Source: Halobaculum rubrum
Lineage (GTDB): Archaea; Halobacteriota; Halobacteria; Halobacteriales; Haloferacaceae
Assembly: GCF_019880225.1 (NCBI RefSeq)
Contig: NZ_CP082284.1
Location: 930,001 to 994,000 of the forward strand
Reading direction: 5' to 3'
DNA length: 64,000 bases
The notes below the pieces were generated by a model that saw only the letters and a list, made by a program, of their open reading frames with translations, was not told the DNA's origin and did not search any database. Numbering within the stretch: the first letter of the stretch is position 1; each line of letters opens with the position of its first letter. Positions 1-64,000 of this stretch are shown here, one piece after another. Both the position numbers and the translations under genes were made by a program.

Positions 1-521
1 CGGCTGTAATCGACCGGCTTGCCCCACGCGACGGGGGCGACCTCGTCGTCGATGTCGTCGGCCGCCTCGACGGCGGCGCGGAGGTCCGCGACCGAGTAGC
101 CCGCGTCGGTCGCGAAGCGGTCGACGAGATCCGTGGTGAGCAGCACCCGTCGACACTCCTCAGCCTCGAACAGCTCGTCCCCATCGAACGTGAACTGCAC
201 GTCGTAGTGGCGGACGAACACGTCCTCGAACGGCTCGTGGATCGCGGCGGCGGCCTCGCCGACGAGGTCCCACACGAGGTCGCGGTCCGGTTGCTCGACG
301 TGCTCGCCGAGCGAGAACCGTGCGACCGGGACGACGACCGGTTCGCCGTCGGGACCCTCGTTGACGACCGCGACGGCGGTGATCCCGCAGTCCTCGACCG
401 GATAGCCGGCGCGGTCGACGGCGTCCCGAAGCGCCTCATCGGCGGTCTCCTGACGCGATTCGATGTCGACCTGTTCGTCGGGCGTGTCGGCTCCGAGCAG
501 TCGCTCCAGCAGGGAGGGCAT
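1..521 (-). CDS. Hypothetical haloarchaeal protein, C-terminus cut by window edge
   Basis: Reading leftwards from an ATG at 521 gives 173 codons without a stop before the window ends. The protein begins MPSLLERLLGADTPDEQ and is soluble and strongly acidic. No signal peptide, membrane segment or cysteine cluster is visible; only one or two isolated cysteines occur. A central part alternates hydrophobic and acidic residues (EDVFVRHYDVQFTF), which suggests an alpha/beta fold. I do not recognise the family. Third-position GC and the acidic composition match the neighbouring genes, so the frame is very likely real. The gene diverges from the DUF2237 gene at 623 across about 100 bp. Confidence 0.7.
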   Translation of the reverse strand, partial: MPSLLERLLGADTPDEQVDIESRQETADEALRDAVDRAGYPVEDCGITAVAVVNEGPDGEPVVVPVARFSLGEHVEQPDRDLVWDLVGEAAAAIHEPFEDVFVRHYDVQFTFDGDELFEAEECRRVLLTTDLVDRFATDAGYSVADLRAAVEAADDIDDEVAPVAWGKPVDYS

Positions 522-622
522 CGAACGAGGTATCGGGGGACTGGGACTTCGGTGTTCCGGCCGCGGTCGCCGCCGCCGTCCGGCGCGGCCTTTTCATCGT
601 CGCGTCCGTTCGTCCGTCCGGG

Positions 623-1033
623 ATGACCGAACCACGGACGGACGACGACGGCGCCGACGCGGAGGAACCGGAGCGGAACGTCCTCGGCGAACCGCTCCGA
701 GAGTGCAGCGCCGACCCCGAGACCGGCTTTCTTCGTGACGGCCGCTGTCGTCACCTCGCCCGGGACCCGGGACGCCACGAGGTGTGTGCGGTCGTCACCG
801 ACGAGTTCCTCCGTTACTCGCGCGACCGCGGCAACGATCTGGTCACGCCGCGGCCGGACCTGGGGTTCCCGGGCCTGTCCGACGGCGACCGGTGGTGTCT
901 CTGTCTGCCGCGTTGGGAGGAGGCGCGAGCTGCCGGCGTCGCGCCGCCGGTCGTGCTCGCGGCGACGAACGAGGCGGTACTGGAGGAGGTCTCACTGGAG
1001 ACACTCCGCGAGCACGCCGTCGACGACGAGTGA
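623..1033 (+). CDS. DUF2237 family protein
   Basis: This 136-residue protein carries the DUF2237 signature along its whole length: NVLGEPL near residue 20, a GRH-x-VCAV-x-TDEFL stretch around 50-60, RGNDL-x-TPRP near 70, and GDRWCLC followed by RWEEA and GVAPPVVL around 85-105. The family has no established function; conserved cysteines and histidine could bind a metal. Length agrees with the family (about 110-130) plus a short acidic N-terminal tail typical of haloarchaea. A T-rich stretch at 590-597 lies about 27-30 nt before the ATG, consistent with a leaderless promoter. Confidence 0.85.
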   Translation: MTEPRTDDDGADAEEPERNVLGEPLRECSADPETGFLRDGRCRHLARDPGRHEVCAVVTDEFLRYSRDRGNDLVTPRPDLGFPGLSDGDRWCLCLPRWEEARAAGVAPPVVLAATNEAVLEEVSLETLREHAVDDE

Positions 1034-1058
1034 TACCACCGGCGGGCGACACTGCCGG

Positions 1059-1286
1059 TCAGCCGCCGTCGGTCATCGATCCGGCGAAGTACGCCGCGTC
1101 GGCGGCGAGTGAGTCCCGCCCGGAATCGGCGACGACCGTGGTAAAATCGTCGCCGTCGCAACGCGCACAGCGCGCCGGCTCGTCGAGGTCGGCGTGGACG
1201 AGCCCGCACCGGTCACAGGAGACGTACCGTAGTCCGAGCACGGCCGTCAGGAGGCACCGGCACCACAAAACGCCGCCGGCGATCAC
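1059..1286 (-). CDS. Small zinc-ribbon protein
   Basis: A 75-residue frame with two CxxC knuckles (SCDRCG near residue 24 and RCARCDGDDF near 38), the usual spacing of a single zinc ribbon. Such mini zinc-finger proteins are abundant in haloarchaea and mostly uncharacterised. The first 20 residues are less convincing; the true start may lie nearer the first CxxC, but no ATG or GTG occurs there in frame, so the ATG at 1286 is kept. The gene converges on the DUF2237 gene with only a 25-nt gap. Confidence 0.5.
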   Translation of the reverse strand: MIAGGVLWCRCLLTAVLGLRYVSCDRCGLVHADLDEPARCARCDGDDFTTVVADSGRDSLAADAAYFAGSMTDGG

Positions 1287-1424
1287 GGTCGGTGGTTACA
1301 GTCAGCTGTCCCCGAGTCCCGGGAAACGGGTCAGGGGCGTCCCTCCGGGACCCGCGTTCGCGCTCGGACCGCGGTCGTTGAGACCCGCTGTCGATGTCGA
1401 AACCCACCGACAAACCGTTACGGA
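1287..1424. other. Unassigned stretch upstream of the decayed element
   Basis: No convincing gene is visible between the zinc-ribbon start and the IS-like hairpin. Frames here have poor codon bias compared with neighbours. The stretch must contain the promoter of the minus-strand zinc-ribbon gene, but I cannot pick a clear TATA box. Confidence 0.3.
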
Positions 1425-1797
1425 AGTACGAGGAGAAAGTCCCGTGCTTTAGCGCGGGTATGAATCCGACACCTCTCCGCAAACACCGTCCGAACTACCC
1501 AAACCGATGGTTTAACTAACTCATCACCCTACTAACAGCCAACCGAGGCGGCCTGCCCGCCCGCTTAATCGGACAGTATCGGGATTCCCTGATTCCACGC
1601 AGAAGGCACCCCCTTCTGCCCGGAACACGGGGTGCAGTCACCAAAAGTATCTCCGAATCCCACGCCGGGATAGGAGTACCGGCTGGGTGGCACAGCCAGT
1701 AGCTGTCCGTCGGGGTGGCTACAAATCGTAACCATCCCAACCCAGCGGTGCGGTACCGTGGGAATCCTCGCCCTTTCAGCGCGGAGAGGATGTCAAT
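1425..1797 (+). mobile_element. Decayed IS200/IS605 (IS1341-type) element end, no transposase left
   Basis: Two hairpin-bearing segments resemble the right ends of haloarchaeal IS200/IS605-family elements as I remember them. One is at 1441-1458 (CCCGTGC-TTTA-GCGCGGG, preceded by GAGGAGAAAGT). The other is at 1766-1789 (CCTCGCCC-TTTC-...-GAGAGG, followed by ATGTCAA). In intact elements such hairpins form the 3' end of the tnpB transcript that gives the guide (omega) RNA. Between them lie about 300 bases with no open tnpB frame and lower GC than the surroundings. The second stem is degenerate. No tnpA-like frame exists. This is a remnant, possibly of two nested insertions. Identification rests on remembered end sequences only. 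Confidence 0.45.
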
Positions 1798-2401
1798 CCT
1801 CCCGGATCGCGAAGACGAACTCGGTGCCGCTCCCGAGGGGGTCGTCGGCGGTGACGGTCCGGTCGACCCGGAACTCCGCGTCTTCCAACTGTGCGAGCGT
1901 CGCCTCCCGACCGGGCGTCGAGAAGAACATGTCCCCGTCCATCCAACCCCGGCGGACCGTCTCGTAGCGCCCGCCCGGCAGGGTCATCAGGAGGCGGCCG
2001 CCGGGGCGAAGCACCCGAGCGAACTCACGATACACCGTCGGCTGGTCCTCCCGCGGGACGTGAAAGACGGCGTGGTAGGCCGTGATCCCGTCGATGCTCG
2101 CCGTCCGAATCGGGAGACGGCTCATCTCGCCGTGAACCAGTCGACTCCCGGGAGCGCGCTCGCGTGCGAGGGCCAGCCCCGCCCGAGAGACGTCGAGGCC
2201 GACCGCGTCGTCGGGGAGGTTCGCGAGCGTGCGGGCCCCGTCGCCGCAGCCCGCGTCGAGCACCAGCGGCGCCGGCGGGAGGTCAGCGAGCAGGTCGTCG
2301 ATCAACGCGGCGTCGGAGCCGTCCGGGTCTCGACGCCGGGCGTACGTCGCGGCGACCTCGTCCCACGCGCGCATCACCGCCTCCGAGTCCATCCGCGACA
2401 T
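1793..2401 (-). CDS. Class I SAM-dependent methyltransferase
   Basis: A 202-residue Rossmann methyltransferase. Motif I is VLDAGCGDGART near residue 47; the acidic residue after strand 2 is in VGLDVS near 69; the post-motif ARVLRPGGRLLMTLPGG is near 130-145. The fold is that of UbiE/Coq5-like methyltransferases (Methyltransf_11), acting on an unknown small molecule. It starts MSRMDSEAV at an ATG; the internal ATG three codons on is an alternative. Its stop codon coincides with the outer edge of the IS-like remnant (the GATGTCAA end), so the natural C-terminus may have been altered by the insertion. Confidence 0.8.
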   Translation of the reverse strand: MSRMDSEAVMRAWDEVAATYARRRDPDGSDAALIDDLLADLPPAPLVLDAGCGDGARTLANLPDDAVGLDVSRAGLALARERAPGSRLVHGEMSRLPIRTASIDGITAYHAVFHVPREDQPTVYREFARVLRPGGRLLMTLPGGRYETVRRGWMDGDMFFSTPGREATLAQLEDAEFRVDRTVTADDPLGSGTEFVFAIRED

Positions 2402-2526
2402 ACGTCGAACACGTGCGCGGTCGACAAAGGTTCGATCCCGGCCGCGAGCCTGGGCGCCGCACGGAGGCGGTCCCCGACACCCGCCGGCGACCGAACTGGT
2501 TTATTCGGTCGGTCGAAGTCACGAGC

Positions 2527-3216
2527 GTGAACAGATACGAGGCTGTCCTCTTCGACCTCGACGGGACGCTCTGCCGGCAAACCGGGGACGTGACGGCGGC
2601 GTACGAGGCTGCCTTCGAGTCGGTCGGCATCGACCCGTTCGGCGAGCCGGGCGCGCTCTGGCCGCTGCTGGACGGCCCGCCGGACCCCGACGACCACGTG
2701 GGGTATCTCGCGACGGGATTCGCCAGGCTGGCGACTATCCACGACCGGCGGGTCGACCCGGTGGCGTTGTCGACGGCGTTCGTCGCCGCCGTCGACCACG
2801 GTGCCGTCGAGTTCACGCCCGGCGCGGAGGCGGCCCTCGACGGCGCCCGGGAGACGGCTCGAACCGGACTCGTGACGAACGGACCCCGGAGCAGGCAGTC
2901 ACCGAAGGTCGAGGCGCTCGGACTCGCCGAGCGTCTCGACACGGTCGTGTACGCCGGGGATCTCCCGCGTCGAAAGCCCCACGTCGAGCCGTTCGACCGC
3001 GCGCTCGGGGCGCTCGACGTCGCGCCGGCGGACGCCGTCTACGTCGGGGACTCCCTGAAGTACGACGTCGCCGGTGCCTTCACCGCCGGACTGGACTCCG
3101 TCTGGCTCCGGCCCGATCCGGATGCTGACGACGAGGGGTACCGTCCGACGTGGACGCTCGATTCGCTCGACGCGTTCGACACCGTTCTGGAGTACCCGGG
3201 TGAGGCGGGTGACTGA
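2527..3216 (+). CDS. HAD family hydrolase (phosphatase)
   Basis: A 229-residue HAD-IA phosphatase. Motif I FDLDGTL gives Asp10 (nucleophile) and Asp12; motif II is LVTNGP around residue 116; motif III Lys is in RRKPHVEP; motif IV is VYVGDSLKYD near 170-180. The insert between motifs I and II is helical, as in phosphoglycolate-phosphatase-like enzymes. Substrate unknown. GTG at 2527 is chosen because the next residues (NRYEAVLFDLDGT) begin the fold directly and TTTATTC at 2500-2506 is well placed as a TATA box for a leaderless transcript. It overlaps the following kinase-like gene by 8 nt, so the two are probably co-transcribed. Confidence 0.85.
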   Translation: MNRYEAVLFDLDGTLCRQTGDVTAAYEAAFESVGIDPFGEPGALWPLLDGPPDPDDHVGYLATGFARLATIHDRRVDPVALSTAFVAAVDHGAVEFTPGAEAALDGARETARTGLVTNGPRSRQSPKVEALGLAERLDTVVYAGDLPRRKPHVEPFDRALGALDVAPADAVYVGDSLKYDVAGAFTAGLDSVWLRPDPDADDEGYRPTWTLDSLDAFDTVLEYPGEAGD

Positions 3217-4195
3217 CCCGAGGGCGGCCGTGCGCCGGGCGTTCCCCGAACGGGACGTCGCGTCGGTCTCGCCGGTTCGGCGCGGGAACCGCAAGGCGAC
3301 CGCCGTGGTCGAGTTCACGGTCGGCCCGCCGGTCGTCGTGCAGACCGGCGGCGACGTCGACGCGCTCCGGTCGGAGGCGGCCGTGACGATGGCGATCGAC
3401 GACGCGACGTCGATTCCCGTGCCGACGGTGCTCGCCGGCGGCCTCGCCGGCGACGACGCGTACGTGATCACCGAACTGGTGCGAGGCGAGGACCTCCACG
3501 AGCGGTTCGCGGGTCTCGATCCCGGGCGACGGCGCGAGATCGCTCGTTCCTTCGGGCGGTACCTGGGCGAGATCCACGCCGCCGCCACCTTCGGGAGCTT
3601 CGGCGATGTGGAGCCAACGGGCGAGGAGTGGGCGGGCGAGGAATGGCCGACGGAGGCGACGGTATCGACGCTCGGGGTTCACGAGCACACGGAGCCGGTC
3701 GCGTGGCTCGGGCGCTACGGACGCGCCGCGCTCGACCGACTCCCGCCGGCGTTCGACGCGGTCGCCGCCCGGATCCGGCGACGACTCGACGAGGCCGCGG
3801 GCGACGCAGTGCGGAACGCGGCCGGGCGGGTGTCCGAGCCGGTGCTGTTCCCGTGGGACCTCCGACCGGGGAACGCCCTCGTCGGCGAGGGCGGCGTCGC
3901 CGCGGTGCTGGACTGGGAGTCGCCGATGGCGGCACCGGCCGCGCTCGCCGTCGCGAAGGTCGAGTACCTCGTCGTCGACTGGTACCTCGACGACCCGAGC
4001 GCGGAGCGAGCGGCGTTTCGAGCCGGCTACGAGGCCGTGCGTCGGTACCCCGAGGTCGACCCGCTCGCCCGGGCGCTCGCGATCGCGGACACCGCGGTCG
4101 ACTCGACCGGCGCGGTGACGAACCCGATGTACCCCGAAGTCGGCCGGGAGGCGGCGATCGGGTTCCATCGACACGCGCTGGCACGGACGCTTTGA
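3209..4195 (+). CDS. Aminoglycoside phosphotransferase (APH)-like kinase
   Basis: A roughly 328-residue APH/choline kinase-fold protein. The N-lobe has a nucleotide-binding beta sheet and EAAVTMAID helix. A hinge follows (YVITELVRGEDL near 90). The catalytic loop PWDLRPGN near 220 replaces the usual HxDxxxxN His but keeps Asp and Asn. The metal-binding motif AVLDWES plays the DFG-like role. The family phosphorylates small molecules; the haloarchaeal members have no known substrate. Start: GTG at 3209 has GGTGAGG just upstream; GTG at 3200 is an alternative. Coupling to the HAD phosphatase suggests opposing or sequential action on one phosphometabolite (inference). Confidence 0.75.
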   Translation: MTDPRAAVRRAFPERDVASVSPVRRGNRKATAVVEFTVGPPVVVQTGGDVDALRSEAAVTMAIDDATSIPVPTVLAGGLAGDDAYVITELVRGEDLHERFAGLDPGRRREIARSFGRYLGEIHAAATFGSFGDVEPTGEEWAGEEWPTEATVSTLGVHEHTEPVAWLGRYGRAALDRLPPAFDAVAARIRRRLDEAAGDAVRNAAGRVSEPVLFPWDLRPGNALVGEGGVAAVLDWESPMAAPAALAVAKVEYLVVDWYLDDPSAERAAFRAGYEAVRRYPEVDPLARALAIADTAVDSTGAVTNPMYPEVGREAAIGFHRHALARTL

Positions 4196-4498
4196 CCCTC
4201 GGCTTCGGACAATCGCTCTGTCCGCCGTTAGTGAGACGGTGTCGATGGATGAGATGAACGACAAGCTCTCGGCGATGACCGACTTCGGCACCGAGGGCAT
4301 CCCGGCGATCGACGGGTTCTGAGGGGTGAGAAGTCGGGCGGTCAGTTCCCCGGGGGAGTGCGGGGGAATGTCTACCGTGAGAAGGTGCATCAGCGCACGC
4401 CGGCGGGCGCGAACGCGCTCGCCGACAAGTGACCGCCCGGTCGACCGGCGCGCCAGCGACACTGACGGACGCGACTCTCGCCGGAACCGACGGAGCGC
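4196..4498. other. Gene-poor stretch between APH-like gene and pilus operon
   Basis: No full gene is supported. A 25-codon frame at 4245-4322 (ATG to TGA, MDEMNDKLSAM...) has coding-like composition and may be the tail of a decayed gene. The rest shows no consistent codon bias on either strand. Confidence 0.3.
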
Positions 4499-4636
4499 TC
4501 ACGCAGAGCACGGGCTCGGTCGTCTCTCCCGGTTCCGAGCCGGGGCCGTCTCACCGATATCGTCGATATCGCCGGAGTCGTAGTACGTGCGGAGTTCGAC
4601 GATCCGCCGCACAGTTATCTCCTCTTCGACAACCAT
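4499..4636 (-). CDS. Short divergent ORF upstream of pilus operon, unknown
   Basis: Forty-five codons from an ATG at 4636 to a TGA at 4499. The first 30 residues (MVVEEEITVRRIVELRTYYD...) look like genuine acidic haloarchaeal protein; the last 15 are Arg/Pro-rich and look out of frame, so the gene may be a frameshifted stub. It starts 49 nt from the ATG of the secretion ATPase and appears to share one TATA-like box with it. No family recognised. It could be a small regulator of the pilus operon or merely a remnant. Confidence 0.35.
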   Translation of the reverse strand: MVVEEEITVRRIVELRTYYDSGDIDDIGETAPARNRERRPSPCSA

Positions 4637-4655
4637 TAATTTTCAATGTAAAGTA

Positions 4656-4663
4656 CTAAATAC
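4656..4663. promoter_or_regulatory. TATA-like box centred between two divergent leaderless starts
   Basis: CTAAATAC (GTATTTAG on the other strand) sits midway between ATG 4685 (+) and ATG 4636 (-), about 22-29 nt from each. This is the spacing of a leaderless haloarchaeal promoter in both directions. The flanks from 4636 to 4670 are the most AT-rich bases of the region. Confidence 0.5.
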
Positions 4664-4684
4664 CATATCGAGCCAGATGTGGTA

Positions 4685-7024
4685 ATGACCGATCAGACGG
4701 GCGATCGGCCGAGCGTGCCGGCGCCCGAACCGCCCGACTCCGCCGATGCCTGGTACGCGCCGGACGTGCGGGCGCAGTACGAATCGTATCCGGGCGTCGT
4801 CGCCACCGTCCGCGAGCGGCGCGGCGCCGCGGGCAGCCAGTTCAGCTACGAGACGCGCGAGCCGAGCCTCGGCCCAGCCGGCGAGCGGGCGGTCGAGCGC
4901 GTCGCCGACCGCTTCGACGCGGGGCAGCACCGCCGACCGCTCACCCGGGCGGGTGCCCTCGAGCGCGCCGACGCCGGCTTCGAGCCGAAGTACGAACGCG
5001 CGCTCGACAGACTCGTCGACGCGACGCCAGCGTTGCGCCGGCGCGTCGACTACCACACGCTTCGGGAGTTCCGACTGCTCGGACGGGTGACGCCGATGGC
5101 GCTCGACGATCGGGTCGAGGTCGCCGACGTGAGCGGCGAGGACGGGCGAGTCGTCGTCCACACGAGCGACTTCGCGCCGGCCGTCACCGAGGTGCCCGTG
5201 AACGCGTTGTACGTGGGTCGGGTCGCCAGCGAGCGCCTGCGGACCTACGAGGTGAGCTTCCAAGGGTTCGCGGTCGAGGTCGCGGTGTACCGCGATCGAC
5301 TCCTCGGCGACGACCGGTTCGCGACGAAGTACGCCGTCCGCGAACCGCCGCTGCTCCCCGGCGACGAGGAACTCATCGCCGAGTGCAAGGAGCGCGTCTG
5401 GGAGACGACCGCGACCGAGGTCGTCGAGGATCGGGCCGCGTTCGTGCGTGAACGCGCCCGCCGGTTTCTCTCCCGCCGACTCACGGCCCGAGACACTCGC
5501 GCGTGGCTCGACGCGACCCGCTTCCGGGTTCGGTCCGCCCTCGCCGAGTACGATCTCGCGGTGCCGCCGGTCGACTCCCGCTACGCCCCGGACCGGCTCG
5601 CGGACCTCGTGTACTACGTCCTCCGCGACTACGTCGGACAGGGCGTCCTCACGATACCGCTTCGCGATCCTCACCTGGAGGACGTGGAGGCGAACCGCGT
5701 CGGCGAGCGCGTGAAGGTCGTTCCACGGGCCGGGGCGGACGCCGACGGTCGCGTCCCGACGAACCTCGCGTTCGACTCGGAGACGGAGTTCGTCAACGTC
5801 GTCACCCAGCTGGCCGCGCTCGACGGGACCGAGCTGAACGCCTCGAACCCCAGCGCCAAGGTGAACGTCGACCTCGACGGCGTCCCGGAGACGATCCGGT
5901 GTGCGGTCGCGCTCCCGGTCATCTCGGGCGGCGGCCCGCACCTCTCGGTGCGCAAGCAGTCGAGCGACCCGCACACGCCGGTGGATCTGGTGAACTCCGG
6001 AACGCTCCCGACGGAACTCGTCACGCTCCTGTGGATGCTGTACGAGCACCGCGGCGTCGTCCTGTTCTCCGGCCCGACCGGCGCGGGGAAGACGACGTTG
6101 ATGAACGCCCACACGCCGTTCATCCCGTTCGACGCCCGACCCGTCTCCATCGACGAGGGGAGCCGGGAGGTGTCGCTTCCCCACGAGACGGGCATCTCGC
6201 TGACGACGCGCGACCACGAGAACGAGTTCAAGCGCGTCACGATGGCGGACCTGATGACCGAGACGAACTACCTCAACCCCGACGTGGAGGTGATCGCGGA
6301 GGTGAACACCCCCGAGTCGTTCGAGACGTTCGGCGAGAGCCTCAACACCGGCCACGGCGTGCTCGGCACCACCCACGCCGACGACGTGGACGCGCTCGTC
6401 AACCGGGTCATCGAACAGGGGCTTCCGCCGTACCTCCTCGGCGAGATCGACCTCGTCGTCTTCCCGCACAACGCCGACGGCGACCGCTACGTCAGCGAGG
6501 CGATCGAGTTGAGCGACGGCGGCGCGTTCGACGACTGTGCGGGTGCGGGCGGCGTCGTCGAGAAGGACGGGACCACGGTGGGCTGGAACCAAGTCCTCGA
6601 CCGCGGCCCGGACGGCGACTTCTCGTTCGCGTACGACCACTCGGAGTTGGGCGACGCGACCCGCCGGCTCGATCACCGGGTGTTCCACCGGATCGCCGAC
6701 CGAACGGACCGGACCGTCGACGCCGTCGAGCGGGAGTTCCACCGGAAGCACCGCTACGTCCGCTATCTCGTCCGCGAGGACGTGACCGACGTCGAGGAGA
6801 CGTTCGACTTCCTCGCGGACCTGCGCACCGACGAGGCGGCGACCGTCGAGCGCGTTCGGCGGGAGACGACCGCGCGCAACGGGGCAACCGACGGCGCGGA
6901 CTCCGTTGCCGGGGATACTGCGGCCGGTAGCGGGCGCCACACCGACCGCGAACGGCCGAACGGGCCCGACGGATCGGAGGCCGACCGATCGGACATCGAA
7001 CACGCGGAGGAGGATCGTCAGTGA
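4685..7024 (+). CDS. Type IV pilus/secretion ATPase (PilB/VirB11-like)
   Basis: A 779-residue GspE/VirB11-superfamily ATPase that would power assembly of type IV pilin-like filaments from the cytoplasmic face of the membrane. Walker A GPTGAGKTT spans residues 463-471, preceded by the N-domain with ISGGGPHLSVRKQ. The Asp/Walker B region contains NPDVEVIAEVNTPES and the His box GTTHADD. The usual EVRGxE of the family reads EVNTPE here. The C-terminal 100 residues are acidic low-complexity. Start: ATG 4685, with the TATA-like box 22-29 nt upstream. First gene of a tightly overlapping operon; its stop overlaps the start of the membrane platform gene. Haloarchaea carry several PilB paralogues, so the filament type is not fixed by sequence. 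Confidence 0.88.
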   Translation: MTDQTGDRPSVPAPEPPDSADAWYAPDVRAQYESYPGVVATVRERRGAAGSQFSYETREPSLGPAGERAVERVADRFDAGQHRRPLTRAGALERADAGFEPKYERALDRLVDATPALRRRVDYHTLREFRLLGRVTPMALDDRVEVADVSGEDGRVVVHTSDFAPAVTEVPVNALYVGRVASERLRTYEVSFQGFAVEVAVYRDRLLGDDRFATKYAVREPPLLPGDEELIAECKERVWETTATEVVEDRAAFVRERARRFLSRRLTARDTRAWLDATRFRVRSALAEYDLAVPPVDSRYAPDRLADLVYYVLRDYVGQGVLTIPLRDPHLEDVEANRVGERVKVVPRAGADADGRVPTNLAFDSETEFVNVVTQLAALDGTELNASNPSAKVNVDLDGVPETIRCAVALPVISGGGPHLSVRKQSSDPHTPVDLVNSGTLPTELVTLLWMLYEHRGVVLFSGPTGAGKTTLMNAHTPFIPFDARPVSIDEGSREVSLPHETGISLTTRDHENEFKRVTMADLMTETNYLNPDVEVIAEVNTPESFETFGESLNTGHGVLGTTHADDVDALVNRVIEQGLPPYLLGEIDLVVFPHNADGDRYVSEAIELSDGGAFDDCAGAGGVVEKDGTTVGWNQVLDRGPDGDFSFAYDHSELGDATRRLDHRVFHRIADRTDRTVDAVEREFHRKHRYVRYLVREDVTDVEETFDFLADLRTDEAATVERVRRETTARNGATDGADSVAGDTAAGSGRHTDRERPNGPDGSEADRSDIEHAEEDRQ

Positions 7025-8946
7025 GCGATCTCGCCTCCGGAGGCGGCACCTCGTCGGGCGAGTCGGAGTCGTCGTCCCGTGCGCGCGTCGGGATCGACGG
7101 CGGCAACGATCTCTCGGTGCTCGACCGGGCGCTGTACACACTGTTCTCACGTCACGCCGACACCCGCCGCCACGCGGCCGACCGGAAGCGCCACCGCGGG
7201 GCGGCGATGTCGACGAGCTTCGACGTGTACGTCGCACGAGCGTACGGCCTCTCGTGGGTCGTGTGTGCGCTCGTCACCGGCTGGACGCTCGTGATCGTTT
7301 CCGCGGTTTCGTCCCCGATCACGGCTGCTATCACGGCGAAGAGCGAGGCGTACATCGGCGTCGGCGCCGTCCCGCCGCTGTACGTCGCCGCCGCGGTCGC
7401 CGGCCTCGCGGGGACCGCCGCGAAGTACGCGACGGTCCGACTGGCCGGCGTTCGGCTCCGGTGGCGGACGAAGGCGCGTCGGACCGGCATCGAGCGGACG
7501 CTTCCGGGCGCGGCACGCTTCCTCACCGCGCTGTCGTCGGGGAGCGACGGGCCGCGAGCGATGCTGCGGCGCGTCGCCGACAACGACGCGTACGGCGAAA
7601 CCGCGGTCTCGATCCGTGCGGCGCTCACGACGGCCACCCTCACGGGGAGCCTGAACGAGGGGATCGGCCGCGTCGCTCGCGACACGCCGTCGCGTGACGC
7701 GCTCGCCCCGTTCCTACTGAAGTTCCGCGAGCACGCCGCACAAGGTGAGGACGCGTTGAGCGGGTACCTCACGCTGGAATCGCGGATGCTCGGCCACCGG
7801 AGCGAGCAGACCCGCGAGCGCAACGCCGACATGATGGAGCTCGTCGCGGAGTTGTTCGTGGTGTTGCTCGTGCTTCCCGCGCTGTTAGTCATCGTCCTCA
7901 CGGTGATGAGCGTGCTCACGCCGGGACTGTCCGCGGAGATCGTGACGCCAATCGGGACGGCCACCAGGCGTGCGATCGCGGTGTACGGCGCTGCCGGGGC
8001 GGTCCTCGTCGTTGGCGTCGCCGCGGCCGCGTTCGTCACCGAACTCCGGCCGACAGGCCAGCGAGCACACCACGCGCCCCCGAGCGACCTGTCGTCGTTG
8101 CTGCGGTCGGTTCCGAGCAACCCCGCAAGCGCCGCGATCGCGCTCACACCGGTCGGAGTCGTCGCGCTCGGCGGCCTGTTCGCGGGCGGCGTCGACCCGG
8201 TGAACGCCGCGCTGCTCGGCTACGCGGCCTACGCCGTCCCCGTCGGCGGGGTGGCGCTGCGTCGCGGGCGAATCGACGACGCGAAGGACCGCGAGATCAG
8301 CGACTTCGTCCACGCCGTCGCCGGTCGCGTCGCCCTCGGCGATCCGCTGGCCGCGGCGGTCGAACACACGGCCCGGAACGTGGACCTGGGTCGGTTGAAC
8401 CCGGACGTCGCCGACCTCGCGTTCGCGCTCGGCATCAGTGGCGGACGCGAGGAAGATGTCCAGACTGAGGCGCTCAGGCGCTTCACCGAGCGCGTCGGGA
8501 CACCGTTGGCGGCGCAGACGATCGGACTCGTCTCCGGCGCGCTCGACGCCGGCAGCGACGCGGACGCGGTGTTCGAGACCCTGCAGACGGAGGTCGGCCG
8601 GCTCTACCACGAGAAGCGCGCGCTCCGTGCCAACATGTTCGTGTACGTCGCCGTCGGCTGGACGACCGCGCTGCTCGTCGTCGGGATCGTGGTCGCGGTG
8701 AACCTCACCGTGCTCGACGGGTTCTCCGATCTCGCGTCGCTGTCGACCGGCGGCGGCGCGCTGGACCCGACGGCCGTCGACCCCGAGCGCGACCGCCGCC
8801 GGTTCTACGTGGTCGCACAGGCGACAGTCCTCTCCTCGGGGCTGTTCGCGGGCGCCGCGGGTCGCGGCGGCTACGCGATGCTCCTGCACTCCGGGGCGCT
8901 CGTCGTCGTGTGTTACGCAGTGTTCGCGGTCGCGGGGTTGCTGTGA
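7021..8946 (+). CDS. Type II secretion system F / PilC-like membrane platform protein
   Basis: A 641-residue polytopic membrane protein with two T2SSF domains, one at about residues 155-285 and a second at about 425-535, and hydrophobic segment groups near 75-135, 280-340, 360-415, 540-570 and 600-640. This two-domain layout matches haloarchaeal PilC/TadC platform proteins that anchor the ATPase to the membrane. The GTG start overlaps the ATPase stop by 4 nt (GTGA), indicating translational coupling. The first 60 residues are hydrophilic. It must act with the ATPase before it and the pilin-like proteins that follow. Confidence 0.87.
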   Translation: MSDLASGGGTSSGESESSSRARVGIDGGNDLSVLDRALYTLFSRHADTRRHAADRKRHRGAAMSTSFDVYVARAYGLSWVVCALVTGWTLVIVSAVSSPITAAITAKSEAYIGVGAVPPLYVAAAVAGLAGTAAKYATVRLAGVRLRWRTKARRTGIERTLPGAARFLTALSSGSDGPRAMLRRVADNDAYGETAVSIRAALTTATLTGSLNEGIGRVARDTPSRDALAPFLLKFREHAAQGEDALSGYLTLESRMLGHRSEQTRERNADMMELVAELFVVLLVLPALLVIVLTVMSVLTPGLSAEIVTPIGTATRRAIAVYGAAGAVLVVGVAAAAFVTELRPTGQRAHHAPPSDLSSLLRSVPSNPASAAIALTPVGVVALGGLFAGGVDPVNAALLGYAAYAVPVGGVALRRGRIDDAKDREISDFVHAVAGRVALGDPLAAAVEHTARNVDLGRLNPDVADLAFALGISGGREEDVQTEALRRFTERVGTPLAAQTIGLVSGALDAGSDADAVFETLQTEVGRLYHEKRALRANMFVYVAVGWTTALLVVGIVVAVNLTVLDGFSDLASLSTGGGALDPTAVDPERDRRRFYVVAQATVLSSGLFAGAAGRGGYAMLLHSGALVVVCYAVFAVAGLL

Positions 8947-9689
8947 TCGCCGGCAGTCGCCCCGACGGGGGCGACGACCGCCGCGGCGACCGTCGGGCAC
9001 AGTCGCACGTCATCGGCATCGCGCTGTTGCTCGGCATCACCGCGGTCTCGATGGCCGGCCTCACGGCGACCGTCGGCACCGTCGTGGAGTCGAACACCGC
9101 GGGCGTCGATGCCGGCCGGGTCTCGGCGGACCTCGATGCCGCCCTCGCACCCGTGGAGGTGACCGGCCATCACCGGGGCACCGTCTCGTTCAGCGACGGT
9201 CGGTTGCACACCGTGAACCGGACGGTCCGGATCTTGAACGAGAGCGGCCAGGTCCGACGACTGGAGGTCGGCGGCGTGGTCTGGGCGAGCCACGGCCACC
9301 GCGTGGCGTTCGTCGCCGGCGCGGTCGTGCGGGGGCCCCCGGGTAACGCCGTCATGGACGCCGACCTTCCGCTGGCAACGTCGGCCGGAACGACGGTCGT
9401 CGGCGTCGCCGTCCTCGGCGACGCGCGCCTCTCGTATGCGGGGGGCGGGCGCGTTCCCCTGTCGACGCGGGTCAGCCACGACCGCAGCGCCTACGGCGAC
9501 GGCGAGTGGCGAGTCGCCGTCGAGACCGCCACGCCGCGCCCGTGGCGGGCGTTCTTCGAGGAACGCGGCGCGGTCACGACCGTTCGCGACTTCGACGACG
9601 ACGGCGTCGACAGCGTCGTCGCGCGGTTCCCGGGCTCGCGTGAGCTCCATCTGGTCGTCCATCGGCTGCACGTGGAGGGGGGACGATGA
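8943..9689 (+). CDS. Type IV pilin-like protein, first of five
   Basis: About 248 residues. After a 20-residue Arg/Asp/Gly-rich leader comes RAQSHVIG and a 20-residue hydrophobic helix (IALLLGITAVSMAGL...). This is the layout of an archaeal class III signal: charged leader, cleavage region, then a helix that packs in the filament core. The remainder is a beta-rich extracellular domain with no cysteines. The GTG start overlaps the platform gene stop by 4 nt. A prepilin peptidase (PibD) would process it; none is encoded in this window. Probably a major or initiating pilin of this cluster, since its signal is the most canonical of the five. Confidence 0.75.
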   Translation: MIAGSRPDGGDDRRGDRRAQSHVIGIALLLGITAVSMAGLTATVGTVVESNTAGVDAGRVSADLDAALAPVEVTGHHRGTVSFSDGRLHTVNRTVRILNESGQVRRLEVGGVVWASHGHRVAFVAGAVVRGPPGNAVMDADLPLATSAGTTVVGVAVLGDARLSYAGGGRVPLSTRVSHDRSAYGDGEWRVAVETATPRPWRAFFEERGAVTTVRDFDDDGVDSVVARFPGSRELHLVVHRLHVEGGR

Positions 9690-10228
9690 CCGGGGGGCCT
9701 GGAGAGGGCGGTCCGGCCCGCCGGCCTCGCGTGGACGGTCCGACCCGGCCGCGTCGCGTCGACGCCGCCGCTCGGAACGGCGATCGTCGCGATCGTGCGG
9801 TGACGCCGATCGTCTCGAAAACGCTAGAGATCGGACTCGTCTTGCTGTTCGTCGGCGGGCTGTCGACGGCGCTGTTCGGCGGCGCGGTTCCGGACTACCG
9901 CGACGCCGCGGCCGACCGCGTGGGCGACCGGGCGCTCGCCGGCGCCGCGACGGAGATCGAGAACGCCGTTCCGCCCCGCGCAGCGTCGGTTCGCGTCGAG
10001 CGCCGCGTCGACCTCCCGGCGACGATCCGCGGATCGAGCTACCGGGTCGTCGCCGGCGACGGGCGTGTCCGACTCGACCACCCGAACCCGTCGGTCGGCG
10101 GATCGCTCCGGCTCGCGCTTCCCGGACGCGTCGCGTCCGTGAGCGGAACGTGGCGCAGCGGCGCCGAGACAGTGATCACGGTCGCCGGTGGAGACGGCCG
10201 ACTCTCGGTCGAGTTGGTGAGCCGATGA
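9686..10228 (+). CDS. Pilin-like N-anchored protein, second of five
   Basis: 180 residues: a 37-residue Arg-rich leader, RAVTPIVSK, then a hydrophobic helix (TLEIGLVLLFVGGLSTALF) and a beta-rich tail. It resembles a haloarchaea-only family found in pil clusters (catalogued, as far as I recall, among DUF726x entries). ATG overlaps the previous stop by 4 nt. Likely a minor pilin or filament-tip component, by position. Confidence 0.7.
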   Translation: MTGGPGEGGPARRPRVDGPTRPRRVDAAARNGDRRDRAVTPIVSKTLEIGLVLLFVGGLSTALFGGAVPDYRDAAADRVGDRALAGAATEIENAVPPRAASVRVERRVDLPATIRGSSYRVVAGDGRVRLDHPNPSVGGSLRLALPGRVASVSGTWRSGAETVITVAGGDGRLSVELVSR

Positions 10229-10914
10229 TCCGACCGGCTCGGCGACGAGTCGACGGATCGCCCGACCGCGGGCAGGCGAACCTCGCGGCGCTGGTCGCCG
10301 CGTTGATCGTCCTCTCGGCGACGGTCGGCGTGACGCTCGGCCTCGCCGAAGGAGCGCTCGCGGGCGCCGACCGCCAGCCGACCGATCGGCGCGCGGCGGT
10401 CGCCTCGACCGAGCGGCTGATCGCGGCCGACTCGCCGGTGACGCGACGAAAGAACGTCCTGAACGCCAGCGCGCTCGATACGCTCTCGCCCGAACGACTG
10501 GTCGCGCTCGCGCCGCCGCTGACGGACGCCGCCTTCGTCGTCCGGGTCGACGGCCGACCGGTCGTCGAGCGGGGCGACCCGGCCGACGGCGTCTCGTTCC
10601 GTCGGATCGTCCTCGTCTCGGCCGTCGAGGAGCGAACGCTGACCGTCGCCGCCGACGGCGCGGTGACGCTTCCCCGGCGGACCGACAGCGTGCGGCTCGA
10701 CTTCGCCGAGGCGGACGTGGAGACGGTCCGGGCGAACGGCCGGATCGTCCTCCACCGACCGGGCGGACTCCGCGGCGCACGGACAGTGTCCGTCAGCCGG
10801 TCGGAGACGCTCACGATCTCGTTCGACGCGAACGCGACCGGGACCGTCGTAGTGACGTCGACCCCGGAGCGAACCCGAAAGGCCACCCTGGAGGTGCGAG
10901 TCGATGCCCGATGA
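10225..10914 (+). CDS. Pilin-like N-anchored protein, third of five
   Basis: 229 residues. Leader MIRPARRRVDGSPDRGQ, then NLAALVAALIVLSATVGVTL as the hydrophobic helix, then a mostly beta extracellular domain. The RGQ junction before the helix mimics archaeal prepilin and prearchaellin cleavage contexts. ATG overlaps the previous stop by 4 nt. Haloarchaeal pil-cluster family of unknown function. Confidence 0.7.
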   Translation: MIRPARRRVDGSPDRGQANLAALVAALIVLSATVGVTLGLAEGALAGADRQPTDRRAAVASTERLIAADSPVTRRKNVLNASALDTLSPERLVALAPPLTDAAFVVRVDGRPVVERGDPADGVSFRRIVLVSAVEERTLTVAADGAVTLPRRTDSVRLDFAEADVETVRANGRIVLHRPGGLRGARTVSVSRSETLTISFDANATGTVVVTSTPERTRKATLEVRVDAR

Positions 10915-11341
10915 ATCGCGTTCGGTGTGTGCCGTGTCGGACCGCGCTCAGCTCTCGCTTCCCGTCGTCGAGGTCGCCGTCGGCGTCGCGTTCCTGCTGG
11001 CGGTCGCGGCGTCGTTCGGACTGGCGCTGCCCGCACCGGCGACCGCGGAGGCACAACTCGACGCGTACGCCGACGACGCCGGCACCGTGCTCGCCGAGGA
11101 ACCGCCGCGACATGCCGGCGATACGCGGCTCGGGGAGGTGACTCGATCGCCGGCGGCGTTTGAGCGCGAGCGCGAGGCACTGCGCGATCGAGTGCGGCGG
11201 ATCCTCGGGGACAACCTCCTGTTTCGCGTGGAAACCCCACACGGCGCGGTCGGCTTCGACCGCCCGAACGGGGTGGCCACCGGCCGCGCGTCGGTCACGA
11301 CCGCCGGGGGAGAGGTGGTGTTGTGGGTGTGGTACGTATGA
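10904..11341 (+). CDS. Pilin-like N-anchored protein, fourth of five
   Basis: 145 residues with a short leader ending DRAQLSLPVVEVAVG and a hydrophobic helix VGVAFLLAVAASFGLAL. The rest is a small domain ending in alternating beta residues (VVLWVWYV). It overlaps the previous gene by 11 nt. Probably a minor pilin; no specific function known. Confidence 0.7.
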   Translation: MPDESRSVCAVSDRAQLSLPVVEVAVGVAFLLAVAASFGLALPAPATAEAQLDAYADDAGTVLAEEPPRHAGDTRLGEVTRSPAAFEREREALRDRVRRILGDNLLFRVETPHGAVGFDRPNGVATGRASVTTAGGEVVLWVWYV

Positions 11342-11868
11342 ACGGTCGCCGGGAGGACTGCGATCGTGCGCAGTTGGTGCTGCTCGCGGCTGCCGTCGCC
11401 GCCGCCGCGCTGGTTCCGATGGCGCTGGCGTACCTCACGCTGGGCGCACACCCCGACGTCGCCGCGACCGCCGAGCGCGACACCCCGGGCGAGGACACCC
11501 TTCGCGCGCTCGATCGGGCGGCGCAAAACGCTTCGGCCGCGGTCGGCCGGCACCCGTGGAGCGGGCGCGAGCGGGCGGTTGCGACGTTCGACGCGGCGCT
11601 CGCGAGCGACGTGCGCGGGATCGAGACCGCCCGGCTGTCGGAGACGGTCGCCGTTGACGTGACACGAAACGAGACCGCCGCGAGGGCGTGGGCGACGGGG
11701 AACTGCCCCGACGGCCCGAACCGCGCGTTCGGCGCCTGCGACGTGGTCGACGGCGTCGTCGTGCAGGAACGCGCCGGCGAGGCGACGCTGTTGGCGATCG
11801 CGTTCGACGTGCGCGTGACCGAGCAGGCGGGCACGACGAGGCTGACGGTCGTCCTTCGGGTCCGGTAA
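11338..11868 (+). CDS. Pilin-like N-anchored protein, fifth of five
   Basis: 176 residues: leader MNGRREDCDRAQLVL, helix LLAAAVAAAALVPMALAYLTL, then a helical and beta domain that contains two Cys (TGNCPDGPNRAFGACD), a possible disulfide outside the cell. ATG overlaps the previous stop by 4 nt. Last gene of the operon; the next gene starts 126 nt later with its own promoter. Confidence 0.7.
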   Translation: MNGRREDCDRAQLVLLAAAVAAAALVPMALAYLTLGAHPDVAATAERDTPGEDTLRALDRAAQNASAAVGRHPWSGRERAVATFDAALASDVRGIETARLSETVAVDVTRNETAARAWATGNCPDGPNRAFGACDVVDGVVVQERAGEATLLAIAFDVRVTEQAGTTRLTVVLRVR

Positions 11869-11994
11869 GGTGCCGCCGTGCGGACGGCGGGGTCGACCGC
11901 GTGGCGGGTCCGACCCGTCCGTGACGGAACACCCGACTCCGCGGCAGCGCGGGCGCCGATCGGGTTTTTGCATGCGGCGGAACGCCCCTCGAAC

Positions 11995-12507
11995 GTGAGC
12001 GTACTCCTCGCCCTCTCGTACGTCGCCCACGTCGTCGCGGGCGGGCTCTGGACCGGCGGCGTCGCGTACGCGGCGGTGGCGGTTCTCCCGGCTGCACGCC
12101 GCGGCGACCTGTCCGCCCCGGGCCTCGGCCGCTCCGTGGACTGGCTGCTACAGACGACGCGGGTGACGGGCGTCGTGTTGCCCGTGACCGGCGGCTACCA
12201 GATCTGGCGACTGTATCCCCTCCCCCGGCTGTTCGGGACAACCCGCGGCCACCTCGTCCTCGGGATGGTGGCGCTGTGGGGGGTGATGAACGGCCTCGTC
12301 GAACTCGGCGTCTATCGAATGCGCATGGCGGAGGGCTCCCGGATGGGGCTCGGCCGGCACACGATCGAGCGGTTCGGGCTGGACGACGACGCCGACGCGC
12401 GAGGGGCTGCCGAGGTCGCCCGTCCGTACGTGCTGGCGGCCGCCGCGCTGGGTGTCCTGCTGCTCGTCGACGCGGCGCTGCTGGCCGGTAGTCCGGGAGG
12501 CGTCTAG
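11995..12507 (+). CDS. CopD family / DUF-type four-helix membrane protein
   Basis: About 170 residues with four hydrophobic segments (near 1-25, 50-75, 80-105 and 145-165). SYVAHVVAGGLWTGGV carries the conserved His and Trp seen in CopD-like proteins, where they may bind heme or copper; RVTGVVLPVTGGYQIWRL is typical of the haloarchaeal members. Transport of copper is only an annotation tradition for these. GTG 11995 is chosen because the membrane helix starts immediately; GGGTTTTTGCAT at 11962-11973 fits a TATA box about 25-30 nt upstream. Confidence 0.7.
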   Translation: MSVLLALSYVAHVVAGGLWTGGVAYAAVAVLPAARRGDLSAPGLGRSVDWLLQTTRVTGVVLPVTGGYQIWRLYPLPRLFGTTRGHLVLGMVALWGVMNGLVELGVYRMRMAEGSRMGLGRHTIERFGLDDDADARGAAEVARPYVLAAAALGVLLLVDAALLAGSPGGV

Positions 12508-12621
12508 CGACCGCGAACCGTCCACGGGATCTGGAGGTCCGGTCGATCACGGTTCGACGCCGTACCGTGCTCGAACATCATCGGGCGAACGACCAATCGG
12601 CTCCGTCGCGAACCTCCGAGT

Positions 12622-12894
12622 ATGGCCCACGCCGACGCCGACGGCACCGGAACCGACACGGGACCCGCGACCGACACGAACGACCCTCGGGTGCTCGACG
12701 TTCGTGATATCGACGCGCCGCCGTTCGAACGTATCACCGGCGCGCTGGCGGATCTCGACCGCGACGAGACGCTGGTGATCGTCAACAGCTTCGATCCCGA
12801 GCCGCTGTACGGCGAACTCGACCGCCGCGGGTTCACCCACCGATCCTCGCAGGTGGCCCCGGACGAATGGCGCGTCCGCGTCGAACACGAGTGA
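12622..12894 (+). CDS. DUF2249 domain protein
   Basis: 90 residues. After a 20-residue Asp/Thr-rich tail the sequence reads LDVRDIDAPPFERI, a helix, then LVIVNSFDPEPLYGEL, the DUF2249 core with the conserved DP-x-PL loop. The TusA-like fold is small alpha/beta; roles are unknown, though these proteins often occur near cupins, hemerythrins or denitrification genes. A second DUF2249 gene follows 66 nt later. Confidence 0.85.
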   Translation: MAHADADGTGTDTGPATDTNDPRVLDVRDIDAPPFERITGALADLDRDETLVIVNSFDPEPLYGELDRRGFTHRSSQVAPDEWRVRVEHE

Positions 12895-12960
12895 GAGCCG
12901 GGCGCAGACGAAGGTGTTCGGGGGGAAGGCTACCGGGCTTGCGACCACACGAAAGAGCAG

Positions 12961-13194
12961 ATGCCAACTGAAACGATCGACATCCGTGACATTCCGCCCG
13001 CGAAGCGACATCCGACGATCCACAACGCGTTCGCCGACCTCGACGCCGGCGAGTCGCTGGAACTGATCAACGACCACGACCCGCAGCCCCTGTTCTACGA
13101 GTTCGACGCCGAGGTCGACGACTTCGACGCCGACGGCTACGAGGTCGAACAGCGCGGCCCCGGGAAGTTCGTCGCCCGGTTGCCGAAAGAATAG
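12961..13194 (+). CDS. DUF2249 domain protein
   Basis: 77 residues, essentially a bare DUF2249 domain: DIRDIPPAKRHPTI, then LELINDHDPQPLFYEF, then a C-terminal strand with FVARLPKE. It keeps the DHDPQPL loop that is the family hallmark. Paralogue of the gene just upstream; the pair is probably a tandem duplication that has diverged. It converges on halorhodopsin with a 66-nt gap. Confidence 0.87.
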   Translation: MPTETIDIRDIPPAKRHPTIHNAFADLDAGESLELINDHDPQPLFYEFDAEVDDFDADGYEVEQRGPGKFVARLPKE

Positions 13195-13260
13195 CGCCGG
13201 CGGAGCCGAGGTCGAAGCGGTCGATCGGGAATCGGGAACCGGTCGGAACCCGACGGTCGG

Positions 13261-14097
13261 TCAGTCGTCGGCGGGCGCGGCGCTCTCCGTCCCGTCGGGC
13301 CCGCCGGCGGCGACGGTCGACTCGTTCGCGGCGACCCACCGGAGCAGCAGGAACGCGAACACGTACTTCGCGAGGATGTCCAGCGCCGAGTACGCCCACG
13401 ACGTGAGGCCGACCGACTGGACGACGGCGAGCCCCTCGACGCCGAGCGCCCACACGATCGGGTAGCCGAGCCACAGGACGACCGTGAGGACCCTGAGCGT
13501 GTCGAATATCTCGTCGGTGCCGGCGGCGGTCGCGGCGTCGGCCCACTCGGTCAGCAGGGCGTACAGCACCACCGCGAAGAACGCACAGCTGATCAGGTAG
13601 AACGCCCACCGCAGGGGGTACGACGAGGTGACCAGCGCGGCCGCGAGACCGGTGACGCACATCCCGATGTCGGCGGCGATCACCGTGAACAGGCTTCCCC
13701 GGTCCACGTCGGCAAGCAGGCCGAGCGCGAGGAGGATCATCGGCGTCGACAGCGCCCACGTCAGGTAGCGACCCCACTGACTCAACACCTCCTGGCCGCC
13801 CAAGGGATGTCCGACCGGCATCGTGATCACGCCGACCGTCAGCCCGGAGACGAGCCCGGTGTAACTGGAGATCGACACCAGCGGGATCATGAGCGTCGCG
13901 GCCCAGATCAGCTTCGCCCGGGAGGACTCGACGTTCCGACCCATGTACACGAACAGCAGCGCCGACAGCCCGGCCAGCGCGATGTTCGCCCACAGCGAGG
14001 AACTGAGCAACACGTCGCCCTGGATCTGTGAGAACACCTCCGACTGTGTCACTTGGAGCGGCGATACGTGAACGGCTTGACTCCATCCGACTGACAT
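13261..14097 (-). CDS. hop: Halorhodopsin (light-driven chloride pump)
   Basis: 278-residue, seven-helix retinal protein. Retinal Lys is Lys244 in ALDILAKYVF with its counter-ion Asp240 four residues earlier. Helix C reads RYLTWALSTPMILLALG, giving Arg110, Thr113, Ser117 and Ala124 at the places of bacteriorhodopsin Arg82, Asp85, Thr89 and Asp96. This TSA triplet is diagnostic of inward chloride pumps rather than proton pumps. The loop before it (SSYTGLVSGLTVG) is also halorhodopsin-specific. Length matches known halorhodopsins (274-291). No bop, brp/blh or full-length bat gene lies in the window, so retinal supply and regulation are encoded elsewhere. Confidence 0.95.
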   Translation of the reverse strand: MSVGWSQAVHVSPLQVTQSEVFSQIQGDVLLSSSLWANIALAGLSALLFVYMGRNVESSRAKLIWAATLMIPLVSISSYTGLVSGLTVGVITMPVGHPLGGQEVLSQWGRYLTWALSTPMILLALGLLADVDRGSLFTVIAADIGMCVTGLAAALVTSSYPLRWAFYLISCAFFAVVLYALLTEWADAATAAGTDEIFDTLRVLTVVLWLGYPIVWALGVEGLAVVQSVGLTSWAYSALDILAKYVFAFLLLRWVAANESTVAAGGPDGTESAAPADD

Positions 14098-14120
14098 ACA
14101 CCTACCACATGGCTCCGAAG

Positions 14121-14132
14121 CATATCAATATG
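14121..14132 (-). promoter_or_regulatory. Probable TATA region of halorhodopsin gene
   Basis: CATATTGATATG on the minus strand lies 24-35 nt upstream of the halorhodopsin ATG and is the only AT-rich block there. The CATAT...ATATG arrangement is nearly symmetric. Confidence 0.45.
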
Positions 14133-14430
14133 ACAGGAGAGGAAATCAGTTGTGGCCGATCCGTTCGTCAGCCTTCCGGTCCGTCGACGATCCGGGATCG
14201 GCCCAAAGGGAGCGGTCCCGCGAACCCGCGGAAGCGCGCGCCGGCGACCGGACGACGCAGTACCCGTTCGGGGTCGGCGACCGTGTCGGATCGGTACCGC
14301 GACGGCGATGCGAGGTCGGGAACGGAATTCACGACGTGTGTGAACGACCGCCGAAACCTTAACCGAGCGGTAAGCGAAACGGGAGGAGACGGAGACCCTG
14401 CGGAGAGATCCCGCGGGACGGAACACAACA
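14133..14430. other. Intergenic stretch between halorhodopsin and CoA-transferase
   Basis: About 300 nt with no supported gene on either strand. It must hold any upstream activator site of halorhodopsin and the promoter of the CoA-transferase; CCTTAACC at 14357-14364 could be a TATA box, which would imply a leader of about 45 nt ending in GGGAGGAGACGGAG, a purine-rich possible ribosome site. Confidence 0.35.
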
Positions 14431-15675
14431 ATGTCCGACACCGACACAGATTCACCACCGACGCAGGGGAAGATGCTCGAGGGCGTGAAGGTTCTCGATC
14501 TCTCGACGTTCGTAACCGGCGGGTTCAGCTCGGCGATGCTCGCCAACCTCGGGGCCGAGGTGATCAAGATCGAGCAGCCGGGGTACGGCGACGCGATCCG
14601 TCACACGGGACCGCCGTTCATCCAGGGCGAGTCGCCGTACTACTGGACGGTCAACTACGGCAAGCGGAGCCTCGAACTCGACTTGAAGAACGACCGCGCG
14701 AAGGAGGCGTTCTACGAGCTGGTCGAGCACGCCGACGTGGTCGTCCAGAACTACCGCCCGGGCACCGCCGAGCGCCTCGACATCGACTACGACACCCTCT
14801 CGGAGTACAACGACCGGCTCATCTACCTCGCGATATCGGCGTTCGGACAGACCGGCCCGTGGGCGAAGCGCTCGGGGTACGATCTGCTCATTCAGGGGAT
14901 GAGCGGGCTGATGAGCGTCACCGGCGAGGAAGGCCGCCAGCCCGTGAAGGTCGGCGTCCCGATGACCGACCTCATCACGGGGATGTGGGCCGGCTTCGGC
15001 GCAATGGCGTCGCTGTACCGCCGCGAGCGGACCGGCGAGGGCGAGTACATCGACCTGGGGATGCTGGATGCGACGCTGCCGTGGCTCACCAAGCAGGCGG
15101 GGCAGGTGTTCGCCGGCGAGGAGCCGAAACGCATGGGGACCAAAGACCCCGTACTCGCGCCGTACCAGACGTTCGAGACGGCCGACGGCTACCTCAACGT
15201 CTGCATCCTCAACGAGAAGCTGTGGCACGAACTGTGCGAGGTGATCGACCGCCCGGATCTCCCGGCTGACGAGCGGTTCGCGCGGAACGCCGACCGTGTG
15301 GCCAATCAGGACGCCCTCGAGGCCGAGATCGAGGCGACGCTCACGGAGAGGACGACCGACGAGTGGATCGAGATCGTCGCCGAGGAGGGCGGCGTCCCCG
15401 CCGGCCCGGTGTACGGGGTCGAGGAGGCGCTGAACAACCCGCAGGTCGACGCCCGTGGCGCCGTCTCGGAGATCGAACACCCCGAACTGGGCGAGATCCC
15501 GGTGATCGAGCACCCGCTGAAGTTCGCGAACGGCGAGAGCGGCTTCGACCGGGCGCCGCCGCTGTTGGGCGAGCACAACCGCGATGTGTTCGCGGAGTTG
15601 GGCTACTCGGAGGCGGAACTCGACGAGCTGGAGGCCGCGGGGATCTTCGGCGACGCGGACGACAGCGACGACTGA
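14431..15675 (+). CDS. CaiB/BaiF family (class III) CoA-transferase
   Basis: 414 residues. The N-terminal Rossmann part begins GVKVLDLSTFVTGGFSS and contains GAEVIKIEQPGYGD. The catalytic Asp is Asp213 in YIDLGMLDATL, the position that forms the acyl-enzyme anhydride in formyl-CoA transferase relatives. Length fits the family. In haloarchaea related proteins serve as mesaconate or succinyl-CoA transferases of the methylaspartate cycle; that cannot be decided from one gene. A purine-rich leader precedes the ATG. Confidence 0.88.
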   Translation: MSDTDTDSPPTQGKMLEGVKVLDLSTFVTGGFSSAMLANLGAEVIKIEQPGYGDAIRHTGPPFIQGESPYYWTVNYGKRSLELDLKNDRAKEAFYELVEHADVVVQNYRPGTAERLDIDYDTLSEYNDRLIYLAISAFGQTGPWAKRSGYDLLIQGMSGLMSVTGEEGRQPVKVGVPMTDLITGMWAGFGAMASLYRRERTGEGEYIDLGMLDATLPWLTKQAGQVFAGEEPKRMGTKDPVLAPYQTFETADGYLNVCILNEKLWHELCEVIDRPDLPADERFARNADRVANQDALEAEIEATLTERTTDEWIEIVAEEGGVPAGPVYGVEEALNNPQVDARGAVSEIEHPELGEIPVIEHPLKFANGESGFDRAPPLLGEHNRDVFAELGYSEAELDELEAAGIFGDADDSDD

Positions 15676-15984
15676 CGTCCCGGATCGGACCCCTCGTCCG
15701 ACTCGCCCATTGCCGGAAGCTTGCGCCGAGCCACACATCGCGCTGTGTCTCGAACGCCGACGCGCCGGTGCAGGCCCGCCAGATCACGCATTCGGGCCCC
15801 GTACGATGAGTGTTGACAACGCGTAACAATACGATCGCGTACGCTACCTCGTTCCGAAACCGACGCGACGCGGACGATCGGTCGATCCGACGGCGCGAAC
15901 GGATAGATAAAAACACTGCCCGAGCGCGCCGCCGCCGCACGGCCACAGTCGAGTTAACCGTCGGCTTGCGGTACCGTACTTCGC
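15676..15984. other. Intergenic stretch before DsrE-like gene
   Basis: 309 nt without a supported gene. GATAGATAAAAACAC at 15902-15916 is a clear AT-rich patch and could be a promoter lying about 70 nt before the next start; AGTTAACC at 15953-15960 is a second, better-spaced TATA candidate. Confidence 0.35.
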
Positions 15985-16341
15985 ATGACGAAGGCAGCCA
16001 TCATCGTTCTGGCAGGAACTGACGGACACGAGAACCTCGGTCGTCTCGCGAACGGACTGGAGGCGGCCAAGGAGTTCGCCGAGAACGACGACGACGAACT
16101 CGAACTCATCTTCGACGGCGCGGGGACGCAGTGGATCCCGGAGCTCGAGGACGAGGACAGCGACTACCACGAACTGTACCAGACGGTCCGTGACGACACC
16201 GCCGTCTGTGACTACTGCGCGGGCGCGTTCGGCGTCGAGGAGGCGGTACAGGACGCCGGCCTCGTCACCGTCGACGACCACGACGGCCACCCGAGCATTC
16301 GGAGCCTCGTCGACGACGACTACGAGATCATCACGTTCTGA
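15985..16341 (+). CDS. DsrE/DsrF-like family protein
   Basis: 118 residues with the DsrE fold pattern: KAAIIVLAGTDGHENLGRLANGLEAAKEF, a strand of acidic residues, ELELIFDGAGTQWIPEL, and a C-terminal DDYEIITF. The pair CDYCAGAFGV near residue 75 holds the cysteines expected in the family. Relatives handle sulfur or sulfane intermediates, but many haloarchaeal copies stand alone, as here, and their role is unknown. Converges on the SDR gene with a 16-nt gap. Confidence 0.8.
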   Translation: MTKAAIIVLAGTDGHENLGRLANGLEAAKEFAENDDDELELIFDGAGTQWIPELEDEDSDYHELYQTVRDDTAVCDYCAGAFGVEEAVQDAGLVTVDDHDGHPSIRSLVDDDYEIITF

Positions 16342-16357
16342 GGCGGCCGCCGCCGGC

Positions 16358-17095
16358 CTACCACCCGGCGAACTTGTCGCGGCGGTACAGGTCCAGTTCG
16401 CTCACGGTGTCAGTGCCCTCTTGGGAGAGACAAAAGCGGATTCCGTCGGCGATGGCATCCGGGTCGGTCACGTCCCCGGAGTCGAACTGCTCCTCGAAGG
16501 GTTCGCCCTGCTCGCTGGCGAACTCGGTGCGAACCTCGGTGGGGTTGATCACGCTGACGGCGACGCCGTCTGGCCCGACGCTCCCCTCGAGACTGTGAGC
16601 GAAGCCGCGTACCCACCACTTGCTCGCGGCGTACACCGGGTTGCCGGGGCGGGGGTACTCGCCGGCGAAACTGGCGACGAACACCAGCGTCCCCTCGGAC
16701 TCGCGGAGGTGCGGAAGCGCCGCCCGAGCGGTGTGGAACGCGCCGTCGACGTTGACGCTCATCATGGTTCGGTAGTCGTCCATCGACATCGTGTCGAGGT
16801 CGCCGTCGAGGCCGATCCCCGCGTTGACGACCACGCCGTCAAGCCCGTCGAACGCCTCCGCGGCGCCCTCGATGAACGCCTCGACGCGCTCGCGCTCGGT
16901 CACGTCGACGGCGATCGCCTCCACGGCGACGCCGTGCTCGTCGCGCAACTCCGCGGCGAGGTCCGCCAGTCGACCCTCGCGTCTGGCGCCCAACGCCAGG
17001 TCGACGCCCGCCGCCGCGAGCGTCCGCGCCGTCGCCGCGCCGATGCCCGAACTCGCGCCCGTGATCGCGACCGCGTCGCCGTCGATGTCTCGCAT
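16358..17095 (-). CDS. Short-chain dehydrogenase/reductase (SDR)
   Basis: 245 residues of a classical SDR. Cofactor motif ITGASSGIGAATA starts at residue 11; NAG of the NNAG motif is near 88; the catalytic Ser is in VFVASFAGEYPRPG; the YxxxK is YAASKWW near 155. It lacks the usual basic NADP-selecting cluster apart from GARREGRL, which favours NADP(H). Substrate unknown. ATG 17095 is chosen because the Rossmann strand follows directly. The MFS gene lies upstream on the same strand with an 83-nt gap. Confidence 0.87.
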   Translation of the reverse strand: MRDIDGDAVAITGASSGIGAATARTLAAAGVDLALGARREGRLADLAAELRDEHGVAVEAIAVDVTERERVEAFIEGAAEAFDGLDGVVVNAGIGLDGDLDTMSMDDYRTMMSVNVDGAFHTARAALPHLRESEGTLVFVASFAGEYPRPGNPVYAASKWWVRGFAHSLEGSVGPDGVAVSVINPTEVRTEFASEQGEPFEEQFDSGDVTDPDAIADGIRFCLSQEGTDTVSELDLYRRDKFAGW

Positions 17096-17178
17096 GGACG
17101 GGCGGTCGACCCCGAAGCGCAAAAATCGGTCGGCAGCGCGGCGACAGGAGGCAGCACCCGGCGGAGCGGAACCGGAGA

Positions 17179-18501
17179 TCAGTCGTCCGCGGGAACGCCG
17201 GTCGCGACGCCGGCGCCCGCGACTGCCGGCCGACTCTCGGCGACCCGCAGCGAGACGACGGCGGCGGCGCCCAGCGCGAGCACCGACGCCGCCACGAACG
17301 CCGTCGGGTACCCCGCGACCGTCGCGACCGCGCCCACGCCCAGCGGGCCGACGACGCCGCCGACCGACCGCGCGGTCGAGGCCAGTCCCATCAGCTCCGA
17401 CTCGCGGTTCTCGGGCGCCACGTCGGCGACGAACGCGACCGAGCCGGTCCACATCGCCGAGAACGCCACCGCGAGGGTGACGTAGCCGAGGGCGACGACG
17501 CCGGCGGCGGCGATACCGCCCGGCGCGAACACCGCCGCGGCGGCAACGAGGCCGAAGACCGCCGAGCCGGCCATCCCGAGCGTGATCATGGGCTTGCGCC
17601 CGTGGTCGTCGACGACCCCACCGAGGTAGTACATCAGCGCGGTCTGCGAGACGGGGTTGAACGCCAGCACCGCGCCCATCCACGCCTCCGGGAGCCCGAG
17701 CGTCGCCACGATGTACACGGGCATGAGCGCGCCGACGCCGGAGACGGTCGCCTGCCGGGCGGACAATCCGAGGTAGAGCCACCCGAGCCCGTTCGTCGAG
17801 AGGTGACCGCGCTCGCCGGCGGCGGGGAGCAGCCGCGAGCGGATCTCCCGCGGGAGCGACTCCGCGTCCGGATCTGGCGCCGTGTCCCCTGGGTCGACGA
17901 GGGCGACGGCGACGGTCGCCAGCAGCGAGACGGCGGCGACGACGAGGTACACGTCGCCGGGGACGAGCGCGCCGAGGAGGAGGCCGGAGGTGAACTGCCC
18001 GGCCCCCGACCCCGCGGCGGTGAACGCGTTGTACGAGCCGACCGACTTCCCGCGGCCGGCCGGGCCGCCGCGTTCGGAGGCGACCGTCAACATCAGGGGG
18101 CCGAAGCCGGCGATGAAGACGGCGTACAGGCCGCGCACGAGCACCTGTATCCACACGGGATCGACAGAGACGGGAAGCGTCGCCGACGCGGCGTTCGCGA
18201 CCGCGTCGACCGCGAACAGCGGCGTGAGCGCGAGCGTCGCGCCCAGACCGGTGCCGACGAGGATCAGCTTCCGACGACCGGTCACGTCCGCGAACGCGCC
18301 CCACACGGGCGCGAACAGGATGATACCCAGCGAGAACGCGGTCGCGAGCAGCGACACCTCGAGCGCCGACCCGGTGCGCCCGACGTGGACCGCCAGCGAC
18401 GTGCCGAGGAGGGCCCCCGCGGTGACTCGCGTGACCGCCGCGAGTCCGACCAGCGCCGTCCCGCGATCGACGCGGGGGCGGCGCGCGGAGGGGAGGTTCA
18501 T
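17179..18501 (-). CDS. Major facilitator superfamily transporter
   Basis: 440 residues with about 12 hydrophobic helices. The MFS A-motif between TM2 and TM3 reads GAFADVTGRRKLI, and its half-repeat between TM8 and TM9 reads GGVVDDHGRKPMI. Family resemblance is to drug/metabolite exporters of the MFS_1 group; the substrate is not predictable. ATG 18501 (MNLPSARRPRVDRG) is preferred to upstream starts because the extension is polar and not conserved in look. Confidence 0.85.
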   Translation of the reverse strand: MNLPSARRPRVDRGTALVGLAAVTRVTAGALLGTSLAVHVGRTGSALEVSLLATAFSLGIILFAPVWGAFADVTGRRKLILVGTGLGATLALTPLFAVDAVANAASATLPVSVDPVWIQVLVRGLYAVFIAGFGPLMLTVASERGGPAGRGKSVGSYNAFTAAGSGAGQFTSGLLLGALVPGDVYLVVAAVSLLATVAVALVDPGDTAPDPDAESLPREIRSRLLPAAGERGHLSTNGLGWLYLGLSARQATVSGVGALMPVYIVATLGLPEAWMGAVLAFNPVSQTALMYYLGGVVDDHGRKPMITLGMAGSAVFGLVAAAAVFAPGGIAAAGVVALGYVTLAVAFSAMWTGSVAFVADVAPENRESELMGLASTARSVGGVVGPLGVGAVATVAGYPTAFVAASVLALGAAAVVSLRVAESRPAVAGAGVATGVPADD

Positions 18502-18809
18502 ACGAATCGAAACATTCCAGCCGTCCAAAGCCCTCGCCTCCCGGCGGACATCGCCGGAAAGCGTGCGGTTCGACCCCACGAGTCGCGCGGACCGCTGTCA
18601 CGAACCGCCGACCGGAGTTAGGATCCTCCATAACCTGCCGAACAGCCCGGATAAACCGTCTCGGGCGAGGAGAAACGGTCATAAACAGTGCCCGAAGACC
18701 CAGATACGGACCGCGAACGGTCGTGAACGCTCCGTGAACGAGTGAAGCGCCGCCAACGGTCTGGCGGGTATAGGTGGTCGTGAGTCCATGCATCGGACAC
18801 GCCCGACCC
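18502..18809. other. Divergent intergenic stretch, MFS gene / small membrane protein
   Basis: 308 nt without a supported gene. GGGTATAGG at 18767-18775 is a TATA candidate for the gene at 18810. The motif GTGAACG occurs twice within 15 nt (18723-18738), and runs of AAAC/CATAAAC at 18670-18690 are the most AT-rich part. Confidence 0.35.
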
Positions 18810-19121
18810 ATGTCCACCACCGACCGAACACCCTCCGTTCCCGTCCCCGACGCCGACGACGTGTCGGCGCCGCAGTTCGCCCGTCGAACGATCACCTCCG
18901 CGGCCGCGGGGCTCGACGGCGCCGCACGCGCCGCCGAGGCGATCGCCTTCTGGCTGGCCGCCCTCCTCCCGCTGGCGTACCTCCCGGCGCTCGCCTCCGG
19001 CGCCACGTCGACACGGCCCCTCCTCGTCGCCGGCCTGATCCTCGCCCACGTGGCCGCGCTGGCGCTCGGTCGCGGATACGCGACCGGCGCGGCCGACGCG
19101 AGCGAACCGACCGGCCGCTGA
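18810..19121 (+). CDS. Small two-helix membrane protein, unknown
   Basis: 103 residues. A polar N-terminus of about 45 residues is followed by two hydrophobic helices (IAFWLAALLPLAYLPALAS and LLVAGLILAHVAALALG) and a short acidic tail, so both ends face the same side. No family recognised. ATG 18810 follows TATA candidate at 18767-18775 by about 35 nt. Confidence 0.6.
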   Translation: MSTTDRTPSVPVPDADDVSAPQFARRTITSAAAGLDGAARAAEAIAFWLAALLPLAYLPALASGATSTRPLLVAGLILAHVAALALGRGYATGAADASEPTGR

Positions 19122-19186
19122 CCGGACGACTGTCGACGCTCGGTCCCCTCGGTCCCTAGTGGTCCCACGCTGCCTCCCGACCGCAG

Positions 19187-20026
19187 TCAGTTCCGGCTCG
19201 CGCGGTCGAGCCGCCGCCGTTCCTCTCGGAGAACCCGCTCCCACACCCCGAACAGCGCCGAATTCAGCCGGTAGCTCGCGTCGATGTCCCTGACCCAGGC
19301 GTCGTCCGCGAAGAGCAGCCGCTGGAACCGCCGTACGTCGGGAGAGAGGGACTCGCGACCGCCGGTGTAGTGGGCGGCGGACTCGCGGACCGTGCGGTCG
19401 ACCAGATCCTGTGGCACCACGATCCCGGCGGCGTCGGCGACGTGCGCGAACCACTCGGTGTGCAACACGGCGTCCGCGAGCACGAACGACCGCTCGAACG
19501 CCTCGAACCCGCCGGCGTCGCGCACCGCGGCGACCGCGTCGGCGTCGACCGCGAGATCGGAGGGAGCGGTGTACGCGGGCTCCGGCGACGGGCGGTCGGG
19601 GGCGTCGCCGCCGACGGTAGCGACCCCCTCACTGAACGGGGCCGCGATCCGCCGGAGGCGACGCGCCGCCAGCGCGACCGGACCCGCCAGCGCGAGGCGG
19701 TACCACCGCGGTGTGTACGCGAGAAACGGCCGGCCGAACGCGGCGTCGCCGAGATACGTCGCGGCGACGACCCGCGCGGGTTCCGGCGGGAGATCCGTCC
19801 GTCCCTCGCGCAGCGCCGCGACCGTCTCCGCCGGCTCGGCGAGCGGGTCCGCGCCCGTCGCGTTCGCTCCGGCACGGTCGAAGTCCATTCCGTCGGCGAC
19901 GCGGTCGGTGTACTCGGCGCCCGCGCGGTACCACTCGGCGAAGTCCGCGACCTCGCGAGCGGCCAGCAGTCGAAGCAGCGTCACTGCCGGACACAGGAGC
20001 CCGACGACCGTAGCTCGCTCGATCAC
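19187..20026 (-). CDS. Unknown protein, third gene of MinD-like operon
   Basis: 279 residues from a GTG at 20026 that overlaps the upstream stop by 4 nt. The first 25 residues are hydrophobic (VIERATVVGLLCPAVTLLRLL) and a second stretch near 110-125 (ALAGPVALAARRL) is moderately so, suggesting membrane contact. The C-terminal third is helical and rich in aromatic and Arg residues (HTEWFAHVADAAG, SLSPDVRRFQRLLFADDAWV). I do not recognise it. Its strict overlap with the MinD-like and middle genes points to a shared function. Confidence 0.7.
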   Translation of the reverse strand: MIERATVVGLLCPAVTLLRLLAAREVADFAEWYRAGAEYTDRVADGMDFDRAGANATGADPLAEPAETVAALREGRTDLPPEPARVVAATYLGDAAFGRPFLAYTPRWYRLALAGPVALAARRLRRIAAPFSEGVATVGGDAPDRPSPEPAYTAPSDLAVDADAVAAVRDAGGFEAFERSFVLADAVLHTEWFAHVADAAGIVVPQDLVDRTVRESAAHYTGGRESLSPDVRRFQRLLFADDAWVRDIDASYRLNSALFGVWERVLREERRRLDRASRN

Positions 20027-20619
20027 TCCGCGAGCTGATCGCCGAGCCCCCACTCGTCGGCGCGGGCTCGCGCCTCCGCTCTGGCCTCCCGGCGGACCGC
20101 CTCGACGCGCTCCTCGTCGGCGAGAAACGCCGCCAGCGCGTCGTGGTCGCCGCCGGCGGCGCGGCGTTCGGCCGGCGCGGCCTCGCGGGTCCGCTCGGCG
20201 AGGGCGTCGTCGCCCGCGAGTTCCCGCGCGGGCGCCCCGGGCGCGACGCGGAACGGGTCGTTCCCGTCGGCCGTCGGATCGTGGAGCGAGTCCAGCGCGT
20301 CGGCGGGGAGCCGGTAGCGCTCCACACGGACGGGCGTCGTCCCCGCCAGCGCCGCCAGCGCCGCGGGACCGTCGACGTCACCGCCGGCGTCGTACGCCAG
20401 CACCGGCACTCCGGATTCGAGCGTGATCACGGCCTCGCTTCCGCCGATACCGAGCAACGCGTCCCCGGGTTCGAGCCGGAGGTAGCCGGTGAGGTCGTCG
20501 TCGAGCGACGCCGCCAGCGGCGCGGCGAAGTCGGTGGCAACGCGGGCGCCGACGAGGTCGCCGCGGGGGAGGCGCTCGCGGACCGGCGCCGCCGAGGGCG
20601 GCGTCGGCTCGCCCGTCAT
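20023..20619 (-). CDS. Unknown protein, second gene of MinD-like operon
   Basis: 198 residues, acidic and soluble. Residues 40-115 look like a compact beta-rich domain (GYLRLEPGDALLGIGGSEAVITLESGVPVLAYDAGGDV). The C-terminal 60 residues are an Ala/Glu/Arg-rich helix or coiled coil. No known family. It overlaps the MinD-like gene by 4 nt upstream and the third gene by 4 nt downstream. A cargo or adaptor for the ATPase is one reading (inference). Confidence 0.7.
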   Translation of the reverse strand: MTGEPTPPSAAPVRERLPRGDLVGARVATDFAAPLAASLDDDLTGYLRLEPGDALLGIGGSEAVITLESGVPVLAYDAGGDVDGPAALAALAGTTPVRVERYRLPADALDSLHDPTADGNDPFRVAPGAPARELAGDDALAERTREAAPAERRAAGGDHDALAAFLADEERVEAVRREARAEARARADEWGLGDQLAE

Positions 20620-21401
20620 GGCCGCTCGGGGACGACCGCGCTCCGGAAGCGATCGGCCACGTCGCCGGCGGCGTTCGGCTCTGGGTCGATCCCGGCGGCG
20701 ACCGCGCGGTACGCCTCTGCAGCGTCGCTGTCGGGCGCGTGCGCGAGGAGGGGCTCGCCGGCGTCGCGGGCGGCCCGCGCGGCGTCGCTGTCGGGCACCG
20801 ACCCGAGCATCGGTCCCTCGAAGTAGCGTTCGGCCTGCGTGCCGACCGAGCCGAGGTCGCCGCGGACCTTGTTGAACAGGACGCCCGCGATCCCCGTCCC
20901 GTAGGAGGCGGCGTACTCCTGGACCTTCAGCGCGTCCGAGAGCGCGGGGATCGTGGGCTGGGTGACGACGACCACCCGGTCCGAGAGGACGATCGGGAGG
21001 ACGGCTGACTTCGACGCGAGCGTTGCCGGCGAGTCGAGGAGGAGCACGTCCGTGTCGGCGGCGAGTTCGGCGACGACTTCCCGGAGGCGGGCCGGGTCCG
21101 ACCGCTCGAACCCCGCGAGACTGGTGCCGCAGGGGACGACGCGCATCCCGTGACGGTCGTAACAGGCGTCGTGTACGTCGATCGCGGCGCCGTCCGCGTC
21201 CCGCGCGTCGGGCGCGAGCAGGTCCTGGAGCGTGACTGGAGCGTCCCCGAGTCCGGCGTGAAACAGGAGGTTCGCCATGCCCGTGTCGGCGTCGACGACG
21301 GTCACGTCGTACCGCCGCGCGAGCGCCATGCCGAGCGCGAGCGTCGTGGTGGTCTTGCCGGTGCCACCCTTCCCGCTCGCAACCGCGAACGCCTCGACCA
21401 T
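20616..21401 (-). CDS. MinD/ParA family ATPase
   Basis: 261 residues. The deviant Walker A motif GKGGTGKTT (signature Lys10) lies at residues 9-17, switch I VDADTGMANL follows at about 36-45, and switch II/Walker B is LLLDSPAT near 120. The protein belongs to the MinD/ParA branch that dimerises on ATP to position other molecules. In Haloferax, MinD4 positions archaella and chemoreceptors; this protein lacks the long extension I associate with MinD4. No ParB is adjacent. A TATA-like CGTATTTGTAC at 21424-21434 sits about 25-30 nt upstream of the ATG, giving the operon its own promoter. Confidence 0.88.
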   Translation of the reverse strand: MVEAFAVASGKGGTGKTTTTLALGMALARRYDVTVVDADTGMANLLFHAGLGDAPVTLQDLLAPDARDADGAAIDVHDACYDRHGMRVVPCGTSLAGFERSDPARLREVVAELAADTDVLLLDSPATLASKSAVLPIVLSDRVVVVTQPTIPALSDALKVQEYAASYGTGIAGVLFNKVRGDLGSVGTQAERYFEGPMLGSVPDSDAARAARDAGEPLLAHAPDSDAAEAYRAVAAGIDPEPNAAGDVADRFRSAVVPERP

Positions 21402-21485
21402 ACGTTCGCTGTCTCGGGTTCGTACAAATACGTTCGGATCGATCTCGTCGAAAACTACGACGGGTCAGCGGTCAGCGATCGGCAG

Positions 21486-22928
21486 TCAGCGGTAGCCGAG
21501 CGCGTCGAGGCGACGCCCGATCTCGTCAGGTACGTCCTCGTCGCCGTCGTCGCCATCACCGTGAATATCGCTGGCTTCGCTGCCGTCCGAGAGGAGCGCG
21601 AGCCGATCGTCCGCCGCGCGTTCGAGCGATCGCAGCGCCTCGCGCGGAACCGCGTCGCGTCCGACCGGCTCGTGTTCCCCGGGGTCGCGTTTGCGGTCGT
21701 ACACACTGACCGCGCCGTCCGGCTCGCGGATGTACGTCCACTCCTCGGTTCGGGCCGAGACGAGCGGCGTGCCGTCGCCGAGCCGGCGAGGAATGGGCTG
21801 GCTCGTCACCGACTCGCCCCGCAAAGCGATCGAGGTGACCGGTCCCCGCTCGGGCGGCGTCGCCTCCGTCACCGTCGGGAGGAGGCTCTCGCCGGCGAAC
21901 GCCGCCGGCGGCTCGAGCCCCAGCGCGTCACAGACGGTCGGCGGGACGTCCCGCAGCGGCACCGGCGCCGACTCGCGTCGGGCGGGCGCGCCGGGGTGGT
22001 CGACGACGAACGGGACGCGGACGAGCTCGTCGTACAGCTTCGGGTAGTGCGCGAGGTGGCCGTGGTCGAGGAACTCCTCGCCGTGGTCGCCCGCCAGTAT
22101 CACGGTGGTCTCCTCGCGCAGACCCGCCGACGAGAGCTCCTCGAGGACGCGCTCGACGGACTCGTCCACCTGCCGGGCGGCGGCGTCGTACAGCGCCCGC
22201 AGCGTACGGAGCGTCCGCTCGTCGACCTCCTTGCCGAGTCCGGCGCGAAGGTGTCCCAGCAGCGTCTGGAACGACCCGACCTCGCCGTCGGTGACCGCGC
22301 GAACGTGTCGCGGCGCGGGGACGTACGGCGTGTGCGTGTCCATGTAGTGGAGCCACAGGAAGAACGGACGATCCTCGTCGGCCGCGGCGTCGTCGACGGC
22401 GTCGAGCGCCCGACGCTCGAGCGCGTGGAGGTGGGAGGTGTCGACCGCGTGGCGTCGCTCGTGCCCGCGCAGCTTCGCGGCGGCGCTGCCGAGCGGCCAG
22501 CCGAGGTACTGCACCCAGCCGTTGACCGTGGGGTGGGTCGCGAGGAAGCGGCCGACCGGCGTGCGGGCGCCGTCGAGGAACGACTCGAACGCGTCGAACC
22601 CGCGGTCGTAGCCGTAGTACTCCGTCAGGAAGCCGTTCCCGGCGTTGACGCCGGCGGTACGCACGCCCGCGGTCGACAGCGCCTCCGCGAGCGTCGGGTC
22701 CGCGGCGGGGCCCGGCGTCGACGCGTCGGCGAAGACGGCGCGGGCGCCGAGGAGGTCCGGGAACGAGAACGGCGTCCAGTTGCCGCCCGCGACGGCGGTT
22801 TCGAACGACGTTCCGCGACGAGCCAGATCGCGAAGCGTCGGCGTATGAGGTCCGAGCGCGTCGGCACGCAGCGAGTCGACCGTGATCAGGAGGACGCCGC
22901 GTGACGCCGGATCGCCTGCAGATGTCAC
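21486..22928 (-). CDS. Sulfatase-like hydrolase (alkaline phosphatase superfamily)
   Basis: 480 residues. The metal site is shown by VLLITVDSLRAD (Asp18) and by LAGDHGEEFLDHGH around residue 280-290. At the nucleophile position the sequence is NWTPFSFPDLLGA, without the Cys/Ser-x-Pro-x-Arg of formylglycine sulfatases, so Thr probably acts and sulfatase activity is doubtful; phospho- or alkyl-transfer to surface glycans is possible. WLHYMDTHTPYVPAP is typical of the haloarchaeal group. The tail is Asp/Gly-rich. No signal peptide, so it is cytoplasmic. A separate promoter serves the MinD operon downstream. Confidence 0.82.
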   Translation of the reverse strand: MTSAGDPASRGVLLITVDSLRADALGPHTPTLRDLARRGTSFETAVAGGNWTPFSFPDLLGARAVFADASTPGPAADPTLAEALSTAGVRTAGVNAGNGFLTEYYGYDRGFDAFESFLDGARTPVGRFLATHPTVNGWVQYLGWPLGSAAAKLRGHERRHAVDTSHLHALERRALDAVDDAAADEDRPFFLWLHYMDTHTPYVPAPRHVRAVTDGEVGSFQTLLGHLRAGLGKEVDERTLRTLRALYDAAARQVDESVERVLEELSSAGLREETTVILAGDHGEEFLDHGHLAHYPKLYDELVRVPFVVDHPGAPARRESAPVPLRDVPPTVCDALGLEPPAAFAGESLLPTVTEATPPERGPVTSIALRGESVTSQPIPRRLGDGTPLVSARTEEWTYIREPDGAVSVYDRKRDPGEHEPVGRDAVPREALRSLERAADDRLALLSDGSEASDIHGDGDDGDEDVPDEIGRRLDALGYR

Positions 22929-23042
22929 GAAATATCTTAGAGGGAAGCGAGCCTAAGCGTTACCATCCGCTGCGGGACGAGCACGGAGGAGGTCAGCAGC
23001 CGGTTCGGCGATCGACCAGATCGCTCGCTCTGCTCGCGATCG

Positions 23043-23297
23043 CTACCTCGCGCCGTCGAACCGGATCACACGCGTGTCGACTGCCGCACAGCGGGGGCAG
23101 TCGTGCCGGTAGACGAGGCGGCGTTCGTGGTACGCGGTCCTCCAGTCGGCACCGTCGTCGACGTACCCACACTCCGGGCAGGTAGGTGTCTCGCGGAGGC
23201 GATCGCGGTACGCGTCGAGCGCGGTCGCGCCGGCCGTCGGGCTGCCATGTGGTACCGCACTACACGGACCTGATTGAACGTTCCTACCAGTTGGCAA
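23043..23297 (-). CDS. HVO_0649-type zinc finger protein
   Basis: 84 residues from a TTG start, possibly shorter. The core is TCPECGYVDDGADW, then a Tyr/His-rich strand, then DCPRCAAVDTRVIRF: two CxxC pairs with the spacing of haloarchaeal zinc-ribbon proteins of the HVO_0649 group. Function unknown. No ATG or GTG is available in frame near the ribbon, so the start is uncertain. Confidence 0.6.
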   Translation of the reverse strand: MPTGRNVQSGPCSAVPHGSPTAGATALDAYRDRLRETPTCPECGYVDDGADWRTAYHERRLVYRHDCPRCAAVDTRVIRFDGAR

Positions 23298-23327
23298 TCA
23301 GAAGGTTCGAGCGACCGAGCCGCCGCG

Positions 23328-23588
23328 TTACGCGACGCCGAACAGCTCGTCGACGGCGTCGCGGGCGGCGTGAACGGCCTCCTCGGCCACCTCGTCCGCG
23401 TCCGATTCGGCGTCGGCCGGCGGGTTGACGTACACGTCCACGTCGAGCACGCCGTCCTCGAACGAGACGGTCACGTCGAAGTCGCGGAGTTCGGACTGCC
23501 GATACCGCTCGAGCACGACCCCTTCGGCCGCCTCGGAGGCGGTCTCGACGACCTCCTCGTCGGTCGGCTCGGGGCGGTCGTCGCTCAC
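23328..23588 (-). CDS. DUF3194 protein, partner of prefoldin beta
   Basis: 86 residues from GTG 23588, acidic, with a beta-alpha-beta pattern (LRDFDVTVSFEDGVLDVDVYV). DUF3194 proteins are encoded next to prefoldin beta in many archaea, and this one starts 3 nt after the pfdB stop. Function unknown; co-expression with prefoldin is very likely. Confidence 0.85.
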   Translation of the reverse strand: MSDDRPEPTDEEVVETASEAAEGVVLERYRQSELRDFDVTVSFEDGVLDVDVYVNPPADAESDADEVAEEAVHAARDAVDELFGVA

Positions 23589-23591
23589 GGC

Positions 23592-23993
23592 TTACGCGCC
23601 GCCGGCGCCGGGGCCGCCGGGGCCCATGCCCGCCGGGCCGCCGCCCGCGCCGCCCTGCAGCATCTGCTGGAGCTCCTCCTGGAGCTCCTCGAACTGCTGT
23701 TGGACCTTCTCCTCCTGGGAGTCGAAGCGCTCGGCGCGCATTCCCAGCGTGTCGACCTTCTCCTCGAGGTCGTCGTAGGCGGTCTCGTAGTCGGTCTCGA
23801 CGAGGATCTCGCCGATCTCGCGGTACATCGTCGAGTCTTCGTCGATGTCGTCCATCGCGTCCAGCGCGGACTGCGCCTCCGTCAGCGAGGTCTGCGTGGA
23901 CTGCTTCTGCTCGGCGAGCTGCTGGGCCTGCTCTTGCAGGTCCTGGAGTTCCTCGATCTTCTCTTGTGCTTCCGGCGGCAGATTACCCTGCAT
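23592..23993 (-). CDS. pfdB: Prefoldin subunit beta
   Basis: 133 residues. Two long heptad-patterned helices ([21 protein letters not shown] at the start, and [17 protein letters not shown] near 95-115) flank a short beta hairpin around [16 protein letters not shown]. This is the beta-subunit layout of the archaeal hexameric chaperone that holds unfolded proteins for the thermosome. A Gly/Pro-rich tail of 20 residues ends the protein. It begins at ATG 23993 ([10 protein letters not shown], the usual archaeal start). An unusual repeat region separates it from pcc1 upstream. Confidence 0.93.
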
Positions 23994-24033
23994 ACACCGA
24001 CGGTCGGGCTTCGGGGTGAAAAGCCCGGTCATT

Positions 24034-24177
24034 GGGAGCGCGGCCGAGCGAAGCGAGGCCGCGGGGGACGGCGGCGAGGTCCGGAGGGCCGAGCCGCCCA
24101 GAAAAGGGAGCGCGGCCGAGCGAAGCGAGGCCGCGGGGGACGGCGTTCACAAATCGCGGCGCGATTTGTGAGCTCAC
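24034..24177. repeat. Duplicated palindromic repeat plus long hairpin between pcc1 and pfdB
   Basis: A 40-nt unit occurs twice without mismatch, at 24034-24073 and 24106-24145. Each copy holds an inverted repeat CGCGGCC...GGCCGCG around a GCGAAGC centre. Next to the second copy is a perfect 10-bp hairpin CACAAATCGC-GGC-GCGATTTGTG (24148-24170), overlapping a 10-bp palindrome GTGAGCTCAC (24168-24177). The block separates pcc1 from pfdB in an otherwise compact gene string. It could terminate or process the transcript, or be a REP-like mobile repeat. Confidence 0.8.
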
Positions 24178-24194
24178 GAGACCGGAGCGATCGC

Positions 24195-24461
24195 CTACCG
24201 ATCCGCCGGCGCCGCCACCGCTTCGGCCGTCTCGACGAGCCGAGTCCAGGTGTTGACGCCCGCCCGGAGCGCGACGAGGTCGCGCGCGCGAACGGTCACC
24301 TCGACAGTGTCGCCCGCGCGGTCGACGGCGGCCGTCGACCGGTCGTCGTCGATCCCGCCGACCTCGACGCCGATCGCCTCGTGAACGACCCGAGCGCGTC
24401 GCTCGTCGGGGTACGGAAAGCGCAGAACCGCGCGGTGGTCGAACGCGTCGGACACGGGCAC
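24195..24461 (-). CDS. pcc1: KEOPS complex subunit Pcc1
   Basis: 88 residues. RAVLRFPYPDERRARVVHEAI, DRSTAAVDRAGDTVEVTVRARDLVALRAGVNTWTRLV is the Pcc1 beta-beta-alpha-beta-alpha pattern; the C-terminal helix (LRAGVNTWTRLVETAEAV) is the dimer and Kae1 contact. KEOPS makes the threonylcarbamoyl modification t6A37 of tRNA. It follows rpoP by 10 nt in the operon eL43-rpoP-pcc1, a linkage common in archaea. Confidence 0.88.
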   Translation of the reverse strand: MPVSDAFDHRAVLRFPYPDERRARVVHEAIGVEVGGIDDDRSTAAVDRAGDTVEVTVRARDLVALRAGVNTWTRLVETAEAVAAPADR

Positions 24462-24471
24462 GTCGCCCGGG

Positions 24472-24606
24472 TCAGCTGACGTCGATTTCCTTCACGTCGG
24501 GCGCGCGCTCCTTGAGGAGCACGCGGTGGCCGCAGTACGGGCAGCGCACGCCGCCGTACTCGTCGAGCTCGACGTCGCGCTTGCACCGGGAACACTTGTA
24601 GCTCAT
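24472..24606 (-). CDS. rpoP: DNA-directed RNA polymerase subunit P (Rpo12)
   Basis: 44 residues reading [17 protein letters not shown], then [16 protein letters not shown] and ending EIDVS. The CxxC...CxxC pair binds the single zinc, and CPYCGHR is the signature of archaeal RpoP/eukaryotic Rpb12. It helps hold the Rpo3-Rpo10 assembly platform of RNA polymerase. It lies 21 nt after eL43 and 10 nt before pcc1. Confidence 0.95.
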
Positions 24607-24627
24607 CTATGTAGGGGGTCGCGGGGA

Positions 24628-24906
24628 TTACTCGTCGTCGCTCTCTTCTTCGAGCGCGGCGCGGATGCTGCGGCGGACCGAGCGGCCGCCGGGCGTTTCC
24701 GGCCGGTAGGCGCCGCCGGTGAACGTCTCGCCGGTCTCCTCGTTGACCCACACGCCGGTGCCGAGGCGCTTGACCGAGTCGCCGTCGACCGTCGCGTTCT
24801 GCATCTCGTCTTCGATCTCCGACACACGCTTGCGTGCGACGCGCCCGTATCGCGCGCCGAAGCGTCCGGCGCTGCCGGTCTTCCGCGCCTTCGTCTGTTC
24901 AGCCAT
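24628..24906 (-). CDS. rpl37ae: 50S ribosomal protein eL43 (L37Ae), zinc cysteines absent
   Basis: 92 residues. The N-terminus [27 protein letters not shown] and C-terminus [24 protein letters not shown] are plainly eL43. In the usual protein a CxxC...CxxC zinc ribbon lies between them. Here that part reads [26 protein letters not shown]: the GTG-x-W strand is kept but all four cysteines are replaced. The fold is presumably stabilised by salt instead. ATG 24906 gives the standard start MAEQTKARK. First gene of the eL43-rpoP-pcc1 group. Confidence 0.93.
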
Positions 24907-25093
24907 ATGAACTCGACTTCGCCGTTGGGCGTCAAAAACCCCGCGAATTCCGGCCGTCGTTGTGCGGCGCGTGGGGTCGGCCGCCCGTCGCACCGCCACG
25001 AGCGGAACCGAGGAATCCGGGTCGATTCCCCGTCACTGTGTGGCACACATTTATTTCCGTGGCTGGCCGGTACGATCGTAGGAGACCGCCGGA
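24907..25093. promoter_or_regulatory. Divergent promoter region, eL43 operon / BAT-like gene
   Basis: 187 nt. CATTTATT at 25047-25054 is the TATA candidate for the plus-strand gene; it is followed by a short leader with GTAGGAGACC before ATG 25094. On the minus strand the eL43 promoter must lie near 24925-24945, where GTCAAAAACC is the only AT-rich patch. Confidence 0.4.
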
Positions 25094-25582
25094 ATGCTCA
25101 TCGCCGAATTCACGCTGTCGACCCCAGTCCTCCGCGACGCGCTCGCGGCCGCCCCCGAGGTGACAGCCGACCTCGAGCGGACGGTCGAGGGAGACACCAC
25201 GCGCATCGAGTTCTTCGCCCGCGGCGACGACCTGACCCGCTTCGAGGACGCCCTCGGCAACGACGACTCCGTCGAGGACGTTCGCGTGCTCGGCGAGGGA
25301 CCGGACTTCCGATTCTACCGGGCGACGCTCGCCCCCGAGACGACACAGCGGACCGCCTCCCACGTGTTCGCCGACACCGGCGCCCGTCCGGTGTCCGCGA
25401 GCGGCGACCACACCGGGTGGGACTTCCGCGTGCAGTTCCCCGACCGCGAGGCGCTGGCGACGTACCGCGACAGCTGCCGCGAGCGCAACGTCTCGTTCAC
25501 CCTCCACGCGCTGTACGAGCGCGCCGACCCGCGCGCGGATGCCGACGAGTTCGGCCTCGCCGGCGATCAGGGCACCGTCTGA
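25094..25582 (+). CDS. BAT-type N-terminal domain protein lacking HTH_10
   Basis: 162 residues. The sequence matches the domain that precedes the HTH in bacterio-opsin-activator-like (HTH_10) regulators: LIAEFTLSTPVLRDALAAAPEV at the start, FEDALGNDDSVEDVRVLGEG in the middle, and FPDREALATYRDSCRERNVSFTLHALY near the end. Full-length relatives then continue with an LT-x-x-QR... helix-turn-helix of about 50 residues. Here the frame reads FGLAGDQGTV and stops, at the point where the HTH should start. Either a nonsense/frameshift event truncated it, or it acts without DNA binding, for instance by pairing with an intact paralogue. TATA and leader look functional. Confidence 0.72.
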   Translation: MLIAEFTLSTPVLRDALAAAPEVTADLERTVEGDTTRIEFFARGDDLTRFEDALGNDDSVEDVRVLGEGPDFRFYRATLAPETTQRTASHVFADTGARPVSASGDHTGWDFRVQFPDREALATYRDSCRERNVSFTLHALYERADPRADADEFGLAGDQGTV

Positions 25583-25584
25583 CC

Positions 25585-26355
25585 CTATCGATCGCCGCCC
25601 TCCCCGAACCCCGACTCCTCCAGCACTTCGTTCAGGTCCGCGCGGACGCGCTCGCCCGTCTCGCGGTCGCCGGCGGTCGTGACGACGCGGTTCTCCTGAA
25701 CGCTCGACCCGTCGCGCAAGAGGAGTCGGACGTTCCCGTGTTCGTCGGCTCGCGTCACCTTCGCGCGCAGACCCGTTCGCGACCCGGAGCCGCCGGCGTC
25801 GATGGGGCCCGGGATCACCTTCTTGACGTGCGGGTGCTCGGCGGCCGCGAGGATCGCTTTCATCCCCGTCCGCTTGCCGATAAGTGTCGAGTGCGAGCCG
25901 CCGATCTTCGCCTCCGGCGGGGCGTCGATCACCTCCAGCGCCGGTTCCCCGCGACGGGCGAGCACGGCGCCGACGGGGTCGTCGTCGGGGACGCGGTAGA
26001 ACTCGTAGTGCAGTTGCGCGCGGGCCTCGCGGAGCGGGCCGCGCTCGCCGGCGGCGTACACCGTCTCCGGTCGCTTGCGACGCACCTCGTCGGCGACGCG
26101 GCCGGCGAAGTTCCGAAGCTGCACCGACGCGGTGCGCTCGCCGTCGTCGGGGACGGTCGTGATGGTCGTCTCGCCGATGACCAGCGATTCCGGGTCGAAG
26201 TCGTCGGGCGGGTGCTCGGGTTCGAAGCCGAGCATCGCGAGCGTCGCGCGGTCGACCCCGAAGTCGATCACGACGCTCTCACAGTTGGCGGTGTCGCACC
26301 CGAGACAGTAGTCCCCGGGCTTGCGGAGGGACGAGCCGCACCGCCGACAGTTCAT
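25585..26355 (-). CDS. DUF2103 metal-binding protein
   Basis: 256 residues. It opens with a Cys-rich knuckle (CRRCGSSLRKPGDYCLGCDTANC), then a mixed domain with SLVIGETTITTVPDDGE, and contains GSHSTLIGKRTGMKAILAAAEHPHVKKVIPGPI, the signature of DUF2103 proteins. The family is archaeal and uncharacterised. ATG 26355 places the zinc knuckle at the N-terminus, as usual. Its stop lies 3 nt from that of the BAT-like gene (convergent). Confidence 0.82.
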   Translation of the reverse strand: MNCRRCGSSLRKPGDYCLGCDTANCESVVIDFGVDRATLAMLGFEPEHPPDDFDPESLVIGETTITTVPDDGERTASVQLRNFAGRVADEVRRKRPETVYAAGERGPLREARAQLHYEFYRVPDDDPVGAVLARRGEPALEVIDAPPEAKIGGSHSTLIGKRTGMKAILAAAEHPHVKKVIPGPIDAGGSGSRTGLRAKVTRADEHGNVRLLLRDGSSVQENRVVTTAGDRETGERVRADLNEVLEESGFGEGGDR

Positions 26356-26413
26356 GTGGGGGGAACGGTCGGCGACCGGATAAGCGCGTCCGTTCACCCC
26401 GTCGTGGGACCGC

Positions 26414-26788
26414 TTACGTCGTCGCGATCTCGACGAGGTTGCCGTCGGGGTCGCGGACGTACACCGACGAGATCGGCGCCACCGCGCCGGTTCGCTCGAT
26501 CGGCCCCTCGACGATCTCGATCCCGCGCTCGCGCAGTTCGGCCTCGACGGTCTCGATCGACGCCTCCGTCAGCAGGCAGAAGTCGCCCGCGCCGACCGTC
26601 GGCTCCGCCGCGACCGGCGTCACGTCCCCGTCAGTCGGGTGGAGGTTGATCTTCTGGTCGCCGAACCGGACGGCCTTCCGGTCGTCGTCGAACGTCACGA
26701 CCTCCGCCCCCAGCGACTCGTAGAAGTCACAGCTCGCGCTCACGTCCGAGACGGTGAGCACGAAGTGGTCGATCGCCGTGGCGTTCAT
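26414..26788 (-). CDS. VOC (glyoxalase/bleomycin-resistance) family protein
   Basis: 124 residues with two beta-alpha-beta-beta-beta modules. IDHFVLTVSDVSASCDFYESLGAEVV opens the first; VYVRDPDGNLVEIAT closes the second. The metal ligands His8 and the C-terminal Glu are present. Members include glyoxalase I, fosfomycin-resistance proteins and dioxygenases; the substrate is not visible from sequence. Confidence 0.85.
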   Translation of the reverse strand: MNATAIDHFVLTVSDVSASCDFYESLGAEVVTFDDDRKAVRFGDQKINLHPTDGDVTPVAAEPTVGAGDFCLLTEASIETVEAELRERGIEIVEGPIERTGAVAPISSVYVRDPDGNLVEIATT

Positions 26789-26900
26789 CGTCGGGGCTCC
26801 GCTGTGTCGATCTGGCGTGCCATGACCGTCGTTCGCCGGTCCGCGAGAAATAGGTCAGGGTGGAGAGCGCCGAAGCGTCCACACCCTCCACGGTAGTTTA

Positions 26901-26991
26901 GAGCCGCTCCGGATCGCACCCTCCGCGCCTGCCCTAGAGCTGCTCCGGATCGCACCCTCCGCGCCTGCCCTACAGCCGCTCCGGATCACAC
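26901..26991. repeat. 36-bp tandem repeat extending the 3' end of truD
   Basis: Two 36-nt units (26901-26936 and 26937-26972) differ at one position (GAGCCGCTCC versus GAGCTGCTCC). They are followed by a partial third copy (26973-26991) that is the real 3' end of truD. On the minus strand each unit starts with TAG and reads in the truD frame, so the last six codons (CDPERL) and stop are repeated after the gene. Probably a recent slippage or unequal-exchange product. Confidence 0.85.
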
Positions 26992-28337
26992 TTCATGTAC
27001 TCCCGAAGCACCGCCGTCGCGTACGAGCCGGACGGCAGCGCGAACTCGAACACCGGGTCCCCCTCCTCCTCGGAGACCGTCAGATCGGTCGGGAGCGCCA
27101 CCGCCCGGCGGGTACCGCTGGAGGCGAACTCGCCGGGCAGTTCGAAGTCGCCCGGGTCGACATCCAGCTCTCGAAGAACCTCGCGTTCGATCTCGCCCGG
27201 CTCGCCGTCCGCGAGCTCCGTCTCGGTTCCCACGAGCGGCGCGGTGACGAACGCCCGGCCGCGCTCGCAGTGGCGCGCGAGGGTGTCGACGCGCCCCTCC
27301 GTCGCGCGCTGGAGCCGGTCCATGTCGGGCTTCGGGAACGGCACGTCGCGCTCGACGAACGCGACCACGTCGCCCGCGACGGGCCGGGTGAACGGCAGCC
27401 CGCGGCGCAGGCGCTCGCTGAGAATCCGGTTGAACACGTACGACTGCGCGGCGTTGACGAACAGCCGCTGGAGGTTCGACGGGACCGCCTCCAGCGCCTC
27501 GCGCCAGTCGGCGCCCTCGTCGAGCCGGTGGAGCATCGAGCGCTCGTATCGCAGGCGACCCGGCATCGCGTCGAGGGCGGCGCTCCAGTCGGGACTGTCC
27601 GCGTCGGCTTGGTCCTCAACGACCTCGCGGGCGCGCTGGGAGTCCCCGGGTTCGGTGTCGTAGGGATTCCCGCAGTACGCGAGTACCGCGCCGCGCCAGT
27701 CGTCGCGGATCGCCGCGAGGCCGACCTCGTGGGTGATCGGTCGATGGCTCCCGAAGCGCTGGTGCCCGAAGTAGTTGGGAACGGCGACCTCGACCGCGTC
27801 GGCATCGTCCGCCGCAGCGACCTCGTCGGTATCCTCGCGATCGACGCCGGCGGCGAACGCCCGCAGGTCCCGGGTGATCGGCGCGGGGTCGCCGCCGGTC
27901 TCGCGCACGCGGATCGCGAACTCGTTGCCCGCGAGGTCGCCGAAGGAGAGGTCACGCCCGACGCGGCCGAGAACATCGATCTCGGCGCCCTCGAGGTCCG
28001 GGATCGCCTCGGGCTCGGCGTCGCGAACCGTGAACAGCTGGGTCGTGACGGCGTGTTTGTCCTTCGTGCCGGCCCACGAGACGCGCTCGCGGCTGGCCCC
28101 CATCGCGTTCGACAGCGCGCTCGCGAAGTCGTTGGTGTCCCAGCGTCGGAGGGTCGCGCGCAGGAGGAGGAATGGATACGACCCCGCGTGCGCGTCGAGC
28201 GGTTCGGGGTCCATCCGCTCGCGCTCGCGGACCCGGAAGTCCTCGGGAGCGACGCGGAGGCGACCGCCGATGCCGTCGGCGTCGCTGACGTAGTAATCCA
28301 CGCCGGTGGCTCGCTCGCGGGGGTGCGCTTCCCGCAT
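26970..28337 (-). CDS. truD: tRNA pseudouridine(13) synthase TruD
   Basis: 455 residues, matching archaeal TruD. The catalytic Asp93 is in [28 protein letters not shown] near 170-185 is the second family signature, and [16 protein letters not shown] lies in the TRUD insertion domain. It isomerises U13 of tRNAs (with other U sites in archaea). ATG 28337 shares one base with the pth2 stop, so the two are coupled. The 3' end is followed by a 36-bp tandem repeat of itself. Confidence 0.93.
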
Positions 28338-28675
28338 CAGTACAGCGAGAGGTCGCCGGTCACCTTGTCGACGATCGACTCCTCGCCCGGGCCGACCGCA
28401 AGCGTCGTGACGGTTCCGGGATCGAGTTGGGTGTGCCCGGCGTCGCGAACGACCGCGTTCGGGAGCCCCTCGCGCTCGGCGCGGTCGGCCAGCTCGAAGA
28501 TCTGCGACTCGCCGGCGGCCTTGAGGACGACCTTCTTTTGCCCCTCGCCCTTCCACGCCTTGCGAGTTTTCGAGCCGGTGTCCTCGTACGCCGACAGCGA
28601 CGCGTGCGCGACCTGCGCGGCCAGCTTCCCCGTCCCCATCCCCAGATCGGTGCGGACGACGATGGCCTGCTTCAT
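28337..28675 (-). CDS. pth2: Peptidyl-tRNA hydrolase, archaeal type
   Basis: 112 residues with the Pth2 core: [26 protein letters not shown], then [25 protein letters not shown], and [19 protein letters not shown]. It recycles peptidyl-tRNA released from ribosomes. ATG 28675 gives the conserved MKQAIVVR start; an ATG two codons upstream is possible. First gene of a pth2-truD pair. Confidence 0.94.
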
Positions 28676-28883
28676 GCTCATACGTCGCGCTGGGCGGGGG
28701 GCGCGGAAAGCGCTTCGGGAGCGTGGTCGGAGGGCGGGAACTTCGGCGCTGGAATCGCGGACCGCCAGCGGGCTCCGCTCAACCGACACCGGCCCTGTTG
28801 GCGAGGGAAAAGCGGGCGCCTCGAATGCGCCCGGCCCGCACAGGGCACGGGGGTTCAACCGTCCGGGAGCCCTATCCGCGCGT
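28676..28883. other. Divergent intergenic region, pth2 / small unknown gene
   Basis: About 200 nt, GC-rich with no supported gene. A 6-bp hairpin GGGCGC-CTCGAAT-GCGCCC occurs near 28814-28832. No strong TATA box is visible in either direction. Confidence 0.25.
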
Positions 28884-29264
28884 GTGAGCATCAGAAACGA
28901 CGACGGCGGCGACAACCGACCGATGACGGGCTCGTTCGCCGATCACGGGATCCGCGACGGGCGCGTCCTCCTCGCCGGCGCAGTCCGGAGCCTCGGCACC
29001 CCGCCCGAGGAGACCGCGGTCGTCGACGACCTCCTGCTGGCGACGGTCACGGCCGCCTTCCGCGAGTCGTTCGCGGCCGCGACCGGCGAGCGACCCCCCG
29101 ACGACGTCGAGGCGGCGATCGACGACGCGGTCGCGTGGACGCGTACCGAGTCCGACGGGGAACGGCTGCATCTCCGCGACCGCCTGCTTCCGGAGTTCTA
29201 CCGCCGGCTCGATCGGTTCCACGACGCGTACCACGGCGACGGCCGACCCGTCGTGACGGCCTGA
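28884..29264 (+). CDS. Small unknown acidic protein
   Basis: 126 residues from GTG 28884, or 113 from ATG 28923. It is helical and acidic; the region [41 protein letters not shown] and the C-terminal [19 protein letters not shown] look like a small helical bundle. No family recognised. Codon bias is good, and it does not overlap neighbours. Confidence 0.6.
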
Positions 29265-29322
29265 GACAGGTCGACCGGCGGAGAGGATAAGACGTTTCAC
29301 GGAGCCGGGAGAGCCGCCGACG

Positions 29323-30039
29323 ATGGCAGATCCCCGCACGCCCCTCCTCCGCCCGGACAGCTACTTCGAACGCCACGACGGCTCCCCGCCGTTCGCCCAC
29401 GCGGCCGCCGCCGTCGCGGTCGTCACGATCGCCACCGCGGGCGGGCTGGCCGTCTTCCTCGGCGAGTTCGCCGCCGCGCTCGACGTCCCGATCACCGTCG
29501 ACAACCCGGCGTACCCCGGCGACGTGTTCTGCGAGGACTCCGCCCTCGAGGACACGCCCTCGGGGTGTGGCGAGCCCGAGACCGTCGAGCGCGAGCTCGG
29601 CGCGCTCGTCGCCGAGGAGCTCTCGTGGCTCCCGCCGGCGACCGTGGTGCTCGTCCCGCTGTTCTGGCTCGTGCAGGGCGGCGTCCTCCACGCCGCGAGC
29701 GCGCTCGCCGACGGCGAGGGCGCGTTCGCCGACACGCTCGCGGTCGCCGGCTGGGGGATGGTGCCGAGCCTGGCGCGGCTTTTCGGCGTCGGTGCGCTGG
29801 TGATCTACCGCCTCCGGACGGCCGCCCCCTCGGAATCGCCCGAGGGCGCGATCGACGCCCTCCGGGCGGCCATCGGCGGCGTCGAGGCGATCGGGGTGCT
29901 CGCGGCCGTCGCGGTCGCCCTCTGGGCGGGCGTGATCCGGACCTACGGGCTGGCGGACGCTCGTGACCACTCGATCGGGACGGCCGCGACGATCGTCGGC
30001 GTCCTCACTGTACTGGGGCTGGTGTTCGAGCTGTTTTGA
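29323..30039 (+). CDS. YIP1-like membrane protein
   Basis: 238 residues with five hydrophobic segments (near 28-48, 98-120, 137-160, 185-205, 218-237). The start [18 protein letters not shown] is typical of haloarchaeal YIP1-domain proteins. An extracytoplasmic loop at 60-90 has two cysteines (VFCEDSAL and PSGCGEP) that could pair. Function unknown. GGATAAGACG at 29285-29294 is a reasonable TATA box. Confidence 0.72.
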
Positions 30040-30097
30040 GCGCCGGCCGGCCCGCGATGAGAGAAGCTTTACGCCGCCGGCGGCCCCGCCTTCGACA

Positions 30098-30736
30098 ATG
30101 ATACTCTCGGACACCGATATCCTCGCCCGGTTGGGGGAGGGCGACCTCGTGATCGACCCGCTCGACGACGTCGACACGCAGGTCCAGCCCGCGAGCGTCG
30201 ACCTCCGGCTCGGCTCGCAGTTCCTGGAGTTCCGCCGGACGAACATCCCCTGTATCCATCCGAATGACGTCCGTGAGGTCGACGAGTACGTCGAGGAGAC
30301 CCACGTCCCCGAGGGGGAGGACTTCATCCTCCACCCCGGCGACTTCGTGCTCGGAACGACCAAGGAGACGGTCGCCATCCCCGACGACATCGTCGCCCAC
30401 GTCGAGGGGCGCTCCTCGCTGGGCCGGCTCGCGATCGTCGTTCACGCGACTGCCGGGCTCTGTGACCCGGGCTACCGGGGACAGATCACCCTGGAACTGT
30501 CGAACCTCGGCAACGCGCCGGTCGCCCTCTCGCCGGGAATGCGCATCTCACAGCTCACGTTCACCGAGCTGCGGACGCCCGCAGACCGCCCCTACGGCGA
30601 GGAACGCGGCTCGAAGTACCAGAACCAGTCCGGCCCGCAGGCGTCCCGTATCGGCGACGACCCCGAGTTCGCGGCCGATCCACCCGCCGACGGGGAGGGC
30701 GGCCCCCTCGACGGCGCCGGGGAGTCCGAGCGATGA
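30098..30736 (+). CDS. dcd: dCTP deaminase
   Basis: 212 residues. [21 protein letters not shown] opens the family fold, [17 protein letters not shown] follows, and the catalytic region reads [35 protein letters not shown] with the catalytic Glu in LELSN. It converts dCTP to dUTP (or to dUMP in bifunctional forms) for thymidylate synthesis. An acidic 25-residue tail extends beyond the usual end (about 195), as in other halophiles. Its stop overlaps the ThiR-like gene by 4 nt. GCTTTACG at 30066-30073 is a TATA candidate. Confidence 0.94.
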
Positions 30737-31707
30737 GATTCATCGAGGAGGTCGTCGTCGACGAGTTCCTCCCGACGGTCCGGGCGATGTTGGCGGAGGC
30801 GCTGCGCGAGCGCGACCTGACCCAGCGGGAGGTCGCGGACGCGCTCGGCATCAGCCAGTCGGCGGTGTCGAAGTACGCCCACGGCGACGTGGCGACGAAC
30901 GACCGCGTCGCCGCCGACGAGCGCGTCCGCGAGACCGTCGAGCGCGTCGCCGGGGGGTTGGCGTCGGGCGATCTCAGCCGCGTCGGCGCGCTCGTCGAGC
31001 TGGAGGTGCTGATCAGGCGGCTGGAGGCCGGCGATCTCCTCGCGGAGCTGCACGAGGCGTCGATGCCGGAGCTGGCGGGTGCCGACTACGACTTCGCCGT
31101 CCACGACCCCGACAGCGGGCTGCGCGACCGCGAGCGGACGCTCTCCTCGCTGCGTCGCGGCGTCCGCACCCTCACCGCGACCTCCGGGTTCGCGGGACTC
31201 ATCCCGAACGTCGGGTCGAACCTCGCGGAGTGCGTCCCCGACGCCGTCGACATCGACGACGTCGCCGCCGTCCCGGGTCGGATCTTCGACGTGAAGGGGA
31301 CCGCACGCGTGCCGAGCGATCCCGAGTTCGGCGTCAGCGAGCACGTCGCGGGCGTCCTGCTGTCGGCGCGGGCGGCGGGCGTCGACGCCCGCGCCGCGGT
31401 GAACGTCCGGTACGACCCCGACCTGGTGGCGGCGCTAGCGGACGCCGGCGTCGAGGCCGTCGAGTTCGAGCCGAGCGATCACGGGGAGACCGACGCCGGC
31501 GCCCCTGACGATCCCGTCCGCGCGGCCGTGGCGGGCCGACTCGGCGACAGGGGGACCGACGACGCGAAGGGCGGCGGCGACGCGGCCGCCGAACTCGGCG
31601 ACGTGTTCGCCGTCTACCAGACCGGCGGCGTCGGCGTCGAGCCGGTGTTGTACGTCATCGGTCCGGACGCCCCGACCGTCGCCCGGGCGGTTCGGGACCT
31701 CGTGTAG
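30733..31707 (+). CDS. thiR: HTH-ThiN regulator (ThiR-type)
   Basis: 324 residues. An XRE-like HTH lies at about residues 18-58 ([25 protein letters not shown]). A linker follows, then a ThiN domain from about 130 ([38 protein letters not shown]) to the end. In archaea the HTH-ThiN fusion represses thiamine synthesis and transport genes by binding thiamine phosphates; the ThiN part alone is a thiamine-phosphate synthase in ThiDN fusions. An Asp/Gly-rich insertion near 255-295 is a halophile feature. ATG overlaps the dcd stop by 4 nt. Confidence 0.87.
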
Positions 31708-31709
31708 CC

Positions 31710-32441
31710 GTGTCCCCTCGATTCGGTCTCCCGGAGTTCGCGACGCCACGGCTGTCCGCCCCGGAGTTCTACACCCGTCTCGCCCGCGCGTACGACGCCC
31801 TCGCCAGGCGCGGACCGTTCGTCGCGACGCTCCGCCGGGCGCTCGCGGACGCGCTCGACCCCGAGCCGGGCGCGACCGTCGTCGAGTTCGGCTGCGGAAC
31901 GGGCGCGAACCGACCGTACATCGAGGAGCGGATCGGGGGCGGGACGTACGTCGGCGTCGACTTCGCGCCCGGCGTGCTCCGCGTCGCTCGCGAGCGAGAC
32001 CGGGAACTCGGAGGAACGGGCGACAGCCGCGGAGCGTACGTTCGTGGCGATGCCACCCGGCCCCCGCTGTGCGCCGACGGCGTCGACGCCTGCTGCGGCG
32101 CGTTCGTCGTGGGGATGCTCCCGGACCCGGCGAGGACGGTTCGCGAGTGGGGTGACCTCGTCGGCCCGGGCGGGCGGATCGCCCTGTTAGATCTGGCGCG
32201 CACGACGCGACCCGGCTGGCGGGCGCTGAACCCGGCGTTCGATCTGTTCGTCCGCGCCGGGTCGCCGCCCGGAACCGCGCGGTCGCTGGCGCGGTCGCCG
32301 GCGACCGTGCAGGACGAGCGCGTCGCCGCGGCCCATCGGGCCCTCCGGGAGACCTGCGCGGACGTCGAGTACCGGACGCTCCTGGGCGGGTTCGCGCGGG
32401 TGAGCGCCGGAACCGTCGCGTCTCCGAGCGCCGTTGAGTAG
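31710..32441 (+). CDS. Class I SAM-dependent methyltransferase
   Basis: 243 residues. Motif I VVEFGCGTGANRPYI lies near residue 54; the acidic end of strand 2 is in TYVGVDFAPGVL; motif post-I/II is RIALLDLARTTRPGW. It is UbiE-like, with unknown substrate. GTG 31710 follows the ThiR stop by 2 nt, so it is likely the third gene of the dcd-thiR transcript. Confidence 0.82.
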   Translation: MSPRFGLPEFATPRLSAPEFYTRLARAYDALARRGPFVATLRRALADALDPEPGATVVEFGCGTGANRPYIEERIGGGTYVGVDFAPGVLRVARERDRELGGTGDSRGAYVRGDATRPPLCADGVDACCGAFVVGMLPDPARTVREWGDLVGPGGRIALLDLARTTRPGWRALNPAFDLFVRAGSPPGTARSLARSPATVQDERVAAAHRALRETCADVEYRTLLGGFARVSAGTVASPSAVE

Positions 32442-32521
32442 CCGGCGCGAGCGCGGGGGTCCGTGTCGCTTCCGGCGCCACACGGCTTTAGCGTGTGGCC
32501 GCCCACCGTAGACTACCACCA

Positions 32522-33553
32522 ATGAGCGACGCGACCAACATGCTCGTCGACGGCGAGTGGCGGACCGGCGTCCGGCGGGACACCGGCGACTCCGGCGAGT
32601 TCGAGCGAAGCGAGACGAGCTTCCGCGACTGGATCGACGGCTCGGTGCCCGAACCCGGGGCCGACCCCGTCGACAACCCGGAGTTCCCGGCCGAGCCGGA
32701 TCGGTACCACGTGTACATCTGTCGGGCGTGCCCGTGGGCCCACCGCGTCGCGCTGACGCGCTCGCTGAAGGGGCTGGAGGATGCCATCTCGCTCTCGCTG
32801 ACGCAGCCCGAGCGCTACGACGACGGGTGGGAGTTCTCCGACGAACAGCCCGACTCCCTCTACGGCGCCGACTACCTCCGCGAGATCTACCAACGCGCGG
32901 ACGACGAGTACACCGGACGCGTGACGGTGCCGGTACTCTGGGACAAGGAGGCGGAGACCATCGTCAACAACGAGAGCGAAGAGATCATGCGGATGCTCGA
33001 CACCGCCTTCGACGACCTCGGTAACGGGGTCGACCTGTGGCCGGCGGGCTACCGAGAGGCGGTCGACGACCGGATCGCCGACATCTACCCGCGCATCAAC
33101 AACGGCGTCTACCGTGCCGGCTTCGCGAGCACGCAGGCGGCGTACGACGAGGCGGTCGGGGAGTTGTTCGAGGCGCTCGACGAGTACGACGACCTGCTGG
33201 CCGACCGGCGGTACCTCGTCGGCGATCGGCTCACCGAGGCGGACGTGTCGATGTTCGCCACGCTCGTGCGGTTCGACCACGTGTACCACACTCACTTCCG
33301 GTGCAACCGCCGTGGGATCCACGAGTACGAGCACCTCTGGGAGTACACGAAGGACCTCTACCAGACGCCCGGCGTCGCGGAGACGGTGAACATGGACCAC
33401 ATCACCCGCCACTACTACGGCTCACACGAGAGTCTGAATCCCAAGCGGCTGGTCCCGACGGGACCGGACATCGACTTCACCGAGCCGCACGACCGCGACG
33501 ACCTCCCCGGTGGGCCCCCGACGGAACTGACGATGGACGCGACGACCGAGTAG
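32522..33553 (+). CDS. GST-like glutathionyl-hydroquinone reductase family protein
   Basis: 343 residues. The thioredoxin-like N-domain carries [14 protein letters not shown], with Cys67 and Cys70 and the CPWA motif of omega-class/ECM4-YqjG reductases. The C-domain has the [12 protein letters not shown] and [13 protein letters not shown] elements of that family. Bacterial relatives reduce S-glutathionyl-hydroquinones. Haloarchaea use gamma-glutamylcysteine, not glutathione, so the thiol cofactor here is probably different. Family length (about 330) fits. Confidence 0.87.
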
Positions 33554-33648
33554 CTCTAATTATTCCGGCTGATTTTTCGAGGCGTGAACTCAAGTACGAG
33601 TCCGCGGGAGGATCGGGTAGCTCCGACGAGGGAGCGGACAACCACACA

Positions 33649-34254
33649 ATGTTCGAATTCATCACGGACGAGGAGGAGCGCGGGCAGGTGGGTATCGGGA
33701 CGCTCATCGTGTTCATCGCGATGGTGCTGGTGGCGGCGATCGCCGCCGGCGTCCTCATCAACACCGCCGGCTTCCTCCAGAGCAAGTCGCAGGAAACGGG
33801 TCAACAGAGCAGCAAGCAGGTCAGCAATCGGCTTCAGGAGGTCGCCACCGTCGGAAACGTCAACAGTGAACAGATCGATATCGTCAACGTGACCGTGACG
33901 CAGGCGCCCGGCGCCGGCGAGATCGACGTTCACAACGCAACGGTCACGTGGATCGGCCCCAGCGGAACCTACCAGTTGGTCGCGAACAGCTCCGGAACGT
34001 ATGATTCGCTGGCAGCCGGTATTCAGGGTGAGGAGTTCGGCTACGAGCCGGTCAAGGACGCCGACGACAGTTCGAACGTCCTGAACGACGCGGACGACCG
34101 CCTCAACCTCGTGTTCGACGTTAGCACGTTCGCCAGTAACCTCGACGAGGGCGAGGAGGTCACGATCAAGGTCAACACGATGGCCGGCGCGACCACGGAG
34201 ATCCGCTTCACGGTGCCCGAGTCGCTCGGGAACAAGGAAGCCGTCGAGCTGTAA
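33649..34254 (+). CDS. Archaellin (flagellin), solitary gene
   Basis: 201 residues. The leader [18 protein letters not shown] has the RGQ/VGIGT cleavage site of prearchaellins, followed by the hydrophobic filament helix [23 protein letters not shown] and LQSKSQETG, an archaellin hallmark. The outer domain is beta-rich with NxS/T sites (VNVTVT, HNATVT, ANSSGT) that could be N-glycosylated. PibD would process it. No other archaellum gene (arlCDE, arlI, arlJ) is near, so this is a stand-alone copy. AT-rich CTCTAATTATTCC at 33554-33566 is a promoter candidate about 85 nt upstream. Confidence 0.92.
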
Positions 34255-34265
34255 CCGGGCAGACC

Positions 34266-34284
34266 GCTTTTGATCTCATTTTTC
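34266..34284 (+). terminator. T-rich terminator after archaellin gene
   Basis: Two T-runs (TTTT at 34268-34271 and TTTTT at 34279-34283) begin 13 nt after the archaellin stop, in otherwise GC-rich sequence. Such oligo-T tracts terminate archaeal transcription without a hairpin. Confidence 0.6.
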
Positions 34285-34384
34285 GTCTGATCCGCGCGCT
34301 GTCGCAAGCCGTGGCCGTATACAACCACGGCGTACGAACTGCAGACACGCGTACCTTCAACTCCCCACGCGAGAACCTGGTGGC

Positions 34385-35536
34385 ATGCACGAACCGACCG
34401 CCCGCGTCCGCGCGTGTGACCGTTCCCGGATCCGCGTGATGTTCGACCTCGCGCAGGAACTGGAACGCGAGGGCCGCGATCTCGTCCGCCTCGAGGTGGG
34501 CGAACCCGACTTCGACACGCCCGAGCACGTCGTCGACGCCGCCGTCGACGCCGCCCGCGGGGGCCACACCCACTACACGAGCAACGCCGGTCTCCCCGAG
34601 TTGCGGGCGGCCATCTCCGACACCCTCGCGCGCGAGTACGACGTGGAGCACGCCGCCGACGAGATACTCACGACCACCGGCGGGATGGAGGCGCTCCACC
34701 TCGCGTTCCTCGCGACCGTCGACCCCGGCTCGGAGGTCCTTCTCCCCTCGCCGTCGTGGCCGAACTACTGGACACAGGCGAAGCTCGCGGACGCCACGCC
34801 CGTCGAGGTGCCGATGCCCGCGCCAGAGTACGATCTGGACGCCGACACCCTCGTCGCGGAGATGACCGAGGACACCTCGCTCGTAGTTTTGTGTTCACCC
34901 TCCAACCCAACCGGCAGGGTCGCCGACCCCGACGAGGTCCGGGCGGTCGTCGACGCCGCCGCCGATCACGACGCGTACGTGATCGCCGACGAGGTGTACG
35001 CGAAGCTGACCTACGACCGCGACCCGACCGGGATCGCGGCGCTGACGCGCCACCCCGACCACGTGCTCACGGTCGGCTCCTGCTCGAAGACGTACGCGAT
35101 GACGGGCTGGCGCGTCGGCTGGCTCGCCGGCGACCCGACGGTCGTCGACGAGGCGACGAAGGTCAGGGAGTCAACGACCGCCTGCACCGGAAGCGTCGCC
35201 CAGCACGCCGCCATCTCCGCGCTCACCGGGCCACAGGAGCCCGTCGAGGCGATGTACGACGCGTTCCGGGAGCGCCGCGACTACGTGGCCGACCGCCTCG
35301 CCGACATGGACGGCGTGACGGCACCCGAGCCGGAGGGCGCCTTCTACGCGTTCGTGAACCCCGACACCGACGAGGCGAGCCTCCCGCTCGCGAAGCGACT
35401 GTGCGAGGAGGCCGGCGTCGTGCTCGCGCCCGGCGACGGCTTCGGCGAGGCCGGACAGGGTCAGCTGCGGCTCTCCTTCGCCAATTCGATGGAGCGGCTG
35501 GGGGAGGGACTGGACCGGATCGAGGCGGCGCTGTAG
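34385..35536 (+). CDS. PLP-dependent aminotransferase, class I/II
   Basis: 383 residues of fold type I. The PLP Lys is Lys235 in SCSKTYAMTGWRVGW; the Asn and Asp contacts are in CSPSNPTGRV and YVIADEVYAKL; the C-terminal Arg is in GQLRLSFANS. It resembles archaeal aspartate/aromatic aminotransferases (AspC group). The exact amino donor cannot be told. ATG 34385 starts MHEPTARVRACDRSRIRVMFDLA, normal for the family. Confidence 0.9.
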   Translation: MHEPTARVRACDRSRIRVMFDLAQELEREGRDLVRLEVGEPDFDTPEHVVDAAVDAARGGHTHYTSNAGLPELRAAISDTLAREYDVEHAADEILTTTGGMEALHLAFLATVDPGSEVLLPSPSWPNYWTQAKLADATPVEVPMPAPEYDLDADTLVAEMTEDTSLVVLCSPSNPTGRVADPDEVRAVVDAAADHDAYVIADEVYAKLTYDRDPTGIAALTRHPDHVLTVGSCSKTYAMTGWRVGWLAGDPTVVDEATKVRESTTACTGSVAQHAAISALTGPQEPVEAMYDAFRERRDYVADRLADMDGVTAPEPEGAFYAFVNPDTDEASLPLAKRLCEEAGVVLAPGDGFGEAGQGQLRLSFANSMERLGEGLDRIEAAL

Positions 35537-35654
35537 GAGGTTCGCGAGGATCGGGTCGTCCCTGCCCTCACAGCACCGCAGGTGTCCCAGATACTGGGAA
35601 CCGCCGCAACCGAGGTAATCTTGGGTGTTCTATGCACAACCAGAGGTGGACACG

Positions 35655-35990
35655 ATGGCAACGCTGCTCGGCGTACTCGCACAGACCGGTCCGCACGGAC
35701 CGATGGGATCCGGAGCTGGCGGCGGCATGGCCGGCGGCGGCTGGGCCGGCGGGACGATGGGGGGCGGCCTGTTCCCGTGGCTCGGCCCATGGGGCGGACT
35801 GATCGGACTGCTGGTCGTGGTCCTCCTCCTCGGGGCCGTCGTGTACGCCCTCGGCACGCTCGCGACCCGCGAGGGTGGCGACGAAGGCGGCGGCGACGAC
35901 GCACTCGAGATTCTCGAGCGTCGCTACGCCCGCGGCGAACTCGACGAGGAGGAGTACGAGGTACGACGGCAGTGGCTGCGGGGAGAGTGA
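35655..35990 (+). CDS. SHOCT domain membrane protein
   Basis: 111 residues. A Gly/Met-rich segment near 20-40 is followed by one or two membrane helices (LFPWLGPWGGLIGLLVVVLLLGAVVYAL) and a C-terminal SHOCT motif ALEILERRYARGELDEEEYEVRRQWL. SHOCT segments are short helical hairpins on many envelope proteins of unknown role. ATG 35655 is preceded by GAGGTGG, a clear Shine-Dalgarno-like site, which decides the start. Confidence 0.85.
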   Translation: MATLLGVLAQTGPHGPMGSGAGGGMAGGGWAGGTMGGGLFPWLGPWGGLIGLLVVVLLLGAVVYALGTLATREGGDEGGGDDALEILERRYARGELDEEEYEVRRQWLRGE

Positions 35991-36029
35991 CGTCACGGCA
36001 GTTGTCGGGCGAAGCGGGCAGGAGACGGC

Positions 36030-36764
36030 CTACCGCATCAGCTCCCCGCCGTTCACGTTCAGCGTCTCGCCGGTGACGAAGCGCGCATCGCGGAGATACG
36101 CCACCGCGTCGGCGATGTCGTCGGGTTGGCCGTAGTAGCCCATCGGGATCCGTTCTTTCTCCGCTGTCGCCTCCTCCTCGCTGCGGTCGCTCGTCATGTC
36201 CGTCTCGACGTGTCCGGGTGCGACCGCGTTCACCCGGACGTCGGGCGCGAAGTCGCGGGCGTGGCTCTTCGTCACCGACAGCAGCGCACCCTTCGAGCCG
36301 GCGTAGTGGACCTCGATTGGCGCGCCGGTGTACGCGAGGATCGAGGAGACGTTCGTCACCGACGGCGTCGGCTCGGCGTCGCTCTCCCGGAGGTGCGGGA
36401 GCGCGGCCTTGGTGACGTTGAACACCGAGTTGACGTTCACGTCCATCACCCGGTCGAAGTCCGCCGGGTCGAGGTCCTCGGTGTAGACGTGCTGGTCGAT
36501 GCCGGCGTTGTTGACGACGTGGTCGAGTCCGCCGAGTTCCTCGACCGCGGTGTCGACGAGGCGCGCGGCGTCGTCGGGGTCGGACACGTCCGCCTGTACG
36601 ATCTCCGCGTCCCGCCCGTGCTGGCGGACGGCCGCGGCGGTCTCGGCCGCGGCGTCGGCGGAGGTGTGGTAATTGACGACCACGTCGTAGCTGTCGGCGG
36701 CGAAGCGTTCGGCGATTGCCGCGCCGATACCCCGCGACGAACCCGTGACGAGTGCGACTGGCAT
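36030..36764 (-). CDS. SDR family oxidoreductase (FabG-like)
   Basis: 244 residues. Cofactor motif VTGSSRGIGAAIA starts at residue 6; NNAG near 86 (VVNNAGIDQ); catalytic Ser in VTNVSSILAYTG; Tyr-x-x-x-Lys is YAGSKGA; the C-terminal VTGETLNVNGGEL is typical of FabG. Haloarchaea lack fatty-acid synthase in the bacterial sense, so the substrate is more likely a beta-ketoacyl-CoA (as in PHA synthesis) or another ketone. ATG 36764 puts the strand at the start. Confidence 0.88.
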   Translation of the reverse strand: MPVALVTGSSRGIGAAIAERFAADSYDVVVNYHTSADAAAETAAAVRQHGRDAEIVQADVSDPDDAARLVDTAVEELGGLDHVVNNAGIDQHVYTEDLDPADFDRVMDVNVNSVFNVTKAALPHLRESDAEPTPSVTNVSSILAYTGAPIEVHYAGSKGALLSVTKSHARDFAPDVRVNAVAPGHVETDMTSDRSEEEATAEKERIPMGYYGQPDDIADAVAYLRDARFVTGETLNVNGGELMR

Positions 36765-36814
36765 AGCGGGGACGACGGGCAACCGGGACTTGGGTGTTGC
36801 CGTCGGCGGTGGCG

Positions 36815-37534
36815 TCAGTGCGTGTGTCCGAGCATCTCGTTGACCGTCTCGTTGAGGCCGTGAATCTTCTCACGGGCCCCCGACGGGAGCGACGACTGTG
36901 GCTCGCTGAGCCCCGCCGCGTCGTGCGGATCCGGCTTTCCGACGACGACGGTCGCGATCATCCCGACTCCCTCGTGGGGCGTGCAGTAGTAGTCGTAGAC
37001 GCCGGGCGTGTCGAGCGTCACCTCGCGCTCGGCGCCGGACTCCGTCAACAGCCCCGTGTCGAAGGCCGTTCCGCCCTCGGGGATGCGCCGGGGCTTGTCG
37101 TTCGCCGGCGCGTACGCCGTCGCCGAGTGGCTGCCGGACTCGTTGTGGAACGTGACGGTGGCGCCCTCCTCGATCCAGACCACGTGCGGGTCGAAGTGGT
37201 AGCCGCCGTCGGCCGTGACGAGGTTCACCGTCGCGGACGCCGACGGCTCCTCGGGTACCCCGTGGCCGTGGTCCGAGCTGCCCCCGTCGTCGTGGCTCGA
37301 CTCGGTCTCCTCGTCGCTGTGGGTGTCCTCTTGGTGCCCGTCGTCGCCGTGGCCGTCGTCATCGTGAGTCTCGGTTCCGGTCGCCGTCGCCGTCGCCGTC
37401 GCCGTCGGCGAGTCGGCGCCGCCGGCGCCGCCGCCGGACTCCTCGCTGCTACCGGCCACGCAGCCGGCCGTCCCGGCCATGGCGGCGGCGGTCGCTGCGA
37501 CGAACGTCCGTCGAGAGAGCGTGTCGTCTGACAT
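36815..37534 (-). CDS. Halocyanin-like blue copper lipoprotein
   Basis: 239 residues. The N-terminus SRRTFVAATAAAMAGTAGC is a Tat signal with lipobox; Cys25 would be lipidated. A linker of about 65 residues is made of Thr/Ala, then His, Asp, Glu and Ser (HDDDGHGDDGHQEDTHSD...), a probable metal-binding or flexible tether. The plastocyanin-fold domain (about 100-205) has ligand His in NESGSHSATAY and Cys, His, Met in YYCTPHEGVGM. It would carry electrons on the outer face of the membrane. ATG 37534 has GGTGACCC just upstream. It diverges from a winged-helix regulator at 37647. Confidence 0.88.
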   Translation of the reverse strand: MSDDTLSRRTFVAATAAAMAGTAGCVAGSSEESGGGAGGADSPTATATATATGTETHDDDGHGDDGHQEDTHSDEETESSHDDGGSSDHGHGVPEEPSASATVNLVTADGGYHFDPHVVWIEEGATVTFHNESGSHSATAYAPANDKPRRIPEGGTAFDTGLLTESGAEREVTLDTPGVYDYYCTPHEGVGMIATVVVGKPDPHDAAGLSEPQSSLPSGAREKIHGLNETVNEMLGHTH

Positions 37535-37646
37535 CTGGGTCACCTACAGATGGGTAGAGGCACCCGATACACAAACACCCGCCAGCACGTTCGCTGGGCC
37601 GGCGACTCACCCCCGTCCTTTTATGTAGAAGGAGCAAACTCCCGCT
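37535..37646. promoter_or_regulatory. Divergent promoter, halocyanin / winged-helix operon
   Basis: 112 nt. CTTTTATGTAG at 37617-37627 lies 20-30 nt before GTG 37647 and is the TATA box of the plus-strand operon. AGATGGGTAGAGG near 37546-37558 lies close to the minus start. The short spacing makes control of the copper protein by the winged-helix protein plausible. Confidence 0.45.
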
Positions 37647-38000
37647 GTGAGCGAGGACCGGACCGCCGCCGACGTGCTCGACCTGCTCGGGGACGAGTAC
37701 GCCAGGTCTATCCTCGCGGCCGTGAGCACCGGCGCCAAGTCGGCCGCGGAACTCGGGGAACACTGCGACATGTCCGTCTCGACGGTGTACCGGCGGGCGG
37801 AGGCGCTCGTGGAGCGGGACCTCCTCGTCGAGCGGGTGCGCATCGACCCCGACGGCCATCACGAGTCGGTGTTCGAACCGGCCGTCGAGCGCCTGGCGGT
37901 GGAGGTACGGGACGGCTCGCTCGACGTCGACGTCGAGCAGCCGAACGAGGACGCGGTGGACCGGTTCACGCGCGTCTGGGAGGACATCAGGGAGAGCTAA
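37647..38000 (+). CDS. Winged-helix transcription regulator (ArsR/HTH_20-like)
   Basis: 117 residues. DLLGDEYARSILAAVSTGAKSAAELGEHCDMSVSTVYRRAEALVERDLL is a clear winged helix with recognition helix SVSTVYRRAEAL, followed by a beta wing (ERVRIDPDGHHESVF). Residues 80-117 are an acidic helix. This group often sits before small membrane proteins in haloarchaea, as here. No obvious metal site. GTG 37647; TAA overlaps the next ATG by one base. Confidence 0.87.
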   Translation: MSEDRTAADVLDLLGDEYARSILAAVSTGAKSAAELGEHCDMSVSTVYRRAEALVERDLLVERVRIDPDGHHESVFEPAVERLAVEVRDGSLDVDVEQPNEDAVDRFTRVWEDIRES

Positions 38001-38278
38001 TGCACGTCGAACTCGTCATCGCGAAGGTCGCCACGGTACTGTTGGGAACCGCCATCTCGATTCAGGCGATGCGCGGGTATCGTCGCCACGGGAGCGAGCC
38101 GATGCTGTACCTCGGGGTCGGGTTTCTGATCGTCACGATCGGCTCGGTGCTGGAGGGAGTGTTGTTCGACGTGCTCGGCTGGAGTCTCTTCGCCGCCGGC
38201 GCGGTACAGACGTCGTTGGTTGCGCTCGGCATGCTCGTCATCCTCTACTCGCTGTTCGGGGAGGTGTCGATGTCGTGA
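38000..38278 (+). CDS. Small three-helix membrane protein (DUF7521-like), first copy
   Basis: 92 residues with three hydrophobic helices (about 5-22, 34-52, 60-85). The motif ISIQAMRGYRRHGSEPMLYLGVGFLIVTIGSVLEGVLF matches the second gene downstream, so the two are paralogues. In haloarchaea such proteins travel with winged-helix regulators; the family number is recalled, not checked. Function unknown; possibly a membrane partner or sensor for the regulator. Confidence 0.75.
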   Translation: MHVELVIAKVATVLLGTAISIQAMRGYRRHGSEPMLYLGVGFLIVTIGSVLEGVLFDVLGWSLFAAGAVQTSLVALGMLVILYSLFGEVSMS

Positions 38279-38550
38279 CCGACGGCACGCACCTCGCCCT
38301 CAGTGTCGTCCGCGCCGTCGTCTTCCTCCTGGGCGTCGCGGTGACCGCGACCGCGACTCGCGCGTACCACCGGGTCGGCGAGCCGTATCTCCGCGACGCC
38401 GCCGTCGCGTTCGGCGTCGTCACCGTCGGCGTTCTCATCGAGGGCGTATTGTTCCAGTTCACGAGCCTCGATCTCACCGCCGTCCACCTCGTCGAGTCCG
38501 TCGCCATCGGCGTCGGCTTCCTCGTCCTCCTGCGGTCGCTGCGCGCGTAG
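38275..38550 (+). CDS. Small three-helix membrane protein (DUF7521-like), second copy
   Basis: 91 residues, paralogous to the preceding gene: TATATRAYHRVGEPYLRDAAVAFGVVTVGVLIEGVLFQF aligns with its central part. Three hydrophobic helices. GTG 38275 overlaps the previous stop by 4 nt. The pair could form a heteromer in the membrane. Confidence 0.75.
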   Translation: MTDGTHLALSVVRAVVFLLGVAVTATATRAYHRVGEPYLRDAAVAFGVVTVGVLIEGVLFQFTSLDLTAVHLVESVAIGVGFLVLLRSLRA

Positions 38551-38605
38551 TCCCCCTTTGGTGCGGCCGACGATCGTGCGAGCCACGGCCCGGCGCGTGT
38601 GACAG

Positions 38606-38615
38606 AACATTTAAC
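38606..38615 (+). promoter_or_regulatory. TATA candidate of pentapeptide-repeat channel gene
   Basis: ACATTTAACA lies 26-35 nt before GTG 38641 in GC-rich sequence, fitting a leaderless or very short leader transcript. Confidence 0.45.
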
Positions 38616-38640
38616 AAACCCGACACCGACACACGCGTGA

Positions 38641-41600
38641 GTGTCAGGGAGCTGTTCGTTCCGCATCGACCCGAACGGGGCGGTCGAAGCGGGAACCGAC
38701 GGCGGAGTCGACGCGGCGACCGACGACGCCGACGCTCGGAGCGTCGCTGGCGCGCCGGGCGTCGACGCCAGTGAGCACCCCGGCGTGACCGAGTCGTGGT
38801 CGTGCCCGCATGAGGCGCACCCGGACACGGAGCGGTGCGTCTTCCATATGGGCGGGGACGCCCGCGCGAAGCGCGGCGTGAGCGACGCCGACGTCGCCGA
38901 GGCGCTTCGGGAGGTGGCGGGGCGTCACGGCGCGGCCGACAAACGACTGCTCGGGGCGCGCCTCGGCGACGTGACGCTGGACAACGAGGTGCTCGACGCG
39001 CCGGACACGTCGCCGCTGGACCTACGCGGCGCGCGCGTTACGGGGACGCTCTCGCTGGTCGAGGCGGAGGTGTGCCAGCCGGTCGATCTGCGCGGGGCCA
39101 GGCTGTCGAGCGTCGATATGACCGACTCGACCATGCGGGGCGACTGGGACCTGTCCGGCGCCCGCGTCGACGACGAGTTCGTCCTCCGAGAGGCGACGTT
39201 CGAGGGCGACGTGGACCTCGTCGGGGCGGCGTTCGACGGCCGCGTCTCGGCCGAAGAGGCCCGATTCGTCGCCGACACGTGTCTGCGCGAGGCGACGTTC
39301 GCGGCGGCCGCGCGCTTCGACGGCGCGGAGTTCCGCGGCGACGCGAACCTGCTGGACGACGACGCGTGCTTCGAGCGGGCCACCTTCGAGGCCGAGGCGT
39401 GCTTCCGGAAGGCCCAGTTCCGCTACGCCGACTACGTCGACGCGGCGTTCGGCGGCGACGTCGACTTCGACGAGGCGACGTTCACTGGCGACGCGGAGTT
39501 CGCGGGCGCGACGTTCGACGCCGGCGCCTCCTTCCGCGGGGCGGAGTTCCACGGGGGGGCGAACGTGCTGGTCGAGGACGTGACGTTCGCCGACGCCGAG
39601 TTCGCAGACAGCGTGGCCTTCGAGCGCGCGGAGTTCGCCGACGCGACCTTCGCCGGGACCGACTTCGGCGACGATGCCGACTTCGACCACGCGCGCTTCG
39701 AGGGGAACGCGGACTTCGCCGGCGCCGTGTTCGACGCCGACGCGGAGTTCCCGGAGGCGCGGTTCGCTCTCGACGCCGACTTCTCTCGCGTCCGGGTCGC
39801 CGGCGCCGTCGAGTTCGCCGGCGCGGAGTTCCGCGGCGGCGACAACGTCCACGCGGACGACCTCAGCTTCGCCGACGCGACGTTCGAGGGGCACGCGGAC
39901 TTCGGCGACGCCGAGTTCCGGTACGCCGACTTCACCGGCGTCGAGACGGCGTCGATGGACATGGAGGGCGCCCGCTTCGCCCGCGACGCGGCGTTCGACG
40001 GCGCCGTCGTCGACGGGGCGTTCACCCTCGACGAGGCCCGCCTCGACGGCGACACCTCCTTCGCCGGCGCGACGTTCGGGGCGGCGGTGTCGATGCGGGG
40101 CGCGGAGTTCCGCGGCGACGACAACGTGCAGGACGACGACCTCACGCTCGCGGGTGCGACCGTCGAGGGCCCGCTCGACTGTTTCGCCGCCGTCTTCGGC
40201 GAGGCGACGTTCGACGGCCTCGCGGTCGCCGGGGACGCCGAGTTCGACGAGACGGAGTTTACCGAGACGGCGACGATGACGGGCGCAACGTTCGGCGCGG
40301 CGGTGCGATTCACGGAGGCACGCTTCCGCGACGACGCCGCCTTCGACGACCTGACCGTCGAGGGATCGGCGTCGTTCCGCGGGGCGGAGTTCCACGGCGG
40401 CGACAACGTCCGCGACGACGACGCCACGTTCGCCGGGGCCGACTTCGGCGACGACGCCGACTTCAGGCACGCGCGCTTCGAGCGCACCGAGTTCGACGGC
40501 GCCGTCGTCGCCGGCGACGCCTCCTTCGGGGAGGCCGCCTTCGACGACCAGGTCGTGTTCCGCGGCGTCGCCTTCGAGGGGGAGGCACGCTTCGACGAGG
40601 CCCGTTTCGACGGCGACGTGTCCTTCGGGACGGCGACGTTCGGAGGGGTCGCGGCCTTCCGCGGGGTGGAGTTCCACGGCGGCGACAACGTCCAGGACGA
40701 CGACGCCACGTTCGCCGGGGCGACCTTCGGCGACGAGACGACGTTCCGGGCCGCCGAGTTCACCTACGCCAACGTGACCGATGCGACGTTCGAGGGGCCG
40801 GCCACGTTCGAGGCGACGCGCTTCGATCGCGACGCCGACTTCGACGGGTCGGCGTTCCGCGACGACGCGACGTTCGCCGAGGCGCGCTTCGAGACGGACG
40901 CGAGTTTCGAGGGCGTCGCCTTCGACGGCGACGCCGTCTTCAGCGGCGTCGAGTTCGTCGGCGGCTACCACGAGACGGACGACGCCGCGTTCAACGACGC
41001 CGTCTTCGGGGGCGACGCCGCCTTCGACGAGGTGGAGTTCCGCGTCGCCGGGTTCGACGACGCCCGCTTCGAGGAGAGTGTGACCGTCGAGCGGAGCACC
41101 TTCGAGGCGGTACACGCCGAGGCCGCGACGTTCGAGGCGAGCCTGAACGCCGAGCGCGCCCGGTTCGGTCCCACGGCGTTCGGCGGCGCCGAGATCGTCG
41201 GCGACGCGCTGTTCATCGAGGCCGCGTTCGACGGGGACGCGACGTTCCGGAACGCGACGTTCGGCGCCTCGGCCGTGTTCTCGCGGGCGGTGTTCGACGA
41301 CCGGGCGGACTTCTCCAGCGTCCGGGTCGCCGACGAGGCGCACTTCGACGAGCTACACTTCCGCCGGGACACCACGTTCGCTGACGCCGAGTTCGGCGCG
41401 GAGGCGACCTTCCGGGCCGCCGAGTTCGAGGGCAGCGCCAACATGCACAACGACGACGCCAGCTTCCAGAGCGCCGTGTTCCACGGCCCGGCGAACTTCG
41501 ACAAGGCGACGTTCCTGTACGCGAACTTCGTCGGGACGACCCTCCACGACCGCGCGCGCTTCAGCGAGACGCGCTTCGAGGAGTCGGTGCGCTTCCGGCC

Positions 41601-42468
41601 GACCGCCGATCGCGGCGAGGTGCTCGTGGACCTCTCGGGGGCAGTCGTCCGCGGCGGCCGGTTGGGCCAGCCCGAGGGGGGGAGCGTCTTCTACGACCTG
41701 ACCGGGGCGCTCGTCGCCGCCGTCGACCTCGACGCGACCGACTGCGAACACGCGCTGTTCGACCACTTCCGGTTCTGCAACACCGACTTCGAGGGGTTCG
41801 ATTTCACCGCGCACAAGGACCACCTCGCGCGGAGCAACTGGGTGATCCACGAGTTCGCCGTCGGCGAGGGGACGCTCGACCCCGAGGAGGCGGCCATCGC
41901 CGGCCCCGCAACCCTCGAGAGCACGTACCTGAAGGCGAAGAACTGCGCGGCCGAGTTCGGCGACCGCAAGGCCGCCGCCGAGTTCTTCATCAAGGAGATG
42001 TACTACCGCCGCCGGAAGAACTGGCTCATCGCGCGCAACCGCGACGACATCGCGGACGGCGACGTCTCGCCGGTGAACCGTCTGAAGGCGCTGGGCAAGT
42101 GGACCGGCAACAACGTCCTCCACCAGACGTGTGGCTACGGGGAACGCCTCTGGCGCTCGGTGTACGTCTCCGTGGTCGTCATCGTCGTGTGGGGCCTGCT
42201 GTACTCGACGGTCACGCAGGGGACCCGCGGGTCCAGCGGGCTGACGACACAGGGACTCCGGAGCGTCCGGCAGGCCGTCTCCCCCGAGGGGCTGCTCGTC
42301 ATCGGCAAGAACATGTACTTCAGCATGGTGACGTTCACGACGCTCGGATACGGCGACATCCAACCGGTGGGCGCGACCGCGCGGACGCTCGCCGGCGTCG
42401 AGGCGTTCATCGGCGCCATGCTCGTCGCGCTCGTCGTGTTCGTGCTCGGCCGGCGCGTCGCCTGGTGA
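38641..42468 (+). CDS. Giant pentapeptide-repeat protein fused to a two-helix K+ channel
   Basis: 1275 residues. N-terminal Cys/His-rich stretch (SCSFRIDPN; then WSCPHEAHPDTERCVFH near 53-69) could bind zinc. From about residue 120 to 1080 the protein is built of pentapeptide-like repeats (A-T-F-x-x / x-x-D-F-x), expected to form a right-handed quadrilateral beta helix. A motif GAEFxGxxNVxxDD recurs; six copies (residues 300 to 769) are spaced 93-94 residues apart. A non-repeat helical linker (about 1080-1165) follows. The pore domain has TM1 near 1171-1190, a pore helix and filter TTLGYGD at 1233-1239, and TM2 near 1245-1270. TTLGYGD is the K+ selectivity signature of Ion_trans_2 channels. 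No RCK domain; the repeats may be the sensor. Confidence 0.9.
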   Translation: MSGSCSFRIDPNGAVEAGTDGGVDAATDDADARSVAGAPGVDASEHPGVTESWSCPHEAHPDTERCVFHMGGDARAKRGVSDADVAEALREVAGRHGAADKRLLGARLGDVTLDNEVLDAPDTSPLDLRGARVTGTLSLVEAEVCQPVDLRGARLSSVDMTDSTMRGDWDLSGARVDDEFVLREATFEGDVDLVGAAFDGRVSAEEARFVADTCLREATFAAAARFDGAEFRGDANLLDDDACFERATFEAEACFRKAQFRYADYVDAAFGGDVDFDEATFTGDAEFAGATFDAGASFRGAEFHGGANVLVEDVTFADAEFADSVAFERAEFADATFAGTDFGDDADFDHARFEGNADFAGAVFDADAEFPEARFALDADFSRVRVAGAVEFAGAEFRGGDNVHADDLSFADATFEGHADFGDAEFRYADFTGVETASMDMEGARFARDAAFDGAVVDGAFTLDEARLDGDTSFAGATFGAAVSMRGAEFRGDDNVQDDDLTLAGATVEGPLDCFAAVFGEATFDGLAVAGDAEFDETEFTETATMTGATFGAAVRFTEARFRDDAAFDDLTVEGSASFRGAEFHGGDNVRDDDATFAGADFGDDADFRHARFERTEFDGAVVAGDASFGEAAFDDQVVFRGVAFEGEARFDEARFDGDVSFGTATFGGVAAFRGVEFHGGDNVQDDDATFAGATFGDETTFRAAEFTYANVTDATFEGPATFEATRFDRDADFDGSAFRDDATFAEARFETDASFEGVAFDGDAVFSGVEFVGGYHETDDAAFNDAVFGGDAAFDEVEFRVAGFDDARFEESVTVERSTFEAVHAEAATFEASLNAERARFGPTAFGGAEIVGDALFIEAAFDGDATFRNATFGASAVFSRAVFDDRADFSSVRVADEAHFDELHFRRDTTFADAEFGAEATFRAAEFEGSANMHNDDASFQSAVFHGPANFDKATFLYANFVGTTLHDRARFSETRFEESVRFRPTADRGEVLVDLSGAVVRGGRLGQPEGGSVFYDLTGALVAAVDLDATDCEHALFDHFRFCNTDFEGFDFTAHKDHLARSNWVIHEFAVGEGTLDPEEAAIAGPATLESTYLKAKNCAAEFGDRKAAAEFFIKEMYYRRRKNWLIARNRDDIADGDVSPVNRLKALGKWTGNNVLHQTCGYGERLWRSVYVSVVVIVVWGLLYSTVTQGTRGSSGLTTQGLRSVRQAVSPEGLLVIGKNMYFSMVTFTTLGYGDIQPVGATARTLAGVEAFIGAMLVALVVFVLGRRVAW

Positions 42469-42480
42469 GCGGCCGCGGAC

Positions 42481-42487
42481 CTATATC
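42481..42487 (+). promoter_or_regulatory. TATA box of molybdopterin oxidoreductase gene
   Basis: CTATATC is centred about 26 nt before GTG 42510, the position expected of a leaderless promoter. Confidence 0.55.
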
Positions 42488-42509
42488 TCCCTGGCCCGTC
42501 GGATCCCCC

Positions 42510-43619
42510 GTGTCGAAGCGATCCGGCCGCGCCGCCCTCGCCCGCGCGCTCCGCCGCCTCGAGCCGCCGCCCCGCGTCGTCGACTGGGCCATCGCGGTCG
42601 CCGTCGCCGTCGAGGTCGCCTCCGGCCTCTACTCGTTCACCCGCGGGACGCCGAGCGGCGCGTGGGTGTTCTGGCTCCACTCGACGGTCGGACTGACGCT
42701 CGCGGGGCTCGTGGGGTTCAAGCTCTACCGCGTCCGGCGGCGCGTCACGTCGACGGCGGCGTGGGACCGCTTCACCCCGCTGTCGGTACTCCAGGCGGTC
42801 GTCACGCTCGCGGCCCTGGGAACGGGCGTCTTCTGGGTGCTCGGGGGCAACGTCCCGGTCCTGGCGTGGACCACCCTCAACCTCCACGTCGGCCTCGGCC
42901 TCCTGCTGGTTCCGCTGGTGCTGTGGCACCTCCGCGGACGATTTCACTCCCCGCGCGACGTGGACCTCGACCGCCGTGCCGCACTCCGCACGGGCGCGCT
43001 GCTCGTCGCCGGCACCGTCGTGTGGCGAGCGACCGAGACGGCCGACCGCGCCCTCGGCGGGGCGACGCGGCGCTTCACCGGGTCGAAGCCGACGGGCGAC
43101 CTGTACGACACGGAGACGGAGGGCGGCGGCTTCCCCGTCACCTCGTGGGTCGCCGACGATCCCGACCCGGTCGACCGGGACGACTGGACGCTCTCGGTTC
43201 GCGGGCTGGTCGAGGAGGAGCTGGCTCTACCATACGACGAGGTCGCCGGGAACGGTCCCACGCGCGAGGTCGAGGCGACGCTCGACTGTACTTCCGGGTG
43301 GTACACCCACCAGACCTGGGGGGGCGTCCGCGTCGGCGATCTCCTCGATTCGGCGGGCGCGAGCGACGACGCGCGCTACGTCCGGTTCACCTCGGTGACC
43401 GGCTACCGCTGGTCGCTTCCCATCGAGGAGGCGCACGACGCCCTGCTCGCGACGCACGTCCGCGGCGACCCGCTCTCGCACGGCCACGGCGCCCCCGTCC
43501 GACTCGTCGCCCCGGGCCGCCGGGGATTCCAGTGGGTGAAGTGGGTCGAGTCGATGGAGGTGCGGAAACGCGGCGACCCGATGCAGTGGCTCGTGACGCT
43601 GATCTCGGGATTCGAGTAG
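42510..43619 (+). CDS. Membrane-anchored molybdopterin oxidoreductase (sulfite oxidase-like)
   Basis: 369 residues in two parts. Residues 20-150 hold about four hydrophobic helices with His in WLHSTVGLTL, LNLHVGLGLL and LWHLRGRFH, a cytochrome b561-like heme-binding layout. Residues 200-365 match the sulfite-oxidase Moco domain: WTLSVRGLVEEELALPYDEV, then EATLDCTSGWYTHQTWGGVRVGDLL with the Moco-ligand Cys in LDCTSGW, and GAPVRLVAPGRRGFQWVKWVESMEV. This resembles a fused YedY/YedZ-type pair (MsrP/MsrQ) with the order reversed. It would pass electrons between the membrane and an external substrate; the substrate is unknown. GTG start is set by the TATA box. Confidence 0.82.
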   Translation: MSKRSGRAALARALRRLEPPPRVVDWAIAVAVAVEVASGLYSFTRGTPSGAWVFWLHSTVGLTLAGLVGFKLYRVRRRVTSTAAWDRFTPLSVLQAVVTLAALGTGVFWVLGGNVPVLAWTTLNLHVGLGLLLVPLVLWHLRGRFHSPRDVDLDRRAALRTGALLVAGTVVWRATETADRALGGATRRFTGSKPTGDLYDTETEGGGFPVTSWVADDPDPVDRDDWTLSVRGLVEEELALPYDEVAGNGPTREVEATLDCTSGWYTHQTWGGVRVGDLLDSAGASDDARYVRFTSVTGYRWSLPIEEAHDALLATHVRGDPLSHGHGAPVRLVAPGRRGFQWVKWVESMEVRKRGDPMQWLVTLISGFE

Positions 43620-43713
43620 TGCGTCGTCCGGGCGCAATGGAGCCGAGCGACGAGTCGCCTCCCGCCGGATCGTCACCGATGCACGGGTCCGGATCGTCGA
43701 CCGCCCATCGATG

Positions 43714-44247
43714 TCAGTCGTCGACGGCCGCGGCGTCAGCATCCGGCGGGCTGACGAGGTGGACGTGTCCCGCGGACTCCAGCGCGTCCGCGACGCCCGC
43801 GGGGAAGAACGGGGCGTCCGCGGCCCGGAGGTCGGCGAGTGAGCGCCAGTACGCCTCGTATTCGATCCGGTTCTCCCCGCCGTGGTCGGCTCCGTCGTCG
43901 CCCCCGGCACCCTCGTGGCCGTCGACGCCCCGGAAGCGGTCACGGTCGTACAGCGAACCGTCGACGAACGCCGCCTCGCGGACGACGGCGAACTCGTGGT
44001 GGGACTCGCCGCCGAACTCGAACAGGTTCTCCACGGTGCAGACGGCCGGTCCCGCATCGATGTCGACGCCCAACTCCTCGCGGAACTCCCGCTTCAGCGC
44101 CGCGTCGCTGGACTCGCCCGGCTCGATGCCGCCGCCGATGAAGCGGTGGAAGTGCGTGTCGTCGGTGCCGGAGAGCCGCTGGACGAGGTACGCGCCGGAG
44201 TCCGGGTGACGGAGCGCGCCGAGGGCGACGCCGCGGATGTCGGACAT
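43714..44247 (-). CDS. Nudix hydrolase
   Basis: 177 residues. The Nudix box reads GGGIEPGESSDAALKREFREELGVDI (positions about 35-60), keeping the Gly, Glu and REFxEELG residues that bind Mg2+. An Asp/Gly/His-rich loop near 100-125 is extra. It would hydrolyse a nucleoside diphosphate linked to another group. ATG 44247 starts MSDIRGVALGAL, a typical first strand. Confidence 0.87.
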   Translation of the reverse strand: MSDIRGVALGALRHPDSGAYLVQRLSGTDDTHFHRFIGGGIEPGESSDAALKREFREELGVDIDAGPAVCTVENLFEFGGESHHEFAVVREAAFVDGSLYDRDRFRGVDGHEGAGGDDGADHGGENRIEYEAYWRSLADLRAADAPFFPAGVADALESAGHVHLVSPPDADAAAVDD

Positions 44248-44329
44248 GGGATCGTGTCGGTTCCGCGATCGATCCAAATCGGTTCCGGTTTGGGTCGGGA
44301 CGGTCTCGGTCAATCGTGGTCTGGACCAG

Positions 44330-45166
44330 TCACTCCAGATCGCCCTCACGGATCGCGCGTTCCGCCTCTTCCAGCACTGCCTCGCGGTCGAACGACTCGA
44401 CGATCTCGCGGAGCGCCTCGTCGCTCGCGTCCGCGAGGTCCTCGGCGTGGCGAGTTATGTTCGGCACCGCGCGGAGGATGTTGTCGACGATCGGGACCGC
44501 GGCGACCTGTGCCGACCGGCTCATCGGATTGAGGTCGATCACGATCTCGGTTTTCCCCATCGCCCCCAGCGCCTCCGCGCGGTCGCCGTCCTCCAGCGGG
44601 ACGACGACCACGTCGGCGTCGCCGATGCCGTCGGCGTCGACCTTCGCGCGCTCGTGGCTCAAGCCGGGGATCCGACCGTCGGCGGTCAGGCCCATCACGT
44701 CGCTCGCGCCGTGCGCGCGGAGGTGGTCGGCGATCGCCCGCATGCGCTCGTCGGTGCGGTTGAACAGGTTTACCTCGATGTCGGCGCCCGTCGCCTCCGC
44801 GAGGTCGACGATCTCGCCGGGTACCAGCGCCGCGACGTTGCCGTTGACCGAGAGAACCGGATGCTCGGCCAGCAGAAGGTGTGCCGCGGCGGTACGGGCG
44901 GCCGTGTCCGCCGAGGGGAGCGTCTTCTCGCCCAGCAGGTAGTCGAACGCCTCGCCGCGACCCTCGGCGATGAGCCCCTGTTTCGAGGTGATCCCGATGT
45001 CGACGCCATGCTCGATGCGATGGCGGGTGAGCAGCGACTCGTAACGCGGGTGGTCCTCTGGGATCTCCGACTCGTGTTCGGGATCCGCGGGGACCTCGGG
45101 GTCGCCGGTGGCCTCGTCGGTCGCGTCCGTCTCGGCGTCGGCGTCGACGCCGGCGTCGTCGGTCAT
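44330..45166 (-). CDS. 4-phosphopantoate--beta-alanine ligase (phosphopantothenate synthetase)
   Basis: 278 residues. After an acidic tail of about 40 residues comes HPRYESLLTRHRIEHGVDIGITSKQGLIAEGRGEAFDYLLGE, then VLSVNGNVAALVPGEIVDLA, EVNLFNRTDERM and IDLNPMSRSAQVAAVPIVDNILRAVPNI, all signatures of archaeal PPS (family once called DUF137). It joins phosphopantoate and beta-alanine with ATP, replacing bacterial PanC in CoA synthesis. It follows pantoate kinase by 49 nt on the same strand; together they form the archaea-specific PoK/PPS route. Confidence 0.92.
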   Translation of the reverse strand: MTDDAGVDADAETDATDEATGDPEVPADPEHESEIPEDHPRYESLLTRHRIEHGVDIGITSKQGLIAEGRGEAFDYLLGEKTLPSADTAARTAAAHLLLAEHPVLSVNGNVAALVPGEIVDLAEATGADIEVNLFNRTDERMRAIADHLRAHGASDVMGLTADGRIPGLSHERAKVDADGIGDADVVVVPLEDGDRAEALGAMGKTEIVIDLNPMSRSAQVAAVPIVDNILRAVPNITRHAEDLADASDEALREIVESFDREAVLEEAERAIREGDLE

Positions 45167-45215
45167 ACCCCCGACTCGTCGTCGGGGGACGAAAAGCGCG
45201 TTCACTCGGCGCGGG

Positions 45216-46082
45216 CTACCCCTCGGTACGGAGCGTCGCGCCCGTCGGGTGGACCGTACACGCCTCGGCGTCGTAGCCGGCGTCCGAGAGCCCGGTGCCG
45301 AGCGCGTACACCGTGCGCCCGAGCATCGCCATCGACGCGAGACCGCCCTCGGCCTCGACGGCCTCGACCGCCTCGGCGACCTCGGGCACCAGCAGGCCGG
45401 CTTCGTCGGCGAACTCCCGGCCTGCCGCGAGCAGTTCCAGCTCGTCGGGGCCGCGCATCAGCCGCGTCAGGGCCGCCTCGCCCGCCTCGCGCACGGGATC
45501 GAGGGTCCCCCCGAGCACCCGTTCGGTGGAGAGTTCGCCGAAGGAAACGTACTCGACCCGGGGACGCGCGGGCACGCCGTCCAGGCGACCGTAGCCTGGA
45601 GCTCCGGGCTCCAGCCGGACCGGAAGGCCGCCGCGGAACTGCCCCACGACGTCGCCGAGGCCGGTGCCGGCGGCGGCCTCGGCGGCGTGAGCGACGCGCA
45701 CGAGGTCGTTCTCCGAGCGCGACAGCCCGAACGCGTCGTTCGCCGCCAGCGCGGTCGCCAGCGCGGCCGCGCCGCTGACACCGAAGCCCGCGCCGACGGG
45801 CACGTCGCTCGACACCTCGACATCGGCGACGACGTTCAACTCCGCGAGCACTCGTCGCACCGGCTCCATCTCTGCGGCGGCGCCGTCGAGTTCGAGACCG
45901 GCCGCGGCAGTCGACTCGTCGGCGCTCGCCTCCGCGGCCTCGGTCGGTCGGACGATCACCTCGACGCCCTCCGAAAGCGCGAGACCGGCGCCGCGCGATC
46001 CCGCGCGGACCGGGTCGCGGTCGGGGTACGGCGCGAAGAAGGCGGTGATGTGGCCCGGCGCGAACGCGGTCGCCTCGTCCAT
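45216..46082 (-). CDS. Pantoate kinase (GHMP family)
   Basis: 288 residues. APGHITAFFAPYPDRDPVRAGSRGAGLAL opens archaeal pantoate kinase; DVPVGAGFGVSGAAALATAL near 95-115 is the GHMP Gly/Ser ATP loop; LGDVVGQFRGGLPVRLEPGAPG is the second signature. It phosphorylates D-pantoate, the step before the ligase encoded next. It shares a divergent promoter region of 132 nt with the cupin gene. Confidence 0.93.
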   Translation of the reverse strand: MDEATAFAPGHITAFFAPYPDRDPVRAGSRGAGLALSEGVEVIVRPTEAAEASADESTAAAGLELDGAAAEMEPVRRVLAELNVVADVEVSSDVPVGAGFGVSGAAALATALAANDAFGLSRSENDLVRVAHAAEAAAGTGLGDVVGQFRGGLPVRLEPGAPGYGRLDGVPARPRVEYVSFGELSTERVLGGTLDPVREAGEAALTRLMRGPDELELLAAGREFADEAGLLVPEVAEAVEAVEAEGGLASMAMLGRTVYALGTGLSDAGYDAEACTVHPTGATLRTEG

Positions 46083-46214
46083 ACACCCGCACACGTCGGC
46101 GCGCGAGTAGGGGTTTCGGTTCCGAGCAACCGCCCAGTCGCCCGCGGACGCCGCCCGGCAACCGGGCCCGTCCGAACCCGCGGACTTTTGCGCGTCTGTG
46201 TGACTCGTGCACGC

Positions 46215-46775
46215 ATGGACCACGTCGTCGTCGACGATCTCGACAACTCGCTGCAGCCGGCGGCGGTGATGCGCCACCTCACCGACCCGCTCGACTGTTC
46301 GGACCTGGCGATCAACTACTACGAACTCGCGCCCGGCGACTCGTTCGCGTTCGCGTACCACAACCACGAGGTCCAAGAGGAGGTGTTCGTCGTGCTCTCC
46401 GGGACGGCGACGTGGGCCGTCGGTCCCGAGCCGACGGACGGTGCGTTCGAGGACGCGGGCGATCCCGCCGAACGCCGGGAGGTCGAGGTCGGACCGATGG
46501 AGGCGATCCGGATACCGCCGGGACAGTTCCAGCGCGGGTGGAACCGGGCCGAAGAGGGCGGCGAACGGGTGACCGCGCTGGCGCTCGGCGCGCCGCTGGC
46601 GTACGGCGAGCAGTTGAAACGCGACGACTGTCCGGACTGCGGCCGGGAGCGGTCGGTCGACATCGAGCGCGCCCCCGACGACGAGGCGCAGTTGGTCACC
46701 GTCTGTGCGGACTGCGGCGCGGAGGTGGCGCGGTGGCGACGCGGCGCCGACGGCGAGAACGAGCGGGTTCGATAG
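46215..46775 (+). CDS. Cupin protein with C-terminal zinc ribbon
   Basis: 186 residues. The cupin part has YHNHEVQEEVFVVLSGTATWAVG (His-x-His and Glu metal ligands) and the second motif IRIPPGQFQRGWNRAEEG, where the His is replaced. The last 50 residues add a ribbon DDCPDCGRERS...VCADCGAEVARW. Cupin plus ribbon is unusual to me; it may sense or bind a small ligand. ATG 46215 (MDHVVVDDLDN) fits the haloarchaeal cupin start. Confidence 0.82.
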   Translation: MDHVVVDDLDNSLQPAAVMRHLTDPLDCSDLAINYYELAPGDSFAFAYHNHEVQEEVFVVLSGTATWAVGPEPTDGAFEDAGDPAERREVEVGPMEAIRIPPGQFQRGWNRAEEGGERVTALALGAPLAYGEQLKRDDCPDCGRERSVDIERAPDDEAQLVTVCADCGAEVARWRRGADGENERVR

Positions 46776-46838
46776 CGGACGAGCGGCGAGCGGACTCGAC
46801 GTCGTGTTCGTGAACCGGCCGTTCGAGGGAACGACCGA

Positions 46839-46875
46839 ACACTCTTGAGTGTATACGCAGTAATAGTTCGTATAC
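46839..46875. promoter_or_regulatory. Overlapping inverted repeats, probable operator of the UPF0175/PIN pair
   Basis: ACACTC-TT-GAGTGT (46839-46852) is directly followed by GTATACG (46851-46857), 11 nt, and CGTATAC (46869-46875), which ends at the base before ATG 46876. Both have perfect arms. The AT-rich GTATACGCAGTAATAG centre would also hold the TATA box. This is the expected place for autoregulation by the antitoxin. Confidence 0.65.
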
Positions 46876-47178
46876 ATGGGTTCGATCAGCGCACGTGTGC
46901 CGGACGACGAGCGCGCCGAGTTGGAGGAGGTCGCCGACCTGCTCTCGCTGGACCGGAGCACGACCATTCGCAAGGCGCTCCGTGAGGGCCTGCGCGAACT
47001 CCGGATCGAGGTCGCCGTCGAGCGGTACCAGTCGGGAGAGATGTCCGTCAACGAGGCGGCTCGGGTCGCGGGCGTCAGCCTCGGGGAGTGGCTAGAGATC
47101 GCTCACGAGCGGAACCTCACGACGCAGCTGACACCCGAGGAACTCGAGCGCGATGCCGAGACGGCGTTGGATCTGTGA
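46876..47178 (+). CDS. UPF0175 family antitoxin-like protein
   Basis: 100 residues. The N-terminal 45 (MGSISARVPDDERAELEEVA...STTIRKALREGLREL) form a ribbon-helix-helix; residues 50-85 (VERYQSGEMSVNEAARVAGVSLGEWLEIAHERN) are the UPF0175 HTH. In haloarchaea UPF0175 genes are the upstream partners of DUF3368 PIN proteins. It starts directly after an inverted repeat and ends overlapping the PIN gene start by 4 nt. Antitoxin and repressor roles are inferred from this arrangement. Confidence 0.87.
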   Translation: MGSISARVPDDERAELEEVADLLSLDRSTTIRKALREGLRELRIEVAVERYQSGEMSVNEAARVAGVSLGEWLEIAHERNLTTQLTPEELERDAETALDL

Positions 47179-47714
47179 CGGAGATCCTCGTCGACGCGAC
47201 GACGCTCATCGCGCTCGGAAACGTCGATGCGCTCTCGCTCCTCTCGACGTTCGACGGACCGATCCTCGTCCCTCGGCCGGTCGCCGCCGAGGTGACGATC
47301 GAACCGGCGAGCACGGCGCTCGAACGGGCTGTCGACTCGGACGTCATCGAGATCTCGACGGCTCGAACGAGGGACGAATCGGACGCGGGATTCAGCGATG
47401 CACGGCACCTCCTCGGCGACGACGAAACGAACGGCGACGTCGCGCTGATCGCTGATATCCTCCGACGCGGGTCCGAGCCCGATGTCGCGGTCGTCTCGGA
47501 CGACCGACGCGTTCGCCGCGTCGCCGAGGGGTTGGGCGCGGCCGTTACGGGAACGATCGGTGTCGTCATCCGCGGCGTCGCGGACGAGTGCCTCGACGAG
47601 GAGGCCGCGCTATCCCTGCTCGATCGGCTTGAGGAACGCGGGCTGCATACGACTACCAGCCTCCGGACACGAGCGGAACGACTCATCCGCGACGCCGCGG
47701 GCGACCGGGAGTGA
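47175..47714 (+). CDS. PIN-like DUF3368 toxin protein
   Basis: 179 residues. The PIN-domain acidic residues are visible: Asp7 in EILVDATTLIAL, Glu in RPVAAEVTI, Asp in GDVALIADILRR, and Asp in VAVVSDDRRVRRVAEGLG. DUF3368 is a PIN-like nuclease family; toxic RNase activity is likely but unproven. A C-terminal helical extension (ALSLLDRLEERGLHTTTSLRTRAERLI) matches the family. GTG overlaps the antitoxin stop by 4 nt. Converges on aspS with a 34-nt gap. Confidence 0.87.
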   Translation: MTEILVDATTLIALGNVDALSLLSTFDGPILVPRPVAAEVTIEPASTALERAVDSDVIEISTARTRDESDAGFSDARHLLGDDETNGDVALIADILRRGSEPDVAVVSDDRRVRRVAEGLGAAVTGTIGVVIRGVADECLDEEAALSLLDRLEERGLHTTTSLRTRAERLIRDAAGDRE

Positions 47715-47748
47715 GTCGAGACCCCCGCACGCGTCGCGACCGATCCGC

Positions 47749-49053
47749 CTACGGGCTCAGCCGCTGGCGGTCGCGCGGGAAGAGCACGGCCTCGCGGATG
47801 TTGTCGAGGCCGAGCATCGTCATGAGGAGGCGCTCGGCGCCCATCCCCCAGCCGGCGTGGGGCGGCATGCCGTAGCGGAACATCTTCGTGTAGTACTCGA
47901 ACTCCTCGGGGTCGAGCCCCTGCTGCTCGAAGCCGGCGATGAGCTCGTCGTGGCGGTGCTCGCGCTGGCCGCCCGACACCAGCTCCATGCGCGGGTGCAT
48001 CATGTCGAAGCCGGTCGACTTCTCGGGGTCGTCGTCGTGGTCCTTGATGTAGAACGGCTTGACCTCCGAGGGCCAGTCGGTGATGAAGTAGTGCTCGCCG
48101 ACCGCCTGCCCGAGCACGTGCTCGGCCTCCGTCGAGAGGTCGTCGCCCCAGCCGAGGTGCTCGTCGAGTTCGCCGGTGGCGTTGACGCGGTCGAGCGCCT
48201 CCTGATAGCTCAGGCGCGGGAAGTCGCCGGAGGGGACCTCGAAGTCGTCGGCGAGGCCGAGTTCCTCGAGTTCGCCCGCGCAGTTCTCCCGGACCGCCTC
48301 GTATCCCGCCCTCGTGACCGCCTCGGCGACGTCCATCGCCTCGGTGTGGTCACAGAAGGCGCCCTCGAAGTCGATGGAGTGGGCCTCGTTGAGGTGGCGC
48401 GGCGTGTTGTGCTCCTCGGCGCGGAAGATCGGCCCGATCTCGAAGACGCGCTCGAGGTTGGAGCCGGCCAGCAGCTGCTTGAACAGCTGCGGGCTCTGGT
48501 TCATGAACGCCTCCTCGCCGAAGTAGGAGATGGGGAACAGTTCCGTGCCCCCCTCGGTGCCGGTGGCGACGATCTTCGGCGTGTTGATCTCGGTGGCGTC
48601 GTGGCTCCGGAAGGCGTCGCGGACGGCACGCAGCAGCTCCGCGCGGATCTCGAAGACGGCCTGCACCTCGGCCTTGCGGACGTCGAGCGTGCGGTTGTCC
48701 AGCCGGGTCGGAAGCTCGGCGTCGACCTTGCCCGAGGGGTCCAGCGGCAGCTCGGGGTCGGCCGGGGCGACGACCTCGATGTCGGTCGGGACGACCTCGA
48801 CGCCGGTGGGCGCGCGGGGCTCCTCCTTCACGTCGCCCTCGACCCTGAGGACGGACTCGCGGTGGGCGTCGAGACCGGTCTCGACCATCGCCTCGTCCAT
48901 CTCGTCTTTCTCCAGTTTGACCTGGATCCGCCCCGACTTGTCGCGGAGGATCAGGAACGCGATACCGCCGAGGTCGCGGGTCTCGTGGACCCAGCCGGCG
49001 ACGGTAACCGCGTCGCCCGGGGTCGCGTCAGCCGTGTAGGTTCGATCGTGCAT
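47749..49053 (-). CDS. aspS: Aspartyl-tRNA synthetase, archaeal type
   Basis: 434 residues. An OB-fold anticodon domain (about 15-100: [23 protein letters not shown]) is followed by the class II core. Motif 2 is [20 protein letters not shown], and motif 3 is [28 protein letters not shown]. It lacks the bacterial GAD insertion. Archaeal AspRS of this type is often non-discriminating, charging tRNA-Asn as well for GatCAB amidation; that needs testing here. ATG 49053. Confidence 0.95.
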
Positions 49054-49216
49054 ACAGTCCAGTTCCGGCGCGAGGCTTTAAACTCGGTCGATCCCCGCTC
49101 TCATCCCTCGTGAAGACTTTTCACGGAGGAGCCGACCGCCGGGGGAGCGAACCCCGATTGCGCGCGATGATAGTGAGGAAGGTACGCTTATGCGTCCGGA
49201 CCCGAATCGACGCCCA

Positions 49217-50500
49217 GTGACAGACGCGGGCCGCCTCGGGGGGGAGCGCAGCCGTGGCGACAGCGACGCGACTGGCTCGGGACGACCCGCCGGCGGCGCC
49301 GGATCGACTGCGAGCGAGGAGGTGGCCGACGCCGCCGACGACACCGGCGGGCCGGCGTGGTTCTCGCGGGCGTTGGCCGCCAGCGGGGCGTTCACCGGCG
49401 CGCTCGTCGTCGGGACCGGCGCACTGGTGTTCACCTCGACCGGGCGGAGTCCGGGGTCGATCGTGTTGGGCCTCGTCGGACCGCTGTGTGCGGTGTGGGC
49501 GTACGGGGTCGTCCTCGCGTGGGTCGCCCGGACCGACCTCCCGCGCGAGCACCACGCCCGCCTCGCCGGCTGGCTCGTCGTCGGGGTGATCCCGCTGGTC
49601 GTGGGCGCGGTGGTGATGCAGGCGTACAGCGCCGCCGTCGGGGCGCTCGACTCGTTCTCGCCGGCGGCCGCCGGCGGCTGGGCCTGCGGGGGCGTCGTGT
49701 TCGGCGCCGCCGTCGGCATCGGCGACGTGCGCGTCCGGATGCGGACCGCCGAGGCCGAGGAGGCGACCGCCCGCTACGAGCAGCTCGTCGAGGTCCTCAC
49801 CGTCCTCAACCGGGTGTTGCGCCACGACGTGCGCAACGACCTCACGGTGATCTCCGGCTACCTCGACCACGCGCGCCGCGAGGGCGACGCCGACATCGCC
49901 GAGTACCTCGACGGCATCGAGGCGCGCGCCGAGCGGATCGAACGGCTGAGCGACCACGCCCGCCTCGCGGAGAACGCGGTGCTGGGCGACGACGCCGTCG
50001 AGGGGACCACCGACCTCACGCTGGTCGCCGAGCGCGTCGTCGGCACCATCGCCCGCGACTTCCCGGCGGCGTCGGTGTCGGTCCACAGCGAGGTCGACGA
50101 CGCGCAGGCGCTCGTTCCGGGTCACGACCTGCTGGAGTCGGCGCTCCACAACGTCGTCGAGAACGCCGTCGAACACGCCGACCACGAGGCGCCGACCGTC
50201 GACGTGACCGTCCGCGTGCGCCCTGCCGACGCCGTCGACCGCCCACGACCGCGGCTGCCGAGCGGTTCGGCGGCCGACTCCGTGGTCGAGGTCGTCGTCG
50301 CCGACGACGGACCGGGGTTCCCCGAACGCGAGCGGGCCGTGCTGGAGGAGGGCGGCGAGGACGCTCTGGAGTCGAGTTCGGGGATGGGGCTGTGGGTGGT
50401 TCACTGGATCGTCGACGCCGTCGGCGGGGTCACGGCCGTCGAGGACCGTGCGGGCGGCGGCAGCGTCGTCACGCTCCGATTTCCCCGACTCGACGGGTGA
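49217..50500 (+). CDS. Sensor histidine kinase
   Basis: About 427 residues. An Asp/Gly/Ser tail of 40 residues is followed by four hydrophobic helices (about 50-165) and then a cytoplasmic kinase. H-box Leu-Arg-His203-Asp (VLRHDVRNDLTVISGYLDHARREG), N-box ALHNVVENAVEHADHEAP, G-boxes VADDGPGFP and SSGMGLWVVHWIVDAVGG are all present. No PAS, GAF or receiver domain, so the membrane part is the likely sensor. GTG 49217 is preferred over ATG 49190 because CGCTTATGC at 49177-49185 then falls at the TATA distance. No response regulator is adjacent, as is usual in haloarchaea. Confidence 0.85.
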   Translation: MTDAGRLGGERSRGDSDATGSGRPAGGAGSTASEEVADAADDTGGPAWFSRALAASGAFTGALVVGTGALVFTSTGRSPGSIVLGLVGPLCAVWAYGVVLAWVARTDLPREHHARLAGWLVVGVIPLVVGAVVMQAYSAAVGALDSFSPAAAGGWACGGVVFGAAVGIGDVRVRMRTAEAEEATARYEQLVEVLTVLNRVLRHDVRNDLTVISGYLDHARREGDADIAEYLDGIEARAERIERLSDHARLAENAVLGDDAVEGTTDLTLVAERVVGTIARDFPAASVSVHSEVDDAQALVPGHDLLESALHNVVENAVEHADHEAPTVDVTVRVRPADAVDRPRPRLPSGSAADSVVEVVVADDGPGFPERERAVLEEGGEDALESSSGMGLWVVHWIVDAVGGVTAVEDRAGGGSVVTLRFPRLDG

Positions 50501-50612
50501 GACGCCGCCCCGGACGGGAACGCGGTCGCCCGCGGGGCCACAACGGAGCGCGACGGGAGAAGCGGGTGATCGCGGCGCGACGGTCGCGGTCGCGCGGGTC
50601 CGGCCGGTCCGT

Positions 50613-51335
50613 TCAGGCGTCGGCGACCTCGGCGTGGGCGTCCTTGACGCCCTCGACGGTCTCGCGGACGGCGTCGGCGCCCTCGTCGTGGAGCAGGTCG
50701 CCGACGACGACGGCGTCGGCGACCCGCCCCATCTCGTGGGCGTCGTCGTAGTCGTGGATGCCGCCGCCGTAGAAGAGCGTGGAGTCGTCGAGCGCGTCGT
50801 GGGCGGCCTTCACCGTCTCGCGGTCGCCGAGCATGCCCGAGTACTCGACGTAGACGATGTCCTGCCCGAACATCTTCTCGGCGACGCGGGCGTACGCGCC
50901 GACCTCGTCGGGCGTGAGGTCGCAGTCGGCGCCGGTGAGCTCCGCGGCGGAGGCGTCGGGGTTGAGCACGATGTACGCCTCGGTGTGGGTGCGGTCCCAG
51001 TCGAGGTGGTCGGCGATGCGCACCCACTCCTTGTGCGCGCCGGTGATCCAGAACGGGTCGTCGGCGTTGAACACGGTCGGGATGAGGTAGCCGTCGAGCG
51101 CCTCGTCGTCGACGACGACCGCCGGGTTCGACGGCTCCTGGTACAGCGGGACGTTGTGCGCCTTGCACGCCTCGATGACGCGGGTCGCCTTCTCGGAGGT
51201 CACGTCCAGCGTGCCGCCGATCTCGATGGCGTCCGTGCCGGTCTCGCAGGCGTCCGCGAACGTCTCGTCGCCGTACAGATCCTTGTCCGGGTCTATCTTC
51301 AGGACGTGGTCCCACTCCGCCCAGGGAGCGCTCAT
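50613..51335 (-). CDS. Geranylgeranylglyceryl phosphate synthase (PcrB family)
   Basis: 240 residues of a (beta/alpha)8 barrel. [15 protein letters not shown] starts the fold; [46 protein letters not shown] and [16 protein letters not shown] carry the phosphate- and glycerol-phosphate-binding loops of GGGP synthase group I. It makes the first ether bond of archaeal lipids from GGPP and sn-glycerol-1-phosphate. ATG 51335. Confidence 0.93.
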
Positions 51336-51540
51336 GTTGGTGGGGATGGTGTACAGAGTGCTAAAAAGGGCGCGGATGTGGGCGGTTCCGTGGGGACTCG
51401 GATCTCACGCGGATATACACATCGCGTACGTCTACGGGCACCCCCAGCCGATCACCGATGTCGGTAATACCCTAGTGGTAACCGTCTCGCGACCGGCGCC
51501 ATCGTCGCCGGCGCGACCCCGCTGTCGGGGCTTAGCGGGA
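51336..51540. other. Intergenic stretch with hairpins, DUF7847-like 3' end to GGGPS promoter
   Basis: 205 nt without a supported gene. CCCCG-CTGT-CGGGG (51517-51530) lies 10 nt after the membrane-protein stop and may end its transcript. Nearer GGGPS, GGATATACAC (51412-51421) and GTGCTAAAAAGG (51357-51368) are AT-rich; the latter is 22-33 nt before ATG 51335 and is the better TATA candidate. Confidence 0.4.
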
Positions 51541-52380
51541 TCACCGAGTAACGGCCGTCGTTCGCGTTTCTGCTGTCAGTTCGCGGTAGTACGCCACCGA
51601 GAGCGTCCCGAAGAAGCCGCCGAACAGCGTCCCGAGCACGACGACCAGCGCCGAGGCGCCAACCGCCCCCGGCGACGGCAACGAGACGACGAACGGGTCG
51701 ACGGGCGCGCCGGACATCGACGGCGCCGCCAGCGCGGACCCGAGGCCGACGACCAGTCCGAACGCGCCCGCGAGCACGCCGACGAGCAGCGAGTACCCGA
51801 GCACGCTCACCACGTTGCGGCGGACGACGCCGACGCTGTGTGTGATCGAGTCGATCGCGTCGTGGCCGTCGATCACGATCGCCTGCCCGTAGAACTGGAT
51901 CAGGAACGCGACGACGAGGTACGCGAGCACCGCCGCGAGTACGACCAGCGCGAGGACCGCCAGCAGCGCGGTGTTCGGCCCGCCGGTGCCCGCCCCGCCG
52001 CCGGGGTAGAAGCTGACGGCGCCGACGATACCCGCGATGAACGCGATCGCGCCGAGGGCGATGTTCACGCCGAGGAGGATCAGGTACACCACGAACACCG
52101 ACACGAAGTGCTTCTTTCCATTGGCGACGAACGTCGACAGCGACGTGTCCCCGTCGAGCGCCTCGTCGGCCATGCCGATGAATCCCGCCTGAACGAACGG
52201 AACGAGCACGAGATACAGCGCCGACAGCGCCAGCGAGACGAGACTGGCGAGGATCGGCGCGCTCGACTGCAGCAGCAACTGGGGCACCTGCAGCAGGGTC
52301 ACCACGAGCACGGGCACGAACAGGACGGGGTTGGACGCCAGCGTCGACGGCGTCCGCCGGAGGGCTGTCTGGAGGGCCAC
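51541..52380 (-). CDS. Haloarchaeal polytopic membrane protein (DUF7847-like)
   Basis: 279 residues with six hydrophobic segments (about 17-45, 48-68, 90-125, 137-165, 190-215, 235-260). Cytosolic loops are DEALDGDTSLSTFVANGKKHF and IDGHDAIDSITHSVGVVRRN, typical of a large haloarchaeal family of glycerophosphoryl-like membrane proteins without known function. Family number is recalled. ATG 52380 begins MALQTALRRTPSTLASNPVLFVP. Confidence 0.78.
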   Translation of the reverse strand: MALQTALRRTPSTLASNPVLFVPVLVVTLLQVPQLLLQSSAPILASLVSLALSALYLVLVPFVQAGFIGMADEALDGDTSLSTFVANGKKHFVSVFVVYLILLGVNIALGAIAFIAGIVGAVSFYPGGGAGTGGPNTALLAVLALVVLAAVLAYLVVAFLIQFYGQAIVIDGHDAIDSITHSVGVVRRNVVSVLGYSLLVGVLAGAFGLVVGLGSALAAPSMSGAPVDPFVVSLPSPGAVGASALVVVLGTLFGGFFGTLSVAYYRELTAETRTTAVTR

Positions 52381-52578
52381 GGCTGAACACTCGTTCAGCC
52401 ACTGATAAATGTACTGACTGGTTGACCGTGGAGATCCGTCATCGGCGTGCTCCTCAGCGCGTGACCGGAGCGAACGAGCGGGCCGACGACCGAACGGAGC
52501 GATTCGAGATGACGGAGGAGTGCGTTCGAGTCACAGTTCGCCGAGCGACCGAGCACCGCGAGGGAGCGCAGCGTGGTT

Positions 52579-52627
52579 CGAGACGGCTTCGCCGTCTCGT
52601 TCATCACGAGAGAGCATCGCTCTCTCG
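52579..52627. repeat. Pair of 21-nt perfect hairpins downstream of topA
   Basis: CGAGACGGC-TTC-GCCGTCTCG (52579-52599) and CGAGAGAGC-ATC-GCTCTCTCG (52607-52627) each have a 9-bp stem and a 3-nt loop and are 7 nt apart. They lie 20 to 70 nt past the topA stop (minus strand) and could act as a transcript end. The same build (GC arms, TTC/GAA-like centre) recurs elsewhere in the window. Confidence 0.8.
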
Positions 52628-52646
52628 AACGACAAACGGTGGGTGT

Positions 52647-55301
52647 TCAGTTCGCCTTCGCCTGCCAGTCACGCACCGTGTCCGCCCCGACGCCGTTGAC
52701 CTCCTCCGCGAGCGCGTCCGGCTCCGTCTCCTTGAGCGAGGCCACGTCGTCGACGCCGGCGTCCTTCAGCTTCTCGGCGGTTTTCTCGCCGATCCCGTCG
52801 ATCGTCTCCAGCTCCGATCCCCCCTGCTGGGACTCGTACTCCCGGTAGTTGCAGATCGGACAGCCCAGCTCCCACGGCTCGTCGCCCGAGTGGACCACGA
52901 GATGCGGGAGGTCGTGCTCCTCGCAGCGCTCGTCGGTCACCTCGATCTCCCCTCTGCGCGGCAGGGGCAGCGAGTAGTCGCAGTCGGGATATCGGGTGCA
53001 GCCGACGAGCCGCGACCCCGAGCGCAGGCGCTTGATCGCGAGTTCGCCCCCGTGCTCCGACGAGTCGCTCGACTCGCGGCTCACGTCGTTCGCCGCTCGC
53101 CCTTCCGAGGCGCTCGCGTCGATCGCGCCTCGCTCTCGCTCCTCGTCTCCGTCCGCGGCGCTTCGCGCCGCGCTCTCCCCACATTCTGGACAGACGCCGA
53201 TCACCTCGTCCTCCTGCTCGTCCGCCTCGTCCGCCTGACACTGCGGGCAGCCGTGGACGAACGTCTTGCGCCCGGCGAGCATTTTCACGTGGTTGATGCC
53301 GTGGTCGTCGCACACCTCGTCGAGGATGAGCGGCTTCCCCGTCGACGGCAGCGGCAGGGTGTACTCGCAGTCCGGGTAGCCGTCACAGCCCACGAAGTAC
53401 GAGCCGGCGCGCGACTTCCGGACGAGCAGGGTGTCGCCGCACTCGGGACACGGGCCGAGCTGTTTGTCCGCCTTCAGCGACGTCTGGAGGTGGTCGCCGA
53501 CCTCCTCGCGCGACTCGGCCAACTCCTCGAACACCCGCGAGAGCATCTCCCGGGACTCGTCGGCGACCTCCTCGAACCCCTTCTCGCCCGCGGCGATGGC
53601 CTGCATGTCCGCCTCGAGTTGGGCGGTCATCTCGTCGCTCACGATCCGGTCGGCGAACTCCTCGGAGGCCTCGACGACGGCCTTCGCGAGGCCGGTCGGC
53701 CGCGGCGGGTCGCTTTCGATGTAGCCGCGGTCGTACAGCTTCTGGATCACGTCGTGGCGCGTCGCCTTCGTCCCGATGCCCATGTCCTCCATCGTCTCGA
53801 TGAGCCGCGACTGGCCGTAGCGGCGGGGCGGCTGGGTCTGCTTGGCCTCCAGCGCGGTGTCCACGACCGCGAGCGCCTCCCCCTCGGACACGTCGGGGAC
53901 GTAGCTTTCGTTGGTCGAGAAGTACGGGTACACCGCGTGATACCCCTCCTCGGTGAGCCGCTTGCCGTTGGACTTCAGCCGCAGGGGGCCGTCGTCGACG
54001 CCGACGGCGTCGTCGCCCGCCTCGATCTCGGTGACGACGCGGAGGTGCTCCCACTCGGCGTCGGGCGCACACGTCGCGAGGAACCGGCGCACGACCAGCT
54101 CGTACACCTCCCACTCGTCGTCGGACAGCTCCGAGGGCGCCGGCAGCTCGCCCGTCGGGTGGATCGGCGGGTGGTCGGTGGTCTCCTCGTCGCCCTCGGT
54201 CGGCGTGATGTCGTCCAGCTCCAGCACCGACTCGGCGTCGTCGCCGAACCGCCGGCCCATCGAGAGCTCCTCCAGCAGCTCGCGCTCGTCGAGGTCCTCG
54301 GGGTAGACGGTGTTGTCCGTCCGCGGGTAGGTCATGAACCCGGCCGTGTACAGGTCCTCGGCCATGCTCATCGCGCGCTGGGCGGAGTAGCCGATCGAGG
54401 AGGCCGCGCGGATGAACTGCGTCGTGTTGAACGGCGCGGGCGGCTCGTCGGTCCGCCGGCGGCGACGCACGGAGGAGACCGTCGCCGTCCCCGCATCGCG
54501 CAGGCGGTCGTAGACGGCGTCGGCGGTCGCCTCCTCCCAGACGCGCTCGGCCTCGGTGCCGTCGTCGTCCTCGTAGAAGTACTGCGCGTCGAACGAGTCG
54601 TCCTCGGTCGTCTCCTCGCCCTCACGCTTCAGCAGGTCCGCGAACAGCTCCCAGTAGTCCTCGGGGTCGAACGCCTCGATCTCCCGCTCGCGGTCGACGA
54701 TGAGCTTCAGCGTCGGCCCCTGCACCCGGCCGACCGAGATGAAGTCGTCGCCGAGCTGTCGGGCCGACAGCGAGAGGAACCGCGTCAGCGACGCCCCCCA
54801 GATGAGGTCGATTATCTGCCGCGCCTCCCCCGCGGCTGCCAGATCGAAGTCGATCTCGTCGCGGTCATCGAACGCCTCGGTCACCTCGCGTTCGGTGATC
54901 GACGAGAAGCGAACGCGGTCGACGGGCACGTCCTCGTTGACCTCGCGGATCAGCTCGTACGCCTCCTTGCCGATCAGTTCGCCCTCGCGGTCGTAGTCGG
55001 TCGCGATGACGACCCGGTCGGCGTCCCGCGACAGCAGACGCAGCGCGCGGACGATCCCCTCCTTCGTCGGTCGCTTCCGGACGGGCGCGTCGATGAGCTC
55101 GACGGGCTCCACGTCCCGCCAGTCGTCGTACTCCGGGGGGAAGTCCACCGCAACGACGTGACCCGACAGCCCGATGCAGCGGGTGCCGCCCCAGCGGTAG
55201 ACGTTGACGCCGGCGCGCCGCTCGGTGTCGAAGTCCTCGTTCGAGAGGATCTCCGAGAGGCGCCGCGCGGCGTTGTCCTTCTCGGTGACGATCAGTTCCA
55301 T
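52647..55301 (-). CDS. topA: DNA topoisomerase I (type IA)
   Basis: 884 residues. The Toprim domain opens MELIVTEKDNAARRLSEIL and has TDYDREGELIGKEAY near 115. The catalytic Tyr325 is in GFMTYPRTDN. Cap and gate regions follow (VGRVQGPTLKLIV, RYGQSRLIETMEDMGIGTKATRHDVIQ). The tail has zinc ribbons (CPECGDTLLVRKS...CDGYPDCEYTLPLP; a second ribbon ending CTRYPDCDYSLPLP; CPICNYRE) and a helix-hairpin-helix (IDGIGEKTAEKLKDAGVDDVASL). The second ribbon is split by a Ser/Glu/Asp-rich insert of about 45 residues at 53036-53180 built from palindromes. It relaxes negative supercoils. Confidence 0.94.
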   Translation of the reverse strand: MELIVTEKDNAARRLSEILSNEDFDTERRAGVNVYRWGGTRCIGLSGHVVAVDFPPEYDDWRDVEPVELIDAPVRKRPTKEGIVRALRLLSRDADRVVIATDYDREGELIGKEAYELIREVNEDVPVDRVRFSSITEREVTEAFDDRDEIDFDLAAAGEARQIIDLIWGASLTRFLSLSARQLGDDFISVGRVQGPTLKLIVDREREIEAFDPEDYWELFADLLKREGEETTEDDSFDAQYFYEDDDGTEAERVWEEATADAVYDRLRDAGTATVSSVRRRRRTDEPPAPFNTTQFIRAASSIGYSAQRAMSMAEDLYTAGFMTYPRTDNTVYPEDLDERELLEELSMGRRFGDDAESVLELDDITPTEGDEETTDHPPIHPTGELPAPSELSDDEWEVYELVVRRFLATCAPDAEWEHLRVVTEIEAGDDAVGVDDGPLRLKSNGKRLTEEGYHAVYPYFSTNESYVPDVSEGEALAVVDTALEAKQTQPPRRYGQSRLIETMEDMGIGTKATRHDVIQKLYDRGYIESDPPRPTGLAKAVVEASEEFADRIVSDEMTAQLEADMQAIAAGEKGFEEVADESREMLSRVFEELAESREEVGDHLQTSLKADKQLGPCPECGDTLLVRKSRAGSYFVGCDGYPDCEYTLPLPSTGKPLILDEVCDDHGINHVKMLAGRKTFVHGCPQCQADEADEQEDEVIGVCPECGESAARSAADGDEERERGAIDASASEGRAANDVSRESSDSSEHGGELAIKRLRSGSRLVGCTRYPDCDYSLPLPRRGEIEVTDERCEEHDLPHLVVHSGDEPWELGCPICNYREYESQQGGSELETIDGIGEKTAEKLKDAGVDDVASLKETEPDALAEEVNGVGADTVRDWQAKAN
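53061..53172. repeat. Palindromic insert inside topA zinc-ribbon coding sequence
   Basis: CGAGTCG-CT-CGACTCG (53061-53076) and CGCGGCGC-TTC-GCGCCGCG (53154-53172) bracket a low-complexity in-frame stretch. The encoded peptide is Ser/Asp/Glu/Ala/Arg-rich and sits between the first CPECG and the last Cys pair of one ribbon, where relatives have only a short loop. Confidence 0.6.
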
Positions 55302-55398
55302 CAGTTGCCGGGGAGTATGCCGAATCCCCTTGTAACCCTTTCGCGTGTCGCGGTCACACGATCCGGCCGGCGGTCACGCCGACGAGCCGGGAGGGCGG

Positions 55399-56913
55399 CT
55401 ACTTCGGCACGTCAGGGCCGTCGGCGACCTCGTGGAGGTGCCAGCGGTCGTACAGGAGATCGACGCCGAACTGATCCCTCGGCCCCGACCCCTCGTCGCC
55501 TCCGTTCCCGTCGTCGACGCGGAACTCGACGGGCACCCGCTCGCCAGCCTCGTTGGGTGTGGAGAACACGTAGGGGTCGTCGCCGTCGGCGGCTGTCAAC
55601 GGCAGCGACTCGGTCCCGAGCGGCCCGGCCAGTTCGAGCCGCAAGCCGCCGCCGTCGCGGGCGACGACCGCGCGCATCACCCCTCGATACGAGGCGTACT
55701 CGCCGGTCAGACGATCGAAGCGGCGGCGACGCGCGAAGAACGGCACCGCCTCGGACGGCTCCTCCCCGAGCGCACACGCGAACACGCCCTCGGCGAGCCG
55801 GACCAGCGGATATCCGGGTGTGGCGTTCGCGGCCACCGCGACCCCCAGTCCCGCCTCGGGACTGAAGCCGACGTACGCCGTCGAGACGGCGATGGAACCG
55901 GAGTGGCCGACGAGTTCCCGGCCGCACGACTCGCGGGTCCGCCAGCCGAACCCGTACGGCCCGCCGGGCGTGTCGACGCGCCCCTCAGTGAGCGCCGCGA
56001 CCGACTCCGGAGAGACGACATCGCGGCCGTCGAGGGTCCCCTCGTTCAACAGCAGGCGGGCGTACCGCGCGAGCCCCGCGACCGAGGCGAACAGCCCGCC
56101 GGCCGGCCGCGACAGCTCGCGGACGGGAACCGACGCCGCCACGAGATCGTCTCGACCCCCGCCGTCGCCCCCGTCACTGGCGGGGCCCGGGCCGACCCCA
56201 CGGTCCTCGCGCAGGTACATGGTGGCGTGGTCGTCGTCCATCGCGAACGTCGCGTCGTCGAACGTGGCGCGGTCGAGCCCCAGCGGGTCGAGGACGTGTT
56301 CGGCGATGTAGCGGTCGTACGGGCGCCCGGTACACGCCTCGATCACGTCGCCGAGGAGGACGTACCCCTCGTTGCTGTAGGCGAACCGCTCGCCCGGGGC
56401 GCCGACGCGTTCGTCGCCGCCGGCCGGCGATCCACCCGCTGCGCCGCTCCCCGCCCCGACGGCGCCCTCGACGTGTGCACGGAAGTCCGCCGCCGTCGAC
56501 AGCGGGAGCGTGTCGGTGTCGCGGCGGAGCCGGCGGCCGATGAGCGCCTCGCTCGTCCCCAGCGACGGGAGGCCGGACGCGTGCGACAGCAGGTGTCGCA
56601 GTCGGATCGGGTCGTCGGGGTCGCTTCCCAGATCCACGTCGAGGTGGTCCGACACGGGGTCGTCGAACTCGAGCATTCCCGCCTCGGACAGTTGCGCGAG
56701 CGCCAGCGCCGTCACCGACTTGGTGACCGACCCGACGCCGTACAGCGTCTCGGGCGTCGCCGGCCGGTTCCCCGCCAGATCGCGGGCGCCGAAGCCCTCG
56801 GCGTAGCGGACGCCGTCGCGGTCGACGACGGCGACGCTGACGCCCGGGAGCCGGTCGCGCCGCATCGTCCGCCGGATCAGGTCGGCCACCGCGGCGCGTG
56901 CCTCGTCGTTCAT
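55399..56913 (-). CDS. Serine hydrolase, beta-lactamase class C family
   Basis: 504 residues. The nucleophile is Ser62 in GVGSVTKSV (SxxK with Lys65); the second motif is YSN in FAYSNEGYVLLGDVI; the third, normally KTG or HxG, is probably HSGS in ELVGHSGSIAV. The C-terminal 150 residues form a beta-barrel-like DUF3471-type domain. Relatives are esterases, D-aminopeptidases and peptidases, so antibiotic resistance is not implied. No signal peptide. ATG 56913 gives MNDEARAAVADLIRRTM, the usual start. Confidence 0.86.
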   Translation of the reverse strand: MNDEARAAVADLIRRTMRRDRLPGVSVAVVDRDGVRYAEGFGARDLAGNRPATPETLYGVGSVTKSVTALALAQLSEAGMLEFDDPVSDHLDVDLGSDPDDPIRLRHLLSHASGLPSLGTSEALIGRRLRRDTDTLPLSTAADFRAHVEGAVGAGSGAAGGSPAGGDERVGAPGERFAYSNEGYVLLGDVIEACTGRPYDRYIAEHVLDPLGLDRATFDDATFAMDDDHATMYLREDRGVGPGPASDGGDGGGRDDLVAASVPVRELSRPAGGLFASVAGLARYARLLLNEGTLDGRDVVSPESVAALTEGRVDTPGGPYGFGWRTRESCGRELVGHSGSIAVSTAYVGFSPEAGLGVAVAANATPGYPLVRLAEGVFACALGEEPSEAVPFFARRRRFDRLTGEYASYRGVMRAVVARDGGGLRLELAGPLGTESLPLTAADGDDPYVFSTPNEAGERVPVEFRVDDGNGGDEGSGPRDQFGVDLLYDRWHLHEVADGPDVPK

Positions 56914-57045
56914 GCTCGTGGATCGGGCCGGCGCGACTTCAATTCGCGTGGCCCACCGCGGCGCCGTCGTGACCCTCACACGCCGTCACGGTTCTCGCGT
57001 GCCGGTTCCCGAAGGAGTATCATCCGGGCCGCCCGGCGGGACGGT

Positions 57046-57789
57046 ATGCCCGAGACCGAACACGACCTCGCGACGATGACGTGGGAGGACGCCGGCGACG
57101 CCTTCCTGAGCGCCGACGCCGTCGTCGTCCCCACCGGCAGCACCGAACAGCACTCCGTCCACCTCCCGCTGTCGACCGACAGCCTCCGCGCGGAGCACCT
57201 CTCGGCGGAACTCGTCGAGGCAGCGCCCGACCACGGCCTCGACCTGCTGCGCGCGCCGACGCTTCCGTACGGCTACAGCGAGCATCACATGCCGTTCCCG
57301 GGGACCGTCACCCTCTCGCAGGACACGTACAAGCAGGCGTTGATCGACGTCGGCGCCTCCCTCGCGGAGCACGGCGCCGAGCGCGTGCTGTTTCTGAACT
57401 GTCACGGCGGGAACAAGCAGGCGCTGTCGCTGGCGACGGACCGGCTGAACCGCGATCACGACATCGGCGCCCACTTCGTCCACTGGACGGACTTCGGACG
57501 CGACGAACTGGAGGAGCACTTCGGCGAAGGGTGGGGCCACGCGGGCGACCACGAGACGAGTTTCATCGAACTCGTCCGCGACGACCTCGTAAAGGCTGAT
57601 AAGAAGGAGCCGCAGGACGCCGACGACCTCCCGGAGACCCGTTCGTGGACGTACTTCTCGGACGTGACCGAGTTGGGCGGGATGGGCGACCCGACGAACT
57701 CCGACCCAGAGTTCATGGAACAGGTGGTGGAGAACACGACCGACCGGATCTTGGAGGCGTTGGCGGAGGACATCGAGAACGGGTGGTGA
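57046..57789 (+). CDS. Creatininase family amidohydrolase
   Basis: 247 residues. The metal ligands lie in PTGSTEQHSVHLPLSTDS (Glu, His, Asp), NCHGGNKQA and HAGDHETSFIE. These are the creatininase signatures. In archaea and actinobacteria relatives cut formamide or peptide bonds (ArfB and mycofactocin MftE types); the substrate here is not known. It diverges from the serine hydrolase over about 130 nt. Confidence 0.87.
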   Translation: MPETEHDLATMTWEDAGDAFLSADAVVVPTGSTEQHSVHLPLSTDSLRAEHLSAELVEAAPDHGLDLLRAPTLPYGYSEHHMPFPGTVTLSQDTYKQALIDVGASLAEHGAERVLFLNCHGGNKQALSLATDRLNRDHDIGAHFVHWTDFGRDELEEHFGEGWGHAGDHETSFIELVRDDLVKADKKEPQDADDLPETRSWTYFSDVTELGGMGDPTNSDPEFMEQVVENTTDRILEALAEDIENGW

Positions 57790-57871
57790 GGGGCGGACGG
57801 ATACGGCGTCCCCCTGTCGATCGGACACACGCCCACCGAGGGATTAATCCGCCGACGCCGGACGAGCCGAT

Positions 57872-58621
57872 ATGCGCGACGACGCGATCACCGAGGCGGA
57901 GCTGTACGACCTCCGCCACCGTGACGACGAGCGCGACGACGTGGAGTTCTACGTCGATCGCGCGCTCGAGGCTGGCGGCCCGGTGCTGGAGATCGCCTGC
58001 GGCACCGGTCGGATCCACCTCCCGCTCCTTCGGGCCGGCGTCGACGCCCACGGCGTCGACGTGAGCGCCGAGCGACTCGACCGACTCCGGACGAAGGCCC
58101 GCTCGGAGGGGCTCGATCCCTCGGTCCGCGAGGCCGACATGACCGCTCTCGATCCCGACCACGCGTACGACCTCGCGATCTGCCCGTACAACTCGCTCCA
58201 GTTCGCGCGGACGCTCCCGGCCCTGCGGGCGACGCTCTCGGGCGTCCACGACGCGCTCGCGCCCGGCGGCCGGTTCGTGTTCGACGTGTTCGTCCCCGAC
58301 TTCGACGTGATCTGTGAGACGTACGACGAGTGGGAGGAGACGACCGTCGAACGGGCGGGGCGGACGTACACCGTCCGGTCGCGGGCGACCGTGACCGGCC
58401 CCGTCGAACAGCTGTTTCGCGTCGAACGGGAGGCGCTGACGCCGGAGGGCGATGTCGTCCTCGCGGACGCCTTCGAGCTCGCGATGCTCCCGAAGCGCCT
58501 CGTTCAGGCGGTGGTCGAGGACTCCCCGTTCGCCTCGGTGTCGGTCGCCGGCGGCTTCGACGGCGACCCGATCGCGGAGGGGGACAGGACGCAGGTGTGG
58601 ACGCTGGAGAAAGAGGCGTAG
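57872..58621 (+). CDS. Class I SAM-dependent methyltransferase
   Basis: 249 residues. Motif I VLEIACGTGRIHLPL near 40; GVDVSAERLDRL after strand 2; YDLAICPYNSLQF in place of motif II; ALAPGGRFVFDVFVPDF as motif III. The C-terminal beta strands (TVRSRATVTGPVEQLFRVEREALTPEG) resemble those of methyltransferases acting on small molecules. Starts 82 nt after the creatininase gene; it may share its transcript. Converges on the next gene (26 nt). Confidence 0.84.
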   Translation: MRDDAITEAELYDLRHRDDERDDVEFYVDRALEAGGPVLEIACGTGRIHLPLLRAGVDAHGVDVSAERLDRLRTKARSEGLDPSVREADMTALDPDHAYDLAICPYNSLQFARTLPALRATLSGVHDALAPGGRFVFDVFVPDFDVICETYDEWEETTVERAGRTYTVRSRATVTGPVEQLFRVEREALTPEGDVVLADAFELAMLPKRLVQAVVEDSPFASVSVAGGFDGDPIAEGDRTQVWTLEKEA

Positions 58622-58647
58622 TCGGAGCGCAGGGGTCGACCCGTGGG

Positions 58648-59733
58648 CTACGCCGTCGCGTCGCCGGTTCCGCCAACCTCCGTCTCCGCGGGCTCATCAC
58701 CACGGCGCCCGGTTCGGCGGGCGTTGAGCGCGAGGACCACCGCGCCCGCGCCGACGACCGTGAGCGCGAGCCGGAACAGGCCGCCGCCCGGGACGAACTG
58801 CGAGAGGCCGACGAGGAGCACGCCGACAACGAGCGCGATCCACCGCGCGGCGGAGCCCTCGTCGCGGTCGAGCGCCCGCAGCGCCGCCGTCCCGAGGACG
58901 TACGCGCCGAACACCAATCCGATCCAGACGAACAGGCCGTAGCCGGCCGCTCCCAAGAGCGCGAGCGGAATGCCGACGATCGTGATCGCGAACAGGACCA
59001 GCAGGACGGGCACGAGCACGAGCGCCGCGATGCCGACGCCCCCGCTGCGGGCAGCGCGCTCGATGCCCGTCGCCTCGACCTCGCTCACGAACCGCGGCAC
59101 GGCCAGCAGCAGGACCGCACCTAACGCGAGGTGCGCGAGCACGGCGTACAGGGCGCTGAGCCACGTGGGGACCGTGAACTGTAGCCCGGTGAACGCCGTG
59201 TTGCCGAGATCGACCGCGCGCACCTCTCCGGCGACCTGACCGTCGTTGACGAGCGACTGGACGTCGTGCCGGAGGTCGCCCTCGATCGACGCCGACGAGC
59301 CCACGCGGAGCGTCTCGGCGGCGACCGTGACGGTCCCGCCGACGGCGCCGTCGAGCAGAGCCTCCCCGGCGGCGATGTCGAGGTCTCCGCCGACCTCGCC
59401 CGACTCGCGAAGCGTGAACGACCCGGTCGCGAGTTCGACCGACCCCTCGACCGTGCCCTCGACTGTCACTGCACCGGCGCTCCCGCTGAGGTCGCCGGTC
59501 ACGACGCCCGTCTCGGCGATCACGACCGTTCCGCCAACGGCGTTCACGTCGCCGTCGACGGTTCCGCGGACGATCACGGTGCCGCCGACCGCGTCGAGAT
59601 CGTCGCCGATCGTCTCGCCCTCGGCGACGACGACCGTTCCACCGAACTGCGATTCCGCGGCCGCGACGGGCGCGCTCGCCGTCACGACGACGAGGAGCAC
59701 GACCACCAACGACCGCATCGCTGCGCTGTTCAT
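58648..59733 (-). CDS. Polymer-forming (bactofilin-like) membrane protein
   Basis: 361 residues. A signal-like N-helix (MRSLVVVLLVVVTASAPVAAAES) is followed by about 130 residues of short Gly/Val/Thr repeats (GGTVVVAEGETIGDDLDAVGG, GTVDGDVNAVGGTV, GTVEGSVELATGSF) that look like a beta-helical bactofilin fold outside the cell. Four hydrophobic helices follow (about 190-320). This polymer domain plus membrane domain pattern is common in haloarchaea; it may form a surface scaffold. ATG 59733 is preferred; GTTTATGC upstream is the TATA candidate. Confidence 0.78.
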   Translation of the reverse strand: MNSAAMRSLVVVLLVVVTASAPVAAAESQFGGTVVVAEGETIGDDLDAVGGTVIVRGTVDGDVNAVGGTVVIAETGVVTGDLSGSAGAVTVEGTVEGSVELATGSFTLRESGEVGGDLDIAAGEALLDGAVGGTVTVAAETLRVGSSASIEGDLRHDVQSLVNDGQVAGEVRAVDLGNTAFTGLQFTVPTWLSALYAVLAHLALGAVLLLAVPRFVSEVEATGIERAARSGGVGIAALVLVPVLLVLFAITIVGIPLALLGAAGYGLFVWIGLVFGAYVLGTAALRALDRDEGSAARWIALVVGVLLVGLSQFVPGGGLFRLALTVVGAGAVVLALNARRTGRRGDEPAETEVGGTGDATA

Positions 59734-59842
59734 AGCAACCCACTGTTTCAAATGTGAACGCATAAACACGTGTGGCGATTGCACAGCACGGCACACGCCG
59801 GGCGGGAGGAGGACGCCGACAGGGCAGCGAGTGGTGACGCGG

Positions 59843-61717
59843 TCAGACGTGCGCGTCGAGGAAGTCAGCGATCGCCTCGAACTCCTCGATCAGGTTCTCG
59901 CGGCTCGTCGTGTGGTGTCCCTCGTCCTCGAAAACCAGCGTCTCGACGGGGACGCCCTGCTCGCGGACCGCCTCGGCAACCTGCTTTGCCTCGCCGACCG
60001 GGACGCGCGGGTCGTTCGCGCCGTGCTGGACGAACAGCGGACACCGGACCTCCTCGATGTGCGAGAGCGGCGATATCGACTGCAGGAGCTCGTAGTCGTC
60101 CTCGAGACTGCCGTACTCGGCCTCGCGGTGGCTCCGGCGCCACTCGCCGGTGTTCTCGAGGAACGTCGTGAAGTCCGCGATGCCGACGAAGTCGACGGCC
60201 GCGGCCCACAGGTCGGGGTACTCGGTAATAGCCGCCAGCACCATGAAGCCGCCGTAGGAGCGCCCGTACGCGACGATGCGGTCGTCGTCGATCGCGGCCT
60301 GCCCGTGGAGCCATTCGACGCCGGCGGCGACATCCGCCACCGAGTCCATCCGCTTCTCCACGTCGTCGAGGTGCGAGTACGCTTTTCCGTAGCCCGAGGA
60401 GCCGCGGACGTTCGGCTCCAACACCGCGTACCCGCGGTTCAGGAAGTACTGCTTCGTCGGATAGAACCACGGTCGGCGCTGGTGCTCGGGGCCGCCGTGG
60501 ATATCGACGATGGCCGGTACCTGTTCGTCCGGATCCGCCGGGTCCACGCCCGGCGGGAGCGTCCAGTAGGCCGGGATCTCGCGGTCATCGAACGTCTCGT
60601 AGTGGACCGTCTCCGGCGCGTGAAACGCCGTGTCCGGGAGGCCGTTGCGGCCGACGGGGGTCCAGTCGGTGACCGAGTCGTCGCCGGCGCCGAGCGCGAC
60701 CTCCCGGACGCCGTACGGCTCCGTCGGCGACGTGTGCGTGTACGCGAGTCGCTCGGCGTCGGGGCCGAACGTGAGCCCCTGGACGATACCGTCGATCGCG
60801 GGCGCCTCGACCGGCCGGAGTTCCGGGTCGTCCGCGTCGCCGGCGAGCGTCCCCGCGTGCAGCGACGAGTAGCCGCCCTCGTTGACCGCGTACGCGAGAC
60901 GGCCGGCGTCGCGGTCGAACGCGAGCGCATCCACGTCCCACGCCTCGGTTCCCGGCTCCCCCGCCCCCTCGTCGTCCCCGGCGACGGGTGTCACCGCGCC
61001 AGATTCGAGCGAAAGGCGGCCGACGTAGGCCGTGTCGCTGTCGCGGTTCGTCACACACAGCAGGCCGCCCTCGCCGTCGAAGTGGACGTGCGAGTACGTC
61101 GCCTCGGAGCCGTCCGAGAGCGTCCGCGTGTCCCCGGAGTCGAGGTCGAGCACGAACAGGTCCTCGTCGTAGCTCGAGTGCGCCTTCGTGAGCACCAGCC
61201 GGTCGCCGCCGGGGCCGAACGCGGCGACGTTCAGCCAGCCGCCGGGCCCATCGTACACGCGCTCGGGGTCGCCCGCCTGCGTCTCCGGACCCCCGACCTC
61301 CTGCACGTACACGTCGAACCGCCCGTCGTCCTCGCGGTTGGCCGCGTAGGCGATCTGGTCGCCGTCGGGCCCCCACGCGCCCCACGCGTGCTTCGACTCG
61401 GGATCGTCGGTGAGCGGGCGCTCGACGCCCGTGGCGAGGTCATAGTGGATGAGCTGGTCGCGCTCGTTGCTCCCGCGGTCCATGGCGTACACGAACGACT
61501 CGTCGGCGGGCGAGGCCGCGAGCGCGGAGACGCGCTCCTCGTGCGGGGTGAGCCGCGTCGGCCACGCGCCGGCCTCGTCGGCGGTCCACACCTGCGGGGT
61601 GCCCGAAGTGTCCGCGAGGAAGAGGAGGCGGCCCTCCGGGGTGAGCGTGGGCGAGTCGACGTGTTCGATCGCGAGGAACCGGGCGACGCCGGAGCCGGCG
61701 GCGACTGTGTCAGGCAT
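59843..61717 (-). CDS. S9 family prolyl oligopeptidase-like peptidase
   Basis: 624 residues. Residues 1-370 form a seven-bladed beta-propeller with TolB/DPP-like repeats (LTPEGRLLFLADTSGTPQVW, WGPDGDQIAYAANRED, FGPDAERLAYTH). The alpha/beta-hydrolase domain holds the triad: Ser487 in YGRSYGGFMV, Asp in HGANDPRVPVGEA, His in EDEGHHTTSREN; VDIHGGPE is the oxyanion motif. It is cytoplasmic and would trim short peptides or acylpeptides. ATG 61717. A 67-nt gap separates it from the M20 gene upstream on the same strand. Confidence 0.9.
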   Translation of the reverse strand: MPDTVAAGSGVARFLAIEHVDSPTLTPEGRLLFLADTSGTPQVWTADEAGAWPTRLTPHEERVSALAASPADESFVYAMDRGSNERDQLIHYDLATGVERPLTDDPESKHAWGAWGPDGDQIAYAANREDDGRFDVYVQEVGGPETQAGDPERVYDGPGGWLNVAAFGPGGDRLVLTKAHSSYDEDLFVLDLDSGDTRTLSDGSEATYSHVHFDGEGGLLCVTNRDSDTAYVGRLSLESGAVTPVAGDDEGAGEPGTEAWDVDALAFDRDAGRLAYAVNEGGYSSLHAGTLAGDADDPELRPVEAPAIDGIVQGLTFGPDAERLAYTHTSPTEPYGVREVALGAGDDSVTDWTPVGRNGLPDTAFHAPETVHYETFDDREIPAYWTLPPGVDPADPDEQVPAIVDIHGGPEHQRRPWFYPTKQYFLNRGYAVLEPNVRGSSGYGKAYSHLDDVEKRMDSVADVAAGVEWLHGQAAIDDDRIVAYGRSYGGFMVLAAITEYPDLWAAAVDFVGIADFTTFLENTGEWRRSHREAEYGSLEDDYELLQSISPLSHIEEVRCPLFVQHGANDPRVPVGEAKQVAEAVREQGVPVETLVFEDEGHHTTSRENLIEEFEAIADFLDAHV

Positions 61718-61784
61718 ACGCTCACGGCGTGCGCCTCGCGGCTAAAGCGTTCGGCAGGCGGCGAACGAGACGGGCCGGCGCCGA

Positions 61785-63245
61785 CTACAGGTCGGCCTCG
61801 GCGACCCGCTCCAGGAACGCCGCCGTGGTCCGGATCCCGTTCTCGAAGCAGTCCAGGTCGAGGTGCTCGTTCGGCGAGTGGTTCCCCTGATCGGGGTTCG
61901 CGTACGGCACCACGAGCACGGGCACGTCCGACAGCGCGTCGACGCGGCGGAAGAACGCCGCCGGGAGCGACCCGCCCAGCACCGGTAACTCGACCGGTTC
62001 CGCGTCCCACACGGCCGACAGCGCGTCGATCACGGGCCCCGCAGCCGGCGACCCGACGGGCGTCTTCATCGGCGGGAAGCCGGTGCCCTTGGTGACCTCC
62101 ACGTCCGGGTGTACGCCGGCGACGTGCTCCTCGATCCGCTCGAAGACCGTGTCGGGGTCCTGTCCGGGGACGAGCCGGGAGTCGAGCTTCGCGGTCGCGG
62201 TCCGCGGGATGGCGGTCTTGCTCCCCTCGCCCTGATAGCCGGCGTCGAGACCGTTCACCGTGACTGTCGGCTCCAACAGCAGGCGCTCGTAGTAGTCGCG
62301 CTCGGTCGCGAAGTGGGTGAGGTCCAACTCCTCGCGCACCTCGTCGGCGTCGTTCGGGAGGCGCTCGACCAGCTCGCGGTCGGCGTCGGTCAGCTCGATG
62401 CCGTCGTGGAAGCCGTCGACGGCGACGCGGTCGCCGCCGCTGGGGTAGCCCCGGTCTGGATCCGTACCCTCGCCGTACTCGGTGAAGGACGCGACGACCT
62501 CCGCGAGTTCGGTGGCGGCGTTCGGAACCGGCCCGCCGAAGTTGCCGGAGTGGAGGTCCGCGTTCGCGGTCTCGAGCTCCAACTGGAACGTGAGGATCCC
62601 GCGGTTCCCGTAGATGAGCGTCGGTCGCCCCGAGCGGTGCTGTGGGCCGTCGGCGACGTATATGAGATCCGCGTCGCGAACGGCGGCGGCCGCGGGAGCG
62701 TCCGAGTCGGCGCCGGGGTCGTCGACGCCGGTTTCTCCATCCAGATACGCCTTCAACCCGAGGCTCCCGCTCTCCTCGCCGCCCTCGACGAGCAGCTTCA
62801 CCGTCACCTCCGGCACCGCGTCGGCGGCCGCAAGCGCGTCCAGCGCGAACGCGTGGGTCGTGAACTGCCCCTTGTTGTCGCCGGCGCCGCGGCAGTAGAC
62901 GCTCCCATCGCGAACCGTCGGCTCGAACGGCGACGAGTCCCACTGCCCGGGGTGCTCGGCCGGCTGCACGTCGTAGTGGCCGTAGAACAAGACCGTCGGG
63001 GCGTCCGGGTCGGCGGCGACACGCTCGCCGTACACGAGGGGATAGCGATCCGTCTCGATCCGCCGGGCGTCGAGGCCGTGGTCGGCGAGCAGGTCCCGGA
63101 CGGCGTCCGCGCCGGCGTCCATCCCCTCGCCCGTGGCGCTCACCGTCGGCAGTCGCAGGAGGTCGAACAGCGACTCGCGGTAGTCGTCGAGGCGCTCGGC
63201 GATCGCCGGATCGGCGGCGGTCGCGGACGCGGATGCGTCGGACAT
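61785..63245 (-). CDS. M20 family metallopeptidase (dipeptidase)
   Basis: 486 residues. Zinc ligands: His in VLFYGHYDVQPAE, bridging Asp in GAGDNKGQFTTH, catalytic Glu pair in LVEGGEESGS, Asp in IYVADGPQHRSGRP, and a C-terminal His in NPDQGNHSPNEHLDL. A lid domain with TFQLELETANADLHSGNFGGPV lies between. The DUG1/carnosinase-like branch cuts dipeptides and tripeptides, which suits the peptidase downstream. ATG 63245. Confidence 0.92.
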   Translation of the reverse strand: MSDASASATAADPAIAERLDDYRESLFDLLRLPTVSATGEGMDAGADAVRDLLADHGLDARRIETDRYPLVYGERVAADPDAPTVLFYGHYDVQPAEHPGQWDSSPFEPTVRDGSVYCRGAGDNKGQFTTHAFALDALAAADAVPEVTVKLLVEGGEESGSLGLKAYLDGETGVDDPGADSDAPAAAAVRDADLIYVADGPQHRSGRPTLIYGNRGILTFQLELETANADLHSGNFGGPVPNAATELAEVVASFTEYGEGTDPDRGYPSGGDRVAVDGFHDGIELTDADRELVERLPNDADEVREELDLTHFATERDYYERLLLEPTVTVNGLDAGYQGEGSKTAIPRTATAKLDSRLVPGQDPDTVFERIEEHVAGVHPDVEVTKGTGFPPMKTPVGSPAAGPVIDALSAVWDAEPVELPVLGGSLPAAFFRRVDALSDVPVLVVPYANPDQGNHSPNEHLDLDCFENGIRTTAAFLERVAEADL

Positions 63246-63336
63246 ACCCGCTACTGTGCGACCGGAGCCTTCGCCCTTTGCCCGCCGGCGCGGCGTGCCG
63301 GTACCCCGAACCGAGGGTCGTTGCTAACACAGTACC

Positions 63337-63380
63337 ACTTTCAATGCTAAAGTTAATATTCCAGTGGTCTTTATTAATAA
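63337..63380 (+). promoter_or_regulatory. Promoter/operator region of ZnuA-like gene
   Basis: TTAATATT at 63353-63360 is 27-34 nt before ATG 63387, consistent with a leaderless start. Just upstream is ACTTT-CAATGCT-AAAGT (63337-63353, inverted 5-bp arms). Between TATA and ATG is a perfect 10-bp palindrome TTATTAATAA (63371-63380). A metal-responsive repressor binding here would block transcription. Confidence 0.5.
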
Positions 63381-63386
63381 CCAGAG

Positions 63387-64000
63387 ATGGAACACACGCG
63401 ACGAGCCGTCCTCGGAGCCGTCGGTGGGGTCGGCGCGGGCACAGTAGCCGGCTGTCTGGGTTCGCGCGCGGACGGCGGTGCGACCGCCGGCGACGACGCG
63501 GGAGCGGGCGATGCGGCGGTACAGGCGACGTTCTTCGTTTTCGGCGATCTCGCGAGCGCGGTCGCCGGCGACGCGACGAGCACTGACCTGTTGGTTCCGG
63601 TCGGACAGCACGGTCACGGCTGGGAGCCCGGGCCGCGTGTCCGCGAGTCGATCCGGGCCGCCGACCTCCTCGTCCACGGAATGTCGGGGTTCCAGCCGTG
63701 GGCCGACGACATCGCCGTCGACCTCGCGGCCGACGACGCCGGCGTCCGGACCGTCGACGCCAGCGCCGACGTGGACCTGCTGGCGCCCGACGAGGAGGGT
63801 GACCACGACCACGGCGCCGAGGAGGACCACAACCACGACGAACACGAAACCGAGACCGACCACCACAACGAACACGAAACCGAGACCGACCACCACGACG
63901 AGCACGAGGGCGATGAGGATCACGGCCACGGAGCCGGAACGGATCCTCACTTCTGGATGGACCCGCTGCGCGTCCGCACCGCGGTCGGAACCGTCCGGGA
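63387..64000 (+). CDS. ZnuA-like metal ABC transporter substrate-binding lipoprotein, C-terminus cut
   Basis: 204 codons to the window edge. MEHTRRAVLGAVGGVGAGTVAGC is a Tat-type signal with a lipobox; Cys23 would be lipidated. Cluster A-I features follow: VQATFFVFGDLASAVAGD, then VGQHGHGWEPGPRVRESIRAADLLVHGMSGFQPW, where GQHGHGWEP holds the first metal-binding His. A His/Asp/Glu-rich loop around residues 135-185, as in zinc-specific ZnuA, contains a duplicated 10-residue unit. HFWMDPLRV at the end is the next family motif. It would capture Zn2+ or Mn2+ outside the cell; permease and ATPase genes probably follow beyond the edge. Confidence 0.9.
   Translation, partial: MEHTRRAVLGAVGGVGAGTVAGCLGSRADGGATAGDDAGAGDAAVQATFFVFGDLASAVAGDATSTDLLVPVGQHGHGWEPGPRVRESIRAADLLVHGMSGFQPWADDIAVDLAADDAGVRTVDASADVDLLAPDEEGDHDHGAEEDHNHDEHETETDHHNEHETETDHHDEHEGDEDHGHGAGTDPHFWMDPLRVRTAVGTVR

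Follow-up and report, generated by a model that had tools for sequence, protein, structure and literature searches.

The window analysed here is a stretch of 64,000 nucleotides from Halobaculum rubrum, in which positions 38641-42468 of the forward strand form a single uninterrupted open reading frame of 1275 codons with a GTG start. The features of the locus are as follows, in window coordinates; residue numbers refer to the encoded 1275-aa protein.

38641..42468, + strand: whole gene (1275 aa), comprising a zinc-knuckle-like motif, a pentapeptide-type beta-helix, a TPR-like linker, and a two-transmembrane-helix (2TM) K+-type pore
38653..38847, + strand: N-terminal Cys/His (zinc-knuckle-like) motif, residues 5-69 (C5, C55, C66, H69)
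39013..41814, + strand: pentapeptide-type right-handed beta-helix, about residues 125-1058, about 40 coils of about 22 residues
39325..41472, + strand: 94-residue super-repeat with acidic loops, EFxG(G/D)xNxxxDD
41902..42036, + strand: TPR-like helical linker, residues 1088-1132 (TYLKAKNCAAEFGDRKAAAEFFIKEMYYRRRKN)
42070..42132, + strand: predicted interfacial (slide-helix-like) helix, residues 1144-1164 (AF2), followed by CGYGERLWR
42148..42213, + strand: TM1, residues 1170-1191 (hydropathy, AF2)
42283..42357, + strand: pore helix and TTLGYGD selectivity filter, residues 1215-1239 (PF07885, E = 8.8e-12)
42373..42462, + strand: TM2, residues 1245-1274, at which the chain stops with no C-terminal domain
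38549..42527, no strand: segment in place of which two sister genomes have only about 85-94 bp at the syntenic loci (L222 and L223; blastn)

In the 1275-aa frame, Pfam identifies Pentapeptide_3 (PF13576) in 12 stretches (315.6 bits; cut-off, 27) and Ion_trans_2 (PF07885) at residues 1224-1273 (45.2 bits; cut-off, 22.5), the only other matches being two more pentapeptide models. Thus, the claim of the sequence-only reading that the repeats and the pore lie in the same open frame holds, with both domains above their cut-offs, and no sequencing error or internal stop separates them. An assembly or frameshift artefact is ruled out by orthologues that have the same module order, the nearest of which also share the start. 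The GTG start is backed by the aligned N termini of orthologues (MxxxCxFRxDP). The G+C content of the gene (0.715) is close to that of the window (0.707), and its third-position G+C likewise matches the surroundings. All 17 pentapeptide matches of this genome fall in this frame, and the two other Ion_trans_2 frames of the genome read as ordinary RCK-type channels. The fusion is real and old.

The repeats, put at about 950 residues from the sequence alone, indeed span about residues 125-1058. Self-identity of the rod peaks at shifts of 94, 11, 5, 72, and 22, with no peak at 20, which indicates a coil of about 22 residues built from 5 + 6 spacings. The earlier periodicity is thereby refined: the dominant spacings are 11 and 22 rather than 20, and a 94-residue super-repeat exists besides. 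Self-identity at shift 94 is 0.249 (mean, 0.108; standard deviation, 0.027), and the 94-residue unit corresponds to four coils plus six residues. Eight acidic loops follow residues 231, 303, 397, 490, 584, 678, 772, and 929, at spacings of 72, 94, 93, 94, 94, 94, and 157. AF2 models the rod as a beta-helix, with pLDDT dips at the acidic loops. Two models were made, both of monomers: the first has a mean pLDDT of 90.0 and a low-confidence break near residues 814-853, which is absent from the second, made for residues 815-1275 with a deeper alignment (mean pLDDT, 92.6; pTM, 0.87). The length of the rod is estimated at about 200 Å. The attachment of a large beta-helix to a K+-type pore, as proposed from the sequence, agrees with the domain hits, the conservation, and the confident AF2 models, whereas the cytoplasmic side assigned to the beta-helix is a likely placement deduced from topology.

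The same pentapeptide-type beta-helix occurs in MfpA, Qnr, AlbG, and designed pentapeptide solenoids; the fold matches include MfpA, AlbG, and QnrB1, and the rod is strongly negative (22% D+E, 7% K+R). The rod might then act as in MfpA or Qnr, i.e., as a DNA mimic that binds a topoisomerase or a similar enzyme at the membrane. However, such fold matches are general to pentapeptide proteins, and haloarchaeal proteins are acidic in general. Moreover, the window rod is several times longer than those proteins and differs from them by its 22-residue spacing with 5/6 alternation, its loop-bearing super-repeat, and its fusion to a channel. We regard a DNA-mimic role as very improbable.

The Cys/His cluster reported ahead of the repeats is present as C5, C55, C66, and H69. 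When the first 330 residues are scanned, 75 of 99 haloarchaeal and 38 of 58 bacterial members of the family contain a pattern of this kind, C-x5-20-C-x-[FWY]-H, compared with 0.4% of shuffled sequences; because the members share ancestry and their start codons are uncurated, these counts express conservation only. The nearest members have an N terminus of the same kind (CxF...W.CPxxA....RCxFH), which in three of them begins at residue 5, as in the window protein, and thus supports the start codon. The motif presumably binds a metal. In three relatives (L039, L040, and L041), a HEAT-repeat-like region ahead of the beta-helix and channel takes the place of the Cys/His motif (Pfam on L039).

The sequence-only reading stated that the channel has no RCK, CNBD, or other known gating domain. 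Pfam finds none either, but that statement overlooks a conserved TPR-like linker and an interfacial helix between the rod and the pore. The linker motif TYLKAKN...GD..AAAEFFIKEM.YRR, the predicted interfacial helix after it, and CGYGERLWR recur in bacterial members, and the Y, E, and R columns of the linker are near-invariant among 26 bacterial and archaeal sequences. The linker is helical in AF2, and its profile gives weak matches to designed TPR proteins. CGYGE and the R that follows it are conserved among relatives, and most columns that are invariant among 11 long members belong to the linker, CGYGERLWR, or TM2. Linker and interfacial helix could couple the rod to the pore.

The filter TTLGYGD lies exactly at residues 1233-1239, as first read, between TM1 (about residues 1170-1191) and TM2 (about 1245-1274). 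By profile comparison, the pore matches those of KirBac and other K+ channels, with which the window protein shares the TxGYGD filter and the 2TM pore, together with a predicted interfacial helix before TM1. Unlike KirBac-type channels, it has no C-terminal cytoplasmic domain, its regulatory region being N-terminal only, and the C-terminal RCK/TrkA_N domain of MthK-type channels is missing as well (no Pfam match; the chain stops at TM2). Relatives hardly differ in the number of residues that follow the filter (about 35-36), and no domain follows TM2 in the long relatives or in those short bacterial members that were read. To judge from its filter, the window protein would conduct K+.

In the family at large, the filter is less constant. 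The 81 haloarchaeal members fetched around the matches of a C-terminal search in 194 haloarchaeal genomes comprise 45 with GxGD, 16 without the Asp (GYGN, GYGG, AYGQ, etc.), and 20 with neither. When the filter columns are left out of a FastTree tree, in which local supports are moderate, the three filter states require at least nine changes. Twelve filter-less members, which keep TM2, cluster as one group, most of them with an SFxSFxxFLLG-like pore loop; a haloarchaeal group with a different pore loop, mostly of this type (L146, L150, L151, L158, L162, L164, L181, L188-L190, and L193), retains the linker and both membrane helices. The K+ signature is thus less widely conserved than the linker and the membrane helices. 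Tandem pairs of long pentapeptide-channel genes exist in two genomes (L037:7747-16306 and L038:5380-14108), one copy having TTLGYGD and the other FITLEYV. Both pairs enclose a UPF0114 (PF03350) membrane-protein gene.

The tandem pairs and the SFxSFxxFLLG-like group suggest an explanation in which the pore of this family serves mainly as an assembly module, with some members acting as nonconducting or regulatory subunits in heteromers. For the window protein this is hardly probable: it keeps the canonical filter, its clade is mostly of the K type, and it lacks a second copy as a partner, the pentapeptide matches of the genome being confined to one frame.

Our searches place the window protein among the long members of a family that is widespread in bacteria and archaea and apparently unstudied. 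With its last 281 residues as the query, matches were found in 115 of 194 haloarchaeal genomes. The nearest members (1,153-1,230 aa; two of their genomes are Halorubrum) are 69-72% identical over these residues, and orthologues of 1,150-1,400 aa keep rod, linker, and pore. In a contig scan of 84,980 species, whose search pattern includes the filter and is thus uninformative on filter variation, Halorubrum, Halolamina, and Halorarius yielded long members; the members from Pseudomonas, Vibrio, Alteromonas, Colwellia, Endozoicomonas, Planctomycetota, Omnitrophota, and others are short (about 270-470 aa). The suggested search for other proteins with pentapeptide repeats and Ion_trans_2 therefore yielded many, e.g., a Vibrio member of only 325 residues with both domains (Pentapeptide, E 4.3e-7; Ion_trans_2, E 1.3e-12). 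In public and plasmid records, proteins of this kind go by the name “pentapeptide repeat-containing” or “potassium channel family protein.” The annotated proteins, from haloarchaea and bacteria, have the same module order and linker motif and are mostly 270-950 aa long, compared with about 1,150-1,400 aa in the subgroup of the window protein. A literature search on pentapeptide repeats with K+ or ion channels retrieved nothing relevant, and the word “channel” is absent from a 2021 review. The design, called distinctive in the sequence-only reading, is not so in its module order, which is common in haloarchaea, is found in many bacteria, and has a likely fold relative of solved structure (HalA; see below), but the length and the 94-residue super-repeat do mark the long subgroup. 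What is new here is the linker with its interfacial helix, the super-repeat, the lack of a domain beyond TM2, the empty site in sister genomes, and the repeated loss or replacement of the filter.

Chain length in the family ranges from less than 300 to 1,400 aa, and nearly all of this variation precedes the linker, so that a spacer fits as well as a specific sensor. The rod could accordingly be just a scaffold or spacer, holding a pore that is permanently open or under lipid control close to some other structure. This anchored leak channel agrees with the conservation of linker and pore alongside such variable length and with the HEAT-repeat scaffold ahead of the rod in one subgroup. However, the conservation of linker and CGYGE from bacteria to archaea exceeds the needs of a passive tether, and the Cys/His motif at the N terminus has also been retained. 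We consider an anchored leak unlikely, although it is the strongest of the competing explanations.

The gene is sporadic in its distribution, its close group being present in 15 of 292 haloarchaeal genomes. In the window, its neighbours are an HTH gene, two DUF7521-like genes, and a Mo-oxidoreductase gene. In two sister genomes, the HTH and DUF7521-like genes adjoin the Mo-oxidoreductase gene, which reveals a single-gene gain here or a loss there and makes the channel gene accessory. An operon with the DUF7521/HTH or Mo-oxidoreductase genes is ruled out by the same contiguity. Given this empty site, the neighbours are uninformative on the function of the channel; none of the flanking window genes was matched at the orthologue loci. 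The small HTH protein (window 37647-38000) gives weak PADLOC matches to Csa3/CARF models, which probably reflect a generic winged helix.

Relatives borne on plasmids occur in haloarchaea. IMG/VR contained no confirmed relative that would indicate a viral origin, and the C-terminal part was not found in phage records; when the Vibrio member was compared with phage records by tblastn, only its pentapeptide part was covered. A viral BFVD entry, A0A514AAT2, gives a strong fold match to the C-terminal model (E 1.4e-5, 348 columns) and is possibly a virus-encoded relative.

A Foldseek search of the PDB with residues 815-1275 gave a sole match below E 1e-3, namely, the Hailong anti-phage effector channel HalA with oligodeoxyadenylate (9nyi; E 5.7e-5, probability 1.00), with 387 aligned columns including gaps and a target of 333 residues. 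Kv1.2 follows at 1.4e-2, and pure K+ channels lie at about 1e-2 with about 200 columns. The first, longer model ranks HalA second. Because linker and pore amount to about 190 residues, the 387-column alignment very probably includes part of the modelled rod. HalA is described in PMC13275509 as an ion channel that is blocked by poly-dA and controlled by ligand binding, and PMC12657230 describes de-suppression of the effector by phage exonuclease activity. Going by the models, the window protein may resemble HalA in being controlled from a nonpore domain.

A closer likeness would make the protein an immune effector in which a nucleic-acid or nucleotide signal at the N-terminal domain shuts or opens the channel, virus attack releasing it so that the cell is depolarised. 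The 9nyi match, the sporadic distribution, and the empty site agree with such a role. However, the TM-scores are only moderate (0.32/0.41; rmsd, 10.7 Å over several domains), and HalA is not among the matches listed for the four family profiles A1, A4, A5, and A6 (best 60 in three of them). A motif scan revealed no nucleotidyltransferase in the flanking frames of relatives, no HalB-like (NTase) gene was found beside the channel gene in the window, the genome has no SMODS match, and the channel has no PADLOC match, in a library that predates Hailong. The window protein is about four times longer than HalA, and its acidic rod is poor for DNA binding, although acidity is usual in haloarchaea. Identity with HalA is thus unsupported by sequence, neighbours, and charge, and we judge a HalA-like effector to be quite improbable, somewhat more so than an anchored leak.

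On balance, the window protein is probably the pore subunit of a 2TM K+ channel, itself probably tetrameric, with its regulatory region solely before the pore. Nothing follows TM2, which leaves modulation to the N-terminal side or to membrane partners; together with the conserved linker and CGYGE, it points to control through TM1. The AF2 model (pLDDT 92.6) places linker and interfacial helix before TM1, in agreement with a gated channel, and HalA, the best fold match, is itself a channel under ligand control. Four chains would form a tetramer with cytoplasmic rods, each capped by a zinc-knuckle-like module; the rods, including their loops every 94 residues, would offer a binding surface for a partner or ligand; and binding would be relayed through the TPR-like linker and the interfacial helix to TM1, altering opening in one direction or the other. 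Counting against a gated K+ channel, the absence of GxGD in 36 of the 81 haloarchaeal members means that K+ conduction is not conserved throughout the family. The osmotic control of K+ envisaged in the sequence-only reading would be a tentative role for a gene that is accessory and many of whose relatives no longer have the filter.

Many well-known ligand-gated prokaryotic K+ channels have their control domain after the inner helix; here, all but the pore precedes the outer helix. The design is real but common to a large family, in which the apparently HalA-like fold and the filter losses are what surprises most. We tentatively suggest, as a possibility that is still doubtful, an unrecognised bacterial and archaeal class of N-terminally gated channels, fold-related to DNA-gated HalA, in which an N-terminal signal gates through TM1 and the K+ filter was repeatedly lost or replaced in haloarchaea. 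If this is true, the family would allow testing of gating via TM1 and of whether a 200-Å beta-helix senses or holds; natural filter swaps and a fold like that of a nucleic-acid-gated immune channel make it a test case.

Two further gene neighbourhoods were observed among relatives. In two genera, the long channel gene is immediately followed at its 3' end by a PsiE-family (PF06146) membrane-protein gene on the other strand (L056:5549-6022 and L057:5541-6056). A neighbour that, from its sequence, resembles a membrane-fused spermidine synthase is conserved in the subfamily of 700-820 aa (L042, L049, L051-L053, L134-L136, L138, and L140-L144); because polyamines block inward-rectifier K+ channels, a functional link between the two is conceivable.
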